A stretch of 56,552 nt of DNA, from contig CALXDU010000003.1 in NCBI GenBank assembly GCA_944387145.1, forward strand, positions 1-56,552. Direction: 5' to 3'. Made by a program: the position numbers and the translations under genes. Shown in pieces: positions 1 through 56,552 of this stretch. The stretch comes from an uncultured Oscillospiraceae bacterium. GTDB taxonomy: Bacteria; Bacillota; Clostridia; Oscillospirales; Oscillospiraceae. Numbering within the stretch: position 1 is the first letter of the stretch; each line of letters opens with the position of its first letter. The notes below the pieces were generated by a model, which saw only the letters and a list, made by a program, of their open reading frames with translations, ran no database searches and was not told the origin of the DNA.

Positions 1-73
1 TTAACCTTAACACAGATCACTCCTATTCGCTATTCTTTTTTCTATTTGTCACACATCATTGTAACACCTACAG
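1..73 (-). repeat. Left arm of a 73-bp inverted repeat at the window edges
   Basis: The reverse complement of this segment matches 56475-56547 with two mismatches over 73 bp, and similarity stops sharply at position 73. Read outward on the minus strand it holds a TACAAT box, an AGGAG site and a GTG codon (11-13) followed by codons for Leu-Arg-Leu, so it looks like the 5' end of a multi-copy gene pointing out of the window. An insertion sequence end is the likeliest source, but no transposase is visible. Its place at both extreme ends fits an assembly break at a repeat. Confidence 0.7.
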
Positions 74-101
74 AAAGCACCCCATTCAGGGGAGAACCTA
101 C

Positions 102-130
102 TTGACAATCCTAACCAGCGGCGTTATAAT
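102..130 (+). promoter_or_regulatory. Consensus promoter of tRNA-Ala
   Basis: A perfect TTGACA (102-107) and TATAAT (125-130) are separated by 17 bp. Transcription would start a few bases before the tRNA 5' end at 143. Confidence 0.9.
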
Positions 131-142
131 TGCCACAGTTAT

Positions 143-218
143 GGGCCCGTAGCGCAGCTGGGAGCGCATTACATTCGCATTGTAGGGGTCGGGAGTTCGA
201 ATCTCCTCGGGTCCACCA
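143..218 (+). tRNA. tRNA-Ala (anticodon CGC)
   Basis: This is a 76-nt cloverleaf with encoded CCA. The acceptor arms are GGGCCCG and CGGGTCC. The anticodon loop TTCGCAT gives CGC, which reads the alanine codon GCG. The T-loop is TTCGAAT. A rho-independent terminator (223-256) follows at once. The 3' end from about 198 is copied again at 371-390 as part of a tandem repeat. Confidence 0.93.
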
Positions 219-484
219 AAAAATGCAGGTACCTTGTAAAGGTGCCTGTATTTTTATATGTTCAAAAGGAGATTCGAACCATTTAATGCAGCAGTCCGGT
301 GGACTGCTGCCTGCCGCCGGCTGGACGGCGGCTGCACTATGATTTGCTTCCCACCGGGAAGCAAATGCAGCGAATCTCCTCGGGTCCACCAAAAATGCAG
401 GTACCTTGTAAAGGTACCTGCATTTTTTATATGCTCGAAAGGGGATTCGAACCATCCAATGCAGCAGTCCGGTGGACTGCTGCC
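198..484 (+). repeat. Tandem tRNA-3'-end/terminator/palindrome repeat
   Basis: Two about 114-bp units (198-311 and 371-484) are nearly identical. Each runs from the tRNA T-arm and CCA end, through a terminator hairpin, to a short GATTCGAACC stretch that resembles an inverted T-arm, and then to a perfect hairpin with arms GCAGCAGTCC/GGACTGCTGC. The spacer 312-370 holds two more palindromes. The second unit has no 5' tRNA half, so it is not a second tRNA gene. Apparent reading frames here have no ribosome sites and are not called. Confidence 0.75.
223..256 (+). terminator. Terminator of tRNA-Ala
   Basis: Hairpin with arms ATGCAGGTACCTT and AGGTGCCTGTAT followed by a T run. A near copy with perfect pairing lies at 395-427 in the second repeat unit. 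Confidence 0.85.
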
Positions 485-507
485 GGGTGCCGGTCGGATG
501 GTGGCAA

Positions 508-1020
508 TTACTTTTTCCTACATTTGCACAGCCGCCGATATCCCCAGATGCACAAGCCAACAACTGCTGCTGTCAAACCGAGTTCCAGGAGAACGTTGAA
601 CCAGATTGTGCTTCCGGTAACGAAAATTGCAGTAGGGCCGTCAGCACCGCCGATTATTCCAACAGTGCTTGCCATGTTCGGTATCTTTGCATAAATTCCC
701 ATGGCTGCGGTAAAAATGAGGACATACACAACCCCCAGTAGTTTGATACCAAAGTAAATGCCCAAAGCCGCAAATACAAATCGCCAGGGGCTTTTCCGGT
801 AGGCGAACTCCTGCATCTGTTCGTTCAGCTCGGCAGCTACCTTTTTGGGGTCTCCCAGTTCGGTATAGATTTCCTCGTCGGTCTGACCGGCTTCCCGGCG
901 GGCGGCAATGGAACTGCCAAAGTCGCTCATTACCCGGCCCTTTACTTCCAGCGGCAGATTCAGCCGCCGCTCAATGGCGTTGACATAGCGCTTCATCTTT
1001 TTTTCAGCTTGCGTCATCAT
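508..1020 (-). CDS. DUF1700/HAAS-type membrane protein, partner of PadR
   Basis: This 170-residue protein opens with the helical HAAS-like region typical of DUF1700 proteins, with EEIYTELGDPKKVAAEL as the recognisable core at about residues 40-56. Hydrophobic segments follow in the second half and a basic tail ends the protein. The ATG at 1020 overlaps the TGA of the upstream padR gene and has GGAGG nine bases away, so the two are translationally coupled. In known PadR-HAAS pairs the membrane protein is a sensor or effector under PadR control. What it senses here is unknown. Confidence 0.8.
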   Translation of the reverse strand: MMTQAEKKMKRYVNAIERRLNLPLEVKGRVMSDFGSSIAARREAGQTDEEIYTELGDPKKVAAELNEQMQEFAYRKSPWRFVFAALGIYFGIKLLGVVYVLIFTAAMGIYAKIPNMASTVGIIGGADGPTAIFVTGSTIWFNVLLELGLTAAVVGLCIWGYRRLCKCRKK

Positions 1021-1364
1021 AGTTTCTTTCCTCCGTCCAGAAAGTGTCCAACCGTGTTCTGAAATTCCTGCCAGACCTGCTTCCGGCGATTGTTTTCGGC
1101 ATGTCCGGCAGAGGTGGCTTCGTAAAATTTTTTCGGTGCGGTTCTGCCTTCGCCCTGACTCCATCTGGCCTGAATCAGTCCGTCATCTTCCAGTCGGTAG
1201 AGAATGGGGTAGAGCGTACCCTCTTTCAGGGTGAACAACCCTTGGGAAATGGCCTTCAACTGCGATAGCAGCTCATAGCCATAGGTAGGGCTGCTGCAGA
1301 TCAGATCCAAAACCAGCATTTCCAGCACGCCTTTTTTCAGCTGCTGGGAAAAACGGTCTTCCAT
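1017..1364 (-). CDS. PadR family transcriptional regulator
   Basis: A 115-residue winged-helix protein with the family pattern: KKGVLEMLVLDLI at the N-terminus, YGYELLSQL in the recognition region, and EGTLYPILYRLEDDGLI in the wing. The start at 1364 has an AGGAGG site. It is first in a two-gene operon with the DUF1700 gene, overlapping by ATGA. PadR repressors usually control their own operon, and a dyad next to its -10 box fits that. Confidence 0.92.
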   Translation of the reverse strand: MEDRFSQQLKKGVLEMLVLDLICSSPTYGYELLSQLKAISQGLFTLKEGTLYPILYRLEDDGLIQARWSQGEGRTAPKKFYEATSAGHAENNRRKQVWQEFQNTVGHFLDGGKKL

Positions 1365-1381
1365 GTAACACCTCCTGGTAT

Positions 1382-1431
1382 TTAGTATTACTAAGTACTT
1401 GTATTGTAACAGGGAAGAATGGGAGTGTCAA
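1382..1431 (-). promoter_or_regulatory. padR promoter with downstream dyad operator
   Basis: On the minus strand TTGACA (1431-1426) and TACAAT (1408-1403) are 17 bp apart. Just past the -10 box lies a near-perfect dyad, TTAGTAATACTAA (1394-1382), placed where a bound repressor would block initiation. The promoter is seen directly; assigning the dyad to PadR is inference. Confidence 0.7.
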
Positions 1432-1439
1432 GAGAAAAC

Positions 1440-1467
1440 TTGACGGTGTAAAAAACCATGATATAAT
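1440..1467 (+). promoter_or_regulatory. Promoter of the 1528 membrane protein gene
   Basis: TTGACG (1440-1445) and TATAAT (1462-1467) with a 16-bp spacer, divergent from the padR promoter. Confidence 0.75.
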
Positions 1468-1527
1468 GATAGCAAAGCAGTCCTGGGAATTTTTCCACAG
1501 GAGTATCATCATTATGGAGGAAACGAT

Positions 1528-2364
1528 ATGGGTAAAGAAGGAAAAAAGCGCAGTCACCGGAAAGAGATTTATCAAAATAAGACCACGCTGACCGTCTACC
1601 TGATATTGCGGGGATTGATTATCCTTGCTATGGTCCGTGCCATTTTCCGGCAGGAATATCAGAATGTCTTTTTCTGTGCCCTGTCGCTGATTCTGTTGAT
1701 TATGCCCAGCATCATTTCCCGAAAGCTGGAGATCATGCTGCCCAGCACCTTGGAAATCATCATTTTGTTGTTTGTTTTTGCGGCAGAAATTTTGGGCGAA
1801 ATGAAAAGCTTCTATGTTCGGGTTCCCCATTGGGATACCATGCTGCATACCATAAACGGCTTCCTTTGTGCTGCGATTGGTTTTGCGCTGGTGGACATGC
1901 TCAATCGGGATGACCGGTTTTCCTTCAAGCTGTCTCCCGTGTATCTGGCAATGGTTGCCTTCTGTTTCTCTATGACAGTCGGCGTACTGTGGGAGTTTTT
2001 TGAGTTCAGCGGAGATTACCTGTTTGGAATGGACATGCAGAAAGACACGGTGGTCAATGCCATTCATACGGTGAATCTGGACAAAACCATGAGCAATACC
2101 GTTGTGCATGTGAAGGATATTGTAGATGTGATTGTGGTTCATTCCGACGGCAGCCAGGAGGCGCTGGGATTGGGCGGATATCTGGATGTAGGCATTCAGG
2201 ATACCATGAAAGACCTGTTCGTGAATTTGATTGGCGCTGTGGTATTCTCTGTTATAGGCTTCTTCTTTGTAAAGGAAAAGGGAAAGGGAAGAGTGGCTTC
2301 CCGATTTATTCCCCAGGTGATGCCACCGGAGGAAACCGATAAATCAACGGAGGAAACGAAATAA
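1528..2364 (+). CDS. Integral membrane protein, YjdF/DUF2238-like
   Basis: A 278-residue protein with several transmembrane helices in the first 170 residues, a soluble stretch at about 175-225, one more helix (about 233-255) and a charged tail. The WDTMLHTINGFLCAAIGFAL segment resembles the conserved core of the YjdF/DUF2238 inner-membrane family. No catalytic motif is visible and the function is unknown. GGAGG precedes the start, and a strong terminator follows. It is a single-gene unit. Confidence 0.7.
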   Translation: MGKEGKKRSHRKEIYQNKTTLTVYLILRGLIILAMVRAIFRQEYQNVFFCALSLILLIMPSIISRKLEIMLPSTLEIIILLFVFAAEILGEMKSFYVRVPHWDTMLHTINGFLCAAIGFALVDMLNRDDRFSFKLSPVYLAMVAFCFSMTVGVLWEFFEFSGDYLFGMDMQKDTVVNAIHTVNLDKTMSNTVVHVKDIVDVIVVHSDGSQEALGLGGYLDVGIQDTMKDLFVNLIGAVVFSVIGFFFVKEKGKGRVASRFIPQVMPPEETDKSTEETK

Positions 2365-2365
2365 T

Positions 2366-2403
2366 AAAAAATCTTCGTGCAGCTTGCTGCACGAAGATTT
2401 TTT
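2366..2403. terminator. Bidirectional terminator
   Basis: Hairpin with arms AATCTTCGTGCAGC/GCTGCACGAAGATT, with A and T runs on either side, serving convergent genes 1528-2364 and 2441-4162. A second hairpin (2403-2432, arms TGTCCGGTG/CACCGGACA) follows directly. Confidence 0.85.
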
Positions 2404-2440
2404 GTCCGGTGCCCCTCATGGAACACCGGACAAGACGGGA

Positions 2441-4162
2441 TTATTCTACCGTAGGATCGTAGTTTACGATAATGTCATGCTCTCTCAGACTGGAAACATC
2501 ACTGATCTGATTACCGAATACATTGACCTGAACCAGACGGTAGCAATTTGCCAGTGCGTCGATGTTGGTCAGCTGGTTGTAGTCCATGTAGACATAGGTC
2601 AGGCTCTCCATTTTTTGGAGGATATCAATGTTGGTGAGGGCATTGTAAGAACCATCAATTTTCTGCAGGGGGCATCCGTCAGGCCACTGGGGCAGCTCCG
2701 CAACCTGGTTGGAGGAGAAGTTGAAGAATTCCAGCTTGGACAGAGCGCTCAGTGCAGAGATATCCGTAATGCTGTTGTTGGAAATATTCAGCTCTGTCAG
2801 CTGGGTGCAGCTGGCAATGGCAGAAATATCACTCAGAGCGTTATAGCTGACGGACAGGTATGTCAGTCCCGGCAGACTGGAAACGCCATTGAGATGGCTC
2901 AGCTGGTTGTTGCCCACATCCAGCCAACTCAGCTGTGCGCAGTTGGCAAGGGGAGACAGATCTGTGACAGCATTGAATTCCAGATTCAGCTTCTGCAGAT
3001 TTACCAAACCACTCAGATTCTCCAGGCTGGTTACTGCATTATGCTGCAAATTCAGCTCGGCCAAGAAAGGCATTGTGGTCAGTGCTTCCAGATTCCGGAC
3101 GGTGTTGTTGCTCAAGTCCAGGTAAGTCAAAGCTTGAGCGCCGGAAAGATTGGCAATGGTGCTCAAGCTGCAGTCAGCCAAAGTCAAACGGGACAGAACC
3201 GGTAAGGAAGCCAGAATGGTCAGATCCTCGGAGGGGAAATTACAGCCGGTCAGATCCAGCGTGGTCAAACTGGTCAGAGAAGAAAGTACATTCAGAGAAT
3301 CCAAAGTGTGGTTCTGAAGAGTCAACGTCTGCAAGTAGGGCATCAGTTCCAGATCTGCAAAGGTTGCAGCATTTTCCGGCACGGTGAACTCAGTGATGGA
3401 CCAAAGCTGATTGGTGAGAACCGTATCGTCTTCGTCCACGCCAATCAGACTGCGGATGGCTGTTTCGATAGCGGGGTCTGTGAAAGTAACCTCCTCAATC
3501 ACGCCGGTGATGGTGTACTCCAGGGTGGTCAGAGGGCTGACAAGTCCGTCTTCATTGATGCTGACTGCCAGAATGGTGGTTTCACCAGTGGGCAGAGTGA
3601 TGCCTTCTCCATAAACAGAACCTGCAGTGGTGGGATAACTGCCGTCCATGGTATAGAAAATGGTACCGACAGAACTGCTCAGGTGAATGTCCATGTACTG
3701 GCTGTAGTAATCGCTGGCATAATCGGCGGCGGGAGCAGTGGGACGAAGGGTATCCAGTTCTGCTTTTACCTGGGGGTCACTGACGTTATCGAGCAGATTG
3801 ACGGCGTCCAGCAGCTTATCCTGCTCTACAAACGTACGGGAAAGAGCGGTATACAACTCAGCGGTGGGGCCGCTGCTGATAGCCCGGGTGAGGGTCAGCT
3901 CGGCTTTGGTATAGTTGCCGGTTTTCTTATACTGGTTAGCCAGCTCAATAGCAACACCTTCGTCATGGTCGGAAAAGTTGTATGCCATATCATAGAACCA
4001 GGAGGACAGCCGGGAATTGCCGTGGAGGTCTTGGAATCGGGCCTGGCTGATCAAGGTATCCCGGGTAAAGGCACGGTCATACACAAACAAATACCATACC
4101 ACACTGGCGCCAATCAAAACCGCCAACAGGATGGTAATCAGTATTCTGATTGTTTTTTTCAT
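2441..4162 (-). CDS. Membrane-anchored TPR, chitobiase-like and LRR protein
   Basis: The start at 4162 is chosen because GGAG sits nine bases upstream; an in-frame ATG five codons earlier has no site. The 573-residue product has an N-terminal membrane anchor (about 5-28) and a TPR-like helical region (60-115). Next is a beta segment with GTIFYTMDGSYPTT (about 165-180), typical of the CHB_HEX_C_1 domain. About 13 leucine-rich repeats of the 22-residue LxxLxLxxN type fill about 255-560. The product is probably extracytoplasmic and protein-binding; a partner is not apparent. Confidence 0.82.
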   Translation of the reverse strand: MKKTIRILITILLAVLIGASVVWYLFVYDRAFTRDTLISQARFQDLHGNSRLSSWFYDMAYNFSDHDEGVAIELANQYKKTGNYTKAELTLTRAISSGPTAELYTALSRTFVEQDKLLDAVNLLDNVSDPQVKAELDTLRPTAPAADYASDYYSQYMDIHLSSSVGTIFYTMDGSYPTTAGSVYGEGITLPTGETTILAVSINEDGLVSPLTTLEYTITGVIEEVTFTDPAIETAIRSLIGVDEDDTVLTNQLWSITEFTVPENAATFADLELMPYLQTLTLQNHTLDSLNVLSSLTSLTTLDLTGCNFPSEDLTILASLPVLSRLTLADCSLSTIANLSGAQALTYLDLSNNTVRNLEALTTMPFLAELNLQHNAVTSLENLSGLVNLQKLNLEFNAVTDLSPLANCAQLSWLDVGNNQLSHLNGVSSLPGLTYLSVSYNALSDISAIASCTQLTELNISNNSITDISALSALSKLEFFNFSSNQVAELPQWPDGCPLQKIDGSYNALTNIDILQKMESLTYVYMDYNQLTNIDALANCYRLVQVNVFGNQISDVSSLREHDIIVNYDPTVE

Positions 4163-4196
4163 AGAAAAGTACTCCATTTCGAGAGAATCTCACTGA

Positions 4197-4225
4197 ATTA
4201 TACAACATATGCCTTGTAAAGTCAA
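4197..4225 (-). promoter_or_regulatory. Promoter of the LRR protein gene
   Basis: TTGACT (4225-4220) and TATAAT (4202-4197) with 17-bp spacing on the minus strand. Confidence 0.75.
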
Positions 4226-4295
4226 GCCCGGCACAAAACCAGGAGGAAGGGTTTCAAGAGGTGAAACCCCATTTGTAAACAATCTGTGTCCTGCC

Positions 4296-4324
4296 TTGCA
4301 ATTCTGACGAAATTATGGTAAACT
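4296..4324 (+). promoter_or_regulatory. Probable promoter of the PpiC gene
   Basis: TTGCAA (4296-4301) and TAAACT (4319-4324) are 17 bp apart, about 45 bp before the ATG. Confidence 0.55.
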
Positions 4325-4370
4325 GTACCGGAATCACTGCCCAATTTTGGGAGAAATGAGGAAGAAAGTA

Positions 4371-5888
4371 ATGGAAAAATGCAAATTCTGCCAAGCGGAA
4401 TTGGCAGAGAATGATACGGTCTGTCCCAGCTGCGGCAAGGACAATGCACCGGAGCAGGCTGAGTCTGTACCCGAGGCCGTACAGCCTGAGGCTGCGGAAG
4501 ATGTCCAGACTCAGGAAGTGACCTCTGACAGCTGTGCTGCAAATGTGGAAGCGGAAACCTCCGCTGCTCCTGTGGAGGAAGCACAGCAGGATGCTCAGGA
4601 GCCTCAGATCCAGGAAGGCCTGAAGGCAACACCCGGTAAAATTGCACTGATGGCGGCTGCGGTTGTGGTACTGCTGGCTGTGCTGATTGCCCTGATTGTA
4701 GCCGGTCTGTCACAGCAGAAGCCTGCGGATGCCAATGCAACGGATGCAACTACGGTTGAAACCACACCGGCTACCGTACCTGCCGACGGAAACCCGGAGG
4801 ATGTAACCTGCAAGGGCACTTATACCGTTACCGACGAGGAGGCAAAGCAGAACCAGCAGACTGTGGTGGCCACCATCGGTGAGCGCCAGTTGACCAACGG
4901 TCAGCTTCAGGTGTACTATTGGATGGAGGTGCAGAGCTTCCTGAACACCTATGGTGCCTATGCTCCGTATTTTGGGCTGGATTATACCAAGCCCCTGGAT
5001 ACCCAGATTTCTATGGAAGACCAAAGCCTGACCTGGCAGCAGTTCTTCCTGCAAAGAGCGCTGAATAACTGGCAGCAGGTGCAGGCCATGTCCATGGAAG
5101 CTGCGATCAACGGTGTGGAGATGAATCCGGAAGATCAGGAATATCTGGATACCTTGCAGCAGCAGATGGAAGAGATTGCAAAAGGATATAACGTGACTTT
5201 GGAGGAACTTTTACTTTCTAATATAGGTCCTGGAGCAGGCATGGAAGAGTATTACTATTATCAGGAGCAGTATTTAAGAGGCCTGCCTTACTTCCAGGCT
5301 GAGGCGGCCAAAATCGTTCCGACCGAGGAGGACCTGGAAGCCTTCTTTACGGAGCATGAAGAGGATTATGCCAACAGCGGCATTACCAAGGACAGCATGT
5401 TTGTGGATGTGCGGCATATTCTGGTGCAGATTACTGGCGGCACAACCGATGAAGAGGGCAATACCACCTATACCGATGAGGAGTGGGCTGCTTGCGAAGA
5501 GAAGGCACAGGCCATTCTGGACGAATGGCTGGCAGGGGAGAAGACGGAGGACTCCTTTGCGGCACTGGCTGTGGAAAAATCGGAAGATCCCGGCTCTCAG
5601 GCCAATGGTGGTCTGTATGAGCGGGTAACGGAGGGCCAGATGGTGGCTGAGTTCAATGACTGGTGCTTTGATACCAGCCGGAAGACAGGTGATTACGGTC
5701 TTGTGAAAACGAGCTATGGCTATCATGTGATGTATTTTGTGGATACCCAGCCCCAGTGGAAATACTATGCTGAAAGCGATTGGATTGGAGAAGAAACCAA
5801 CAAGCTGATTGACGAGCTGGTAGAAAAGAATCCCATGGATGTTGTCTATGAGAACATCACCCTGGGTAACGTCAGCCTGGGTGCATAA
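4371..5888 (+). CDS. Zinc-ribbon, membrane-anchored PpiC-type peptidyl-prolyl isomerase
   Basis: Start at 4371 is chosen for its GAGGAAG site. The 505-residue product has a zinc ribbon (C4-x2-C7, C18-x2-C21), a Glu/Ala/Gln-rich linker, one transmembrane helix (about 90-113), a SurA/PrsA-like helical chaperone region, and a parvulin domain at about 345-455 containing DVRHILVQ and YGYHVMYF. Topology predicts a cytosolic ribbon and an extracytoplasmic foldase. PrsA proteins normally have a lipoprotein signal, so an anchored form with a ribbon is less usual. Single-gene unit. Confidence 0.85.
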   Translation: MEKCKFCQAELAENDTVCPSCGKDNAPEQAESVPEAVQPEAAEDVQTQEVTSDSCAANVEAETSAAPVEEAQQDAQEPQIQEGLKATPGKIALMAAAVVVLLAVLIALIVAGLSQQKPADANATDATTVETTPATVPADGNPEDVTCKGTYTVTDEEAKQNQQTVVATIGERQLTNGQLQVYYWMEVQSFLNTYGAYAPYFGLDYTKPLDTQISMEDQSLTWQQFFLQRALNNWQQVQAMSMEAAINGVEMNPEDQEYLDTLQQQMEEIAKGYNVTLEELLLSNIGPGAGMEEYYYYQEQYLRGLPYFQAEAAKIVPTEEDLEAFFTEHEEDYANSGITKDSMFVDVRHILVQITGGTTDEEGNTTYTDEEWAACEEKAQAILDEWLAGEKTEDSFAALAVEKSEDPGSQANGGLYERVTEGQMVAEFNDWCFDTSRKTGDYGLVKTSYGYHVMYFVDTQPQWKYYAESDWIGEETNKLIDELVEKNPMDVVYENITLGNVSLGA

Positions 5889-5906
5889 GCCCATATAACA
5901 GATGAA

Positions 5907-5942
5907 TCCGCCCCGGAAGCCTTGGTTCCGGGGCGGATTTTT
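5907..5942. terminator. Terminator between ppiC and ldhA
   Basis: Hairpin with arms ATCCGCCCCGGAA/TTCCGGGGCGGAT followed by TTTTT on the plus strand; it lies between convergent genes. Confidence 0.85.
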
Positions 5943-5956
5943 GCAGAAACAGGGGA

Positions 5957-6946
5957 TTACTTGTGATAGCACACTTCCGTAGAGGTATCCGGATTGCCGC
6001 TGAAGAAGGATACCAGATTGTTGATGGTGGTAGCGGCAATATTGTCCAGGGCCTCGTTGGTTAGGAAGGCCTGGTGAGAGGTAACGATGACATTGGGCAT
6101 GGCAATCAGGCGAACCAGCTTGTCATCCTGTACGATGTGACCGGAGAAGTCCTCATAGAACAGGTCGCCCTCTTCCTCATAAACGTCCAGACAGGCAGCG
6201 CCTACCTTTTTCTCTTTAATGCCATTGATCAGATCTTCTGTGTTGATCAGGCTGCCCCGGGAGGTGTTGAGAATGGTAACGCCTTTCTTCATCCGGGCAA
6301 TGGATTCAGCGTTGATGATGTGCTTGGTATCCTCGGTCAGGGGGCAGTGCAGGGAAATAATGTCGGACTGTTCAAACAGCTCCGGAAGGTCTACATAGTG
6401 CAGATCGGAGTTGGGAGCCGGGAATTTGTCGTAGGCCAGGATGTTCATGCCGAAGCCTTTGCAGATGTCGGCAAAAACCCGACCAATTTTACCGGTGCCG
6501 ATAATGCCTACCGTCTTGCCATACAGGTCAAATCCTGCCAGTCCCTGAAGGCTGAAATTGAATTCCCGGGTCCGGTTGTAGGCTTTGTGGGTACGCCGGT
6601 TGATGGTCAGCAGCAGCGCCATGGCATGCTCCGCAACGGCGTGAGGGGAGTAGGCAGGCACCCGGAATATCCGGAGTTTTCCCTGACAGGCCTTGACATC
6701 TACATTGTTGAAACCGGCGCAGCGCAGGACAATGGCTTTTACACCCAACTGGTAAAGCTTTTCCACCACGGCAGCGTTGACAGTATCGTTGACAAACACA
6801 CACACCGCATCAAAGCCCGCGGCCAGGGAGACAGTATCTTCGTTGAGGTTAGGTTCAAAATATTTAATTTCCACACCGGCAGGAACACCGTAACGGTCAA
6901 AGCCAGGAACATCATAAGTTTTGGTATCAAAGAATGCAAGTTTCAT
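5957..6946 (-). CDS. ldhA: D-lactate dehydrogenase (2-hydroxyacid dehydrogenase)
   Basis: A 329-residue enzyme that reduces pyruvate to D-lactate with NADH, a fermentative sink for reducing power. The NAD-binding GTGKIG lies at 150-155. The catalytic triad is visible as R230 (TSRGS), E259 (EEEGD) and H291 (SHQAF), the spacing found in D-LDHs. GGAGG precedes the start. It is a single-gene unit with its own strong promoter, which carries a perfect dyad over the -35 region. Other 2-hydroxyacid substrates are possible, but the N-terminal KLAFFDTKTYD and overall length favour D-LDH. Confidence 0.93.
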   Translation of the reverse strand: MKLAFFDTKTYDVPGFDRYGVPAGVEIKYFEPNLNEDTVSLAAGFDAVCVFVNDTVNAAVVEKLYQLGVKAIVLRCAGFNNVDVKACQGKLRIFRVPAYSPHAVAEHAMALLLTINRRTHKAYNRTREFNFSLQGLAGFDLYGKTVGIIGTGKIGRVFADICKGFGMNILAYDKFPAPNSDLHYVDLPELFEQSDIISLHCPLTEDTKHIINAESIARMKKGVTILNTSRGSLINTEDLINGIKEKKVGAACLDVYEEEGDLFYEDFSGHIVQDDKLVRLIAMPNVIVTSHQAFLTNEALDNIAATTINNLVSFFSGNPDTSTEVCYHK

Positions 6947-6975
6947 ATTTCATTCCTCCTTTTTGTATCGATAGC

Positions 6976-7009
6976 ATTATAGCGATATATTGGCGATTTG
7001 TCAATATAT
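6976..7009 (-). promoter_or_regulatory. ldhA promoter with dyad operator
   Basis: TTGACA (7004-6999) and TATAAT (6981-6976) are spaced 17 bp on the minus strand. A perfect inverted repeat ATATATTG-N9-CAATATAT (6985-7009) covers the -35 box and spacer. It does not match a Rex site, so the regulator is unknown. Confidence 0.75.
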
Positions 7010-7103
7010 TTTTATCTCTAGGATGCCCAATGTGAGAAAAATATCCTTGCGAAAAAAGCGGCATTTGTGTTATAGTGTGGGAAATGCCATAGGAGGAAAG
7101 AAA

Positions 7104-7517
7104 ATGCTGGAAAAAATCAAAAACCTGGTACGTTCTTACTGGGATATTATAACCTATCTGATCTTTGGAGTACTGACCACGGTGGTCAATTATCTGGTAT
7201 ATCTTCCGCTGTACAATTATCTGCATATACCTGCTTCCGTGTGCAATATCGTTGCCTGGGCAGTGGCGGTGGCTTTTGCCTACCTGACCAACAAACCCTT
7301 TGTGTTCAAGAGCCACGATTGGTCTGCAAAAACAGTGTTTCCGGAACTGAGCAAGTTTGTCAGCTGCCGTCTGGTATCCGGAGTCATGGAGACGGCGATT
7401 ATTTTTCTGACGGTGGATTTGATGCACTGGAATGGTAACATTTGGAAGCTGTTTACCCAGATCCTCGTGGTGATTCTGAATTACTTTGCAAGCAAACTGC
7501 TGGTATTTCGGAAATAA
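7104..7517 (+). CDS. GtrA-like flippase-family membrane protein
   Basis: Start at 7104 has AGGAGG. The 137-residue product has four hydrophobic helices. It shows the family signature: an N-terminal YLIFGVLTTVVNYLVY, then VAWAVAVAFAYLTNKPFVF, and a C-terminal NYFASKLLVFRK. GtrA proteins are linked to transfer of polyprenyl-linked sugars across the membrane for surface polymers. No glycosyltransferase is adjacent, so the substrate cannot be read from context. TTGCGA (7047) and TATAGT (7071) may form its promoter. Confidence 0.88.
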   Translation: MLEKIKNLVRSYWDIITYLIFGVLTTVVNYLVYLPLYNYLHIPASVCNIVAWAVAVAFAYLTNKPFVFKSHDWSAKTVFPELSKFVSCRLVSGVMETAIIFLTVDLMHWNGNIWKLFTQILVVILNYFASKLLVFRK

Positions 7518-7523
7518 GATAAA

Positions 7524-7557
7524 AACCAGGAACTATGTGCAGTTCCTGGTTTTTTGT
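7524..7557. terminator. Bidirectional terminator
   Basis: Hairpin AAAACCAGGAACT/AGTTCCTGGTTTT with a T run, between the GtrA gene and the ABC permease gene that ends at 7562. Confidence 0.85.
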
Positions 7558-7561
7558 ATGG

Positions 7562-10500
7562 TTATTCCACTGACTTCAGGGCTTCTGCCATGTTGATTTT
7601 CTCCAATTTGAAATAGAAGATAAAGTCTACAATGACAGCAGACAGCAGGGTAAGGCAGAGGGCCCAAACATAGGAAATGGGATTGGCGATGGCTTTGAAC
7701 CATACGAAATCAATTTTGATCTGGCTAATGACAAACAGCAGCAGTAATCTGCCGAAGGCCAGTCCCAGAAGGGAACCAACTACAGTCAGCGCCATGTTTT
7801 CCTTGAATACATAGGCAGCGGTTTCACTGGCGTTGAAGCCCAATACCTTAATGGTGGCAATTTCCCGAATGCGCTCGGTAATGTTGATATTGGTCAGGTT
7901 GTACAGAACGATGATGGCCAGAAGTCCGGCGCAGAATACAACAACGCCTACCACAAGATCCAGTGCATCCATCATGCCCTGAATCATGTCACTCAAATCC
8001 TCGCTGACCGACACATTCATCACATTGTCCAGGGAGGAAATTGCGGCACTGACAGTGTGTACTTCCTGATCCGGAGAGACTTTTACGAAAGCCATCTGCT
8101 GTTCAGGCTGGACACCCCACTGACTCTGGATGGTTTCCGGCAGCACAATGGCGTAATTATCCACATGGTTGTCATAGATGCCGGAAACGGTAAGCTCCAG
8201 CGTCTGCAAATCACCGTTGCGCAGAATCACCGTATCGCCCACATCAATTTTCATATTTTCCGCCACACCGGAGGACAGTACTACTTCATCCACACCGGGC
8301 ATGGACACGGACTGACTGCCGCTGTGCAGGTCGATGAAATCGGTCAAACCTTCGCCGCAGCTGATCATATAAAGCTCTTTGACCTTATTGTCAAAATCCA
8401 GCTCTACACTGCTCTGGTGATAAAGCAGGGAACCGTCACAATCCTGTACTGCTTCGGAAAATTCCTCCATCTGCTCCGGAGTGTTCTCGTCCCGGAAATA
8501 GACCGCTATGTCGTAAAGGGTGACTTCCTCAAACTGGTAATTGGCCACGTTGACAATGGAATCCCGCAGACCGAAACCGGTCAGAAGCAGTGCGGTACAG
8601 CCGCCGATTCCCAGCAGCATCATGGCAAGCCTCTGGCGGTAACGGAAGATATTGCGGATGGTTACCTTGTCCAGAAAACTGATTTTGGACCAGAAGGGCA
8701 GGTATTCCAGAAGAATCTTCTTGCCGGCGTTGGGGGCTTTGGGGCGGATCAGCTCTGCTGGCTCTTCTTCCAACGTTCTGCGGCAGGTATACCAGGTGAC
8801 AAACAGCATGATGCTGGTGTATGTCAGAACCACAGCAATGCACAGGGGCCAATCAATGGTCAGCACCATTTTGGGCTGAATATAAAGCATGATGCAGTAA
8901 GCCTCCCAGATAATCTGGGGGAAGATGGTAGAGCCTGCCCAAATACCGATTCCGCATCCCAGCAGCGCGCCGCTGCCGGAATAGAACAGGTATTTGCCAA
9001 TGATGCTGCGGTTGCTGTAGCCCAGGGCTTTCAGTGTGCCGATCTGGGTACGTTCTTCCTCAATCATGCGGGTCATGGTGGTGATGCAGACCAGGGATGC
9101 CACCAGCAGGAAGAATACCGGGAATACCCGGGACACTCCGGATACAATGTCGGAGCTGCTGTCCAGATTCACATAACCCACATTGCTGTTGCGATCCAGT
9201 ACATATACATCGGCCTCATCCATTGCATCAATGTCTGCACGGGCATCGTCCAGTTCCGCTTTGGCGTCTTTCAGCTCGGCTTCCGCATCAGCCAGTTCCT
9301 GCTCGGCTTCTGCCTTGGCCTCGGCGTATTCTTCCCAGCCCTCTTCAACTTCGGCTTCTCCTTCGTGGAATAGCCCCCAGTTGACCATCAAGGCATCGTA
9401 GGCATTGTTGAGCTTGGTTTCGTTTGCCCACATTTCCACCTCTGCGGCGGTCAGCTGAGCTTCTGCATCAGCCAGCTGCTGCTTCTGGCTTTCCAGAGCC
9501 TGGTATCCTGCCTGAATCTGATCCATGGTAGACAGCGTACCTTGAACCTGGGCCATTTGCGCCTGCAATGCCGCCAGCTGCTCCTGCAGCTGGGGAAGTT
9601 CAGGGTCATCCTCTGGAAGTGCGTCGATCTGCGCCTGCAGCGCATCAATCTGACTTTGCAGCTCCGGTTGACTGGCAACTGCCTGGTCATACGCAGGCTT
9701 CAGCTTGGCATACTGCTCATCCAGCTGATTTTTTGTTGCTTCGATCACCGGTTCTGCTTCTGCCTTTTTCGCTGCCAACTCCTGTTTGGCAGCAGTAATT
9801 TGCCCACGGGCAATTTCGATTTGTTCTCTGCCTTCTTCGATTTCCCGACCGCCATCGATCAGTTTCTGTCGGTTATCCTTCAGTTCTTGCTCTGCGTCTT
9901 TCAGCTCGGCTTCTGCATCGGCCAGTTCTTGCTCGGCTTCCGCTTTTCCGTCTTCGTACTCTTTCAGACCATCCAGGTATTCCTGATAGCCTTCGTTGTA
10001 TTCTTCTTCCGCTTCTGCTTTGATTTCGGCAAAACGTTCCTCTGCCAGCCGCTCTGCCTCCGGTTCCAGGGCATCCACGGCTGCATCCAGGGCGTCACTG
10101 TATTGGTCTGTGTAGATTTCGTAGTTGCCGGGGATGGTCAGATTGATTTCCGTAAAATAATCCACATCAAAGGCGTTCTGAGGGATGTAATAGTAGTTTT
10201 CCAGACTGCCGCTGCCGATTGTGGTGGTACCTCGGTTCATGTCCATGTACAAAGGCGTGGCAACACAGCCAACAATGGTAAAGGTCTGATAACGCAGGCT
10301 GTCCAGGGTATCTTCATCATTATCGACAGACAATGTGACGGTTTGTCCCAGCATGTCCTCAGTCCAGCGGAATCCATCTGCCAGACATTCGTTGTCCGCC
10401 TCTGGCATCCGACCGCTGCGCAGGGCTACCTGATTGATATCCTGGGGGATGGAATAGAAACGGTAGACGCAATCTTCTCCACCCTCGCCGGTTTTTGCGA

Positions 10501-10789
10501 TCAGATCCATCCAGATAGAGCCTTCAGCCTGGGCGACACCTTCCAGCTGCTGCACCTTGTCCACATATTCCTGGGTCCAGCCATAGCTGTTGACCAGACG
10601 GATATCGAACATATTTTGCTGGTCGGTAAAATACTGCCCTGTGGCAACCATATCCGTCTTGGCCATCAAAAGGCCCACAAACAACCCTGCACCCAAGGCA
10701 ATAATTGCAGCAATGGCCGTATATCTTCCGAAGGACTTGATAATGGATTGGCGCAGATTTCTGCGCATGGCATTTCGTTTCATTACCAT
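7562..10789 (-). CDS. MacB/FtsX-type ABC transporter permease with long coiled coil
   Basis: A 1075-residue permease with an N-terminal transmembrane helix (about 25-45). A large extracytoplasmic part includes a Glu/Ala/Leu-rich coiled coil (about 230-545) built from near repeats such as AEQELADAEAELKDA. Two FtsX membrane modules follow (about 570-760 and 950-1070). It forms one transporter with the ATPase encoded just upstream; the genes overlap. The first ATG (10789) has GGAG five bases away; another ATG two codons on lies in a TAATG overlap. Such pairs export lipoproteins or peptides, or transmit mechanical signals; the cargo is unknown. Confidence 0.88.
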   Translation of the reverse strand: MVMKRNAMRRNLRQSIIKSFGRYTAIAAIIALGAGLFVGLLMAKTDMVATGQYFTDQQNMFDIRLVNSYGWTQEYVDKVQQLEGVAQAEGSIWMDLIAKTGEGGEDCVYRFYSIPQDINQVALRSGRMPEADNECLADGFRWTEDMLGQTVTLSVDNDEDTLDSLRYQTFTIVGCVATPLYMDMNRGTTTIGSGSLENYYYIPQNAFDVDYFTEINLTIPGNYEIYTDQYSDALDAAVDALEPEAERLAEERFAEIKAEAEEEYNEGYQEYLDGLKEYEDGKAEAEQELADAEAELKDAEQELKDNRQKLIDGGREIEEGREQIEIARGQITAAKQELAAKKAEAEPVIEATKNQLDEQYAKLKPAYDQAVASQPELQSQIDALQAQIDALPEDDPELPQLQEQLAALQAQMAQVQGTLSTMDQIQAGYQALESQKQQLADAEAQLTAAEVEMWANETKLNNAYDALMVNWGLFHEGEAEVEEGWEEYAEAKAEAEQELADAEAELKDAKAELDDARADIDAMDEADVYVLDRNSNVGYVNLDSSSDIVSGVSRVFPVFFLLVASLVCITTMTRMIEEERTQIGTLKALGYSNRSIIGKYLFYSGSGALLGCGIGIWAGSTIFPQIIWEAYCIMLYIQPKMVLTIDWPLCIAVVLTYTSIMLFVTWYTCRRTLEEEPAELIRPKAPNAGKKILLEYLPFWSKISFLDKVTIRNIFRYRQRLAMMLLGIGGCTALLLTGFGLRDSIVNVANYQFEEVTLYDIAVYFRDENTPEQMEEFSEAVQDCDGSLLYHQSSVELDFDNKVKELYMISCGEGLTDFIDLHSGSQSVSMPGVDEVVLSSGVAENMKIDVGDTVILRNGDLQTLELTVSGIYDNHVDNYAIVLPETIQSQWGVQPEQQMAFVKVSPDQEVHTVSAAISSLDNVMNVSVSEDLSDMIQGMMDALDLVVGVVVFCAGLLAIIVLYNLTNINITERIREIATIKVLGFNASETAAYVFKENMALTVVGSLLGLAFGRLLLLFVISQIKIDFVWFKAIANPISYVWALCLTLLSAVIVDFIFYFKLEKINMAEALKSVE

Positions 10790-11484
10790 TCAATCTCCGC
10801 AATATTCTGTGGGTGTTCATTTCTTGTGACAGAGGAAACTGAGCCGTTTTTGACCCGGATCACCCGGTCGGCCATGGCGGTCAAGGCGCTGTTGTGGGTA
10901 ATGATGATAACGGTCATACCGGTTTTGCGTCCGGTGTCCTGCAGCAGCTGTAAAATGGCCTTGCCGGTCTGATAGTCCAGAGCGCCGGTGGGCTCATCAC
11001 ACAGCAGAAGCTTCGGATTTTTCGCCAGCGCCCGGGCGATGGCAACCCGCTGCTGTTCGCCGCCGGAAAGCTGACTGGGGAAATTCTTCATCCGGTCCTC
11101 CAGACCTACTTCTTTCAGCACTTCGGCGGCATCTAACGGATTTTTGCAGATCTGGTTGGCCAGTTCCACATTTTCCAAAGCAGTCAGGTTGCCGATCAGA
11201 TTGTAGAACTGAAACACGAACCCGACATCATAGCGCCGATACTGGGTCAGCTGTTTCTTGCTCAAAGCGGATACTTCCTGTCCATCCAGTATGACTTTTC
11301 CGGTACTCAGAGTATCCATACCGCCCAGAATGTTCAGCAGCGTGGTTTTACCGGCACCGGAGGGGCCGACGATGACCACCAGTTCCCCTTTTTCTACTTC
11401 AAAAGATACATCGTGCAGGGCTTCAATTTCCACTTCGCCCATATGGTAGGTCTTTCCCACATCCTGAAATTCCACAAACGCCAT
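10783..11484 (-). CDS. ABC transporter ATP-binding protein, LolD/MacB type
   Basis: Start at 11484 is chosen for the AGAGGTG site; a GTG three codons earlier lacks one. The 233-residue ATPase has Walker [10 protein letters not shown], signature LSGGEQQR, Walker [13 protein letters not shown] and switch His in ITHN. EPTGALD is typical of the MacB/LolD/FtsE group. It is co-transcribed with the long FtsX-type permease, its obvious partner. Confidence 0.94.
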
Positions 11485-11517
11485 AGTATGCACCTCTCGT
11501 ACATAATTTCTAACATC

Positions 11518-11546
11518 ATTATATCACAGCGAATGTTGATTGTCGA
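11518..11546 (-). promoter_or_regulatory. Promoter of the ABC transporter operon
   Basis: TCGACA (11546-11541) and TATAAT (11523-11518) with 17-bp spacing on the minus strand. Confidence 0.7.
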
Positions 11547-11604
11547 AACTTTCTGTAAACTTCTGTCCATCCAGTGCCTTAAAAATCGGAAAAGATTTGC
11601 ACAG

Positions 11605-11632
11605 CAAAAACGGGGAGGGTAACCCCTCCCCG
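11605..11632 (-). terminator. Terminator after the C-terminal half gene
   Basis: On the minus strand the hairpin CGGGGAGGG/CCCTCCCCG is followed by TTTTTG. It ends transcription just past the stop at 11642. Confidence 0.88.
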
Positions 11633-11641
11633 CTGCATCTG

Positions 11642-12010
11642 TCAGCAGGTTTGATAGCAGTTATCCCCGTCGTGCTTGTCGTCGCAGCATCTGGGTGCGA
11701 ACTGTGTGGCAGGGAAGGGAATCCGGCTGAACATTTCGCAGGGATCTTCTCCGCTGCCGGGGGTTTCGCAGCATTCCTTGCAGGGAATGGCGTAGTCCAG
11801 AACCGGAACAATCAGCTGGGCTTCCCGCTCCAGCCGAACGATGGAGAACTGTCCCAGAGTAACAAAGAGCCGACGGCGGTCGCCGGAGAGTACCAGCTCT
11901 TCGTCGAACTGTCCGCGGATTGCGGCGGGAACCTGGCAGGGGCAGTCGTTGCAGGTGCATTCGCAGATATCCTTGACTTTGGAGCTGAGCACCATGGGGT
12001 CCAGTACCTC
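11642..12010 (-). CDS. C-terminal half of an interrupted gene (Cys-rich, unknown function)
   Basis: About 122 codons continue the frame of the N-terminal half at 17582-18058. At the junction the N half reads PTAVVEV and this half reads AAVEVLDPMVLSSK, sharing GAG GT in the same phase. The product is Cys-rich at both ends (CECTCNDCPC; CKECCETPG and a CC near the end) around a beta-rich core with LFVTLGQFSIVRLERE. No good start exists: the frame opens at a TTG without a ribosome site, and the first ATG (11995) has a poorly spaced GGAGG inside the coding sequence. Read alone it would be a short orphan; read as a fragment it completes a protein of about 274 residues. I recall similar uninterrupted proteins in related Clostridia, but this needs a search. 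Confidence 0.8.
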   Translation of the reverse strand, partial: EVLDPMVLSSKVKDICECTCNDCPCQVPAAIRGQFDEELVLSGDRRRLFVTLGQFSIVRLEREAQLIVPVLDYAIPCKECCETPGSGEDPCEMFSRIPFPATQFAPRCCDDKHDGDNCYQTC

Positions 12011-12028
12011 CACTGCTGCTCCCAATTA
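11984..12028 (-). other. Left junction (att site) of the intervening element
   Basis: The shared core GAGGT lies at 12010-12006 on the minus strand, about 16 bp beyond the recombinase stop codon. Short symmetric arms surround it: CAGT-GGAGGT-ACTG, and GAGCA/TGCTC at 12021-12017 and 11991-11987. Crossover here with the right site would restore the split gene. Confidence 0.65.
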
Positions 12029-13492
12029 GGGAGGTGGTAACGTTTTGAAAACGATGTTTACCTGCGCATCTTTGCTGACGGATATGTGATTCAGAATTTC
12101 CCGCAGATCGCCGTTGGTAAACCACTGCAAATGTAAAAAGCGGTGCATTTTCTCCTGTAATCTGAAATTTTCCTTGGAAGATGAGGGGATTTTCTCGCTT
12201 TGCTGAGAGATTCGGTCTAGCTCTTGCTGAATGGTCAGCAGCTTTGTCTTGAGTGCCTCCAGGGAGATCAGACCGTTGGCATACAGCTCCTGGTAACGCT
12301 CCATTTTGGCAAGAAGTTTTTCCTGTTTCAGCTCTTGGCGGATGCAGTGGTTTTCCGCTGGGACAGTCCGGGAAGAAAGCTGAGCCAACACCCGGGAGGT
12401 GAACGCTTCCGGGTCGCCGATCTGAGAGAGGATGAAGCGGCTGAGGGTTTCCATCAGTTCCGTCTCGTCCAGACTGACCCGGTTTTCACAGCCTTGGATG
12501 CCCTGCTGATCGTTGGTAACGCAGTGCCAGTATACCCGTGTGTTGGCGTAGGTGTAGGTTTTCCGGCAGAAGGAGCGGCCGCAGTGGTCGCATCGAATCA
12601 GGGTGGAAAACAGGTGTTTGCCGCTGTAACGTTCTGTATTACCAAGGGATGTGTCTGTCGCCCTTCGCTCCAGCCGAATCCGCTGAGCCTTCTGAAAGAC
12701 ATCGGATGTGACAATGGCCCATTCCGGCCGATTGTGGCGGAAATGATCTTCTTCCGGCAGCGCAATCTGCTTCCCGGTGAGAAAGTCTTGCACTTCATAC
12801 TTGTGATTGACCAAGGTACCGCAGTAGATGGGGTTCATGAGAACCCGGCGAACACCCCGGGCATCCCAATTCCCGCCGAACTTGGTTTTGTCCCCGTTCT
12901 GGTTCAGAATCTGGCTGATGCATCGGCACCCCAGCCCTTGCCGGGTATACAGGGAAAAAATCCTGCGCACCACATCCGCTTCCATGGGGTTAATTTCCAG
13001 CGTAAAATTGTCAATCCGATCGTAGCCAAATAGCCCCCGGGGAACACGGCCTTTTTCCGCATTGATGCGCTTTCCCCACTTGACACGCTTGGAAAGGTTG
13101 TTGCTTTCCTCCTGAGCCATGGCGCTGAACAGAGTCAGGATAAACTCGCTGTCTCCCATGGAATCCATATTCGCCGTCAAAAATAAGGTGCGAATGCCCA
13201 GGGCCTTCAGGGTGCGGATGCTTTGCAGAGCATCCACCGTATTTCTGGCAAAGCGGCTGATGTCCTTCACTACCACCATCTGAAATGCTCCGGTTTCGGC
13301 ATCGCCCATCAGCTGCTGGAAGGCTTCCCGCCGTTTGACGGAGGTTCCGCTGATGCCTTCGTCTGCGTACAGCCGGTATAATTCATGCCCATTTCGCTGG
13401 GCATAGGTCAGAAAGAATTCCTTCTGATGGTTCAGACTGTCAAGCTGTTCTTCTTTTTCCGTGGAAACCCGGCAGTAGGCGGCAATCTTCAT
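12026..13492 (-). CDS. Serine site-specific recombinase of the intervening element
   Basis: A 488-residue large serine recombinase. The resolvase domain (about 1-145) has the catalytic S10 in YCRVST, then GISGT at 47-50 and the VVVKDISRFARN block (73-84). A recombinase domain follows (about 155-270, GYDRI and MNPIYCGTL). Then come a zinc ribbon (about 300-335, CDHCGRSFC and paired Cys) and a coiled-coil C-terminal part (about 385-450). All expected catalytic regions look intact. Its ATG overlaps the TGA of the 51-aa gene, so they are coupled. It would act on the two junctions at 12006 and 17602. Confidence 0.93.
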   Translation of the reverse strand: MKIAAYCRVSTEKEEQLDSLNHQKEFFLTYAQRNGHELYRLYADEGISGTSVKRREAFQQLMGDAETGAFQMVVVKDISRFARNTVDALQSIRTLKALGIRTLFLTANMDSMGDSEFILTLFSAMAQEESNNLSKRVKWGKRINAEKGRVPRGLFGYDRIDNFTLEINPMEADVVRRIFSLYTRQGLGCRCISQILNQNGDKTKFGGNWDARGVRRVLMNPIYCGTLVNHKYEVQDFLTGKQIALPEEDHFRHNRPEWAIVTSDVFQKAQRIRLERRATDTSLGNTERYSGKHLFSTLIRCDHCGRSFCRKTYTYANTRVYWHCVTNDQQGIQGCENRVSLDETELMETLSRFILSQIGDPEAFTSRVLAQLSSRTVPAENHCIRQELKQEKLLAKMERYQELYANGLISLEALKTKLLTIQQELDRISQQSEKIPSSSKENFRLQEKMHRFLHLQWFTNGDLREILNHISVSKDAQVNIVFKTLPPP

Positions 13493-13644
13493 GGCTGGGT
13501 ACTTCCTTTTACCATATCAGGTTCTAAGCTCTCCGGCATTTCCGTAAGCTTTTCCAGCAGTAATTTTAGCAAAGCTTCTGTGAGGGCATCCGCTGTGTTG
13601 GGATTGACGATGGTATAAACTGGCTGAACAGATTTTTTTGCCAT
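13489..13644 (-). CDS. 51-aa protein coupled to the recombinase
   Basis: This short gene has a strong GGGAGGG site seven bases before its ATG and ends in an ATGA overlap with the recombinase start. The product begins MAKKSVQPVYTIVNPNT and continues with a Leu-rich amphipathic helix (ALTEALLKLLLEKLTEM). Size, position and coupling fit a recombination directionality factor, as SprB is for SprA, but no sequence match was recognised. It could also be an assembly partner or a regulator. Confidence 0.72.
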   Translation of the reverse strand: MAKKSVQPVYTIVNPNTADALTEALLKLLLEKLTEMPESLEPDMVKGSTQP

Positions 13645-13788
13645 AGATAATCCCTCCCAGGCATAGTCTATTGGGGCAATCCCAGCGCCATTACCAGGGA
13701 GGGATAAGAATCAAATGTGAACATTTTGTAAATTGTTGTAAACAAGTGAAACATTTTGATAGAAAAAATCGTCTATATAGTAAAGAAG

Positions 13789-13797
13789 AGTTTATAC
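13789..13797 (-). promoter_or_regulatory. Possible sporulation-type -10 element upstream of the recombinase operon
   Basis: GTATAAACT here resembles the GCATAAACT in front of the interrupted gene (18112-18104). No convincing -35 box is visible, so this is a weak call. Confidence 0.3.
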
Positions 13798-13859
13798 CGA
13801 CACTCCAAGAAAAAGAATAAAGGAGGACCTGGTCCTCTTTGGAAAGCTGTTGGATCGAT

Positions 13860-14282
13860 ATGAGTATGTTGGATCGTGTAAAAAACATATGCGGAGCGGA
13901 AACGGCGCTGGGTATCCAGTTTTGTTCCCCGGAAGCGGCCCGCGCTTACTTACCCCAGGGCAGCAGAATTTTCGGTGCGGCAGGGGAGAGTCTGTTCTTC
14001 TTTGCGGAAGGATATCAGGAGACGGTTTTTGCATTGGACATGGATACCGGAGACATCCACCCCTTGGCCTATGATTTTTCGGAATTTCTTCGTCTGATTC
14101 TGGCCTGCGGGTCAGCGGAATCCGTTGCCGGTACGGAACGGAAAGATTCCAGGGAATTGGGAACTCTCCAGCCGGGGCTGCGGGAGCTTCAGGAGGTTCT
14201 AAACCTGACCCCTATCCGAAATCCGAGAGAATATGTGCGCACCATTGGACAAGTTATTGATTGCAGCAGAATCCGGCAGTAA
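13860..14282 (+). CDS. Unknown protein, possibly SUKH/SMI1-like
   Basis: About 140 residues. The middle contains ESLFFFAEGY, VFALDMDTGDIHPLAYDFSEFLRLILACGS, and the C-terminus LNLTPIRNPREYV. This order resembles SMI1/KNR4 (SUKH) proteins, many of which act as immunity proteins, but the match is from memory. The start is uncertain: AGGAGG at 13821 lies in a small hairpin and is far from every start codon; ATG 13860 is taken. It is cargo inside the intervening element and precedes a second plus-strand gene by 56 bp. Confidence 0.65.
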   Translation: MSMLDRVKNICGAETALGIQFCSPEAARAYLPQGSRIFGAAGESLFFFAEGYQETVFALDMDTGDIHPLAYDFSEFLRLILACGSAESVAGTERKDSRELGTLQPGLRELQEVLNLTPIRNPREYVRTIGQVIDCSRIRQ

Positions 14283-14338
14283 TTTGTTGGCCAAAACCAA
14301 ACGGCGATGCAGCTGTGTGTTAAAGAGAGGTGTACCAT

Positions 14339-14767
14339 ATGAGCAGCTACATACTGATTGACACAACGGTAGAAGACAACACTTGGTGGAAAGATTTGAT
14401 TCAGGCCTGTGCAGTTCTGGGGGATGTGTTCGAAATCCATTGCTGGTCTGACGAAAGCGATGCGGCAAAGCTTGCCCTGCGGTACGGGCGGAAAGTCGCC
14501 TCCACCTGGCGGGACGGAACGGTGATTCTGGGAACCATCACCAAAGACTTCCTTTCCTATCTGACCCGGATGCCCAAACCCTCGGACACGGAAATCTATA
14601 ATAAGATGACACCTTTTTTTACAATCCGCCTGGGGGGCAGATTGTATAGTGAGCATTACGGGACGGAAGTCATCATTTCCAAGGTACCGGAAAAGCAGGA
14701 ACCCTGTGTTGACCGGATCTTAAGCAGGGTGGAGCGCTGCGGAACGGTCCACCGAAATGTCCAATAA
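14339..14767 (+). CDS. Unknown protein, element cargo
   Basis: A 142-residue soluble protein with a GAGAGGTG ribosome site. It has FEIHCWSDESD, then KLALRYGRKV, a central TDTEIYNKMTPFFTIRL and HYGTEVIISKV. No family is recognised with confidence. It probably forms an operon with the gene at 13860, and a strong terminator follows. The pair may be toxin-antitoxin or immunity-like genes, but nothing here proves it. Confidence 0.7.
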   Translation: MSSYILIDTTVEDNTWWKDLIQACAVLGDVFEIHCWSDESDAAKLALRYGRKVASTWRDGTVILGTITKDFLSYLTRMPKPSDTEIYNKMTPFFTIRLGGRLYSEHYGTEVIISKVPEKQEPCVDRILSRVERCGTVHRNVQ

Positions 14768-14772
14768 CTGCC

Positions 14773-14816
14773 AACACGGCACACCGGGAAAATCTTCCGG
14801 TGTGCCGTGTTTTTGA
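14773..14816 (+). terminator. Terminator of the plus-strand cargo pair
   Basis: Hairpin ACACGGCACACCGG/CCGGTGTGCCGTGT followed by a T run. Confidence 0.88.
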
Positions 14817-14857
14817 TATCCAACAATTTCAGATTTACCCGTTGATTCTCACAAGGA

Positions 14858-14892
14858 AACCCGGCACGCAGAAAACTGCGTGCCGGGCGTTT
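14858..14892 (-). terminator. Terminator of the sigma/anti-sigma/lipoprotein operon
   Basis: On the minus strand CCCGGCACGCAG/CTGCGTGCCGGG with a TTTT loop, then TTTCCTTGT. Confidence 0.75.
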
Positions 14893-14901
14893 CTATGGGG
14901 T

Positions 14902-15897
14902 TTAGCGGAAGCATTCCAGTGTGCCGGTTTCCATAGGATAGGCAAAGAACAGATCATCGACGAAACCGCCGCTTCTCTGTGCCTGGCAGAAAAATACCCA
15001 GGCTGGACGCAGATGACAAATGTTATCAATGTCAAATTCTGCGAAATATTGCACATCGACGCTGACTACTTCCATGATTTTGTCGTCACCAGACATGTGG
15101 GCGAGAAAATCTGTTTTGAGCTTCTCCGCTGCTTCTTCCAGGGTACATTTGGGAACAATAGCTTCCCGACTGATTTCCTTCAGAAGGAAAGAGCCACCGC
15201 AAGAAAACATCCCTTCTTCGGAAATATGAGCGGAAATACTGCGAAAGGGAACGTAACCAGTCACCGGCAATCCCTCAAAATAGGGTTGCAACTTTGCATA
15301 GTAAGCGCCTTTTCCGTCCTCAGTGACATTCGCTGTGACATTCCAGGGCGCAAGGGAAAAACAAGAATACCGGGCAATTTCCTCTCCGACAGCCTTTGCC
15401 GCCTCAGCAGCGGTAGAGGTGAGATCGCCGGGAATCTGGTCGGTGATATATCCCCGCTCGAATGCGTGCCCTTCATCCAAATCCTTCCCATTCAAATCCC
15501 GGGTGACATCCAGATAGTACCCGTCTCCTGTGATGTCTTGAGAGAAAGACAGTAAAAACTGCTCTCCTTCTTCCTTCACCCATTCGATTCGTCCGTCTTC
15601 CCGTGCAAACTTTTTTGCATCCGGGTAGGCGGAATAAACATAATCCTGCACAAACCGCCCCAGGGCTTCCTCATCCAGTGCCAGCTGGATGTGATTCAGC
15701 GTTTCCGGCTCCGGCAGCTCCAGGGAGCCCTTCAGAATCAGGGTACGGCCTTCTTCCGTCACGGTTTGGGACAGCTCGGTTACGCTGCCGGCTTCCCAGA
15801 GGGCAGCCTGGGTGGGCTGAGTTTCTGCCTGGGGAGCGGCGCAGCCGGTCAGACAGAAAATGGCCAGCAGCAGAGCAAACCAGTTTGATTTTTTCAT
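14902..15897 (-). CDS. Lipoprotein of unknown function, element cargo
   Basis: Start at 15897 has AAAGGAGG. The 331-residue product has a type II signal with lipobox LTGC (C19), so it is exported and lipid-anchored. The mature part is acidic, with DITGDGYYLDVTRD and GLPVTGYVPFRS. I do not recognise a family. It is third in an operon after a sigma factor and its anti-sigma partner (gap 18 bp), so it may be a regulon member or a sensor accessory. Confidence 0.8.
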   Translation of the reverse strand: MKKSNWFALLLAIFCLTGCAAPQAETQPTQAALWEAGSVTELSQTVTEEGRTLILKGSLELPEPETLNHIQLALDEEALGRFVQDYVYSAYPDAKKFAREDGRIEWVKEEGEQFLLSFSQDITGDGYYLDVTRDLNGKDLDEGHAFERGYITDQIPGDLTSTAAEAAKAVGEEIARYSCFSLAPWNVTANVTEDGKGAYYAKLQPYFEGLPVTGYVPFRSISAHISEEGMFSCGGSFLLKEISREAIVPKCTLEEAAEKLKTDFLAHMSGDDKIMEVVSVDVQYFAEFDIDNICHLRPAWVFFCQAQRSGGFVDDLFFAYPMETGTLECFR

Positions 15898-15915
15898 AAT
15901 CATCATGCCTCCTTT

Positions 15916-16869
15916 TTACTTTGAAGAAGCATTCTGGACATTATCCAGAGTAAAGGACACAATCTGCTCCTGATTGGGGGCATAGGTTTGGTAGGCATGC
16001 CCGTCCAGTTCCAGGTACCAGTATTGGTAGTTGGATTTAACCTTTAACTCCACTGTGATGGAGGCCTGATTTTTTCCTACATCCGGTAAGGGGTTCAGGT
16101 AAAGGCAAGTCCCTGCTTCTGTGTACATATCGGCGATTCCGATTTCATCGGGATTGCCGGTCATGGCGGTGATGGTATCCACCCCGTTGACCAGTATGTG
16201 ATCTCCTACATATAGATCCTGGGTGACCACGCAGACGTAGCCATTTTGCACAAGCAGCTGCCACATTTTCTCATAAGCCTCCGGGGACAGCATCTGCCGG
16301 AGTTCTCCTTCCATGGCCAGAGCGTCCCGTTTCATGGAATGCTCCTGAACGTATTCCGGCAGGGGGCCGTACTGGGATTCGTAGGTCTTTCGATCAATGC
16401 CGCCGAAAGGCATCAGATTCGTACCTTTGAGCTGCCGCAGAAGAGCTTCGTCCACCTGATATCCCACCACCGGCTCCGGCAGTATTTCCTCCAGATTGTA
16501 TCCCAGCAGAATGGTTTCCCCGTCATAGTAGCGCTGAGAGAGGACAAACTTGGATGCGTCCATCTTGGGCAGTTCCACCACTTCCGGAATCTGGGTTTGG
16601 CTTGCCTGCTCTGCCTGGGCGTATATGGTCTCCTGAGGGAACTGCTCCTTCAGCAGTCCGAAAATGGAAGGAACCCATCCGGCAGCCACGGCGGTTACCG
16701 CCAGCAGGCTTACGCAAATTGCAGCCGCCAGGGCAACCACAATCGCCCTGCGCAGAGTACGGACGCCGCTTGTGCTTTCCGTGCTTGTCTGCCGGGCCTG
16801 GCTGTCCACCAAATCCAGGAAACGATCATCCACATATTCCATGGCGTCAAACAGCTTTTTGCTTCTCAT
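15916..16869 (-). CDS. Anti-sigma-factor-like membrane protein
   Basis: A 317-residue single-pass protein: a cytosolic N-terminal part (1-40) starting KKLFDAMEYVDDRFLDLV, a transmembrane helix (about 42-66) and a large extracytoplasmic domain. This plan, and the ATGA overlap with the sigma gene upstream, match membrane anti-sigma factors that hold an ECF-like sigma until a signal arrives outside. No typical zinc anti-sigma motif is seen, and the outer domain is not recognised. Confidence 0.78.
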   Translation of the reverse strand: MRSKKLFDAMEYVDDRFLDLVDSQARQTSTESTSGVRTLRRAIVVALAAAICVSLLAVTAVAAGWVPSIFGLLKEQFPQETIYAQAEQASQTQIPEVVELPKMDASKFVLSQRYYDGETILLGYNLEEILPEPVVGYQVDEALLRQLKGTNLMPFGGIDRKTYESQYGPLPEYVQEHSMKRDALAMEGELRQMLSPEAYEKMWQLLVQNGYVCVVTQDLYVGDHILVNGVDTITAMTGNPDEIGIADMYTEAGTCLYLNPLPDVGKNQASITVELKVKSNYQYWYLELDGHAYQTYAPNQEQIVSFTLDNVQNASSK

Positions 16870-17426
16870 AGTACCACTCCTTCCTGCTGCAAATGGCTGC
16901 GCAGCTGCTGCCGCAGTCGGCTTAACCGGTATTTGACTTTACGCTGGGGCAGATGATATCGCTGGCTGATGTCCGGAACGGACATGGCGTAATAATACCG
17001 GCTCAGAAAAATGGCGCAGTCCTCCGCCGTCACACTGCCGAGAAACCGGTTCAGACTGACGCCGATTTGTTTTGCCTCCCACAGTTTCTCTGTATTGTTC
17101 CTCCTGTCCGGCAGACATTCATCCAATTCGGAAAACAGAACCGTCATATGGGGATTGCGCCGCTTTGCGGTATTGTAATCCATCCGGTCATAGGATAAAT
17201 TTCGGGTAATCCGTGACAGGAAATGCTTCAGTACATTCGGCTTGGTAGGGGGGATGGCATTCCACGCTGCCCAGTATGTATCGCCTACCACTTCTTCGGT
17301 ATCTTCCTGGCAGTGCAGGATGTTAAATGCCACTTGGCTCAGGTAATGACCGTATTTTTTCTGTGTCTGCGCAATGGCGTCTTCGCTGCGCTGAAAATAC
17401 AGACGGACAATTTCGGTATCTTCCAC
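16866..17426 (-). CDS. ECF-type sigma-70 factor
   Basis: Start is the GTG at 17426, with AAGGAGG seven bases upstream; no ATG in frame nearby is served by a site. The 186-residue product has a region 2 (about 15-75, including EEVVGDTYWAAWNAI) and a region 4 helix-turn-helix (about 130-180, with MSVPDISQRYHLPQRKVKYRLSRLRQQL). It lacks regions 1 and 3, as ECF factors do. It heads a coupled operon with the anti-sigma gene. It lies inside the excisable element, so mother cells that excise it would lose this regulator. Confidence 0.88.
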   Translation of the reverse strand: MEDTEIVRLYFQRSEDAIAQTQKKYGHYLSQVAFNILHCQEDTEEVVGDTYWAAWNAIPPTKPNVLKHFLSRITRNLSYDRMDYNTAKRRNPHMTVLFSELDECLPDRRNNTEKLWEAKQIGVSLNRFLGSVTAEDCAIFLSRYYYAMSVPDISQRYHLPQRKVKYRLSRLRQQLRSHLQQEGVVL

Positions 17427-17530
17427 TGTGACACCTCCTTTTGTTTTATAAGGCCTTACACCTATATAGTAGGAGATTCCCGGGAAAAGGACAAGCTTCT
17501 GTAAAAAGCGTACGCAATTTTTATCTATAG

Positions 17531-17560
17531 AAAAACGGCGCCATATCAAAATGGCTCCGC
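17531..17560 (-). terminator. Terminator just inside the element, after the N-terminal half
   Basis: On the minus strand CGGAGCCAT/ATGGCGCCG (one mismatch) precedes TTTTTC. It would end transcripts of the truncated N-terminal half while the element is in place and is removed on excision. Confidence 0.65.
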
Positions 17561-17575
17561 TCAAGGGATGTATAT

Positions 17576-17622
17576 ACCTGCCTATTTGTGGGCAATGACC
17601 TCTACTACGGCGGTAGGCAGGT
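17576..17622 (-). other. Right junction (att site) with 9-bp inverted repeat
   Basis: Perfect arms ACCTGCCTA (17622-17614 as read on the minus strand) and TAGGCAGGT (17584-17576) enclose 29 bp. The centre, position 17599, falls within the GAGGT core (17602-17598) shared with the left junction. Symmetric arms around a short core are what a serine recombinase dimer recognises. Confidence 0.72.
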
Positions 17623-18058
17623 TGGTGCACAAACGGGTCACGCCGTCTGCCTCGCCGATGCGGGTATCGCTGCGGTAGATGTGGGAGTGGCTGTCTTCGC
17701 CGCACAGAACGGCCCGCTTGGAGAACACGGCCAGACCGTACAGGGTGGCGGGACGGGAAACGCCTACCACGGCGTCTGCCAGAATCCGATAGTAGAATGT
17801 GATATCGATGCAGTAATGGTTGCGGTTGAAGGCCAAAGGCTCTACATCAATGTAGGTGCACAGCAGTTCGGCGCAGCGCACCCGGGCGTTGGTGGCTTTG
17901 TCCAGAATGGCTTGGGAACTGGTGGTCAGATATACCCGAAGGTCTTCGATGCAGTCCTTATCCCGACAGGAGTCGGTGATCTTCCGTGTGTGGATGGACA
18001 TTGCCTGGCGCAGATCCTGAGGATCACAGCACACAGTGTCCTTTTTTTGCTCTGACAT
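17582..18058 (-). CDS. N-terminal half of an interrupted gene (unknown function)
   Basis: The frame starts at an ATG with GGGAGG and encodes 158 residues, but only the first 153 belong to the host gene; the last few (VIAHK) and the TAG come from the element. The sequence includes SCRDKDCIEDLRVYLTTSSQ, then CAELLCTYIDVEPLAFNRNHYCIDITFYYRI and a beta-rich stretch ending LPTAVVEV. Joined to 11642-12010 it gives about 274 residues, Cys-rich, with no signal peptide. Similar proteins in Clostridia are, as I recall, unnamed. A sigma-K-like promoter suggests a late sporulation role such as a spore coat protein, which is inference. Confidence 0.82.
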   Translation of the reverse strand: MSEQKKDTVCCDPQDLRQAMSIHTRKITDSCRDKDCIEDLRVYLTTSSQAILDKATNARVRCAELLCTYIDVEPLAFNRNHYCIDITFYYRILADAVVGVSRPATLYGLAVFSKRAVLCGEDSHSHIYRSDTRIGEADGVTRLCTNLPTAVVEVIAHK

Positions 18059-18103
18059 TGGAATTACCTCCCGAATTGAGAATAAGCATAGCGCTTATAG
18101 GAC

Positions 18104-18131
18104 AGTTTATGCAGAGATTTTCGGGAAGTGC
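18104..18131 (-). promoter_or_regulatory. Sigma-K/E-like promoter of the interrupted gene
   Basis: On the minus strand GCAC (18131-18128), 16 bp, then CATAAACTG (18111-18103). Sigma-K promoters have AC, 16-17 bp, CATAnnnTA; sigma-E has CATACACT as -10. No vegetative promoter is seen. A small dyad ATAAGC/GCTTAT lies between the promoter and ribosome site. Confidence 0.45.
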
Positions 18132-18159
18132 AGACATTTCTGCGGAAGCTTCGGGCAGA

Positions 18160-18195
18160 AAAATTGGGAAGTCCCCTTAGAGACTTCCCAATTTT
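18160..18195. terminator. Terminator of galM
   Basis: Hairpin AAAATTGGGAAGTC/GACTTCCCAATTTT, symmetric with T runs on both strands, just past the galM stop. Confidence 0.85.
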
Positions 18196-18200
18196 GAAAT

Positions 18201-19217
18201 TTACCAGGAGAATTGATAGGTGGTTACGCTGCGGTAGGTTTCCCCGGCCTTGGTAATGGGCTGGGGCCACTGGGGATGGTGCAGAGCATCGGGGTAGAAC
18301 TGGGTTTCCAGAGCCACACCGCTGCGTTTGCCGTAGTAGACGCCATCCTTGCCCTGCTCGTCCAGGAAGTTGCCGGCATAGAACTGAATGCCCGGGCAGT
18401 CGGTGCTGATGGCCAGACTCCGGCCGGAAACCGGGTCGGACAAAATCGCACAGGGATTGCAGAACACTTCCCAGTTGTGGTCATAGCCGCCCTGCAAGTG
18501 CAGAGGCTCGTAATCTGCGCCGATATCCTGATCGATTGCTTTTGGGGTACGGAAATCCATGGGAGTGCCTGCCACATCCCGCAGTTCGCCGGTGGGGATA
18601 CTTTCAGCGTCATCGGGGTTAAAGAAGCGGCCCGGCAGGGTCAGCAGCTGATCCATAGCGGCATCGGTCTTGTCGTGGCCGGCCAGGTTGAAATAGCTGT
18701 GGTTGGTCATGTTGAATACGGTATCCCGGTCGCAGACGCCCTTGTAGGAAATCCGCAGGGTGCCCACCCCTTCCAGGGAGTAGGTCACCTGAATTTCGGC
18801 ATTGCCGGGGAATCCCTGATCGCCGTGGGGGCTGGTAAGACCCAGAGTAATGGCACTGTCGGTATGGGACAGAACCTTCCACATCCGCTTGAAATAGTAG
18901 TCCGGGCCGGAGTGGAGGTTGTTTTTGCCTTCGTTGGGGGTCATGACATAGGCCTTGTCCCCCAGAGCAAAGGTACCATTTTGGATGCGGTTGGCATTGC
19001 GGCCTACGGTTGCACCCAGACAGGCATTGCCCAGCCGGTAGCCATTGCAGTCATCGTGCCCCAGAACCACATCCGCCATGCTGCCGCTGCTGTCGGGAAC
19101 CATCAGCCGAACCAGCGTAGCGCCGTAGTCACTGACTGCAGCGGTCATGCCGCCGCCGGATATGGTGTACAGGGACGCAATTTCTCCAGAGGGCAATGTG
19201 CCGAAAGATTCTTTCAT
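18201..19217 (-). CDS. galM: Aldose 1-epimerase (galactose mutarotase)
   Basis: Start at 19217 has AAAGGAG eight bases upstream. The 338-residue enzyme interconverts alpha and beta anomers of galactose and glucose. Family marks are GRNANRI and NLHSGPDYYFKRMW with a conserved His, the catalytic His in TNHSYFNLAG, and the C-terminal ETQFYPDALHHPQWP with the catalytic Glu. No Leloir genes are adjacent; it is a single-gene unit. Confidence 0.94.
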   Translation of the reverse strand: MKESFGTLPSGEIASLYTISGGGMTAAVSDYGATLVRLMVPDSSGSMADVVLGHDDCNGYRLGNACLGATVGRNANRIQNGTFALGDKAYVMTPNEGKNNLHSGPDYYFKRMWKVLSHTDSAITLGLTSPHGDQGFPGNAEIQVTYSLEGVGTLRISYKGVCDRDTVFNMTNHSYFNLAGHDKTDAAMDQLLTLPGRFFNPDDAESIPTGELRDVAGTPMDFRTPKAIDQDIGADYEPLHLQGGYDHNWEVFCNPCAILSDPVSGRSLAISTDCPGIQFYAGNFLDEQGKDGVYYGKRSGVALETQFYPDALHHPQWPQPITKAGETYRSVTTYQFSW

Positions 19218-19281
19218 GAAAATGACTCCTTTCATTTTTTGACCCGGAATACCGGAGATTATGTAAAGAAGGGTTTTTGTA

Positions 19282-19310
19282 ATTATACTATAATCCTCGA
19301 CGGATTTCAA
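19282..19310 (-). promoter_or_regulatory. galM promoter
   Basis: TTGAAA (19310-19305) and TATAAT (19287-19282), 17-bp spacer, minus strand. The stretch 19320-19410 between the divergent promoters holds only GC-rich hairpins (for example GGGAAC/TTCCC near 19386-19400). Confidence 0.75.
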
Positions 19311-19412
19311 ACACTTCTTTGTTCCACCGGGAAGAAAATCCCACTTTCAGCGCTCCGGCCGCCGCGGCGGAATATCCTGAAAAACGGGAACTTTTTCCCG
19401 CTGAAAAAGCGG

Positions 19413-19463
19413 ACACTACATTTTGTATAATCTTCTTGACAAAAACACAAGATATAGTATAAT
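19413..19463 (+). promoter_or_regulatory. nrdD promoter with tandem NrdR boxes
   Basis: TTGACA (19436-19441) and TATAAT (19458-19463) are 16 bp apart. Two 16-bp sites, ACACTACATTTTGTAT (19413-19428) and ACACAAGATATAGTAT (19445-19460), match the NrdR consensus acaCwAtATaTwGtgt at 13 and 14 positions. They are 32 bp apart, three helical turns, the spacing known for NrdR. The second overlaps the -10 box. NrdR itself is not in the window. Confidence 0.8.
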
Positions 19464-19513
19464 AGGCCCTGCACGCAGAAAGTCAAATGGAGAATGTACC
19501 CAAGGAGGCCCCC

Positions 19514-21691
19514 ATGAAGATTATCAAGCGCAATGGCGCAGAAGTTGTTTTTGATATTGACAAGATTCTGATGGCTGTGACCAAGGCCAATAACGCTGCG
19601 GAAGAGAAGGTGCGCCTGACTCCGCTGCAGATTGAGCGAATCGGACAAAGTGTCCAGATTTCCTGTGAGGAAATGGGCCACAGCCCCTCTGTGGAGGAAA
19701 TTCAGGATCTGGTGGAGAAGGCGATTATGGCCCACGGAGCCTTTGAAGTCGCCAAGGAATATATTACATACCGTTATATCCGAAGCCTGGCCCGTCAGGC
19801 AAATACCACTGATGACCGGATTCTCAGCCTGATTGAATGCAACAACGAAGAAGTCAAGCAGGAGAACGCCAACAAGAACCCCACCATCAACGCCGTGCAG
19901 CGTGACTATATGGCAGGCGAGGTCAGTAAGGATATTACCCGTCGGATTTTGCTGCCCCAGGAGATCGTAGCGGCCCACGAGGCTGGCATTATCCATTTCC
20001 ACGACTCTGACTATTATGCCCAGCACATGCACAACTGTGACCTGGTGAACCTGGAGGATATGCTGCAGAACGGCACGGTGATTTCCGGTACGCTGATTGA
20101 GAAGCCCCATTCCTTCTCTACTGCCTGCAACATCGCCACTCAGATTATTGCCCAGGTGGCATCCAACCAGTACGGCGGCCAGTCCATTTCCCTGACCCAT
20201 CTGGCACCCTTCGTCCAGATCAGCCGGGAAAAGATTCGCAAGACCGTGGAAAAGGAGATGGAGCTGTTCGGCATTGCCCCCAGCGAAGAGACAGTTACCC
20301 GGGTGGTGGAAGACCGGCTGCGGGAAGAGGTGCGTCGTGGCGTTCAGACCATTCAGTACCAGGTGGTAACGCTGATGACCACCAACGGCCAGGCACCGTT
20401 CATCACGGTCTTCATGTACCTGAACGAGGCCAGATCCGAGCAGGAGAAGAAAGACCTGGCCATGATTATCGAGGAAACCCTGCGCCAGCGCTACGAAGGT
20501 GTTAAGAACGAAAAAGGCGTGTGGATTACCCCCGCTTTCCCCAAGCTGATCTATGTCCTGGAAGAGGACAATGTCCGGGAAGGAACCCCCTATTTCTACC
20601 TGACCCGTCTGGCTGCCCAGTGCACCGCCAAGCGGATGGTTCCGGACTATATCTCCGAGAAGAAGATGCTGGAGCTGAAGGTGGACAAGAACGGCGAAGG
20701 CCACTGCTATACCTGCATGGGCTGCCGCTCCTTCCTGACGCCCTATGTGGACCCGGAAACCAATGAGCCCAAGTACTATGGCCGATTCAATCAGGGTGTG
20801 GTTACCATCAACCTGGTGGACGTGGCCCTGTCCTCCGGCAAGGATATGGACAAGTTCTGGCAGATTTTTGACGAGCGGCTGGAGCTGTGCCACCGGGCGC
20901 TGATGTGCCGCCATGAGCGGCTGAAGGGCACCCTGTCTGATGCAGCCCCCATTTTGTGGCAGTACGGTGCTCTGGCCCGCCTGGAGAAGGGAGAGCCCAT
21001 CGACAAACTGCTCTACGGCGGCTACTCCACCATTTCTCTGGGCTATGCCGGCCTTTACGAGTGCGTCAAGTACATGACCGGAAGATCCCATACCGACGAA
21101 GAGGCCAAGCCCTTTGCACTGCATGTCATGCAGCATATGAACGATGCCTGCAAGCAGTGGAAAGCCATGCATAACATTGACTTCTCCCTGTACGGCACTC
21201 CCTTGGAGTCCACCACCTATAAGTTTGCCAAGTGCCTGCAAAGCCGTTTTGGCATGATTCCCGGTATTACGGACAAGAGCTATATCACCAACTCCTACCA
21301 CGTCCATGTCTCTGAGGAAATCGATGCCTTCACCAAGCTGGCCTTTGAGGCGGAGTTCCAGCAGCTGTCTCCCGGCGGCGCCATCAGCTATGTGGAAGTA
21401 CCCAACATGCAGAATAACATTGATGCAGTGCTGGAACTGATGCAGTTTATCTATGACAACATCATGTACGCCGAGCTGAACACCAAGTCGGACTACTGCC
21501 AGGAATGCGGCTTCGATGGAGAAATCAGCATTCAGGAAGACGACGGCAAACTGATTTGGGTTTGCCCCCAGTGCGGAAACAAGGATCAGAGCAAGATGAA
21601 CGTTGCCCGCCGTACCTGCGGCTATATCGGAACCCAGTTCTGGAACCAGGGCAGAACCCAGGAAATCAAGGATCGGGTTTTGCATCTGTAA
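19514..21691 (+). CDS. nrdD: Anaerobic ribonucleoside-triphosphate reductase
   Basis: Start at 19514 has AAGGAGG. The 725-residue enzyme reduces ribonucleoside triphosphates by glycyl-radical chemistry. It has an N-terminal ATP-cone (about 1-90, beginning KIIKRNGAEVVFD), the core, a C-terminal zinc ribbon (CxxC ... CxxC, about residues 660-690) and the glycyl radical loop RRTCGYIG near the end. The activase NrdG is not next to it, which is unusual, so it must be elsewhere. The tandem NrdR boxes imply repression when dNTPs are ample. Confidence 0.96.
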   Translation: MKIIKRNGAEVVFDIDKILMAVTKANNAAEEKVRLTPLQIERIGQSVQISCEEMGHSPSVEEIQDLVEKAIMAHGAFEVAKEYITYRYIRSLARQANTTDDRILSLIECNNEEVKQENANKNPTINAVQRDYMAGEVSKDITRRILLPQEIVAAHEAGIIHFHDSDYYAQHMHNCDLVNLEDMLQNGTVISGTLIEKPHSFSTACNIATQIIAQVASNQYGGQSISLTHLAPFVQISREKIRKTVEKEMELFGIAPSEETVTRVVEDRLREEVRRGVQTIQYQVVTLMTTNGQAPFITVFMYLNEARSEQEKKDLAMIIEETLRQRYEGVKNEKGVWITPAFPKLIYVLEEDNVREGTPYFYLTRLAAQCTAKRMVPDYISEKKMLELKVDKNGEGHCYTCMGCRSFLTPYVDPETNEPKYYGRFNQGVVTINLVDVALSSGKDMDKFWQIFDERLELCHRALMCRHERLKGTLSDAAPILWQYGALARLEKGEPIDKLLYGGYSTISLGYAGLYECVKYMTGRSHTDEEAKPFALHVMQHMNDACKQWKAMHNIDFSLYGTPLESTTYKFAKCLQSRFGMIPGITDKSYITNSYHVHVSEEIDAFTKLAFEAEFQQLSPGGAISYVEVPNMQNNIDAVLELMQFIYDNIMYAELNTKSDYCQECGFDGEISIQEDDGKLIWVCPQCGNKDQSKMNVARRTCGYIGTQFWNQGRTQEIKDRVLHL

Positions 21692-21701
21692 GCAAAACAA
21701 G

Positions 21702-21733
21702 AAAGCGCAGAGGGAAAATCCTCTGCGCTTTTT
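21702..21733. terminator. Bidirectional terminator (nrdD and aro operon)
   Basis: Hairpin AAAGCGCAGAGG/CCTCTGCGCTTT with T runs, between nrdD and the convergent aroQ end. Confidence 0.85.
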
Positions 21734-22177
21734 CTATGCAATTTTCCCGCCCAGCAGGGCCTTTAAGTAGAGAATGGCTTCCCGATATCCTTCCAGTCCA
21801 TGACCTTTGATGGTTTTGCAGCAGGCAAGACCAGCGTAGGAAATCTGCCGGAAGCTTTCCCGGGAATCTACATCGGAAATGTGGACTTCCACGGCTGGGA
21901 TGGATACGGCTTTCAGGGCATCCAGAATGGCTACGGAGGTGTGGGTATAAGCGGCCGGGTTGATGACGATGCCATCAAATACCCCGTAGGCGCGCTGAAT
22001 TTCATCCACAATGGCGCCTTCATGATTGGACTGGTACTGTTCAATCTCCAGATTTTCGGCCTGTGCAGTCTCCTCCAGCAGCCTCAGCAAATCCGAAAAG
22101 CTGCTTTTTCCGTAGATTCCCGGTTCCCGAATCCCCAGCATATTGATATTGGGGCCATTGATTACCAGAATTTTCAT
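21734..22177 (-). CDS. aroQ: Type II 3-dehydroquinate dehydratase
   Basis: A 147-residue enzyme for step three of the shikimate pathway. It shows NGPNINMLG at the N-terminus, the catalytic Tyr in EPGIYG, the QSNHEGAIVDEIQ motif, and INPAAYTHTSVA. GGGAGG precedes the ATG, which overlaps the stop of aroE-aroK (ATGA). Last gene of the aromatic operon. Confidence 0.95.
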   Translation of the reverse strand: MKILVINGPNINMLGIREPGIYGKSSFSDLLRLLEETAQAENLEIEQYQSNHEGAIVDEIQRAYGVFDGIVINPAAYTHTSVAILDALKAVSIPAVEVHISDVDSRESFRQISYAGLACCKTIKGHGLEGYREAILYLKALLGGKIA

Positions 22178-23400
22178 GTTCTTTCCTCCCAATGGGACAA
22201 AATGGCGGCGACAGTCTCCCCGCTGCTTCCATTGTTGTCCATGACAAAATCCGCAAATGCCTGATATTGCCCCTTCCGGGCTTCATACAGATCTGCCAGC
22301 CGATTGGCCTGGGAAAGGGGCCGCCCATCTGTGGGCAGCGCATCCAGGTTCCGTTTCAGCCAGAAAATCTGCCCGTTCTGGTGCAGCAAATTGTAGTTGC
22401 GCTCTCGGGTGATGCACCCGCCGCCGGTGGCGATGATCAGGCCGGAGTGCTTTCCAAACTCGGAAAGAACCTGGGTTTCCCAGTTGCGGAAGGTTTCTTC
22501 TCCATCCTGAGCGAAAATCTCCGGGATGGATTTTCCAGCCAGTTCTACAATTTTTGCATCGGCATCCACAAAGACCCGCCCTAAATTTTGGGCAAGCAGG
22601 CTTCCAATGGTGCTTTTTCCGCACCCAGGCATACCGATAAGGATGATATTCTGCATCTGGGCGGAAAGCTTGCGGTGGATGGTTTCGATAACCCCATCAG
22701 AAATCTTCGTTCCGGTAAAATACTCTGCCGCTTCCTTCGCCTGGGCCACCAGCATCCACAGACCGTTTTCGTTGGGCAGCCCCAGTTTTTCGGCATCCAG
22801 CAGAATCTGTGTCCGGGCGGGATTGTACACCACATCCAGCACCCCTTCCAAATGGGGAAACTGCCCCAAATCCAGAGGGCTGACCCCGGTCTGGGGATAC
22901 ATACCTACCGGTGTTGTGTTTACGATTACGGCAGCGTCGGCGTGGCGGGAAAGATTCTGATAATTGTTTTCCCCGCTGCGGGAAACGACCACCGGCAGTG
23001 CACCCAAATCCGTCAGGGCGTGAACCACCGTGTTGGAAGCTCCGCCGCTGCCCAGAACCAGCACCTTTTTTCCGGAAACCGGGATTTTACTGTGATGAAC
23101 CAGGGAAACAAAACCAAAATAATCGGTGTTGTGTCCATAGAGTTTGCCGTCACTGCGGCGGACAATGGTGTTGACACACCCCATTTTCCGGGCGACAGGG
23201 GAGAGTTCATCCAAATAGGGAAGAACGGTTTTTTTGTAGGGAATGGTTACGTTTATCCCGGTAAAATCCCCATTACGCAGAAAATCTTCCACATCTTCCG
23301 GCTCTTTTTCAAACAGGGAATAGGAGTAAGACCCCAAAAGTCCATGAATCTGGGGCGAATAGCTGTGACCCAGTTTTCTGCCCAGAAGTCCGCACTGCAT
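22174..23400 (-). CDS. Fused shikimate dehydrogenase-shikimate kinase
   Basis: A 408-residue two-domain enzyme. Residues 1-about 245 are shikimate dehydrogenase: the SYSPQIHG substrate loop, NVTIPYK with the catalytic Lys, NTD of GHNTDYFG, and the NADP loop GSGGAS. From about 250 it is shikimate kinase: Walker A GMPGCGKST, DADAKI, and GGGC. Fusing AroE and AroK would couple steps four and five. Start overlaps the pheA stop (TGATG). Chimeras of this order are known but not usual. Confidence 0.93.
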   Translation of the reverse strand: MQCGLLGRKLGHSYSPQIHGLLGSYSYSLFEKEPEDVEDFLRNGDFTGINVTIPYKKTVLPYLDELSPVARKMGCVNTIVRRSDGKLYGHNTDYFGFVSLVHHSKIPVSGKKVLVLGSGGASNTVVHALTDLGALPVVVSRSGENNYQNLSRHADAAVIVNTTPVGMYPQTGVSPLDLGQFPHLEGVLDVVYNPARTQILLDAEKLGLPNENGLWMLVAQAKEAAEYFTGTKISDGVIETIHRKLSAQMQNIILIGMPGCGKSTIGSLLAQNLGRVFVDADAKIVELAGKSIPEIFAQDGEETFRNWETQVLSEFGKHSGLIIATGGGCITRERNYNLLHQNGQIFWLKRNLDALPTDGRPLSQANRLADLYEARKGQYQAFADFVMDNNGSSGETVAAILSHWEERT

Positions 23401-24542
23401 CAGACCACCTCGGTATAGCTGCCCAGATACTTGAACTCTTCACACAGTTCATCCAGTTCGCACATCAGCTGGACAAATTCCTCGGAATAAATGGAGGTTT
23501 CCAGGTCGAAGTAGAACATGAACTCAAATTCCCGGTCGGGAATGGGGCGGGACTCCAGCTTGGTGACGTTGATGCCCAGGGTGTAGAGCCGAGCCAGGAC
23601 CTTGTACAGAGCGCCGGGCTTGTGGTTCAGAATCATCATGATGCTGGTTTTGTCGGAACCGGGATAAATTTCCAGATTTTTGCTGATGCAGATGAACCGG
23701 GTTCGGTTGTTGCCCTTGTCCTGAACGGAGGAAGCCAGGCAATCCAGGCCGTACAGTTCCGCACAGGCCCGGCTGGACAGGGCGGCCACATCTTTCCGCC
23801 CGGACTGAGCCACCATTTCTGCCGCCAGCGCCGTGTTGGCAACGGGAATGACATTGACGCCAGTCAGGCTCTGCAAGAAGTCGCCGCACTGGCTGATGGC
23901 CTGCTCGTGGGAGTAGATTTCTTTGATATCAGACAGGAAAGTGCCGGGATTGACCAGCAGGTTGTGATCTACTTTCAGCCGGAAGGTACGCACGATGGAG
24001 AAGTTGTGCTGGATCATCAGATCATATACCTTTTTTACCGAGCCAGCAGTGGAATTTTCGATGGGCAGGATGCCGTACTGGCACATACCCTGGTCGATGG
24101 CGTTGAACACTGCCTCGAAGTTCTTGAAATAGAAAATAAAGGGATTTTTGAAAATCTTCTCGCAGGCAATCTGGGAGTAAGCACCCTCCACGCCCTGACA
24201 GGCTACCATAGGGGCCTGAGGGAAAAGCTTGGGTGTCTGCTCAATGGAACGGGTAATGGCATCATACAGCGGGCTGACGAAGCCGCTGCGCTTGCTTTGG
24301 TAGCTGCGGCTAAGCTCAAAGAGCATGGAGTACAGTACCCGGGTGTAATTTGCCATTTCCGGCCCGGCCTTCTGAGCCACATCCTGCAATTTTTCCCGCT
24401 CCCGGGCAGGAACCAGAATGGGAATGCCCTCTTCTTTTTTGCAGTCGGCAATTTTGGCGGCCACTTCCATTCTTGCCCGGAAAAGCTCCACCAGAGAGTC
24501 GTCGATTTTATCAATTTCCTGCCGTAATTCCTTCAGTTCCAT
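23400..24542 (-). CDS. pheA: Bifunctional chorismate mutase/prephenate dehydratase (P-protein)
   Basis: A 380-residue enzyme for the phenylalanine branch. An AroQ-type chorismate mutase (1-about 85, LRQEIDKIDDSLVELFRARM) is followed by prephenate dehydratase (about 110-285; GVEGAYSQIA, LPIENSTAGSV, RTRFICI) and an ACT domain (about 295-375, with ESRPIPDREFEFMFYFD) that normally binds Phe for feedback control. Starts three bases after the aroC stop. Confidence 0.95.
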   Translation of the reverse strand: MELKELRQEIDKIDDSLVELFRARMEVAAKIADCKKEEGIPILVPAREREKLQDVAQKAGPEMANYTRVLYSMLFELSRSYQSKRSGFVSPLYDAITRSIEQTPKLFPQAPMVACQGVEGAYSQIACEKIFKNPFIFYFKNFEAVFNAIDQGMCQYGILPIENSTAGSVKKVYDLMIQHNFSIVRTFRLKVDHNLLVNPGTFLSDIKEIYSHEQAISQCGDFLQSLTGVNVIPVANTALAAEMVAQSGRKDVAALSSRACAELYGLDCLASSVQDKGNNRTRFICISKNLEIYPGSDKTSIMMILNHKPGALYKVLARLYTLGINVTKLESRPIPDREFEFMFYFDLETSIYSEEFVQLMCELDELCEEFKYLGSYTEVV

Positions 24543-24545
24543 GGA

Positions 24546-25634
24546 TTATTTCCTCCTGTCTGTCTGGGGACTGCCCAATATCATATCAACAATCGCAATG
24601 GCAGCGGCTGCTTCCACTACCGGAACGGCGCGTGGGACAATGCAGGGGTCGTGTCTGCCCTGTACGTTCAGCTGCTGATTTGTCATTTGACTTAAATTTA
24701 CGCTTTGCTGGGGCGAAGCAATGGAAGGGGTAGGTTTCACCGCTACTCGGAAGGTCAGCGGCATACCGTTGGTGATACCGCCCAAAATGCCGCCGCAGTG
24801 GTTGGTAACGGTTTGCACCATGCCGTGCTCGGCGGTAAAGGCGTCGTTGCATTGGCTTCCCCGCATCTGGGCTGCTGCAAAACCAGCGCCAAATTCCAAA
24901 CCCTTTACAGCAGGGATGCCGTAGACAATCTGGGCAATCCGGCTTTCCACGCCGCCGAACATAGGCTCTCCGATTCCCGCCGGCAGCCCGGTAACCACAC
25001 AGTCAATTTCCCCGCCAACACTGTCTGCATCTTTCCGGGCCTGTTCGATGCTTTGCCGCATAGTAAGGCCAGCTTCCGGATTGACTACGGGAAAGTCGTC
25101 GCAGATTTGGGGAATGCCATGCATCGGAAGCGGATCATCCTCCCGGCTGCTGCCGGCAATGCGGAAAATCCGGGCACCAATCTGAATGCCCCGCTGCTCC
25201 AGCCACTGTTTGCACAACCCGCCGGCGATGCACAGGGGAGCGGTGAGCCGTCCGGAAAAGTGCCCGCCGCCAGCCGCATCCTGAAAACCCCCATATTTTA
25301 CCTGGGCCGTGTAGTCGGCATGTCCAGGCCGGGGACAGTCTTTCAGATTGGCGTAGTCTCCGGAACGGGTATTTTTGTTGTAGATTACTGCGGCAATGGG
25401 AGCGCCGCAGGTAAAACCGTCCAGGATTCCGGAGAGAAATTCCGGCCGATCTTCTTCCTTCCGGGGGGTGGACCAGGAATTTTGTCCTGGCGCCCGGCGG
25501 TTGAGAAATGCCTGAAGCTTGTCAAAATCTACCTCCAGACCCGCCGGAATGCCGTCCAACGTCATCCCGATGGCAGGGCCATGGGATTGGCCAAAAATAG
25601 ACAATTTTAGATTTTCACCGTAGGTACTGCTCAT
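24546..25634 (-). CDS. aroC: Chorismate synthase
   Basis: A 362-residue FMN-dependent enzyme that makes chorismate from EPSP. Marks include FGQSHGPAIG near the N-terminus, GHADYTAQVKYGG, and the C-terminal QGRHDPCIVPRAVPVVEA. Start has GGAGGAAATT and lies inside the last 20 bp of aroA, so translation is coupled. Confidence 0.96.
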   Translation of the reverse strand: MSSTYGENLKLSIFGQSHGPAIGMTLDGIPAGLEVDFDKLQAFLNRRAPGQNSWSTPRKEEDRPEFLSGILDGFTCGAPIAAVIYNKNTRSGDYANLKDCPRPGHADYTAQVKYGGFQDAAGGGHFSGRLTAPLCIAGGLCKQWLEQRGIQIGARIFRIAGSSREDDPLPMHGIPQICDDFPVVNPEAGLTMRQSIEQARKDADSVGGEIDCVVTGLPAGIGEPMFGGVESRIAQIVYGIPAVKGLEFGAGFAAAQMRGSQCNDAFTAEHGMVQTVTNHCGGILGGITNGMPLTFRVAVKPTPSIASPQQSVNLSQMTNQQLNVQGRHDPCIVPRAVPVVEAAAAIAIVDMILGSPQTDRRK

Positions 25635-26811
25635 AATTTCCTCCTAACCGGCGATATTCCTCAAAAAATTGGGGATAGGATTTTTCTACGCATTGGGCGC
25701 CCGATATGGTAACCGGCTGCTCGCAGACCGTGGCGGCAATGGCAGCGGACATAGCAATACGATGATCGTTGCAGCTGTCTACAATACCTCCCGTCAGGCC
25801 GGTGCCGTAAACGGTGAGGGCATCCTCTGCTTCCTCAGCCTTCCCGCCCAGAGCGGTGAGCATGGCAATCACAGATGCTACCCGGTCAGATTCTTTCAGC
25901 CGCAGCCGCCGAATGCCGGTAAACTTGGAACCCTTGTTACATGCGGCAACCACCGCCAGAATGGGAACCAAATCCGGGATATCCGATGCATCTATGACGG
26001 TGTTTTCCTTCAACGCCGGAAGAAGCTGCTGAACAGCCCGGTCACCTTGGGCAGAACCGGTATTCAAATTCTCTACGGCTACTTCATTCCCCAAAGCCCG
26101 AGCAGCTAAGAAGAATGCGGCATTGCTCCAGTCACCTTCCACCTGCACGCAGCCCGGAGAATGGAGGGAAGCTCCGCCTGTGATGCGATAATCCTGGCTG
26201 TCACAGCCGAACATTGCCATAGCTTCCTGCGTCATAGTGATATAAGGCTGGGATTCTACCTTTCCTGTCAGGTGCAGCTGGCTGACGCCGGACATCCGGG
26301 TCGCTGCCAGCAGAAGTCCCGTGATGAACTGACTGGAAACGCCGCCGTCGATCACGTAGTCACCGGCACGAAGCCTGCCCTGACAGCGGATGGTTTCGGG
26401 AGTAGGCCGGGACAACCGGCATCCCATCCGCTCCATTTCTTCCCAGAGAGGGGACAGCGGGCGCTGAGGAAGTCTGCCTTCCAGGAAAAAGGTGGTATCC
26501 ACTCCCAGGGCACCGGCAACCGGCAGCAGAAACCGCAGGGTTGAGCCGCTGTCGTGACAGTGCAGCTGCGCCGTTTCGGGAACCTGCCCGAGGGGCGTAA
26601 CCTGATACCCCCAATCGGTGCGGAGGATTTTCGCGCCCAGAGCATTCAGACAATCCGCAGTGGCTTCGATATCCCGGTTGGTCTGGGAGCAGAGAAGTTC
26701 CGTAGGGCCGTCGGCAAAGGCGGCACAGATCAGCAATCGATGGGCCTGGGATTTGGAAGCAATTGCCTTAACTGTTCCCGATAATCTGCTTGGTGTGATG
26801 GTGATATCCAT
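25615..26811 (-). CDS. aroA: 3-phosphoshikimate 1-carboxyvinyltransferase (EPSP synthase)
   Basis: Start at 26811, one base after the aroB stop; upstream in-frame ATGs lie within aroB. The 398-residue enzyme, the sixth pathway step, has SKSQAHRLLICA at the N-terminus, HDSGSTLRFLLPVAGAL, the LKESDR loop near residue 325, and DHRIAMSAAIAA. A missing LPGSKS-type Lys is not a concern, as ASKSQAHR supplies it. Length is slightly short for the family (about 425). Confidence 0.94.
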   Translation of the reverse strand: MDITITPSRLSGTVKAIASKSQAHRLLICAAFADGPTELLCSQTNRDIEATADCLNALGAKILRTDWGYQVTPLGQVPETAQLHCHDSGSTLRFLLPVAGALGVDTTFFLEGRLPQRPLSPLWEEMERMGCRLSRPTPETIRCQGRLRAGDYVIDGGVSSQFITGLLLAATRMSGVSQLHLTGKVESQPYITMTQEAMAMFGCDSQDYRITGGASLHSPGCVQVEGDWSNAAFFLAARALGNEVAVENLNTGSAQGDRAVQQLLPALKENTVIDASDIPDLVPILAVVAACNKGSKFTGIRRLRLKESDRVASVIAMLTALGGKAEEAEDALTVYGTGLTGGIVDSCNDHRIAMSAAIAATVCEQPVTISGAQCVEKSYPQFFEEYRRLGGNYEQYLR

Positions 26812-26812
26812 A

Positions 26813-27865
26813 TCAAAGACCTGCCTGTATCCAGGATTCCAGCTGCTGCACCGGGGTGGGAACAATGGCGCAGTCGCCGATAGAGCGGGGGAGAATCAGA
26901 TTGACACTGCCGCCGGATCGCTTTTTGTCAGACAGAGCATACTGAAACAAGTCCGATGCGCTGTACTCGGTGGCAACAGGAAGGCCAAACTGCTGCAAAA
27001 GAGAAACAATTCTCTGGCAGTCTGCCTCCGGACACATTCCCATGGCAGCGGCGGCTCTGGTGACGATGGCAGTTCCCATAGCCACGGCTTTCCCGTGGGA
27101 GATGGAAAACTGGCTTTTTGCTTCGATTCCGTGTGCTACCGTGTGGCCCAAATTCAGCTTCATCCGGGCGCCGGTGTCAAACTCGTCCACCATAACCACA
27201 TCCCGCTTCAGCTGGACACAGCGGGTAATAATCTGCTCCCGGTCAAAGTCCAATCCGGTCTGTTCCAGGCTGGAAAACATGGCTGCATCGTAAAGAATGG
27301 CGTACTTAATGACCTCTGCACAGCCATCCCGGAACACATCTTCCGGCAGGGAGGATAGCACATCCGTATCGCACAGCACCAGACTGGGCTGGTAAAATGC
27401 CCCGGCCAGATTTTTTCCAGCGGGCAGGTCAATGGCGGTCTTTCCACCGACGGAGGAATCCACCGCTGCCAGCAGGGTGGTGGGAACCTGAACAAAGGGA
27501 ATGCCCCGAAGGTAAGTGGCGGCGGCAAAACCTGCCAGATCTCCCACCACACCGCCGCCCAGTGCCACAATCCAGTCGGAACGGGTCAGTTGGTTCTGGG
27601 CCAGAAAGTTGAGAAGTTCCAGATAGGTTTCACCATTTTTTCTTTCTTCTCCGGCAGGAAACACAAAAGAAACCACGCCCAATCCGGCATTTTCCAGGCT
27701 GCTTATCGCTGCTGCTCCGTACAGGGGAAATACGGTGCTTTCACTGATCAGGCAGATGGTTTTGGGAGCGGCAAGGCTGCGGATGGACTGACCAAGGCCG
27801 GACAGCAGCCCGCTGCCAATGCGGATTTCGTATTGCTTTGAGGCACAAACTGTGACGGTATTCAT
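26813..27865 (-). CDS. aroB: 3-dehydroquinate synthase
   Basis: A 350-residue NAD- and metal-dependent enzyme, the second pathway step. It has GGGVVGDLAGFAAATYLRG, the PTTLLAAVDSSVGGKTAID block, and LNLGHTVAHGIE with a metal His. ATG overlaps the tyrA stop (ATGA). Confidence 0.96.
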   Translation of the reverse strand: MNTVTVCASKQYEIRIGSGLLSGLGQSIRSLAAPKTICLISESTVFPLYGAAAISSLENAGLGVVSFVFPAGEERKNGETYLELLNFLAQNQLTRSDWIVALGGGVVGDLAGFAAATYLRGIPFVQVPTTLLAAVDSSVGGKTAIDLPAGKNLAGAFYQPSLVLCDTDVLSSLPEDVFRDGCAEVIKYAILYDAAMFSSLEQTGLDFDREQIITRCVQLKRDVVMVDEFDTGARMKLNLGHTVAHGIEAKSQFSISHGKAVAMGTAIVTRAAAAMGMCPEADCQRIVSLLQQFGLPVATEYSASDLFQYALSDKKRSGGSVNLILPRSIGDCAIVPTPVQQLESWIQAGL

Positions 27866-28692
27866 CCGTCCACCTCCTCTTTTCGTTTCTTGCCTTCTTC
27901 CAGCAGGGATACCAAAGCGTCGGTGTTGCTGGTTGCGATGGCCTGCCGATACGCTTTCAGACTGTTGATATAACAGTCCAGTTCAAAGAGCACATTTTCC
28001 TGGTTCTCCAGAAACAGCTCTGCCCACATCTGAGGATTCAGCCAGGCAACTCTGGTCAAATCCTTGTAGCTTCCTGCGGAAAAGCCCTTGTGACTTTGGG
28101 CAGTGGGGGACTTGATAAAGGCGTTGCTCAGAATGTGGGGCATTTGGGAAGTAAAGGCAATCAGCTTGTCGTGTTCCTGGGCGGTGGTAACGGAGAAAGA
28201 ACCAAACCGGCAGGGACGCAGCGCTTCCTTCACCCGATCCAACAGCTGGATATCGTCAAAGACAGGGGGAACCAGCACCATGGGGGCCCCGGCAAAGAGA
28301 TTGGCCCGGCTGTACTTAAAGCCGGAGAACTGAGAACCGGCCATTGGGTGTCCGCCCACAAAGGTAAACCCAAACTGCTTTGCCAGGGGAAAACACCTTT
28401 GGCAAATTTCCTGCTTGATGCCGCAGCAGTCCAGAACCAAAGTGTCTTTGGAAATCAGAGGGGCATTTTCTTCCAGCCATGCGGCGCAGCCGCCGGGGTA
28501 GATCGCCAGCAAAATCAGGTTGCACTGGGAAACCGCAGCGTCCTCCAGCCGCCCATGAACGGCGCCGGCCAGCATGGCAAAGGAGAGCATACCCTCGTCT
28601 TTTTCTGCGGCATAGACGGTGTGCCCTTCCAGGGCATAGGCCCGGGCCAGGGAACCGCCGATCAAACCCAAACCCAGAATACCAACTGTCAT
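27862..28692 (-). CDS. tyrA: Prephenate dehydrogenase
   Basis: A 276-residue NAD-linked enzyme for the tyrosine branch. The nucleotide loop is GLGLIGGSLA (about 6-15); GGHPMAGSQFSG carries the catalytic His, and SQMPHILSNA follows. There is no ACT domain, so feedback control by Tyr may be weak at this enzyme. It overlaps the DAHP synthase stop by ATGA. Confidence 0.94.
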   Translation of the reverse strand: MTVGILGLGLIGGSLARAYALEGHTVYAAEKDEGMLSFAMLAGAVHGRLEDAAVSQCNLILLAIYPGGCAAWLEENAPLISKDTLVLDCCGIKQEICQRCFPLAKQFGFTFVGGHPMAGSQFSGFKYSRANLFAGAPMVLVPPVFDDIQLLDRVKEALRPCRFGSFSVTTAQEHDKLIAFTSQMPHILSNAFIKSPTAQSHKGFSAGSYKDLTRVAWLNPQMWAELFLENQENVLFELDCYINSLKAYRQAIATSNTDALVSLLEEGKKRKEEVDG

Positions 28693-29690
28693 ACGATAGC
28701 CTCACGAATCTTAATTACCTTCCGGTTTAGCTCATCAAACTGCTGGGGTGTCAGAGACTGGGCACCGTCGCACAGGGCGCAGGAAGGATTGTTGTGTACT
28801 TCGATCATAATGGCGTCAGCGCCGCAGGCAGCCGCGGCGTAGGCCATGGGGGCGACCAGGTTGGCCTTGCCGGTGGCGTGGCTGGGGTCAACCACCACAG
28901 GCAGGTGAGTCAGATTGTGCAAAACGGTAACAGCGGACAGATCCAGAGTGTTCCGGGTGGCGGTTTCAAAGGTGCGGATACCCCGCTCACAGAGGATGAC
29001 CTGCTCGTTTCCTTCACTCATAATGTATTCGGCGCTCATCAGCAGCTCCTGCAGCGTGTTGGCCAGTCCGCGTTTTAGGAGAATGGGCTTGCGGGTTTTG
29101 CCCAGCTCTTTCAGAAGATCAAAGTTCTGCATATTCCGGGCGCCAACCTGGATGATATCCACATCCGCAAACAAATCCAGAGAGGAGATGTTCATGATTT
29201 CTGTGACAATGGGAAGCCCGGTTGCTTCCTTGGCCTTCAGCAGCAGCTTGATACCTTCACCCTTCATGCCCTGGAAAGCGTAGGGAGAGGTACGGGGCTT
29301 GAAAGCGCCGCCCCGGAGGATATTGGCACCGGAAGCTTTGACCGCCTGGGCAACCTGAATGATCTGCTCCTCAGACTCCACAGAGCAGGGGCCGGCAATC
29401 ATGGCAAAGTAGCCGCCGCCGATGCGTACCCCGCCGGCTTCTACGATGGTATCCTGGGGATGAAATTTCCGGTTTGCCTGTTTGAACGGCTCGGAAACCC
29501 GTTTGACAGTTTCCACCATGTCCAGACTTTTCAGCAGTTCCATGTCAACCCGGCTGGTATCGCCGATGAGACCTAGGACAGTTACCTCAGCACCCTGAGA
29601 AATATGGACATCCAGATTCATGTGTTTCAGCCAGTCCACCAGATGCTGTGTTTGTTCCGGGGTGGTACCGTGTTTCAGAATTGCGATCAT
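28689..29690 (-). CDS. aroF: 3-deoxy-7-phosphoheptulonate synthase
   Basis: Start at 29690 has AGGAGATG. The 333-residue enzyme joins PEP and erythrose 4-phosphate, the entry step. A ferredoxin-like regulatory domain (1-about 75) is followed by the (beta/alpha)8 core with IAGPCSVES, RGGAFKPRTSPYAFQG, and DPSHATGK. This type Ib enzyme with an N-terminal domain is usually inhibited by Tyr or Phe. It is the first gene after the leader attenuator. Confidence 0.95.
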   Translation of the reverse strand: MIAILKHGTTPEQTQHLVDWLKHMNLDVHISQGAEVTVLGLIGDTSRVDMELLKSLDMVETVKRVSEPFKQANRKFHPQDTIVEAGGVRIGGGYFAMIAGPCSVESEEQIIQVAQAVKASGANILRGGAFKPRTSPYAFQGMKGEGIKLLLKAKEATGLPIVTEIMNISSLDLFADVDIIQVGARNMQNFDLLKELGKTRKPILLKRGLANTLQELLMSAEYIMSEGNEQVILCERGIRTFETATRNTLDLSAVTVLHNLTHLPVVVDPSHATGKANLVAPMAYAAAACGADAIMIEVHNNPSCALCDGAQSLTPQQFDELNRKVIKIREAIV

Positions 29691-29702
29691 AGAAACATCT
29701 CC

Positions 29703-29861
29703 TAAAAACAAGAATAACGCCGCACGGCAATTCGTGCGGCGTCTTAAAAAACGGTTTCAGCTTCTGAAAATCCATTGCAGCACAAATCGCTATTACTTTT
29801 TTGGGGTAAAAAAGTAATAGTAGCTAAAGAAAAACTGTGCAGCAGCGATGGTAGAAGTCAT
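29703..29861 (-). promoter_or_regulatory. Phe/Tyr leader-peptide attenuator of the aromatic operon
   Basis: Three elements line up on the minus strand: a leader ORF (29861-29793), a 13-bp hairpin CTATTACTTTTTT/AAAAAAGTAATAG (29820-29790) that covers its Tyr and Phe codons and stop, and a terminator with arms ACGCCGCACG/CGTGCGGCGT (29742-29717) followed by a T-rich tract. The start codon of aroF follows. Ribosome stalling for lack of charged Phe or Tyr tRNA would open the first hairpin. The antiterminator pairing was not resolved by eye. Confidence 0.8.
29793..29861 (-). CDS. Phe/Tyr-rich leader peptide (22 aa)
   Basis: ATG at 29861 has AAGGAG eight bases upstream. The 22-residue product contains FFFSYYYFF at residues 10-18, so eight of nine consecutive residues are aromatic, and it ends in tandem TAA TAG stops. 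This is the pattern of leader peptides that sense aminoacyl-tRNA, here for Phe and Tyr, the end products of the operon. No trp genes are present and no Trp codon occurs in the leader, which fits. Confidence 0.85.
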   Translation of the reverse strand: MTSTIAAAQFFFSYYYFFTPKK

Positions 29862-29893
29862 AAGGATGCTCTCCTTGTTCAGTAGCTGCGGAC

Positions 29894-29922
29894 ATTATAC
29901 CACGGGCGGTGGAATAATGCAA
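29894..29922 (-). promoter_or_regulatory. Promoter of the aromatic operon
   Basis: TTGCAT (29922-29917) and TATAAT (29899-29894) with a 17-bp spacer, about 33 bp before the leader ATG. Confidence 0.75.
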
Positions 29923-29960
29923 GAGGAAATCACGAAACTGCAAGAATTTTTGAAAAGACA

Positions 29961-30003
29961 GAAAAAAGACCGGCTCACTCCCGAAAATCAGGAGAGAACC
30001 GAT
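29961..30003 (-). terminator. Terminator after the VanZ gene
   Basis: On the minus strand GATCGGTTCTCTCC pairs with GGGAGTGAGCCGGTC (some G-T pairs, one mismatch), then TTTTTT. Confidence 0.8.
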
Positions 30004-30590
30004 CAAATAGGAATTCCCAGCGTCCTTGCCAGGAACGGCTGTAGGAAAAACATCACGCCCAGGGTCAGAAAACAGACCAGAAAGACCTCTCGCAGGCTCC
30101 ACTTTGGAGTGATACCGGGGAAGAGCCAGAATACAACCCGGGCGGCGCACCAGCCCAGTATGGTTCCAACGGTGTTCGTAATCAGGTCATTGACATCGGT
30201 GGCCCGGAAGGTAAAAATTTGCAGCAGTTCAATCAGCAGGGAAGCGCAGAAGCCGAACAGAACCGTCCAATGCAGTTTCCGGAACTTCTGGCAAAGGGTG
30301 GGAAGCAAAAAGCCCAACGGCAGAAAAAGCGCCACATTCAGCAGGCTGGTAGTAGCGTCCGAAAACATATAGGCAAACGGCATGAGGTTCAGATTCAAAT
30401 CAAAACGGACATAGGTGACGTTGGGAAGCCCCACCACTGCGTCCACTGCTGCCAGGTAGACAGAAAACACGACACACTCTGCCGTCCGCCGTAAGCAGCA
30501 CGCCTTCCGCCAATTCAGAGCCAAAAAAATGGGAAACAGAATCAGAGCGGCAACACCGGCTTCCAGGCACATGGAAGAAATTCTGTGCAT
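30003..30590 (-). CDS. VanZ family membrane protein
   Basis: A 195-residue protein with about five transmembrane helices. The VanZ core is visible: NLNLMPF, NVALFLPLGFLLP, and ELLQIFT followed by DVNDLITNTVGTILGW. VanZ of Tn1546 gives low teicoplanin resistance; chromosomal relatives are common and mostly uncharacterised. There are no van genes here. GGAGG precedes the start, 15 bp after the phospholipase-like gene. Confidence 0.88.
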   Translation of the reverse strand: MHRISSMCLEAGVAALILFPIFLALNWRKACCLRRTAECVVFSVYLAAVDAVVGLPNVTYVRFDLNLNLMPFAYMFSDATTSLLNVALFLPLGFLLPTLCQKFRKLHWTVLFGFCASLLIELLQIFTFRATDVNDLITNTVGTILGWCAARVVFWLFPGITPKWSLREVFLVCFLTLGVMFFLQPFLARTLGIPI

Positions 30591-30605
30591 TCCAGACCTC
30601 CGACC

Positions 30606-31157
30606 TCAGACTGCCGGCTTCGGCAGCAGCAGACCCACGACACTGCAGCAGGCATTCAGCGCAAACCGGGTATCGGTGTGGATGCTGGCTTCCAGCTTCT
30701 CATATTCCTTATGGAAGCTGTAAATTGCCTCCATCACGCTGCGGGCAACTCTGGGATTGACCTGAGGGTCGTCCTGCATGTACTGCAGGAAGTGCTCCTG
30801 AAGTTCCACTTCATAAACCCGATGATCCAGCAGATTGGTGGTAAAGGCATCATTATGGGCATAGGTAAATGCGTCGGTGACGTAATGAATCAGCTTGCCC
30901 AGGGTATAGTAGTCAAACAGGTTCAGAGAACGCTTGTTCTCCAGTCGGGTAGAGATACGGCGCATAAACCGACGGGCGTTGCGGTAATTGTGACCGCGGA
31001 GCCACTGGAAATGCAAAGATCCCTTCAAATATGTAATCGGGTTACGGTCCGGTTCCACACAGCCTACCAGAAAGGCTTTCACACAACGTTTCGGTGCGTC
31101 CTGCATATAACGCTCCGTCAGATACTGCCCCAGGCAGAGGTGGCTTTTTCCACGCAT
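30606..31157 (-). CDS. Zinc-dependent phospholipase C-like protein
   Basis: Start at 31157 has AAGGGG. The 183-residue all-helical protein has KSHLCLGQYL at its N-terminus, FLVGCVEPDRNP, LGKLIHYVTDAFTYAHND in the middle and further His residues, which fits the zinc-dependent phospholipase C fold (PF00882). There is no signal peptide, so it would be cytosolic unlike secreted toxins of that fold. In an operon with the VanZ gene. Its -10 box is TATAAT near 31194; the -35 is unclear. Confidence 0.75.
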   Translation of the reverse strand: MRGKSHLCLGQYLTERYMQDAPKRCVKAFLVGCVEPDRNPITYLKGSLHFQWLRGHNYRNARRFMRRISTRLENKRSLNLFDYYTLGKLIHYVTDAFTYAHNDAFTTNLLDHRVYEVELQEHFLQYMQDDPQVNPRVARSVMEAIYSFHKEYEKLEASIHTDTRFALNACCSVVGLLLPKPAV

Positions 31158-31328
31158 GAGGGTGCCCCTTTCACACAGATTTGAGCCAATTATAGCACAT
31201 CGTTTCCAAAAATGTGTGAACAACACAATAAATCGGAGATACAAATAACTTTGGCTTATATTGCTACGATGTTTTTGTAAAAAATAACGAAGAAGCCTGG
31301 AAATGGAGTGATCCTGATTTGGAAAAAG

Positions 31329-33038
31329 CTACTGAGATACCGTAAAGAGGGAATAAAAATAGTTCTTTTCCGCCATCAGCTGGTCAAATGTACCGGATTC
31401 CACGATTCTACCGCTTTTCAGCGCCAGAATGCAGTCGTAGCGTTTCAGCAGTGCGGCATCCAGATTGTGGGTCACAACGATGCGTGTCATGCAGTCCAAA
31501 TTCAGAATGGAAGTGGCAACCTGATATGCGGTGGCGGCATCCAATGCGGCGGTGGCTTCATCCACCAGCAGAACATGGGATTTTTTCAGCAAACTTCTGG
31601 CAATGGAAATGCGCTGTTTTTCTCCGCCGGACAGGCCGCTGCCGTTTTCTCCGCACAGATAATCTTCCCCACGCTCCGAAATCAGCTTCGACAGACCGGA
31701 CAGGGCGATGGCACGATTCACTTCTTCTTCCGCAAACCCATGGAACATGGTGATGTTGTCCCGGATGGAGGCGTTGAATACAAACACATTTTGCTGAATC
31801 ATGGAAATCCCATCGTAGAGGGAATCGCTGCTGATTGTCCGGATTTCCTGGCCGCCGTAACAGATTTCACCGGAGTAATTCTCGTGACTTCCCATCATCA
31901 GATTCAGCAGCGTGGATTTCCCACAGCCGGAGGCACCCACGATTGCGTAGCTTTTTCCAGCTTCAAACGTTACGCTGATTTGATGCAGAATATCATTTCC
32001 GGCCTCGTAGCCAAAGGAAACGTTTTTGAATTGTATATCTGCATCCTGTTGATTGGTTAGATGTACGCCGGCTTCCCGGACATTGTCCACCAGGGCACCG
32101 GCAAGCTTGTCAATCAAAGCAACCGCCGCTTTCCGCTGGGCAAGCTGTTCCGGCAGTTCCTGAATGGGATAAATAATGTTGCCTGTCAGATCCAGAAACG
32201 CAATCAATATACCCGGTGTGATTTGAAAACCGTATTGCAAAAGAATACCTCCCGCCAGGAAGGTTCCCAGCTGGGCAACCACGCCTGCAACGCCTGCCAT
32301 CGTGTTGACAACGGTAGCCCATTTGCGCTTGTCGCACTTTGCCTGTTCCGCTGCGGCATTGTTTTTGGCGAACAGGGCCGCAATGGCCTTTTCTGCTTTG
32401 AAGCTTTTCATCACGGAAAATCCGGTGAGACTGTCTTTCAGCGTGGATATCAGAACACCGTTCCGGTCCGAAGCCCTGCGCTCTGCCTGGGCAATGCGAT
32501 TTCCGGCGATTAAGGATGCGCCGATGGGCAGCAGGAAAAAGGCACAGGAGATTCCCGTCATAACCGGGCTGTACACCAGCATCATAATCAGTGCGCCCAC
32601 GGCTACGATACAGTTGTGGAGAATGTCAAACTGGGCTTCCAAGTAACTTTTCTCAATCACCGCCACATCATTGGAAAAGGCGGACAGGTACTGGGAGGTA
32701 TCTTCCTTGCAGAACGCCGCAATGCTCTTTTGGGTCAGCTTTTGAAAGGCGTAGTCTTTGTACTGGCGCATGGCCTTTTCCAGGAATCGGGGCTTGGAAA
32801 GGTAGGTCATCCCCTTGCCCACCAGAATAAGACCCACGACGCCTAGCAGCATCAGTCCCAAGGTGGGCAGCCCCAGAGAGCCGGGAACGCCGGAAATGGC
32901 GTCGATCATCTGCTGCAGCAGCCAGGAAATGACCAGATTTACCCCGGCAATCAGCAAAGCCGACAGCACCGCCAGAAAGAAGGAAAACCGGTTCTGATGA
33001 AAAAATTGGAAAATCAATGCTTTTCGTTCACGCTTCAT
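31329..33038 (-). CDS. ABC transporter, fused membrane and ATPase domains
   Basis: A 569-residue half-transporter: six-helix membrane domain (about 15-300) and nucleotide-binding domain (about 335-569) with Walker A GASGCGKST, signature LSGGEKQR, Walker B HVLLVDEATAALD and switch His in THNLD. Such exporters work as dimers. Start at 33038 has GGAGG and lies within the end of the regulator gene, so the two are coupled. The regulator may sense a peptide or drug that this pump exports. There is a 170-bp gap to the next gene with no clear terminator. Confidence 0.9.
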   Translation of the reverse strand: MKRERKALIFQFFHQNRFSFFLAVLSALLIAGVNLVISWLLQQMIDAISGVPGSLGLPTLGLMLLGVVGLILVGKGMTYLSKPRFLEKAMRQYKDYAFQKLTQKSIAAFCKEDTSQYLSAFSNDVAVIEKSYLEAQFDILHNCIVAVGALIMMLVYSPVMTGISCAFFLLPIGASLIAGNRIAQAERRASDRNGVLISTLKDSLTGFSVMKSFKAEKAIAALFAKNNAAAEQAKCDKRKWATVVNTMAGVAGVVAQLGTFLAGGILLQYGFQITPGILIAFLDLTGNIIYPIQELPEQLAQRKAAVALIDKLAGALVDNVREAGVHLTNQQDADIQFKNVSFGYEAGNDILHQISVTFEAGKSYAIVGASGCGKSTLLNLMMGSHENYSGEICYGGQEIRTISSDSLYDGISMIQQNVFVFNASIRDNITMFHGFAEEEVNRAIALSGLSKLISERGEDYLCGENGSGLSGGEKQRISIARSLLKKSHVLLVDEATAALDAATAYQVATSILNLDCMTRIVVTHNLDAALLKRYDCILALKSGRIVESGTFDQLMAEKNYFYSLFTVSQ

Positions 33039-34104
33039 TCTGGATTGCCCTCCATAACTCGGTAAGTTCTTTGCTGTCCACATCCAACAGCACTTTCTCA
33101 ATTCCGTCCATGGCTGTTTGTCCCAGGTTATCTACTGCGGAAGCCACAGTATCATCGGGAACAAATCGCAGACTGGTGATATCATAGATGGGTGCACAGT
33201 CGAAGCGCTGGGCGATGGCTTTGGCCTGCCGTAAGTACGTTTTAGCGCAGTCTGGTTCCTTCTGTTCCAGGGACACAGAAGCCCGGAGCGCCCAAAGCGT
33301 AGCTTCCGTCTTGTCCATATAGCACACGGTTCCCGGCTTTTTCAGTCCTGGATAGAAGGAAAGCGCCCAATCCAGCAATGCAGCGGCGCTTTCGTAGTCT
33401 CCGGTTTTGTAGTAAACATTGAGATACCCTGAGACGATCCGCATATGGGAAGCGTACAAATCGATCAAAGCACGGGACAGGTAGGGAAAAGCTCCTTCCG
33501 GGTCACTGCAAGAGATGGCCAGCGTCAGACCAATCTCGTCGTCATTCAGCCGGCAAGGGTTGTGGGTTTTCAGGATCTGAAGACCTTTCTCATAGTCGCC
33601 CAGAGAGATATGGATATTCGCAATTTCTTTCCATAGGGAAATTTCGCTGATTTTTGGGTCTGTATTTTGCTCAATTAAGTGACAGGCGTGGCTGAAAAGA
33701 GAAAGCGCCCGCTTCAAATAGGCTTCCTGCTGCTGACAAATACCCCGAACATAGTAGTTATCGGCGCTGTAGTAGACAATTTCAAAGCAATTTGGATAAC
33801 GCTGCAGTGCCTTTTCTGCATCCGACAGCGCATCCTGGGATTCTCTGTCATGCACATACTGTTTAAGACGCTCCACAATGGCATCTTTCCGGTTGTTTCG
33901 CAGGGTATACCCAATCAGCACATCTGTGGACACATCGAATAAGTCTGCCATGTCGGTGATGAGAGACAGCTCCGGTGTAGCCGCACCCCGCTCCCATTTG
34001 GACACCGCAGCAAAGCTGACTCCCAATGCATCCGCCAACTGCTGCTGGGTCATGTGATTGGCTTTTCGCAGTTTGCAGATATTTTCTGAAAGTGCGTGAT
34101 TCAT
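33028..34104 (-). CDS. XRE-family regulator with TPR-like sensor region
   Basis: Start at 34104 has GGGAGG. The 358-residue product has an N-terminal helix-turn-helix (about 5-60, with MTQQQLADALGVSFAAVSKWERG) and a long helical C-terminal part made of TPR-like repeats (about 70-330). This plan resembles peptide-sensing regulators. It overlaps the ABC exporter gene by 11 bp and likely controls it. Confidence 0.87.
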   Translation of the reverse strand: MNHALSENICKLRKANHMTQQQLADALGVSFAAVSKWERGAATPELSLITDMADLFDVSTDVLIGYTLRNNRKDAIVERLKQYVHDRESQDALSDAEKALQRYPNCFEIVYYSADNYYVRGICQQQEAYLKRALSLFSHACHLIEQNTDPKISEISLWKEIANIHISLGDYEKGLQILKTHNPCRLNDDEIGLTLAISCSDPEGAFPYLSRALIDLYASHMRIVSGYLNVYYKTGDYESAAALLDWALSFYPGLKKPGTVCYMDKTEATLWALRASVSLEQKEPDCAKTYLRQAKAIAQRFDCAPIYDITSLRFVPDDTVASAVDNLGQTAMDGIEKVLLDVDSKELTELWRAIQNEA

Positions 34105-34163
34105 ATTGTCTCCTCCCTTTGCACATCCACATTCTATCACGCCATTGTAGGAAAAGACAGACA

Positions 34164-34192
34164 CAAATTGTCCAATTTGTTGAATTATAATT
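34164..34192. promoter_or_regulatory. Possible operator between two XRE genes
   Basis: Two palindromes lie in the 288-bp divergent region: CAAATT-gtcc-AATTTG (34164-34179) and AATTATAATT (34183-34192). Either could bind the XRE proteins encoded on each side. The rest of the gap is AT-rich with no gene seen; TTGCGG (34325-34330) and TACAAT (34354-34359) may drive the plus-strand gene. Confidence 0.35.
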
Positions 34193-34392
34193 GAACCAAT
34201 AGTTTAGAAGACTTTTGATAAGGGGAAAGAAATATCATGCAATGCCGCAGCTTTTTATAATCAATTTGTTCCCATTATTCTGTAAAATAATAGGAAGTCT
34301 GCCATTTTTATAGGATGTTAAAATGCGTTGCTTGCGGCAACGGGCGCTTTGGTCTACAATAGCGGTGAAATCGAAAAAGGAGGAGAACCCCA

Positions 34393-34902
34393 ATGCTTAG
34401 TGAAAATATAAAAGCCATCAGAAAATCCAAGGGACTTTCCCAACAGGAGCTTGCCGTCCAGCTGAATGTTGTGCGGCAGACAGTTTCCAAATGGGAGCAA
34501 GGACTGTCTGTCCCTGATTCGGACATGCTGCTCTCCATATCGGAAGTACTGGAAACACCCGTAAGTACCTTGCTTGGAGAAACTGTCACCCAGCCGCAAG
34601 CGGATGACCTAAAGGCGATTTGCGCAAAGCTGGAGGTGATCAACTTGCAGCTGGCACAAAGGAAAACCGCAAAAAGGAACATGATTCGTTGGCTGCTTCT
34701 TGCATTGTGTGCTGTCATCACAGTAATTTTTGTAGTCTTACTTCAATTAGGAAGTCCCTATATGGAATGGGATTATGGAGATCCGGAAACTGCCGTTCTT
34801 GGCGTTGCGTTTCATGCATTGGAGTGGCTGTTTGTCAGAGCAGCACCGATTGTCCTCATCGGTGCTATCATTGGTATTTTCCTGACACGGAAGAAAGAAT
34901 AA
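34393..34902 (+). CDS. XRE-family regulator with C-terminal membrane helices
   Basis: A 169-residue protein with AGGAGG before the start. Helix-turn-helix at about 1-60 (GLSQQELAVQLNVVRQTVSKWEQG), a short linker, and two transmembrane helices (about 97-118 and 145-163). Membrane-tethered XRE proteins of this size are common in Firmicutes; target genes are unknown. Single-gene unit. Confidence 0.87.
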   Translation: MLSENIKAIRKSKGLSQQELAVQLNVVRQTVSKWEQGLSVPDSDMLLSISEVLETPVSTLLGETVTQPQADDLKAICAKLEVINLQLAQRKTAKRNMIRWLLLALCAVITVIFVVLLQLGSPYMEWDYGDPETAVLGVAFHALEWLFVRAAPIVLIGAIIGIFLTRKKE

Positions 34903-34923
34903 AACCATTCATATTTGATTCAG

Positions 34924-34954
34924 AAAAAAAGCCGCTGCAACGCAGCGGCTTTTT
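34924..34954. terminator. Bidirectional terminator
   Basis: Hairpin AGCCGCTGC/GCAGCGGCT with A and T runs, between the XRE gene and the convergent guaA end. Confidence 0.87.
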
Positions 34955-34965
34955 GTATGTTCAAA

Positions 34966-35946
34966 TTATTCCCACTCAATGGTTCCGATGGGCTTGGGAG
35001 TCAGATCCATCAGAACACGGTTAATGCCTTCTACCTCGTGGGTAATCCGGTGGGTGATGTGGTGCAGCAGGGGGTAGGGGATTTCCTCAATGGTGGCGGT
35101 CATGGCATCAGTGGTGTTGACGGCACGGATGATGGCGGGCCAGCCTTCGTAACGCTTGCCGTCCTTCACACCAACGCTCTTCATATCGGGCACAGCGATG
35201 AAGTACTGCCAGACCTTGCCAGCCAGACCGTTCTTGTCAAACTCTTCCCGCAGGATGGCATCAGCTTCCCGCAGGGCTTCCAGACGATCCCGGGTAATGG
35301 CACCCAGGCAGCGTACACCCAGACCGGGGCCGGGGAAGGGCTGACGGTAAACCATACCATGAGGCAGACCCAGAGCTTCGCCAACCACACGGACTTCGTC
35401 CTTGAACAGCAGCTTCACAGGCTCTACCAGTTCGAACTTCATGCCCTCGGGCAGACCACCCACGTTGTGATGGGCCTTAACACCGTCGGATTCCAGAATG
35501 TCGGGATAAATGGTACCCTGAGCCAGGAAGTCAATGCCTTCCAGCTTCCGGGCCTCGTCGTTAAATACTTCAATGAACTCAGCGCCGATAATCTTACGCT
35601 TGGTTTCGGGATCGGAAACACCGGCCAGCTTGTCCAGGAAACGGTCAACAGCATCCACATAAATCAGGTTGGCATCCATCTCGTCACGGAAAACCTTCAC
35701 CACCTGCTCAGGCTCACCCTTGCGCAGCAGACCATGGTTGACATGAACACAGACCAGCTGCTTGCCAATGGCCTTGATCAGCAGGGCAGCGACAACGCTG
35801 GAGTCAACACCGCCGGACAGTGCCAGCAGCACTTTCTTGTCGCCAACCTGTGCACGAATCTGGGCAATCTGTTCGTCAATGAACTTCTGTGCCAGCGCGG
35901 CATTGGTGATACGCTCCATGGACTCGGGACGTACATTTGTAGACAT
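34966..35946 (-). CDS. guaA: GMP synthase, ATP-pyrophosphatase subunit (no glutaminase domain)
   Basis: A 326-residue protein that amidates XMP to GMP. The ATP-pyrophosphatase loop SGGVDSS is at 44-50, and [15 protein letters not shown] and [11 protein letters not shown] follow, with the C-terminal dimerisation part ending [10 protein letters not shown]. Most bacterial GuaA proteins are about 510-525 residues with an N-terminal glutaminase; that domain is missing and no partner subunit is nearby. The start is supported by GGAGGG. Either the glutaminase is encoded elsewhere, as in archaea, or ammonia is used. Confidence 0.93.
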
Positions 35947-35998
35947 ATTTCAGTACCCTCCAATTTAATATGAAATCGGCTTCAGGATTTATGAAGAT

Positions 35999-36027
35999 AT
36001 TATAATCTGTTTTTGTCTATATTGCAA
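35999..36027 (-). promoter_or_regulatory. guaA promoter
   Basis: TTGCAA (36027-36022) and TATAAT (36004-35999), 17-bp spacer. The short leader shows no purine riboswitch. Confidence 0.72.
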
Positions 36028-36098
36028 GAATTCCTTTTCCCTTTTCGACAATATTTTCAGGATATAGCAATTCATTCTTTATGAGGGATAAGGGTTTC

Positions 36099-36126
36099 TT
36101 GCAAATTGGTGGATATATGCTATAAT
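36099..36126 (+). promoter_or_regulatory. Promoter of the pyridoxal kinase gene
   Basis: TTGCAA (36099-36104) and TATAAT (36121-36126) with a 16-bp spacer. Confidence 0.7.
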
Positions 36127-36200
36127 GTAGCCATGATTCGGAAAAGGAGAGAAACTGCGGTATTTGCAAAGTGATAATGTAGGCCGTGTCTGTTAGGGAA

Positions 36201-37043
36201 ATGAAGTATAAGCGAATTTTGACTATCCAGGATATTTCCTGTGTCGGGCAGTGCTCCATAACGGTTGCGCTTCCGATTTTGTCCGCCTGTGGGCTGGAAA
36301 CCTGTATTCTGCCTACGGCGCTGCTGTCTACCCATACCGGAGGGTTCGGAAAGCCGGCAGTTGTCCATTTTGATGCATCCTTGGAAGAAATCCGGCGTCA
36401 TTGGCAGCAGTGCGGCATTGCCTTTGACGGAATTCTGGTGGGGTATCTGGGCAGTGTTGGCGCTGTGGAAACAGCGGGTGAAATTTTGAATACCATGCTG
36501 GCGCCGGGAGGCATTGCAGTGGTGGACCCGGCGATGGCAGATCACGGGAAGCTGTACGCCGGATTTGATGAAGCCTATGTCCATGCCATGAAGAAACTGT
36601 GCAATCAGGCTCAGGTGATTTTGCCCAACATAACGGAAGCGGCTTTGCTTTCCGGTGCAGCGTATCAGGAGCACTGGTCGGAAGCGGAGCAGGAGCAGCT
36701 TCTTTCCGGATTCCTGCAGGAGTGTGTGGTACTGACAGGAGCAACATCCGGGGAAGAGGAAACCGGTGTGCTGCTGCGGCAGGGCGGGAAGTTTCTGCGT
36801 TACAGCCACCGTAGAATCTCTCAGAATTTCCACGGTACGGGAGACATTTTTGCGGCCTGCTTTACCGGCGCGCGGATGCAGGGGAAGGATGCCTTTGCTG
36901 CTGCCAAGCTGGCTGCGGACTTTACCTGTCGGTGCATTGAAGACACGGTGCAAAGTCCTGCCCATTGGTACGGGGTAAAATTTGAGCCTAATCTGCCCAT
37001 GCTGATGAAACTGCTGGAGGAAGAATCGGACGGAAACATTTGA
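36201..37043 (+). CDS. Pyridoxal/pyridoxamine kinase, ribokinase fold
   Basis: A 280-residue kinase of the PdxY/PdxK group that phosphorylates B6 vitamers. It starts with ILTIQDISCVGQCS, has STHTGGFG, PAMADHGKLYAG, LPNITEAALL, and the anion hole/catalytic HGTGDIFAA with the base Asp. Start at 36201 follows AGGGAA closely; a GTG at 36186 is the alternative. Single-gene unit before the alaS leader. Confidence 0.88.
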   Translation: MKYKRILTIQDISCVGQCSITVALPILSACGLETCILPTALLSTHTGGFGKPAVVHFDASLEEIRRHWQQCGIAFDGILVGYLGSVGAVETAGEILNTMLAPGGIAVVDPAMADHGKLYAGFDEAYVHAMKKLCNQAQVILPNITEAALLSGAAYQEHWSEAEQEQLLSGFLQECVVLTGATSGEEETGVLLRQGGKFLRYSHRRISQNFHGTGDIFAACFTGARMQGKDAFAAAKLAADFTCRCIEDTVQSPAHWYGVKFEPNLPMLMKLLEEESDGNI

Positions 37044-37067
37044 CCTGGGGATATTTTCCGTAAGTTA

Positions 37068-37326
37068 TTGACAAATTCTATATTTGTGGTAAAATGCAGA
37101 AGATATGCAAAAACATTGGGGAAACCAAGCAAGGGTGAAGTCTTTAGCGAGAGGGGATCTGGTGTAAGCCCTCGGCCTGACCTTGCAAGCCACTTCCTGC
37201 GTTGCCCGGGATGACCGGGACGGGTGCTCCCGTTATCGAGCGGCTAAGATGTCTGATTTTTTTCAGACGAATTAGGGTGGTACCGCGACTTTCCGTCGCC
37301 CCTATTGCTGGGGGCGGCGTTTTTTG
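37068..37326 (+). promoter_or_regulatory. Promoter and T-box leader of alaS
   Basis: TTGACA (37068-37073) and TAAAAT (37090-37095) start a T-box RNA of about 225 nt. The T-box AGGGTGGTACCGCG lies at 37274-37287, a stem III hairpin GTCTGA/TCAGAC precedes it, and a terminator GTCGCCCC/GGGGCGGC with a T run (37294-37326) follows. In stem I, GAAGT pairs with ACTTC and GCAA with TTGC; the loop between carries CTGCG, so the specifier is probably GCG (Ala). Uncharged tRNA-Ala would favour readthrough into alaS. The remaining 37327-37392 has only the ribosome site. Confidence 0.93.
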
Positions 37327-37392
37327 CGGCCATCAAAGCGTTTAACAGTAAATTTTTTGTGTGATACACATCAAAACGGAGGTAAATAACCC

Positions 37393-40032
37393 ATGAATCC
37401 CAAACCCTACGGCGTAAATGAACTGCGCGAGATGTTCCTGTCCTTCTTTGAAAGCAAGAATCACCTGCGCCTGCCCAGCTTTTCTCTGATTCCCCAGAAC
37501 GATGCGTCCTTGCTTCTGATCAACTCTGGCATGGCCCCTATGAAGCCCTACTTCACCGGTGAGGTGGAGCCGCCCCGTCATCGGGTCTGCACCTGCCAGA
37601 AGTGCATCCGTACCGGCGACATCGAAAACATCGGTAAGACTGCCCGTCACGGCACGTATTTCGAAATGCTGGGTAACTTCTCCTTCGGTGACTACTTCAA
37701 GCGGGAAGCCATCACCTGGAGCTGGGAGTTTTTGACCAAGGTGGTTGGCCTGGACGAAAACCGCCTGTATCCTTCCATCTACGAAAATGACGACGAAGCC
37801 TTCGAGATCTGGAACAAAGAAGTGGGCGTGCCTGCGGAAAAGATTTTCCGCTTCGGCAAGTCCGACAACTTCTGGGAACACGGCTCCGGCCCCTGCGGTC
37901 CTTGCTCCGAAATCTACTATGACCGGGGTGAAAAGTACGGCTGCGGCAAGGAAGGCTGCACCGTTGGCTGCGACTGCGACCGGTACATGGAGGTGTGGAA
38001 CAACGTGTTCTCCCAGTTCAACAACGACGGCAACGGCAACTACACCGAACTGGCTCAGAAGAACATCGACACCGGCATGGGCCTGGAACGTCTGGCAGTT
38101 GTCTGCCAGGATGTAAACTCCCTGTTCGATGTGGACACCGTCATGAACATCACCAATAAGGTGACGGAGCTGACCGGCGCTTCCTACGGCCAGAGTGTGA
38201 AGATGGACGTGTCCCTCCGGGTTATTACCGACCACATCCGGGCATCCACCTTTATGATTGCCGACGGCGTACTGCCCAGCAATGAAGGCAGAGGCTACGT
38301 CCTGCGCCGCCTGCTGCGTCGGGCTGCCCGTCATGGCAAGCTCCTGGGTGTCAATCATCCCTTCCTGTACCAGGTGGTGGAGACGGTAATCCGGGAGAAT
38401 GAGGACCACTACACCTACCTGCGGGAGCGGGCAGACTACATCACCAAGGTTGTCAAGGTGGAAGAAGAAAACTTCGCCCGCACCATTGACGGCGGCATGG
38501 CCATTTTCTCCACCATGCTGGCTGAGCATAAGGCCAAGGGAGAAACCGAGTTCTCCGGCGCCGACGCTTTCAAACTGTACGATACCTACGGTTTCCCCAT
38601 TGACCTGACCCTGGAGATGGTGGCCGACGAGGATATGACCCTGAATCAGCAGGAGTTTGCTCAGCTGATGCAGGAGCAGAAGGTTCGTGCCCGGGAAGCC
38701 CGGAAGGCTCTGGGCGATTTGGCCTGGGCCGGCATTGACCTGGGCCTGGATAATACCCCCACTACTTTTGTGGGCTACACCCAGAACAACTGCGACGCCA
38801 AGGTCCTGGCTGTCTGCGTAGGTGAGGAAGTGTCCGGCACCATCGCCGGCGGCGAAAGCGGCATCATTGTCCTGGACAAGACTCCTTTCTATGCAGAAAT
38901 GGGCGGTCAGGTTGCAGACCAGGGCGTGATTCTGGTGGGCAACAGCCGCTTCCATGTCACCAATGTTCAGAAGGACAAGGGCGGCAAGTACCTGCACTAC
39001 GGCAAGATGGCCAGCGGCTCCATCAAGGTAGACGACATGGTCTGCGCATCCATCGACGTTGAGCGCCGCAAGGCCATTATGCGTGCCCACTCTGCCACCC
39101 ACCTGCTGCAGAAGGCCCTGCAGAGTGTGCTGGGTGACCATGTGCACCAGGCCGGTTCTTTCGTGGAGCCGGATCACCTGCGCTTTGACTTTACCCACTA
39201 TTCCGCATTGACCCCGGAGGAACTGTCCAAGGTCAATGCCATTGTCCAGAACGCCATTCTGGAGGGCTATCCTGTTGATATCAAGGAAATGCCCATTGAA
39301 GATGCCAAGGCCATGGGCGCAACGGCACTGTTCAGCGAGAAGTACGGCGATACCGTTCGGGTTGTCAATATGGGCAACTATTCCATCGAACTGTGCGGCG
39401 GTACCCATCTGGACAACACCGCCAAGGTTGGCCCCTTCAAGCTGCTGAGCGAAGGCTCCGTTGCTTCCGGTGTCCGTCGAATTGAAGCCATCACCGGTAA
39501 GGCCTGCCTGGATCGGATGGAGAAGAACCAGCAGATGCTGTTTGAGGCAGCGGCCAAGCTGAAGACCAAGCCCGACGAACTGATGTCACGGATTCAGTCC
39601 TACCTGGAAGAAGTGAAGGAACTGAAGAAGACCATCGAGCATTATAAGTCCAAGGAAGCCTCCGGTGAAGTGGAGCGGTTCCTGTTTGGCTCTCACAACG
39701 TGGGCGGCTTCAAGGTGCTGACCGTTACCGTACCCGATGCAGACGCTGCCAAGCTGCGTCAGATGGGCGACATGCTCCGGGAGAAAGACCCGAAGGTTGT
39801 GGCAGTTCTGGCCACGATTCACGATGACAAGCCCACCTTCCTGGCGGTTTGCGGCAAGGATGCGGTGGCTGGCGGCATCAAGGCCGGCGAACTGGTGAAG
39901 CTGGTCTGCACCACCTGCGACGGCTGCGGCGGCGGCAAGCCGGACTGCGCCATGGGCGGCGGCAAGAGCGTGACCAAGGTGGATAACGCTTTGGCCATGG
40001 TTGACGACTACGTGGTATCCAAGATTCAGTAA
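37393..40032 (+). CDS. alaS: Alanyl-tRNA synthetase
   Basis: A full-length 879-residue class II synthetase. It has the N-terminal catalytic domain (NELREMFLSFFESKNH, FEMLGNFSFGDYFK), the tRNA-recognition region, and the editing domain with HSATHLL and the CGGTH zinc/editing motif. A C-Ala domain ends with glycine-rich CDGCGGGKPDCAMGGG, typical of AlaS. GGAGG is ten bases before the ATG. Controlled by the T-box leader. Confidence 0.97.
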   Translation: MNPKPYGVNELREMFLSFFESKNHLRLPSFSLIPQNDASLLLINSGMAPMKPYFTGEVEPPRHRVCTCQKCIRTGDIENIGKTARHGTYFEMLGNFSFGDYFKREAITWSWEFLTKVVGLDENRLYPSIYENDDEAFEIWNKEVGVPAEKIFRFGKSDNFWEHGSGPCGPCSEIYYDRGEKYGCGKEGCTVGCDCDRYMEVWNNVFSQFNNDGNGNYTELAQKNIDTGMGLERLAVVCQDVNSLFDVDTVMNITNKVTELTGASYGQSVKMDVSLRVITDHIRASTFMIADGVLPSNEGRGYVLRRLLRRAARHGKLLGVNHPFLYQVVETVIRENEDHYTYLRERADYITKVVKVEEENFARTIDGGMAIFSTMLAEHKAKGETEFSGADAFKLYDTYGFPIDLTLEMVADEDMTLNQQEFAQLMQEQKVRAREARKALGDLAWAGIDLGLDNTPTTFVGYTQNNCDAKVLAVCVGEEVSGTIAGGESGIIVLDKTPFYAEMGGQVADQGVILVGNSRFHVTNVQKDKGGKYLHYGKMASGSIKVDDMVCASIDVERRKAIMRAHSATHLLQKALQSVLGDHVHQAGSFVEPDHLRFDFTHYSALTPEELSKVNAIVQNAILEGYPVDIKEMPIEDAKAMGATALFSEKYGDTVRVVNMGNYSIELCGGTHLDNTAKVGPFKLLSEGSVASGVRRIEAITGKACLDRMEKNQQMLFEAAAKLKTKPDELMSRIQSYLEEVKELKKTIEHYKSKEASGEVERFLFGSHNVGGFKVLTVTVPDADAAKLRQMGDMLREKDPKVVAVLATIHDDKPTFLAVCGKDAVAGGIKAGELVKLVCTTCDGCGGGKPDCAMGGGKSVTKVDNALAMVDDYVVSKIQ

Positions 40033-40039
40033 GTTCGGA

Positions 40040-40069
40040 AAGGGCACTGCCAAACGGCGGTGCCCTTTT
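40040..40069 (+). terminator. Terminator after alaS
   Basis: Hairpin AGGGCACTGCC/GGCGGTGCCCT with a short T run. Confidence 0.75.
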
Positions 40070-40102
40070 GACCTGTTATAAACTGGAAAGGAGGCGCAGG
40101 CA

Positions 40103-42313
40103 ATGCGCAAATTGATGTGGCTGACCCTGGGATTTGGACTTGCCTGCGCCCTGTGCGCCTACTGGCTTGGAAACGGCAGTGTACTTGCGTTGGCAGCCTT
40201 TGCCTGGGCTGCCTTTCTCGGCATCCGGCAGAGACGGCTTTCCCGGCTGGGGCTGCTGGCTTGGGGATTGGCAGTCGGATGCAGCTGGTTTTCCGTGTTT
40301 CACATGTGGTTCCTGAATCCGGTGATTTCCCTGGATGGCAATCAGAAACCTGCTGTGATCTGCGCACAGGACTACAGTACCCCGACAAAGTATGGCAGCA
40401 GTGTGTCGGGCAGAATGGAGTATGAAGGAAAATCCTATGCGGTATATGCCTATCTGGACGGTGACCAGCAAATTTGCCCGGGAGATACCCTGAGCGGAAT
40501 CTTTCGTTTTCGGGTAACGGTACCGGGAGGCGAGGAGGAAGCGACCTATCATCGGGGCGAGGGCGTGTTCTTGCTGGCATATCAGGAAGATGAAATTGCC
40601 CTTACCCGCTGCCGGAACCTTTCCTGGCGGGAGTATCCGGCGGTATTGCGAAAAGAAGCAGGGAACCTCCTGGAGGAAACCTTCCCGGAGGATACATCCC
40701 CCTTTGCCAAAGCCCTGCTTCTGGGAGACACGGAAGATTTGGATTATGAAACGGATACCAATTTGAAAATCAGCGGTATCCGGCATGTGGCAGCGGTTTC
40801 CGGACTGCATGTATCGATTTTGTTTGCCTTGCTCAGCTTCGCCACATTCCGCAAACCGTTTCTCACGGCGTTGGTGGGATTTCCGCTGCTGTTGCTGTTT
40901 GCCGCTACAGCGGGGTTTACACCCTCTGTCAACCGGGCATGTATCATGTCGGGCCTGATGCTTTTGGCCCGGTTTACGCGCCGGGAGTATGACGGCCCAA
41001 CGGCATTGTCCTTTGCGGCGCTTTGCATGCTGATTGTCAATCCGCTGGTGATTACCTCCGTCGGGTTTCAGCTGTCCGCCGGCAGCGTTGCCGGAATTTT
41101 CTGTTTCAGTCCTGCTATCCGGAAATGGCTGTATGGCCTGCTTCCCAAGGCAAAGGGCTGGCGGGGGAAATTGGTTCGCTGGTTTGTGGCCTGCGTATCC
41201 ATTTCCCTGGGTGCACTGGTGTTCACCACGCCGCTGTGCGCCATGTATTTTGGGACAGTCAGTCTGATCGGCGTTGTGACCAATCTGCTGACGCTGTGGA
41301 TGATTGGCGGCATCTTTTATGGAATTCTGGCTGTTTGCTTGCTGGGGCAGATTTTTCTGCCGGGGGCCAGCGCCCTGGCGAAGATTTTGGCGCTGTCCAT
41401 CCGGCTGGTGCTGTTTCTTGCGGATATCCTGGCAGATGCTCCGCTTTCTGCGGTGTATACCCGCAGCTGTTATATTACCGCCTGGCTGGTGTTTGTTTAT
41501 GTTCTGCTGATCTTGTTCCTTTTGGGAAAGAACAGAAAACCGGCACTGCTGGCAGGATGCGCCTGCCTGGGACTGTGCATCGCACTGCTGGCATCCTGGG
41601 CAGAGCCGCTGCTGTATTCTACTGGCATCACCGTGCTGGATGTAGGGCAGGGGCAGTGTATTGTGCTGCAATGTAGAGGAAAAACCTTCCTGGTGGACTG
41701 CGGCGGAGACAGCGATACCTGGACGGCAGACATTGCTGCCCAAACCCTGCTCAGTCAAGGCATTTCCCGGCTGGACGGCTTGATTCTGACCCATACGGAT
41801 GCAGACCATGCTGGAGCTGTGGAGAATCTCCTGAGCCGGATACCTGCGGATGTGCTGATTCTGCCGCCGGTTTCTATGGAAGCAGCAGTTTCGGCGGACG
41901 CAGAACTTCTCTTTGCTTCTGAAAATCTGGAATTGTCCTTTGAAGGCGGGAAGATTACCGTCTATCGCGGCATTACCAAGGAGAAAAGCAACGAAAACAG
42001 CTTGTGCGTCTTGTTTGAAACGGAGAATTGTGCTATACTCATTACCGGAGACCGGGGAAGCTTTGGCGAACAGATGCTGCTGCGCAATGCGGAATTGCCG
42101 GATGTGGATATCCTCATCGCAGGGCACCACGGCTCAAAAAATTCCACCGGCGAAGCGCTTCTGCAAACCGTCAGACCGGAGATCGTCTGCATCAGTGCCG
42201 GACGGGACAACCCCTACGGGCATCCGGCGCCGGAGCTGCTGAACCGGCTGGAAGACTTCGGCTGTCAGATCTACCGTACGGATCTGCAAGGGGATATTGT
42301 AATCAGGAGGTGA
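40103..42313 (+). CDS. comEC: ComEC/Rec2 DNA-uptake channel
   Basis: A 736-residue membrane protein for taking single-stranded DNA across the membrane. It has two N-terminal helices, a soluble beta domain (about 80-175), the Competence membrane domain (about 195-480; KALLLGDTEDLD, AVSGLHVSILFALL) and a C-terminal metallo-beta-lactamase-like domain (about 510-735) with VLDVGQGQC, HTDADHAGAVEN and GHHGSKNS. GGAGG precedes the start. It heads an operon with holA. Confidence 0.94.
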   Translation: MRKLMWLTLGFGLACALCAYWLGNGSVLALAAFAWAAFLGIRQRRLSRLGLLAWGLAVGCSWFSVFHMWFLNPVISLDGNQKPAVICAQDYSTPTKYGSSVSGRMEYEGKSYAVYAYLDGDQQICPGDTLSGIFRFRVTVPGGEEEATYHRGEGVFLLAYQEDEIALTRCRNLSWREYPAVLRKEAGNLLEETFPEDTSPFAKALLLGDTEDLDYETDTNLKISGIRHVAAVSGLHVSILFALLSFATFRKPFLTALVGFPLLLLFAATAGFTPSVNRACIMSGLMLLARFTRREYDGPTALSFAALCMLIVNPLVITSVGFQLSAGSVAGIFCFSPAIRKWLYGLLPKAKGWRGKLVRWFVACVSISLGALVFTTPLCAMYFGTVSLIGVVTNLLTLWMIGGIFYGILAVCLLGQIFLPGASALAKILALSIRLVLFLADILADAPLSAVYTRSCYITAWLVFVYVLLILFLLGKNRKPALLAGCACLGLCIALLASWAEPLLYSTGITVLDVGQGQCIVLQCRGKTFLVDCGGDSDTWTADIAAQTLLSQGISRLDGLILTHTDADHAGAVENLLSRIPADVLILPPVSMEAAVSADAELLFASENLELSFEGGKITVYRGITKEKSNENSLCVLFETENCAILITGDRGSFGEQMLLRNAELPDVDILIAGHHGSKNSTGEALLQTVRPEIVCISAGRDNPYGHPAPELLNRLEDFGCQIYRTDLQGDIVIRR

Positions 42314-42319
42314 AATCCC

Positions 42320-43366
42320 ATGGCAAAGAAAAGCGACACTGGCGGCGGTCTGCAGGAACTGAAGCAGGCGCTGAAGAATAAGAATTTAGGAAGGCTCTAT
42401 TTTTTCCATGGTGAGGAAACCTTCCTGCTTCATCATTACCTGGGCCAGATGAAAAAGCAGCTTTTGGACCCGCTGACGGAGTCGTTTAATTTCCACCGCC
42501 TGGACAATGAAACCTTTGACATCCGCTCCTTTGCCGACGCGGTGGAAAACCTTCCCATGATGGCGGAGCACACCCTGGTTCAGGTGGATGACATTGACCT
42601 GTTTAAGATGACAGAGGCAGACCGTACCAAAATGACGGAAATCCTCAGCGATATTCCCGACTACTGCACCGTGATTTTTACCTACCTGACTGTATCCTGG
42701 AAACCGGATAAGCGACTGAAAAAGCTCTGGGAAGCGGTGGACAAAAACGCAGATGTGGTGGAATTTGCCAAACAGGACCAGCGGGACTTGGTGGCCTGGA
42801 TTACCCGGCACTTTGCTGCCCGGAGCAAGCGAATTTCCAACGACCTGTGCGTCTACCTGATCGATATTACCGGCGGTACCATGACGGCCCTGGCCGGAGA
42901 AATTGACAAAATCTGCGCCTATTCCGGTGCGGATGAGATTCGAAAAAGTGACATTGACGCAGTCACCGAGCCGGTGCTGGATGCAGTGGTGTTCCAGATG
43001 ACGGACCTACTCAGTGCAGGCCGTTATGACCAGGCGCTGAACAAACTGCAGCAGCTGCTGAAAATGCAGCAGGAGCCTCTGGCGATTCTGGGAGCGGTAG
43101 GCGGCCACTTCCGCCGCTTGGGGGCGGCCCGTACCCTGCTGGACCGGGGGAAAAGTGCCTACGACCTGCAAAAGCTCTATGGCATTCCGGACTATCCCGC
43201 CCGGAAAACCATGGAAGCGGCACGTCGTTTTTCGGCGGATTTCTGCCGCAAATCGGCCCAGCTGGTGCTGGAAACCGACTACCGGATGAAAACATCCTTT
43301 GACGACAGCCAGCGGCTGCTGGAACTGCTGATTTTGCAGCTGGCACAGGAGGCTCGTCATGGTTAA
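42320..43366 (+). CDS. holA: DNA polymerase III subunit delta
   Basis: A 348-residue clamp-loader subunit that opens the beta sliding clamp. GRLYFFHGEETFLLHHYL near the N-terminus and the overall alpha/beta then helical plan are typical; the family has a degenerate nucleotide site. AGGAGG before the ATG, six bases after comEC, an arrangement seen in many Firmicutes. Confidence 0.92.
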   Translation: MAKKSDTGGGLQELKQALKNKNLGRLYFFHGEETFLLHHYLGQMKKQLLDPLTESFNFHRLDNETFDIRSFADAVENLPMMAEHTLVQVDDIDLFKMTEADRTKMTEILSDIPDYCTVIFTYLTVSWKPDKRLKKLWEAVDKNADVVEFAKQDQRDLVAWITRHFAARSKRISNDLCVYLIDITGGTMTALAGEIDKICAYSGADEIRKSDIDAVTEPVLDAVVFQMTDLLSAGRYDQALNKLQQLLKMQQEPLAILGAVGGHFRRLGAARTLLDRGKSAYDLQKLYGIPDYPARKTMEAARRFSADFCRKSAQLVLETDYRMKTSFDDSQRLLELLILQLAQEARHG

Positions 43367-43943
43367 AATTCGGGAAGCCATCTTGGTAGAGGGTCGTTAT
43401 GACAAAAATACCCTGTCCCAGATTGTGGACGCACCCATTCTGGAAAGTTCGGGGTTCGGAATTTTCAAGGATAAGCAGCAGCTTTTGCTGCTGCGCCGGG
43501 TGGCCCAGGAACGGGGACTGATTGTGTTTACCGATTCCGACGGCGCCGGCTTTGTGATTCGCAATCACATCAAAAGCGCTATCCCCGGCAAATTTTTAAA
43601 GCACGCCTATATCCCGGATATCCCCGGCAAGGAAAAGCGAAAATCCGCTCCCGGCAAAGAAGGAAAGCTGGGAGTGGAGGGAATGTCCCGGGAAATCATC
43701 CTGGAGGCCCTGCGCCGGGCGGGGGCTACCATAGAGGAGGAAACCTCTGAGCCCAAGGCAGAAATCACCAAGCAGGATTTGATGGAACTGGGCCTGTCCG
43801 GCGGTGCCAACGCCCAGGAGAAACGAAAGCAATTACTGAAAGCCTGCAATTTTCCGGAGCATATGAGCGCCAACGCCATGCTCCAGGCGCTGAATCTGCT
43901 GTATTCCCTGGAAGAACTGAAGCAGATTCTGCAATCGTTGTAG
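43359..43943 (+). CDS. Toprim protein, ribonuclease M5-like (DUF4093)
   Basis: A 194-residue protein with a Toprim fold: the catalytic Glu in ILVEGRYDKN (about 8-17) and DSDGAG (about 60-65), followed by a DUF4093 region. RNase M5 matures 5S rRNA; this group is the clostridial relative, so function is likely but unproven. It overlaps holA by 8 bp. Confidence 0.85.
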   Translation: MVKIREAILVEGRYDKNTLSQIVDAPILESSGFGIFKDKQQLLLLRRVAQERGLIVFTDSDGAGFVIRNHIKSAIPGKFLKHAYIPDIPGKEKRKSAPGKEGKLGVEGMSREIILEALRRAGATIEEETSEPKAEITKQDLMELGLSGGANAQEKRKQLLKACNFPEHMSANAMLQALNLLYSLEELKQILQSL

Positions 43944-43978
43944 TGCTTTGTCCCCAGTATCAATATTGGAGAGAGACC

Positions 43979-45841
43979 ATGGTAGATATTCAAGTCAAAA
44001 ATCTGACAAAATTTTTTGTCATCGGAGAGAACCTTCTGGATGGCCTGAGTTTTGAGATTCAGGAAGGGGAGTGCGTGGCAATTCTGGGCCGCAACGGCTG
44101 CGGAAAAACCACCCTGTTCAACATCCTCACAGGCCAGATGGATTACGATGACGGCGAAGTATACGTCAACCCCAACAAACGTCTGGGACTGATTTCCCAG
44201 ATTCCCAACTTCCCGGACGGGTACACCGTAGAGGATGTGCTCCGCTCCGCCTATGCTCAGCTGATGGCCTGCAAGCGCAAGATGGAGCGTCTGGAGCGGG
44301 AAATGGCCAACGGTGCCACCCAGGAACAGCTGCGGGAGTACGATACCCTGACCAACCGCTTCCAATCCGGCGGCGGTTATGAAATGGACGTTGAGGTGGA
44401 CAAAATCTGCAACGGCCTGGGAATCCCCCAGACCCAGCGGGTGCAGGAATTTGCCAGCCTGTCCGGCGGAGAAAAGACCCGTGTCAACCTGGCAAGATTG
44501 CTGCTGGAAAAAACGGACATCCTATTGCTGGACGAGCCTACCAACCACCTGGACTTAAACAGTGTGGAATGGCTGGAACAATATATCAACGCCTTCAAAG
44601 GTACGGTGCTGGCCATTTCCCATGACCGGTATTTCATCGACCAGGTGGCGGACCGGGTAATTGAGATTACCGAAGGCCACGCTGAGTTCTATTCCGGCAA
44701 CTACTCGTTCTACATGGACGAAAAGCAAGCCCGCTTTGACTTGCAGCTGAAGCAGTACGAGCAGGAGCAGGCCAAGCTCAAGCAGCTGGGCTATACCGTG
44801 GAGCGGATGAAGGGCTGGGGCATCAATAACCGAACCCTGTATCGCCGGGCCATGTCCATTCAGCACCGGATGGAGCGGATCAAGAAAACGGAAAAACCCA
44901 AAAAAGAGCGCACCATGAAGGCGACCTTTGGAGAAAAGGACTTTTCCGGCGATGTGGTATTCAAGATGAAGAACGTCAGCAAGTCCTTCGGCGACCGGCT
45001 GCTGTTTTCCGATGTGAACCTGAACGTGGAGGCCGGAGAGCGGATTGCCCTGATGGGTGACAACGGCACTGGAAAATCCACCTTCATCAAGTGCCTGCTG
45101 GGGGAAGAGGATTGCCAGGGAAAGATTCAGTTTGGCCCCACGGTAAAATGGGGGTATCTGCCCCAGATCATCCAATTCCGCAACCCGGAGCGGAGTCTGT
45201 ACGACACCATGCTCTATGAAAAGAACTGCACCCCCCAGATGGCCCGGGATCGGCTGGGTGCCTTCATGTTCCAGGGGGAGGACGTATTCAAACAGGTGAA
45301 AAACCTCTCCGGCGGCGAGCAGTCCCGGCTGCGGCTGTGCATGCTGATGGATGAAAAGATCAATCTGCTGATTCTGGACGAGCCTACCAACCACCTGGAT
45401 ATCGCATCCCGGGAGTGGGTGGAAGCTGCCATTGAAGAATTTGAAGGCGTGCTGCTGTTCGTTTCCCACGACCGGTATTTTATCGAAAAGTTTGCCGAAC
45501 GGATCTGGCTGCTGGAAGACGGACAGATTCGGGATTTCCCCTGCGGCTACCAAAAATACCGCTCCATTTTGGAGCATGAAGCCGCCGCAAAGCCTGTGGC
45601 TGTTGCCGCACCAAAGCCTAAAAAAGAGCGCCCCAAAGGCGGAACCAAAGACGTGGACAAGCTGATCCGCAAACTGGAACGGGAAATTGAAAAGCAGGAA
45701 GCGGTCATTGCTGATTATGACAGCAAAATTGAAGCCGCCGCTGCCGACTATCAGGAACTGACCCGACTTCTGTCTGAAAAGGAAGAAGCGGAAGGGGTTT
45801 TGATGGAGCTGATGGAGCAGTGGGAAGCTGCCCAGGAGTAA
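43979..45841 (+). CDS. ABC-F family ATPase
   Basis: Start at 43979 with GGAGAG. The 620-residue cytosolic protein has two ATPase domains: Walker A GRNGCGKT and GDNGTGKS, signatures LSGGEKTR and LSGGEQSR, and DEPTNHLD twice. A linker follows the first, and a coiled-coil C-terminal tail (about 555-615) the second. ABC-F proteins act on the ribosome, some giving antibiotic protection; the general type (YdiF-like) fits best. Fourth gene of the comEC operon. Confidence 0.92.
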   Translation: MVDIQVKNLTKFFVIGENLLDGLSFEIQEGECVAILGRNGCGKTTLFNILTGQMDYDDGEVYVNPNKRLGLISQIPNFPDGYTVEDVLRSAYAQLMACKRKMERLEREMANGATQEQLREYDTLTNRFQSGGGYEMDVEVDKICNGLGIPQTQRVQEFASLSGGEKTRVNLARLLLEKTDILLLDEPTNHLDLNSVEWLEQYINAFKGTVLAISHDRYFIDQVADRVIEITEGHAEFYSGNYSFYMDEKQARFDLQLKQYEQEQAKLKQLGYTVERMKGWGINNRTLYRRAMSIQHRMERIKKTEKPKKERTMKATFGEKDFSGDVVFKMKNVSKSFGDRLLFSDVNLNVEAGERIALMGDNGTGKSTFIKCLLGEEDCQGKIQFGPTVKWGYLPQIIQFRNPERSLYDTMLYEKNCTPQMARDRLGAFMFQGEDVFKQVKNLSGGEQSRLRLCMLMDEKINLLILDEPTNHLDIASREWVEAAIEEFEGVLLFVSHDRYFIEKFAERIWLLEDGQIRDFPCGYQKYRSILEHEAAAKPVAVAAPKPKKERPKGGTKDVDKLIRKLEREIEKQEAVIADYDSKIEAAAADYQELTRLLSEKEEAEGVLMELMEQWEAAQE

Positions 45842-45869
45842 ACTGGATTTTCTATTTTCCTGGGGAAGG

Positions 45870-45898
45870 TTGACAGTTCCTCACCTAAGACCTATAAT
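45870..45898 (+). promoter_or_regulatory. mrp promoter
   Basis: Perfect TTGACA (45870-45875), 17 bp, TATAAT (45893-45898). Confidence 0.85.
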
Positions 45899-45931
45899 AC
45901 AGAAAGAAAAAATCAAAGGAGCGAGATAACA

Positions 45932-46756
45932 ATGAGTTCTTGCAATGGAAACTGCTCCAGCTGCAGCAGCTCTTCCTGCGGTGACCGCAAGGCGGAGAGT
46001 CTGCTGGAAACGCTGAATCCCAAATCTAAGGTAAAAAAGGTAATCGCTGTCGTGTCCGGTAAGGGCGGTGTTGGTAAGTCCACGGTGACTTCCATGCTGG
46101 CTGTGGCTATGGCTCGCCAGGGCAAGCGTGTGGCTGTGCTGGATGCGGATATTACCGGCCCTTCTGCACCTACTGCTTTCGGTGTTACCGAGTGCCAGGG
46201 TGCCAACGAAGATGGCCTCTATCCTGCCCTGACCCATGGCGGCATCCAGGTAATGTCTATCAATCTGCTGCTGGACAACCCCGCTGACCCGGTAGTCTGG
46301 CGCGGCCCCGTCATTGCCGGCGCCGTCAAGCAGTTCTGGACGGATGTCATCTGGGAAGATGTGGATTATATGTTTGTGGATATGCCTCCTGGAACCGGCG
46401 ATGTACCTCTGACCGTGTTCCAGAGCCTGCCTATTGACGGCGTGGTGATTATCACCAGCCCCCAGGATCTGGTTTCCATGATCGTTGCCAAGGCTGTGAA
46501 GATGGCAAACATGATGCACATCCCGGTGCTGGGCTTTGTGGAGAATTATTCCTACCTACGCTGCCCGGACTGCGGCAAGGAAATCAGCGTATTCGGCAAG
46601 TCCCACCTGGACCAGGTTGCCCAGGAATTCCAGCTGCCTGTGCTGGCCAGATTGCCTATTGATCCTGCCGTGGCAGAAGCCTATGATAACGGCCTGATGG
46701 AAACGGTGAACACCGACGCAGTTGCGCCCGTGATTGCCGCCATTGAAAATGCCTGA
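45932..46756 (+). CDS. Mrp/NBP35-type P-loop ATPase (Fe-S carrier)
   Basis: A 274-residue protein, probably an iron-sulfur scaffold or carrier. The N-terminus is Cys-rich (C4, C8, C11, C16), the deviant Walker A GKGGVGKS is at about 43-50, DADITGPS and DMPPGTGD follow, and C-terminal CPDC supplies the bridging cluster site. GGAGCG before the start. Single-gene unit. Confidence 0.93.
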   Translation: MSSCNGNCSSCSSSSCGDRKAESLLETLNPKSKVKKVIAVVSGKGGVGKSTVTSMLAVAMARQGKRVAVLDADITGPSAPTAFGVTECQGANEDGLYPALTHGGIQVMSINLLLDNPADPVVWRGPVIAGAVKQFWTDVIWEDVDYMFVDMPPGTGDVPLTVFQSLPIDGVVIITSPQDLVSMIVAKAVKMANMMHIPVLGFVENYSYLRCPDCGKEISVFGKSHLDQVAQEFQLPVLARLPIDPAVAEAYDNGLMETVNTDAVAPVIAAIENA

Positions 46757-46766
46757 TTTATGCAGA

Positions 46767-46805
46767 AAGCCTGCACCGAAGTTTCGGTGCAGGCTGCTTT
46801 TTTAT
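46767..46805. terminator. Terminator of mrp
   Basis: Hairpin GCCTGCACCG/CGGTGCAGGC followed by a T run that touches the nagZ stop. Confidence 0.85.
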
Positions 46806-47983
46806 AGACCTTGAAGCCAAGCTTCCGGATCAAGTAACCCAATATCAATTTTCCATTGCAGAACATGCCGAACAGCCTGGTTCAGCACATCAATGTCAAT
46901 TCTTCCTTCCAGTACAGCATCCAATACCGCCTGATACTGGACGGCATACTCTGTAGAGCATAAAAGATCGTTTCCTGCCAGAACCGCCATTACAGCGGCT
47001 TCTCCGGCACCGTAGGTGTCCGTGATGGCCTGCATCACCAAATCGTCGGTCACAATCACCCCGGAAAAACCCATGTCCTCCCGAAGATACTGATGGACCG
47101 CAGGGGACAAGGAAGCGGGCAGGGAAGGGTCAAAGGCTTCCACAATGGTGTGGCTGACCAAAATGGCATCACATCCGGCTTGGATGCCAGCGGCAAAGGG
47201 AAGCAGATCTCGTTGGAGCAGTTCATCCAGAGAGCGGCTGTCCACCGCCATACCGGTATGGGTGTCCGTGTTGCTGCCATAACCAGGAAAGTGCTTCAGT
47301 GCGCTGCCGATGTTGTTTTGGCCCATGATCTGCACTGTGCCAGTGACAAAATCCGAAACGGTTTGAATGTCGGAACCCATAGAGCGCTGGTACATAAAGG
47401 CCTGGGGATCATCTGCCAGATCGCACACCGGCGCTAAGTTGACGGAAATTCCCAAATTGTGCAGAAGCTGACACTTTTCTTCCTCAGCCTGCAGAACCAG
47501 TTCCATACCGCCCTGTGCGTAATACTCCCGGGGGGATAAAAAGGGAGAAGAACGGAATGCGATATACCGGCTGACCCGGGTGACCGTACCGCCTTCTTCA
47601 TCCACCGCAATCAGCATGGGGATTTTGGCGGCGGACTGGTAGGATGTGAGTTTTTCTCGGAGAGAATCCGAAGTTTGTCCTTCAAAATCCTGCGAAAACA
47701 GAACAAAACCGCCTAAATGATACGTCTGTAAATCCGTAACTGCGGTGTTTGCATCGCATCTTGCCAGAAACAGCTGACCCACCCGTTCTTCCAGGGACAT
47801 CTGATTGAGCATCAAACGGATGGGATCTTCCGGCTGCGTAGGAGCTGGCTGGGTAGGCGCTGTGGTGGGTGTCGTAGTTGGAGCAGCAGTGGGAGCCACG
47901 GTAGATACAGTGGTCGGAGCTGCTTCCGGGAAAGCACAGCCGCAAAGCAGCAGCAAAGAAAGAAGAAAAGCAAATCGTTTCAT
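46802..47983 (-). CDS. nagZ: Beta-N-acetylhexosaminidase, GH3 lipoprotein
   Basis: Start at 47983 with AGAGGTG. The 393-residue product has a lipobox LLCGC (C16), a Thr/Pro/Ala-rich linker (about 20-50) and a GH3 domain with IAVDEEGGTVTR, KHFPGYGSNTDTHTG (His used by NagZ enzymes) and the nucleophile Asp in VIVTDDLVM. It would cleave GlcNAc from cell-wall fragments outside the membrane. Single-gene unit. Confidence 0.92.
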   Translation of the reverse strand: MKRFAFLLSLLLLCGCAFPEAAPTTVSTVAPTAAPTTTPTTAPTQPAPTQPEDPIRLMLNQMSLEERVGQLFLARCDANTAVTDLQTYHLGGFVLFSQDFEGQTSDSLREKLTSYQSAAKIPMLIAVDEEGGTVTRVSRYIAFRSSPFLSPREYYAQGGMELVLQAEEEKCQLLHNLGISVNLAPVCDLADDPQAFMYQRSMGSDIQTVSDFVTGTVQIMGQNNIGSALKHFPGYGSNTDTHTGMAVDSRSLDELLQRDLLPFAAGIQAGCDAILVSHTIVEAFDPSLPASLSPAVHQYLREDMGFSGVIVTDDLVMQAITDTYGAGEAAVMAVLAGNDLLCSTEYAVQYQAVLDAVLEGRIDIDVLNQAVRHVLQWKIDIGLLDPEAWLQGL

Positions 47984-48000
47984 AAAGTCACCTCTGGGAT

Positions 48001-48029
48001 ATTTTACCACGCCCGGGATAGGGTGTCAA
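48001..48029 (-). promoter_or_regulatory. nagZ promoter
   Basis: TTGACA (48029-48024) and TAAAAT (48006-48001), 17-bp spacer, minus strand. Confidence 0.78.
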
Positions 48030-48035
48030 CGAAAG

Positions 48036-48064
48036 CAAAATACCCTCTGCCGAAGCAGAGGGCA
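48036..48064 (-). terminator. Terminator of the 48070 membrane protein gene
   Basis: On the minus strand CCCTCTGC-TTCG-GCAGAGGG, then TATTTTGCTTT. Confidence 0.75.
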
Positions 48065-48069
48065 AAGCT

Positions 48070-48972
48070 TTATAGAGTATGTCCGATCAGATACCAGAGT
48101 ACCAACAGAACAAGCACCAGAGGAATATAGGCCATCAGCGCGGCAGCACCGATGCTGATGATGGTGTAACCGAAGTACTCCAGCAAATACACAATTACAC
48201 ATAAAATTGCACTGGTAAAGACAGCCTTGCTGACTTGCTTGCCGATGATGTTGGAAAAGAAGAAGCTGTACATGGCGCCAAGGAAGGGATTGGCGATGAA
48301 GATCACCAAACCAAGCACCAGACTCAGAATACCGGACAAAAGCATAATTACCAGCAAAATCAGCAGCACAGTAGGTGCGTAGGTCACCAGGAATCCCGGC
48401 AGATAAGTACGGAAGGCCCAGCTAACCAGCAGATGCAGTCCCATGGACAAAATTACGGACAGAAACCGCAGCGCATACCAACCCAAAAAGGAGTTTCCTT
48501 TGGGGATGAACGTATCAATGGCATTGACCAGAAAGGCCAGAATCACCAGTGAGAGAATCTGACTGCAAAGCGGAAGAAAATCCATATCCACAATGGGGAA
48601 GATAATGAGATATTCTCCGGAAAACGAGACCAACGGCAGGGGAGACAGCAGATCATCCAAATTCCACGGACGGAACGTATACACCACGATGGTCACGGCG
48701 TAGATAAATAAAATCGCCACCACCGAGGACAGCGCATGATTCAGACTGGAACGTTTTCCCAAAATCACACGGCCCAAAAAGCCCACAATCAAAGCTGCGG
48801 CGGTGAAATATAGAAGAAAAAGCGCGGTGCTCATCAGGTCTATCTGATTCGGCACATACGATGATGCATGGCGGATCATCTGCCGTACTTCCTCAGGAAA
48901 GTAGGACGAAGCACCGGAAATGATTTGGTTAATATCCTGGGGAATGCTGGGAGCAATGGTGGTAAAATCCAT
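48070..48972 (-). CDS. Multi-pass membrane protein of unknown function
   Basis: A 300-residue protein with about seven transmembrane helices after a short N-terminal amphipathic part. A conserved-looking soluble loop holds TFRPWNLDDLLSPLPLVSFSGEYLIIFP. No family is recognised. AAAGGA precedes the start. It lies between rplL (about 120 bp) and nagZ with its own terminator; a promoter is not clear. Confidence 0.78.
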   Translation of the reverse strand: MDFTTIAPSIPQDINQIISGASSYFPEEVRQMIRHASSYVPNQIDLMSTALFLLYFTAAALIVGFLGRVILGKRSSLNHALSSVVAILFIYAVTIVVYTFRPWNLDDLLSPLPLVSFSGEYLIIFPIVDMDFLPLCSQILSLVILAFLVNAIDTFIPKGNSFLGWYALRFLSVILSMGLHLLVSWAFRTYLPGFLVTYAPTVLLILLVIMLLSGILSLVLGLVIFIANPFLGAMYSFFFSNIIGKQVSKAVFTSAILCVIVYLLEYFGYTIISIGAAALMAYIPLVLVLLVLWYLIGHTL

Positions 48973-49040
48973 AGGAAATCCTTTCGGGGGAAGAAGGGGG
49001 TAACCTCTCAGCGTGCATTACATTTGCACATGTTATGGAA

Positions 49041-49068
49041 AAAGCCGCCGCCAATTCTGGCGGCGGCA
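49041..49068 (-). terminator. Terminator after rplL
   Basis: Minus-strand hairpin GCCGCCGCC/GGCGGCGGC followed by TTTTT. Confidence 0.87.
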
Positions 49069-49090
49069 TAGCCGTATAAGGAGAGATAAC

Positions 49091-49465
49091 TTACTTGATC
49101 TCGGCCTCGGCGCCAGCTTCCTTCAGCTCGGCAACCAGCTTCTCGGCATCTTCCTTGGAGATAGCTTCCTTCAGGGTCTTGGGGCAGTTGTCCACCAGAT
49201 CCTTGGCGTCCTTCAGGCCCAGGCCGGTAGCGGCACGGACAACCTTGATAACGCCCAGCTTGGAAGCGCCGGCGTTCTTCAGGATAACGTCGAACTCGGT
49301 CTTCTCTTCAACTTCAGCAGCAGCGGCAGCAGCGGGAGCGGCAACAGCAGCAGCAGCGGCGGAAACGCCGAAAACTTCTTCCAGGGTGTGAACCAGTTCG
49401 GACAGCTCCAGAACGGTCAGTTCCTTAACCTGCTCAACCAGAGCAGTGATCTTTTCACTAGCCAT
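49091..49465 (-). CDS. rplL: Ribosomal protein bL12 (L7/L12)
   Basis: A 124-residue stalk protein: N-terminal dimer domain (about 1-35, with [19 protein letters not shown]), Ala-rich hinge, and C-terminal factor-binding domain (about 55-124; [33 protein letters not shown]). AGGAGG precedes the start. Pairs with rplJ upstream. Confidence 0.97.
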
Positions 49466-49525
49466 TTTTAAAATCCTCCTAAAAGTATGTGTTTGGTAAA
49501 TGTTTGTGGTGTCACGAAAGCCAGA

Positions 49526-50047
49526 TTAGGCTTCTGCGGCGGGAGCGGAGCCGTCCTTCTGCATCCGGATCTGATCCAGGACGAAGGCCAGGCTGGAGAT
49601 GGGAGCCAGGAAGGTACCCAGGACAGAAGCAACCAGAGCATTCTTGCTGGGCAGTTCACCGAAGCCATTGAGCTGATCGGCGGACAGGACGGAACCTTCA
49701 ACGATGCCACCCTTGATGGCGATCTTGCAGGCCTTGTTCTTCTTGGCGAACTCGCAGACGATACGAGCAGGGGCGATGGGGTCGCCGGTGGTGGAAGCCA
49801 TAGCGGTAGTACCGTTCAGAACCTCAGAGAAATCGTAACCAGCATTCTTAGTTGCGAAATTGGTCAGGGTGTTCTTAACAACAGCGTACTCGACGCCGGC
49901 CTCACGGAACTGCTTACGCAGCTCGGTATCCTGAGCAACAGTGATACCCTTGTAATCCACAAAGACCACGGAAGTAGCTTCCTTGATTTTGCCGGTCAGG
50001 GACTCGACCACTGCCTTCTTGCTCTCAAGAACCTTAGCGTTGGGCAT
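49526..50047 (-). CDS. rplJ: Ribosomal protein uL10
   Basis: Start at 50047 with CGGAGGTG; the upstream in-frame codons belong to the RNA leader. The 173-residue stalk base protein has SKKAVVESLTGKIKEATSVVFVDYKG and KNTLTNFA, and a C-terminal helix that binds L12 dimers. rplK and rplA are not in the window. Confidence 0.97.
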   Translation of the reverse strand: MPNAKVLESKKAVVESLTGKIKEATSVVFVDYKGITVAQDTELRKQFREAGVEYAVVKNTLTNFATKNAGYDFSEVLNGTTAMASTTGDPIAPARIVCEFAKKNKACKIAIKGGIVEGSVLSADQLNGFGELPSKNALVASVLGTFLAPISSLAFVLDQIRMQKDGSAPAAEA

Positions 50048-50064
50048 AATTTTCACCTCCGAAA

Positions 50065-50166
50065 ATAAAAAGTGTCTTCCTGCCAGAAGACAGAAAGACA
50101 CGCAAATCATTCCATTTGACGCACCTCGGCAGGAATTACGCTTTGCAGCACCTGCTGTCTTTGGCA
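50065..50166 (-). promoter_or_regulatory. L10 ribosomal protein leader
   Basis: The leader before rplJ contains CCAAAGACAGCAGGTGC and, further on, CCTGCCGAGGT, the conserved halves of the Rfam L10 leader. This RNA mimics the L10 site on 23S rRNA and lets L10(L12)4 repress its own operon. A second hairpin, GTCTTTCTG/CAGGAAGAC, comes before the ribosome site. Confidence 0.88.
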
Positions 50167-50174
50167 ACTCGTGT

Positions 50175-50203
50175 ATGATATCAGATTATTATGAAATTGT
50201 CAA
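50175..50203 (-). promoter_or_regulatory. rplJL promoter
   Basis: TTGACA (50203-50198) and TATCAT (50180-50175), 17-bp spacer. Confidence 0.8.
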
Positions 50204-50225
50204 GAGGTATTTTGCATTTTTTGAG

Positions 50226-50253
50226 AAAAAATCGCCCCCAGGTTACTGGGGGC
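50226..50253 (-). terminator. Terminator of the cytidylate-kinase-like gene
   Basis: Minus-strand TCGCCCCCAG-TAAC-CTGGGGGCGA followed by TTTTTT. Confidence 0.88.
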
Positions 50254-50261
50254 GACGCAGA

Positions 50262-50897
50262 TTACAGATTTGCCGATGCTTCCGGTTCTTTCTTGGAATT
50301 TTCCACAACCTGGCACACAATGTCGGCACACTGCTGGATGCCCAGAACACCGGTGTCCAGACAAATGTCATAGTTCTGCGCCTGGCCCCAGGTACGACCG
50401 GTGTAATGCTGGTAATTTACCCGACGGCGCTTATCCTTCTCCTGCAGACGGGCCTCCGGGCTCTTGTCAGATTCACCGTAACGGCGGACAATTCGGTCGG
50501 CACGGAAGGGGATATCCGCAAAGACGTACACATGCAGCGCATCGGGACGGTCTTTGAGTATGTAGTCGGCGTTGCGTCCGACGATGACACAGGGGCCTTT
50601 TTCCGCCAGCTGCAAAATCACGCTGCACTGGATGTTCCACAGAAAATCAGCAGTGGACAGTCCGTTCATCACACCGGGGACACCCTGGTGGGCGAAGGCG
50701 TAGGAGAACAGGCTGCTGCCGGGAGAGTGCTCACCATTTTCTTCCACAAACTTGGGAGCAAAGCCGGATTCCAGAGCGATCTGGTCAACCAGCTCTTTGT
50801 CATAGAAGGGAATTCCCAGCTTTTCCGCTACCAAATGGCCAACAGTACGACCGCCGGAGCCAAATTCACGGCTGATGGTAATGATTTTCTTTTCCAT
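50262..50897 (-). CDS. Cytidylate kinase-like P-loop protein
   Basis: A 211-residue protein of the cytidylate kinase-like group (AAA_26). Residues 5-18 read IITISREFGSGGRT, with a P-loop variant; PFYDKELVD and CVIVGRNADYIL follow. True CMP kinase has a different length and NMP domain, so the substrate is unknown. AAAGGAGG precedes the start; single-gene unit. Confidence 0.87.
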   Translation of the reverse strand: MEKKIITISREFGSGGRTVGHLVAEKLGIPFYDKELVDQIALESGFAPKFVEENGEHSPGSSLFSYAFAHQGVPGVMNGLSTADFLWNIQCSVILQLAEKGPCVIVGRNADYILKDRPDALHVYVFADIPFRADRIVRRYGESDKSPEARLQEKDKRRRVNYQHYTGRTWGQAQNYDICLDTGVLGIQQCADIVCQVVENSKKEPEASANL

Positions 50898-50941
50898 AAA
50901 ATGAGCCTCCTTTCGAGAACGCAGATGCTTCTCTTACTCAT

Positions 50942-50970
50942 ATTATAGACAAACTGCTTTCTGTTGTCAA
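50942..50970 (-). promoter_or_regulatory. Promoter of the cytidylate-kinase-like gene
   Basis: Perfect TTGACA (50970-50965), 17 bp, TATAAT (50947-50942). Confidence 0.85.
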
Positions 50971-51006
50971 TAAAAGAGTAGCCCCGTTGGTAATTTTGCT
51001 CAATAT

Positions 51007-51040
51007 GTCCTGCCGCCGGGGGAAGAGGCGGCAGGACAGG
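51007..51040 (-). terminator. Strong hairpin after the 52-aa gene
   Basis: Minus-strand TGTCCTGCCGCC/GGCGGCAGGACA, a 12-bp perfect stem directly after the stop at 51042. The T tract behind it is poor, so it may also stabilise the mRNA end. Confidence 0.7.
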
Positions 51041-51041
51041 C

Positions 51042-51200
51042 TTATTGAATATGCTCTTCCGGGAAATTATCCTGGACCAGAAATCCCATTTTACCGGGGT
51101 CTGGAATTCCGGATAATTTCATGCCCCAGCTGTCAAACTGGGAACAAAGGCGCATTTCCGGATTTACCCGGAAGCAGTCAGGAAGTTGGTTTTCCAACAT
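51042..51200 (-). CDS. 52-aa small protein of unknown function
   Basis: ATG at 51200 has AGGGGTG just upstream, and the frame ends at TAA 51044-51042 right before a strong hairpin. The product starts MLENQLPDCFRVNPEM and continues with LCSQFDSWGMKLSG, then IPDPGKMGFLVQDNFPEEHI. Its Pro/Gly/Asp-rich, non-repetitive composition looks like a real protein rather than a chance frame. It lies 93 bp after asnA on the same strand and may share its transcript. No family is recognised. Confidence 0.68.
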   Translation of the reverse strand: MLENQLPDCFRVNPEMRLCSQFDSWGMKLSGIPDPGKMGFLVQDNFPEEHIQ

Positions 51201-51293
51201 ATCACCCCTGTTTCAGCATGCCCGAAAAGCAACTGCATTACCCGAGCCTTTTGCTGGAATCCGGGGGAAAAGGGGAAAACGAGGAAAATTTTG

Positions 51294-52304
51294 TTACAGC
51301 AGGGGAATGCCCGCCTGCTCGCAGGCCTCTACCGTTTCGGCATCCCAGACGCTGGACTGTACTTCGCCAATGTGAGCACAGCCCATCATCAGCATGGCAA
51401 GCCGGGACTGTCCGATACCGCCGCCGATGGTCAGAGGCAGTTCGTTATTGAGCAGCATTTTATGGAAGGGAAGTTCCCGGCGGTTGTTACAGCCGGATTC
51501 CCGCAGCTGGCGATCCAGGGACTGGGCGTCTACACGGATGCCCATGGAGGAAATCTCCAACGCCCGGTCCAGAACTTCGTCCCAGAAGAAGATATCGCAG
51601 TTCAGATTCCAGTCGTCGTAGTCCGGCGCCCGCCCGTCGTGGGGCTTGCCGGAGCGAAGCTTTCTGCCGATTTGCATGATGCAGGCCGTCTTATGTTCTT
51701 TGACATAGGCTTTTTCCCGCTGGGAACCGGTTTCCAGGTCCGGGTACAGGTCTTCCAGCGCTTGGGAAGTGATAAAGGAAACCTCCCGGTTCAGCTCCAC
51801 CCGAAGCTGGGGGAAACGGACATGCAGCCGGTCATTGGTATCACAGATGGCCCGGACAATGGCCCGGACAATGAGCTTTAAGTATTCGGAGTTCCGGTTT
51901 TCCTGGGTAATGATTTTCTCCCAGTCCCACTGATCAACGTAGATGGAGTGAACGTTGTCCAGTTCCTCATCCCGTCGAATTGCGTTCATGTCGGTGTACA
52001 AGCCGTTGCCAATGGTAAAATTGTACCGCTTCAGGGCCAGACGCTTCCATTTTGCCAAGGAATGTACCACCTGCGCATCGGTACCTACAGCGGGAATATC
52101 AAAGGATACTGGGCGTTCGTATCCATTGAGGTTATCGTTCAAGCCGGAGTTTTCTGTGACAAACAACGGTGCGGATACACGCTTCAGGTTCAGTGCTTTG
52201 GAGAATTCTTCCTGAAAGGTGTCTTTGATGTAAGCAATGGCCCGCTGGGTATCGTAAGCATCCAGGATTGGTTTGTAACCCTGAGGAATATAGACTTTAT
52301 TCAT
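51294..52304 (-). CDS. asnA: Aspartate-ammonia ligase
   Basis: A 336-residue enzyme that makes asparagine from aspartate and ammonia with ATP. It is related to class II synthetase catalytic cores. Visible marks are SAPLFVTENSGLNDNLNGYERPV, the DMNAIRRDE stretch, SIYVDQWDWEK, and the C-terminal GGGIGQSRLAMLMM. Promoter TTGATT-N16-TACAAT lies about 35 bp upstream. Length and motifs are standard. Confidence 0.96.
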   Translation of the reverse strand: MNKVYIPQGYKPILDAYDTQRAIAYIKDTFQEEFSKALNLKRVSAPLFVTENSGLNDNLNGYERPVSFDIPAVGTDAQVVHSLAKWKRLALKRYNFTIGNGLYTDMNAIRRDEELDNVHSIYVDQWDWEKIITQENRNSEYLKLIVRAIVRAICDTNDRLHVRFPQLRVELNREVSFITSQALEDLYPDLETGSQREKAYVKEHKTACIMQIGRKLRSGKPHDGRAPDYDDWNLNCDIFFWDEVLDRALEISSMGIRVDAQSLDRQLRESGCNNRRELPFHKMLLNNELPLTIGGGIGQSRLAMLMMGCAHIGEVQSSVWDAETVEACEQAGIPLL

Positions 52305-52387
52305 AGGAACGCAACCTTTCCAAATTAAATATAGGTTTTATTGTATTCTATTTTTTTGTAAAATCAAGTCCAATTTACACAATTGCA

Positions 52388-52425
52388 AACAAAACAGCGT
52401 TCCGATCACCAGGAAAGGAACGCTG
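52388..52425 (-). terminator. Terminator of the HAD/hydrolase pair
   Basis: Minus-strand CAGCGTTCC/GGAACGCTG, then TTTTGTTTG. Confidence 0.75.
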
Positions 52426-52442
52426 CAAGGAGTTAAAAACCA

Positions 52443-53369
52443 TTAAGACAGCACGTTTTTTACAAATTCTTCTACGGTATTTCGGTATTTCTGGGCATCT
52501 GCCAGGAAACTCAGTCCATGCTCGGCATCCGGGAAGGAGCAGTAAGTGACTTTGCTGGGATTGGCCTGGGCAATGCGTTTGCTCATGGTACAGGGGACAA
52601 ATTTGTCTGCCTCGCCGTGGAGAATCAGAATGGGAACTTTTGTATTTTTTGCGGATCGAACTGCGTCGGTTTCCCGCAAATCGAACCCACCGAATAATTT
52701 TGCTCCCAGATAAACAAAGGGACGAACCAAGGCAACAGGCATCTGCCGCTTCCGGGCAACTTCCAGAATAATCTCCATGGGATTGGCGTAAGGACAGTCT
52801 GCCACGATTCCTTTGACATTGGGCGGCAGCTCCAGATCCGAGGCCATCACCACAGCGGAAGCGCCCATGGAAACGCCGTAGAGCAGAATTTGCGTCTCCG
52901 GACCAAACCGCTCCAAAGCGTAGTACACCCAGTTCAGCACATCCTGCCGTTCCAGAATGCCAAAGGCGATGGTTCGTCCTTCGCTTTTGCCGTGGGAGCG
53001 CTGGTCAACCAGCAGCAGATTGTGTCCCATATCCAAACTCAGCTGGGAGCCGCCGGAAAAATCCGTCAGGCAGCTGCTGAGGTAGCCGTGAAAGCCGATA
53101 TCCAAAGGAGCGCCGTCCTTTACATGATAGTATCGCCCGGACAGTTTCAGACCATCATGGGAAAAGATGGTTACCGTCTCACATTCCCGCTGCTGAAGCT
53201 GATCCACAATCCGGGAAATTTCCTCCCGGTAGGGGTCATACTGACGGGCGCTCAGGGAGGGAAGCTGATCCCGCCCCTTTTTTGGGGCATAAAATGCCAG
53301 ACGGTATGCGTAATAAGCCCCGCCAAACACCACTGCCAAAACCAAACAAAGTAATACCAGAAACACCAT
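52443..53369 (-). CDS. Membrane-anchored alpha/beta hydrolase
   Basis: Start at 53369, one base after the stop of the HAD gene (TAATATG). The 308-residue product has an N-terminal transmembrane helix (about 2-24) and a hydrolase fold: HGYLSS for the oxyanion region, the nucleophile Ser in YGVSMGASAV, Asp in ILHGEADKFVP, and His in DAEHGLSF. It would face outside or the membrane. Substrate unknown. Confidence 0.88.
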   Translation of the reverse strand: MVFLVLLCLVLAVVFGGAYYAYRLAFYAPKKGRDQLPSLSARQYDPYREEISRIVDQLQQRECETVTIFSHDGLKLSGRYYHVKDGAPLDIGFHGYLSSCLTDFSGGSQLSLDMGHNLLLVDQRSHGKSEGRTIAFGILERQDVLNWVYYALERFGPETQILLYGVSMGASAVVMASDLELPPNVKGIVADCPYANPMEIILEVARKRQMPVALVRPFVYLGAKLFGGFDLRETDAVRSAKNTKVPILILHGEADKFVPCTMSKRIAQANPSKVTYCSFPDAEHGLSFLADAQKYRNTVEEFVKNVLS

Positions 53370-53370
53370 A

Positions 53371-54072
53371 TTACGATAGACTCCGAATAAAGGCAAGCAA
53401 TTCCGGGAAACTGCCGCTGTGATACCGGGAGATGTCCTGACCGCTGCGATTGATCAGGCAGTCCGTCAGCAGGAACACATCCATGCCGATTTGGGAAGCA
53501 ATCATATCTTCGTCCACATCGTTTCCGACCATCAGACATTCTCCGGGGTTCAGATTCAGTTTGCCCAGAATTTCCCGATAGTAGTCCGGATTGGGTTTGC
53601 AGCGGGAAGAATTTTCGTATGTGGTAATCAGAGCAAAATCCTCCGGTTTCAGCCCTGCCCAGCGGGTCCGGCAATGGGTTGCCACGGCAGGGAACAGCGG
53701 ATTGGTGGCCAGAACGATCCGATATCCCATCGCCTTGATTTCCGCAATGGTCTGGGCTGCCAGCGGATTGAAGCCGCATTGGCTTTGCAGAAGGGGAAAA
53801 TCCACTGCATAAAATTCATCAAAAGGAGATTTGTCCGCAACTTCTCCCTGAAGCTGCTCAAATACCTGCCAGAAAACCTGCTCATTTGTACTGTCCGTGT
53901 TGTTTTTGACCATTGCGGCGGTTCCGGCCCAGACTGCCTTTACCAGTGCATCAGGATCATATCCCAAAGGAGCCATTTTCCTGGCCATGCTGGACAGATA
54001 CGCCCGGACAAACTGTTCCTGATCCATGGGAAGCAGGGTGCCATCCAAATCAAAAAGAATGGTAGTAATCAT
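53371..54072 (-). CDS. HAD family hydrolase
   Basis: Start at 54072 with AGGAGG. The 233-residue phosphatase-type protein has motif I FDLDGTLLP (D9, D11), motif II TN in VLATNPLF, a Lys in SRCKPNPDYY, and motif IV VGNDVDEDM. The cap is of the C1 type. Translationally coupled to the hydrolase downstream. Substrate unknown. Confidence 0.9.
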   Translation of the reverse strand: MITTILFDLDGTLLPMDQEQFVRAYLSSMARKMAPLGYDPDALVKAVWAGTAAMVKNNTDSTNEQVFWQVFEQLQGEVADKSPFDEFYAVDFPLLQSQCGFNPLAAQTIAEIKAMGYRIVLATNPLFPAVATHCRTRWAGLKPEDFALITTYENSSRCKPNPDYYREILGKLNLNPGECLMVGNDVDEDMIASQIGMDVFLLTDCLINRSGQDISRYHSGSFPELLAFIRSLS

Positions 54073-54099
54073 AATAACCTCCTGTTTACGAGATACAAA

Positions 54100-54126
54100 A
54101 CTACCCTCCTGCTGGCAGGAGGGCAG
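54100..54126 (-). terminator. Terminator after metA
   Basis: Minus-strand CTGCCCTCCTG/CAGGAGGGTAG (one G-T) followed by TTTTG. Confidence 0.78.
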
Positions 54127-54143
54127 TCGCCGTCGGAAAGTCG

Positions 54144-55079
54144 TCAATCCGCCGTGGATTCCTGACCCACAGCCATAATGTCATAGGGCGTGGTCTGGTA
54201 GACAAAGTAGTTCAGCCAGTTGCTGAACAGCAGATGGGCATGCCCCCGCCAGCGAACGATCGGGGATTGGGTGTCATCATCGTTGGGATAGTAATTGGCG
54301 GGAACATGAATGGGAAGTCCCTGATTTTTATCCCGCAGATACTCTTTTTCCAAGGTGTCAGCATCGTATTCTGCATGGCCTGTGACAAAAATCTGCCGCC
54401 CGGCCTTGTTCATCAGGGCATATACGCCTGCCTCTTCCGAGGAAGCCAGAATTTTGAGTCCGGGGATTTTCTCGATATCCGCCCGGTCAATGGTGGTGTG
54501 CCGGGAATGGGGAATCCAGAATTCATCGTCAAATCCCCGCAAAAGAATTGCCCGCTTGTAGTCCGCATGATGGGGATACACGCCAAAAAGCTTCTCCGGC
54601 AGGGGATGCTTCTGGATGCCATAGTGGTAGTAAAGTCCAGCCTGGGCACCCCAGCAGATGTGGAAGGTGGAGTGTACATGGGTTTTGCTCCACTCCATGA
54701 TCCGGCACAGTTCTTCCCAGTAGTCCACTTTCTCAAAGGGCATCTGCTCCACCGGGGCGCCGGTAATCACCATACCGTCGAATTTCCGGTCTTTCAGTTC
54801 GTCGAAGGTTTTGTAGAACGTCAGCAGATGCTCCTGGGGCGTGTTTTTGGAACGGTGGGAAGAAACCATCATCAGTTCCAGATGTACCTGCAAGGGGGTA
54901 TTTCCCAACAAGCGGCTCAGCTGGGTTTCGGTGACGATTTTGGTGGGCATCAGATTCAGCAGCACAATTTCCAGAGGACGAATCTGCTGGGTTTCTGCCC
55001 GGGTCTGTTTCATGACGAAGATATTTTCATTTTGCAGGATACCTGCGGCGGGGAGGTCGTTGGGTATTTGAATGGGCAC
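54144..55079 (-). CDS. metA: Homoserine O-acetyltransferase, MetA type
   Basis: Start is a GTG at 55079 with AGGAGG seven bases upstream. The 311-residue enzyme has the nucleophile C142 (HICWGAQAG) and H/E residues of the glutaminase-like fold. Residue 111 in [11 protein letters not shown] is Glu; in Bacillus MetA this Glu sets acetyl-CoA over succinyl-CoA. The neighbour metY uses O-acetylhomoserine, so acetylation fits. Second gene of the metYA operon. Confidence 0.94.
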
Positions 55080-55094
55080 GCTGGAACCTCCTGA

Positions 55095-56378
55095 TTACAG
55101 GTTATCCAGAGCCTGGGCAATATCCTCAATCAGATCCTGAACATTTTCCAGTCCGCAGCTCAGACGAATCAGGTCAGCACCCACGCCGGCGGCTTCCAGT
55201 TCTGCGTCGGTCATCTGCCGGTGGGTAGAGGAAGCGGGGTGGAGGCAGCAGGTACGGGAGTCTGCCACATGGGTTTCGATGGAACCCAGCTTCAGGTGCT
55301 TCATGAAGGTTTCGGCAGCTTTCCGGCCGCCGTGGAGGCCGAAGGAAACCACGCCGCAGGAGCCGTTGGGCAGGTATTTCTGGGCCAGATCGTAATACTT
55401 GTCACCCTTCAGGCCGCAGTACTTGACCCACTTCACCTTCTCGTGGCTGCTGAGGTATTCGGCAATAGCCTGAGCATTGGCACAGTGCTGCTTCATCCGG
55501 AAGGGAAGGCTCTCCAGACCCAGGTTGAGAATGAAAGCGCTCTGGGGAGACTGGATGCAGCCGAAGTCCCGCATCAGCTGGGCGGTGCACTTGGTAATAT
55601 AAGCGCCTTCCAGTCCGAAGCGCTGGGTGTAGGTGATGCCGTGGTAGCTTTCGTCAGGAGTGCACAGGCCGGGGAACTTCTCAGCGTGGGCAGTCCAGTC
55701 GAACTTGCCGCTGTCAACGATCACACCGCCGATGGCAGATGCGTGACCGTCCATGTACTTGGAGGTAGAGTGGGTCACAATGTCGGCGCCCCACTCAATG
55801 GGACGGCAGTTGATGGGGGTAGCGAAGGTGTTGTCCACGATCAGGGGGACGCCATGGGCATGGGCAGCCCGGGCAAATTTTTCAATGTCCAGCACGGTCA
55901 GTGCCGGGTTGGCAATGGTCTCGCCAAAAACCGCCTTGGTGTTGGGACGGAAAGCGGCATTCAGCTCTTCTTCTGTGCAGTCCGGGTCGATGAAGGTTGT
56001 TTCCAGGCCCATCTTCTTCATGGTTACTGCAAACAGGTTGAAGCTGCCGCCGTAGATGGCGGAACTTGCCACAATGTGGTCTCCGCAGCCGGCAATGTTG
56101 AATACAGCCATAAAGTTGGCAGCCTGACCGGAGCTGGTCAGCATAGCAGCGCTGCCGCCTTCCAGTGCGCAAATTTTGGCAGCCACCGCATCGCAGGTGG
56201 GATTTGCCAGACGGGAGTAGAAGTAGCCGCTGGTTTCCAGATCAAACAGCTTGCCCATATCCTCAGAAGTGTTATATTTGAAGGTTGTGCTCTGCACAAT
56301 GGGAATCTGTCTGGGTTCCCCGTTGCCCGGCTTATAACCAGCCTGAATGCAAAGTGTCTCAGTCCGCAGTTTTTCCAT
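55095..56378 (-). CDS. metY: O-acetylhomoserine sulfhydrylase
   Basis: A 427-residue PLP enzyme of the Cys/Met metabolism family that joins sulfide to O-acetylhomoserine to give homocysteine. It has YSRLANPT near 54, the PLP Lys at about 207 in HSTSKYMDGH, and the family's C-terminal ADSRTCCLHPASSTH. GAGGTG precedes the start. Followed by metA after 15 bp. Confidence 0.94.
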   Translation of the reverse strand: MEKLRTETLCIQAGYKPGNGEPRQIPIVQSTTFKYNTSEDMGKLFDLETSGYFYSRLANPTCDAVAAKICALEGGSAAMLTSSGQAANFMAVFNIAGCGDHIVASSAIYGGSFNLFAVTMKKMGLETTFIDPDCTEEELNAAFRPNTKAVFGETIANPALTVLDIEKFARAAHAHGVPLIVDNTFATPINCRPIEWGADIVTHSTSKYMDGHASAIGGVIVDSGKFDWTAHAEKFPGLCTPDESYHGITYTQRFGLEGAYITKCTAQLMRDFGCIQSPQSAFILNLGLESLPFRMKQHCANAQAIAEYLSSHEKVKWVKYCGLKGDKYYDLAQKYLPNGSCGVVSFGLHGGRKAAETFMKHLKLGSIETHVADSRTCCLHPASSTHRQMTDAELEAAGVGADLIRLSCGLENVQDLIEDIAQALDNL

Positions 56379-56416
56379 GGGAAATCACCTCATATGATTG
56401 TTGAAATATCGGATAC

Positions 56417-56445
56417 ATTGTAATCCCTGGAAGGATATTTGTCAA
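56417..56445 (-). promoter_or_regulatory. metYA promoter
   Basis: TTGACA (56445-56440) and TACAAT (56422-56417), 17-bp spacer. The leader is under 40 nt, too short for a SAM riboswitch. Confidence 0.82.
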
Positions 56446-56474
56446 TGAAAATGGATCATGTCCAATCTTCACGG

Positions 56475-56552
56475 CTGTAGGTGTTACAATGATGTGTGAC
56501 AGATAGAAAAAAGAATAGCGAATAGGAGTGACCTGTGTTAAGGTTAAGTTGC
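56475..56552 (+). repeat. Right arm of the inverted repeat and start of an outward gene
   Basis: 56475-56547 is the inverted copy of 1-73. AGGAG (56524-56528) and GTG (56535) begin a frame reading Leu-Arg-Leu-Ser-Cys before the window ends. The gene is cut off, so its product is unknown; a transposase is the best guess. Confidence 0.65.

Follow-up and report, generated by a model that had tools for sequence, protein, structure and literature searches.

In the 56,552-nucleotide stretch of DNA analyzed here (‘the window’), the gene for a large serine recombinase (LSR) and the 51-codon gene that precedes it are best explained as the recombination unit of a 5.6-kb element inserted in a conserved gene, which we call ‘X’. 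To judge from the sequence, this is very likely an intervening element that can be excised to restore X, and the 51-aa protein probably serves the adjacent LSR as its recombination directionality factor (RDF). An earlier note on this DNA had proposed the RDF role from the small gene itself. Its description of the locus was correct, but its coordinates take in only a small part of the element, which spans about 12010–17602, and it missed the interrupted gene, though X is the strongest argument for its own proposal: an excision factor is expected because the element must leave in order to rebuild X. The element carries seven genes: the recombinase, the 51-aa gene, two short genes on the plus strand, and genes for a lipoprotein-like protein, a DUF4179 protein and an ECF sigma factor. 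The features are:

11642–12025, minus strand: 3' part of X, an ORF of 127 aa whose first residues belong to the element (pN/pS 0.05)
11984–12036, no strand: attR, the junction of the element with the 3' part of X, core GA at 12010–12009
12010–17602, no strand: the complete intervening element, with about 5,592 bp from one core to the other
12026–13492, minus strand: LSR, 488 aa, with Resolvase, Recombinase and Zn-ribbon domains by domain search (pN/pS 0.16)
13489–13644, minus strand: the 51-aa gene, candidate RDF, from its ORF, SD sequence, ATGA overlap and homologs beside LSRs
13665–13695, minus strand: promoter-like GGTAAT-N17-AATAGACT upstream of the 51-aa gene, no more than suggestive, in the window no better than shuffles
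13839–14282, plus strand: cargo ORF of 147 aa, p147 (pN/pS 0.17)
14330–14767, plus strand: cargo ORF of 145 aa, p145, very conserved (pN/pS 0.03)
14902–15906, minus strand: cargo, lipoprotein-like ORF of 334 aa, weak matches only
15916–16869, minus strand: cargo, DUF4179 protein of 317 aa, probably an anti-sigma factor (E 3e-4, below the Pfam cut-off)
16866–17426, minus strand: cargo, ECF-type sigma factor of 186 aa, from profile matches
17576–17628, no strand: attL, the junction of the 5' part of X with the element, core GA at 17602–17601
17582–18058, minus strand: 5' part of X, an ORF of 158 aa ending TAVVEV-IAHK, of which the last residues belong to the element (pN/pS 0.06)
18103–18130, minus strand: sigK/sigE-like promoter of X, CAC-N15-GCATAAACTG, conserved in the genus

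Among the cargo genes, p145 is almost invariant between species despite its location in the element. The genomes with which the window was compared are mostly draft MAGs, and the counts given below are raw, ignoring phylogeny.

A conserved gene split in two

The ORF that directly follows the recombinase (12025–11642) encodes the C-terminal portion of a conserved protein. A homolog of this part occurs in 52 of 60 relatives, mostly as the end of a 270–310-aa frame, and the N-terminal part lies 5.6 kb upstream on the same strand, at 18058–17582. Together they make up X, a conserved Clostridial gene of ~280 aa, intact in most relatives and split in the window by the element. X has no family in Pfam or NCBIfam and no match in the PDB; a single Orexin match, in one member, was taken as chance. 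The N-half reads TAVVEV and then, within the element, IAHK and a stop; the C-half begins VEVLDPMVL, preceded by element residues ending GAA. Intact homologs read TAVVEVLDPMVL. A crossover at the shared GA core would rejoin the halves in frame, as TAVVEV/LDPMVL, and the joint is in frame at all genus loci examined for which both ends were read. By sequence, the two att sites are thus such that recombination between them restores the X frame, as expected of an intervening element. When GA is taken as the crossover dinucleotide, the arms of the reconstructed attP form inverted repeats around it, with 15/26 matches in the window (p=0.001 versus shuffles), 16/26 in L035 and L036, 18/26 in L041 and 22/26 in L039; in L040 there are only 12/26 (p=0.067). 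Palindromic arms around a core, as in this reconstruction, are what one expects of a site used by a serine recombinase. The attB is the sequence of X itself.

Both halves are under strong purifying selection. Among close relatives with the same element, pN/pS is as low for the C-half as for the N-half (0.05 and 0.06), and in the f70 family, which carries other elements, it is 0.01–0.05 for the N-half and 0.10–0.17 for the C-half; the idea that X is a pseudogene was rejected for this reason. The C-half has TTG as its only possible start, with no SD before it. Because the halves are so constrained, and because the C-half lacks a good start, X is evidently rebuilt and still made, and rejoining by excision is the simplest reading. 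The element might instead be a fossil, with X permanently split and its halves now separate proteins, or inactive, without excision. That the split occurs in only 11 of 136 genus genomes would agree with this. Selection on the two halves, and on the LSR, argues the other way, as do the poor start of the C-half and the in-frame joint at these genus loci, and we regard a fossil as quite improbable. An excisable element that restores X, by contrast, we consider very likely.

The same gene has been invaded many times. At L035–L042, in the genus, the recombinase lies directly before the C-half, and the N-halves are present in the same genomes; X is also split in G176 and G025 and, in the family and order, in G375 and G579 (in G579 the C-half alone was found). 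Genomes of other families have the split at this very residue: G212, G211, G313, G248, G347, G364, G292, G197, G224 and G275; near the halves in G224, no clear recombinase of the window clade was found. Altogether, elements from 1.3 to 59 kb long interrupt X at this site in six sampled families. The smallest, of about 1.3 kb, is in G248. An element of about 21 kb, in G105 (C14, L061–L062), carries genes for several large proteins with the signal LSALSLLLCVSMLVGSTFAWFTD, which from their signal sequences we take to be TasA/SipW-like. The 59-kb element, in G104 (C1:7459–66000, L058–L060), looks like an integrative conjugative element (ICE); its genes, which we named by eye from sequence, are presumably ParA/ParB-like, relaxase-like, secretion-like and others of ICE type. 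A prophage-like sequence from IMG/VR (L129) adjoins an N-half. In several loci—L110 (G176), L111 (G025), L129, L095 and L099—the recombinase unit adjoins the N-half, or points away from X, so that gene order within the elements is not constant. In G253 (C46:73149–81205, L093) the split falls at a different residue of X, about 73, and in G249 (L100–L102) there are two splits, at about residues 98 and 155. The recombinases in these gaps belong to clades other than that of the window LSR, and the splits are, on this evidence of sequence, independent invasions of the same gene.

X is probably a mother-cell sporulation gene. It is present in 77 of 196 genomes of the class, and the sporulation gene spoIVA in 146 of the 196; spoIVA accompanies X in 75 of the 77 genomes and occurs in 71 of the 119 without X (Fisher p=2e-10, on raw counts that ignore phylogeny). 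In addition to the conserved promoter-like sequence in the genus, CATA-type -10 sequences precede X in other families (CATAGTATA in L076 and CATACAATA in L078), and all of these upstream sequences resemble the consensus of mother-cell sigK/sigE promoters. Elsewhere in the genome the pattern of the X promoter has one other match, in a region that looks coding. Just downstream of the X -10, the window (18060–18103, minus strand) and its relatives have an inverted repeat, ATAAGC...GCTTAT, which is common in the genus and may serve as an operator or form a hairpin at the 5' end of the mRNA.

The small gene and its recombinase

The 51-aa ORF (13644–13489, minus strand) starts with ATG and encodes the protein MAKKSVQPVYTIVNPNTADALTEALLKLLLEKLTEMPESLEPDMVKGSTQP. 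The earlier note's description of its translation signals is confirmed: a strong SD-like sequence, GGGAGGG, lies immediately 5' of the ORF, and the stop codon TGA (13491–13489) overlaps the ATG of the recombinase (13492–13490) to form ATGA. The note also placed the protein in no known family, and this, too, stands. There is no match in Pfam, in NCBIfam or among phages, and no sequence similarity to known RDFs was found; in the PDB there is nothing meaningful, the best matches being repetitive RecA fusions, which we dismissed as repeat-fusion artefacts. An AlphaFold (AF2) model is weak, with one helix and a pTM of 0.36. Among close relatives, selection on the gene is only moderate: the pooled pN/pS is 0.51 in frame versus 0.59 and 1.17 in the two alternative frames, with values of 0.17–0.49 for residues 1–34 and a looser C-terminus (residues 35–51). 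Next to close recombinases the homologs are 76–94% identical. Next to recombinases that are 62–65% identical they are 30–39% identical, and conserve an NPN motif and a helix region. It is mainly because of these divergent homologs that we judge the gene to be genuine.

The earlier note had suggested checking whether the two genes occur together across genomes, and for the most part they do. The small gene lies just upstream of the LSR in the window, in L035–L042 and, more diverged, in L043 and L044. A profile search of the genus found matches in 12 of 136 genomes, 11 of them with an adjoining LSR. In the twelfth, G033 (C2:5393–5482; L075, L112), the homolog lies in an ICE-like stretch, with no LSR found within the 12 kb read, and X is intact. 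In the order, 5 of 345 genomes match, the window's own included, and each of them has an LSR of the clade; it is adjacent to the small gene in four, and in G430 it is 1.5 kb downstream, with other genes between. Beyond these, the small protein of L087 matches the profile at E=1e-4 and that of L099 marginally; the matches of small ORFs in L086 and L092 are non-significant, so these are candidates by position only. A human faecal virome contig of 6.4 kb (L130, MT838016.1) encodes a serine recombinase with 44% identity, and no small gene was found upstream of it. Nearly all the full-length LSRs examined have a homolog of the 51-aa gene shortly upstream. A small protein encoded in the same element as its LSR is what one expects of an RDF; G033 and L130 go against co-occurrence. 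The note's proposal is partly supported: linkage to the LSR, the need to rebuild X and the absence of the small gene beside truncated LSRs, described below, speak in favor, and the weak cases L086, L092 and L099, with L130, against. The moderate selection on the small gene, its single-helix model and its lack of similarity to known RDFs also count against an RDF.

Might the ORF instead be a leader that sets LSR translation by coupling, its peptide having no function? The ATGA overlap, the strong SD, the moderate pN/pS and the loose C-terminus could all be so explained. But the overlap is found in the window lineage, L041, L042 and L044, whereas L038 and L040 have about 105 bp between the LSR and the small gene, which is conserved all the same; given this spacing, what is conserved is not the coupling itself. 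The intervening genes in G430, and the motif and helix region that persist at 30–39% identity, further oppose a leader, which we consider very unlikely. We judge the protein to be a candidate RDF of a new small-protein family.

We propose the following mechanism. Alone, the LSR would integrate attP into attB, at the codons of X for VVEV/LDPM. The 51-aa protein, made together with the LSR, would bind its zinc-domain/coiled-coil region and switch it to attL x attR recombination, upon which the element would leave as a circle and X would be restored in frame. The sequences show the split gene, its att sites and in-frame junction, the selection on its halves and the linkage of the small gene to the LSR; from these we infer the excision in the cell, its timing, the binding to the C-terminal region and the RDF activity. 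As to regulation, a GGYATT-N16/17-AATAGAnT-like sequence precedes the small gene at a constant position in the window and in L035–L042, except L039. When sequences before the small gene were compared with the sigE consensus, the best match was significant in L039, G176, G025 and L086, and in the window it did not exceed that in shuffled sequence (p=0.40). Control of the unit by the mother cell is a hypothesis that these sequences suggest.

Recombinases that lack the C-terminal region

At five loci that split X—L088–L091 (family f70; G313, G248, G347 and G364) and L095 (G197)—the LSR stops at residue 279–282, between the Recombinase domain and the Zn-ribbon, so that the zinc/coiled-coil region is missing. 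None has a homolog of the small gene upstream; in L095, where the other end of the element lies on a different contig, this absence is local only. These short LSRs (~280 aa, catalytic plus recombinase domain) are under purifying selection (pN/pS 0.11–0.31), and their micro-elements still split X. The whole element of L089 consists of the short LSR and a GAF-type gene, which by eye we take to encode a free-methionine-sulfoxide reductase. L095 and L099 group together in the tree, and the LSR of L099 retains a C-terminal region; if this grouping is right, truncation arose at least twice.

The RDF gp3 binds the zinc domain of its LSR near the coiled coil (PMC5814800); for phiC31 and A118, the place of RDF binding is the zinc domain or the base of the coiled coil. 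Since known RDFs bind this region, the loss together of the region and the small gene is what the RDF reading predicts; it is a correlation across five loci and two or so events. The same loss, and the co-occurrence with the LSR, would also fit another partner that binds there, and the 51-aa protein could be an accessory of a different kind—an inhibitor, a stabilizer or a chaperone—with the RDF role falling to another gene of the element or to a host factor. The window-lineage element does have other conserved small genes, p145 and p147. By tblastn, however, neither was found in the more distant elements L038–L042, where the small gene was, and the only established partner of the zinc/coiled-coil region known to us is the RDF. 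We therefore think a different accessory unlikely, and the RDF reading remains the one that we favor. More tentatively, it is possible, if somewhat doubtful, that X is a class-wide target of gene-splitting elements, and that in two lineages, f70 and f40, the element has been reduced to one whose LSR has shed the zinc/coiled-coil region together with the need for an RDF.

Comparison with known systems

The element appears, by analogy, to work like skinCd, gin and SPbeta. SkinCd of Clostridioides difficile comprises the LSR CD1231 and a 72-aa RDF, CD1234, needed for excision and not for integration (PMC5025042). As in the window, where X is a probable sporulation gene, it lies in a sporulation gene and pairs an LSR with a small protein. 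Its target, however, is sigK, and CD1234 has its own sigE/SpoIIID promoter, whereas the small gene of the window lineage overlaps the LSR. In SPbeta of Bacillus subtilis, the LSR SprA (YokA) and the small RDF SprB (YotN) rebuild spsM in sporulation (PMC6957869), and the structure of the integrase–RDF complex has been solved (9DXD; PMC12412911). The profile of the window LSR matches the SprA of 9DXD and 9DXH; that of the 51-aa family, at E values up to 10, has no match in the SprB of 9DXD. SPbeta, unlike the window element, is a full prophage. Both skinCd and SPbeta regulate the RDF separately, whereas the small gene of the window would be transcribed jointly with the LSR, a point against its being an RDF. 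The gin element, in gerE of Bacillus cereus, requires both GirC and GirX for excision in vitro (PMC5595907). Like the window element it is a non-phage intervening element, but it has three recombinases and another target gene, while the candidate unit of the window is two of seven genes. The yin element, in yabG of Clostridium botulinum, is likewise a Clostridial intervening element in a sporulation gene (for X, a probable one); it was found by its authors in no other strain or species (PMC10747680), whereas the splitting of X recurs across families.

We judge the window element to be of a known kind, that of skin, SPbeta and gin, and its target gene and small-protein family to be new. Genes split by elements that leave in development include sigK, gerE and spsM, and yabG is a similar case. 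X adds an uncharacterized and widespread Clostridial target, which in several families is interrupted at a single codon position by elements that range from an ICE-like element down to micro-elements of ~1.3 kb. The series from full-length LSRs with the small gene to truncated LSRs without it makes the control of directionality in serine recombinases directly testable. If the tentative reading given above is true, the ~280-aa enzymes would be natural examples of recombinases that excise without an RDF, having shed the RDF family to which the small gene belongs. The small gene/LSR loci are, in addition, a set of compact candidate LSR/RDF pairs.

Follow-up and report, generated by a model that had tools for sequence, protein, structure and literature searches.

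SASPs and the minor small spore proteins are short proteins of the forespore, and small genes situated behind promoters for sporulation sigma factors were reportedly described in a different organism in 2010. In excerpts of two publications, CsfB/Gin is presented as a small forespore anti-sigma factor of Bacillus subtilis (PMC4383634, PMC5890618). The small-protein families of microbiome catalogues form a further point of comparison, as the family described here is, like those portrayed in parts of the GMSC (PMC11364881) and sORFdb (PMC11796252) papers, short, conserved and without domain annotation; an extract from the former states that only 6.1% of the small-protein families of GMSC have CDD domains.

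In the current study, a short open reading frame (ORF) was analysed within a window of 56,552 nucleotides, this being the whole stretch of contig CALXDU010000003.1 from an uncultured Oscillospiraceae bacterium that was examined (Table 1). On the comparative evidence this ORF is a genuine protein-coding gene. It belongs, as a divergent member, to an unnamed family whose proteins comprise approximately 50–60 aa, and we predict, with a probability of roughly 0.75, that it is a real gene expressed in the forespore under the control of sigma-F/sigma-G. The forespore-type promoter of the family had no part in the original prediction and is the best-supported addition to it.

Table 1. Positions of the small gene, its putative signals and its neighbours in the window
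Feature	Positions	Strand	Basis
Cytidylate_kin2 gene, downstream neighbour, outside the unit	50262..50897	minus	PF13189, E 2.8e-51
Perfect sigma-A-type promoter TTGACA-N17-TATAAT before the next gene	50942..50970	minus	12/12 matches
12-bp hairpin (12 Watson-Crick pairs), 3 nt after the stop, without T-run	51006..51038	minus	folding
Stop codon TAA of the small gene	51042-51044	minus	ORF list
Small gene; 52 aa if begun at ATG 51200, perhaps 51 aa (TTG 51197)	51042..51200	minus	ORF list, orthologues, profile matches, dN/dS
Ribosome-binding site GGGGTGAT of the small gene	51201..51208	minus	sequence
-10-like element CATGCTG, forespore-type (sigma-F/sigma-G)	51214..51220	minus	family counts per position
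GGG just ahead of the -10-like element	51221-51223	minus	
-35-like element GGGTA, 18 nt from the -10-like element	51239..51243	minus	window score 9/11
asnA (aspartate-ammonia ligase), upstream neighbour, outside the unit	51294..52304	minus	TIGR00669, 314 bits

Concerning known families, searches of Pfam and NCBIfam with the window protein and 52 aligned members, and of PHROGs and PDB sequences, yielded no credible relative; isolated matches to known families were each confined to one member, the best having an E value of 0.013, and a literature text search with three motif strings of the family gave no match. The family differs from the SASPs (alpha/beta type) and the minor small spore proteins in its acidic core (median pI of the small family 5.55), its conserved Cys and its conserved tail, while the SASP model PF00269 did not match any of the 52 members at E values up to 0.1; SASP genes often possess a similar upstream element, albeit farther from the start. 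The Gin model PF10764 likewise matched none of the 52 (E up to 0.1), and in a search for co-occurrence with CsfB/Gin the control genomes were silent too. What likens the family to CsfB/Gin is the notion of a small forespore protein, and CsfB/Gin is a possible model for a partner-binding regulator. As opposed to the small genes of the 2010 report, the present family is known from computation and was unseen outside the order in 398 genomes of the phylum. The idea of a phage or plasmid accessory gene found no support: none of 91 pattern matches in viral contigs was confirmed, and one member had no tblastn match at E 0.01 in plasmid and phage collections.

A search with the 52-aa protein sequence produced matches in 19 of 99 relatives, its own genome included, the closest named records being those of Candidatus Faecousia faecavium and two uncultured Oscillospiraceae. 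A profile of the family matched 34 of 136 genomes of the window’s genus (15 of 40 among the good genomes of the genus), and all 34 matches reach the last position of the model and are free of internal stops; four of these carriers yielded no locus and their sequence was left unread. A search of Oscillospirales genomes had been proposed as a check; among 394 genomes taken as a sample of the order, the profile found homologues in 33, a figure that includes one doubtful partial match (G220; E 7.7e-4, 25 residues within a 408-codon frame) that was excluded from all alignments. The phylum sample of 398 genomes, some of which belong to the order, contained two profile matches, both within the order and one of them in the window’s own genome. 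The gene is present as a single copy without internal stop in every carrier.

The original prediction had named synonymous-biased conservation in relatives as the property on which the gene would stand or fall, and this bias was observed: comparison of the window gene with three near orthologues gave dN/dS values of 0.06, 0.09 and 0.05, and over 563 family pairs pN/pS was 0.27 in the true frame as opposed to 0.41–2.44 in the other five frames. Because dN/dS is low and pN/pS is lowest in the true frame, the gene withstood this test. The claim of a likely real gene is thus borne out by its distribution and by dN/dS, which indicates strong purifying selection, whereas its exact length of 52 codons is less secure. 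So short a gene may easily escape notice, as the original prediction held. An orthologue in genome G058 has the TTG and lacks an ATG at the corresponding start position, and for 35 of 50 members a distance of 16–18 nt separates the end of the -10-like element discussed below from the start that was chosen, while in the window this element lies 16 nt from the TTG and 13 nt from the ATG. Since G058 has only the TTG and the family spacing fits this codon, a product of 51 aa starting at TTG 51197 appears somewhat more likely than one of 52 aa starting one codon earlier. The good ribosome site that had been claimed is indeed present, and 46 of 59 members of the family have a GGTGA no more than 20 nt from their start.

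In total, 60 distinct 3′ ends were collected for the family, and in 54 of these exactly 42 codons separate the conserved Arg from the stop. One of the 60 members, L096, is cut by the end of its contig; of the other 59, for which a start is present, 52 entered alignment A2 (seven identical or near-identical sequences being omitted), and alignment A1 comprises 17 of the 19 protein matches (two identical proteins being omitted). The consensus of the 52 members reads ...RLxPExRLCPxFDxxSIxxFxxAxxxEMGVRVLDNCAEEHIM, and the conserved core and C-terminal tail can be written as RLxPExRLCPxFD...MGVRVLDN[CF][AP]EEH[IM][MQ]-end, within which one Pro, one Val, one Asp and one Glu are invariant. All 52 members share the C-terminal end column, EEH[IM][MQ] being exact in 40 and represented by near variants in 12, and the clade of the window diverges near the tail with DNFPEEHIQ. 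The median length is 55 residues; the N-terminal part is slightly basic (median charge +1) and the 42-residue core acidic (−2). A structure model of the protein, built with four near-identical sequences, had a mean pLDDT of 50.5 and was too poor for use. One member (L074:4895-5188, minus strand) carries a Gly/Pro/Phe-rich N-terminal extension of approximately 40 residues ahead of the conserved core.

The strong hairpin that had been placed directly after the stop codon was recovered, although it lacks a T-run. A 65-nt fold after the stop has an energy of −27.3 kcal/mol (z −3.55), which none of 200 shuffles equalled, while a 60-nt fold with a cruder shuffle gave a z of −1.8 and a terminator pattern scan returned no match at this hairpin. 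Across the family, folds of the 60 nt that follow the stop have energies below −12 kcal/mol at 48 of 52 loci; at 28 loci z is under −2, and six have a T-rich tail. Such a strong hairpin behind so short an ORF might suggest a non-coding RNA or an ORF arisen by chance, but this is contradicted by the low dN/dS and the frame-specific synonymous bias, as well as by an amino-acid conservation that spans five families of the order and ends in a single C-terminal column, and we regard it as barely conceivable.

The neighbours of the small gene are not conserved across most genera (45 regions), and no neighbour is fixed across genera. In 11 of 46 regions, every one of them from the window’s genus, the Cytidylate_kin2 gene follows downstream within approximately 620 nt, which led us to reject a general functional link to it, and asnA is located within approximately 1 kb upstream in five of 46. 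A Pfam scan of 20 hand-picked neighbouring ORFs at 16 of the 45 regions, in which five ORFs had no match at E 1e-5, identified, among others, L17, homoserine O-succinyltransferase, MATE, an ABC transporter, TrkA, NUDIX, HerA, thiamine pyrophosphokinase and a cation ATPase; membership of a conserved operon was rejected, the neighbours being unrelated and mostly of a housekeeping nature. Since the kinase gene has its own sigma-A-type promoter, it and the small gene look like separate units, and because the neighbours vary and the fold follows the stop, the unit would comprise promoter, ribosome site, small ORF and hairpin. The locus is a single-copy and probably stand-alone gene for a soluble protein of 51–52 aa from an undescribed family seen only in this order. 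Elsewhere in the window, a ribosomal protein L10 leader (RF00557, 63.4 bits; 50057-50182, minus strand) is situated, as is ordinary, ahead of what appear by eye to be the L10 and L12 genes, and a tRNA gene (RF00005) occupies positions 143-215 of the plus strand.

Close ahead of the start, the family possesses a promoter-like element of the form GNATA-N17/18-CATACT[A/G], and in the upstream regions GGGCATACT[G/A] lies close ahead of the ribosome site. Promoter statistics were based on 50 of the 59 upstream regions, after removal of those at least 75% identical. A near relative, L116, stood in for the window in this set, and the window was scored separately, its imperfect copy (GGGTA-N18-CATGCTG) reaching 9/11. 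Every one of the 50 non-redundant regions has the first A of the -10 element; the C and the T of its CT are present in 48 each, and a G occupies each of the three positions ahead of it in 35–36. A perfect CATACTR was found in 19 of 59 family upstream regions and in none of 278 other ORFs. With the GNATA block placed at a spacing of 16–18 nt, a two-block score of at least 9/11 near the start was attained by 30 of the 50 members, the remaining 20 scoring 8 or less. The same score was reached by 4 of 278 other ORFs, by 8 of 2000 Markov sequences and, among 102 ORFs whose ribosome site is strong, by one; this comparison is in part post hoc because the pattern was written after the family had been viewed. 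Less open to this bias are the controls with spoIIR and gpr (see below) and that on spacing, for which the -10 positions were set blind to the -35 block: GNATA (at least 3 of 4) then occurred at a spacer of 17 nt in 18 of 50 regions, of 18 nt in 11 and of 16 nt in six, while any of the remaining spacers between 8 and 29 nt accounted for 0–4.

The same element was sought at the known forespore genes spoIIR and gpr, at SASP genes and at a mother-cell gene of the same genomes, using a score of at least 9/11 anywhere in the 110 nt upstream, a measure by which the small gene scored in 31 of 50 cases and other ORFs in 14 of 278. An ORF with a start was found at 21 of 25 SpoIIR, 18 of 18 GPR and 16 of 24 SASP loci, and the element preceded 12 of 21 spoIIR genes (9 of 16 in a narrower first ORF search), 10 of 18 gpr genes, of which a few starts look internal and therefore wrong, and 12 of 16 SASP genes, none of which scored above 9. 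In the window’s own genome, spoIIR is preceded by GTATA-N18-CATACTG, a score of 11/11. The small gene hence shares its promoter-like anatomy with spoIIR and gpr. The element is rare before spoIVA, a mother-cell gene under sigma-E, for which 2 of 14 genes scored, a share that does not differ from background (P 0.17); an ORF with a start was found at 14 of the 25 spoIVA loci, just one of which (L234) is from the window’s genus.

Expression in the mother cell, governed by sigma-E or sigma-K, has to be weighed against this pattern, as the -10 elements of these factors also begin with CATA and the CATACTAT of some members resembles such boxes. In excerpts of one study (PMC3789822) the -35 element of sigma-E is described as an ATA motif, which would suit this explanation, and sigma-F promoters as having a conserved G before the -10, to which the runs of G ahead of the family’s -10 element correspond. 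With the element common to many spoIIR and gpr genes and rare before spoIVA, we consider control by a mother-cell factor quite improbable. Expression in the forespore is in keeping with partial accounts according to which SpoIIR is a sigma-F-controlled forespore protein and gpr of C. difficile is sigma-F-dependent (PMC3789829). Passages of PMC3789822 further describe a conserved A after the -10 of sigma-G promoters, and an excerpt of PMC7438776 reports promiscuity between sigma-F and sigma-G; because different members show features of one or the other factor, the element is called forespore-type and no choice is made between the two.

With regard to the wider sporulation context, spoIVA was found in all 33 carriers as compared to 351 of 394 genomes of the order (P 0.019), a co-occurrence that amounts to weak support since nearly all genomes of the order have spoIVA. 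The sigma-G model matches all 43 high-completeness genomes of the genus, 39 of them with one match of approximately 369–398 bits, though none exceeds the curated cut-off (457 bits) and the model is unspecific, matching 10 of 14 control genomes as well; co-occurrence with sigma-G within the genus was thus set aside as uninformative. Since the small gene is patchy in a genus in which all 43 match this model, it is not needed for sporulation in general. This patchiness (34 of 136 genomes), together with the imperfect promoter copy of the window, would suit a small gene of vegetative cells whose upstream motif is the site of some other regulator or a conserved feature of the leader, but such a gene would leave unexplained why the two blocks concentrate at a spacing of 16–18 nt and why both also precede spoIIR and gpr. 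Moreover, the sole sigma-A-type match on the minus strand between 50800 and 51400 is the one that precedes the next gene, and we judge vegetative expression to be unlikely.

Some further observations were made on sporulation loci. At six of the 25 spoIIR loci (L192, L194, L195, L199, L205 and L209), the forespore -10 box lies within an arm of an inverted repeat of 8–11 bp, and a T-rich stretch comes after this repeat, close ahead of the start of spoIIR; the repeat is perhaps the terminator of the upstream gene overlapping the promoter, or else regulatory. In addition, gpr (PF03418), the gene for the protease that degrades SASPs, was found in one of eight genomes of the genus tested (G000 and seven others) and a SASP match in seven of the eight, that of the window’s own genome covering just 28 of 59 positions; the protease gene may have been lost or replaced in these genomes, or be missing from their assemblies.

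When 13 genomes were scanned with the strict pattern, 19 sites were obtained as opposed to nine for a backwards control; two of the 19 were the family’s own gene and most others were not at obvious spore genes. At L161 (G036 C83), the forespore-type pattern lies 24 nt before a gene with a strong ribosome site that was named rubrerythrin-like by eye, and rubrerythrin is listed under sigma-G control in C. difficile in an excerpt of PMC3789822.

From these data we infer that sigma-F/G drives a monocistronic transcript and that the forespore is where the protein acts. With sigma-F and/or sigma-G as its forespore sigma factor, RNA polymerase would transcribe the small gene from the putative -10 element; because this element ends 13–16 nt before the start, the leader would be very short and would hold the ribosome site, and the hairpin after the stop may end or protect the message. 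If a forespore sigma factor does transcribe the gene, the small protein would therefore be made in the developing spore. As to what it does there, our guess is that its conserved core and C-terminal tail serve to bind a partner and that it acts as a small regulator or adaptor rather than by coating DNA. That the family represents a lineage-specific forespore regulator, of a new partner-binding kind of approximately 50 aa (anti-sigma factor, protease adaptor or enzyme inhibitor), is a possible but doubtful extension of this guess, under which the protein would control a step of spore development in some members of this order of gut bacteria by means of its conserved C-terminal tail.

Many Oscillospirales are known from assembled genomes alone, and homology is a poor guide to small spore proteins that are specific to one lineage. 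Given a better matrix, which is desirable because the strict pattern is too noisy, the pattern GNATA-N17/18-CATACTR could assist in listing further forespore genes in this group. The family described here, being conserved and having a forespore-type promoter that can be read, represents a concrete and testable candidate for such a spore protein in Oscillospirales.
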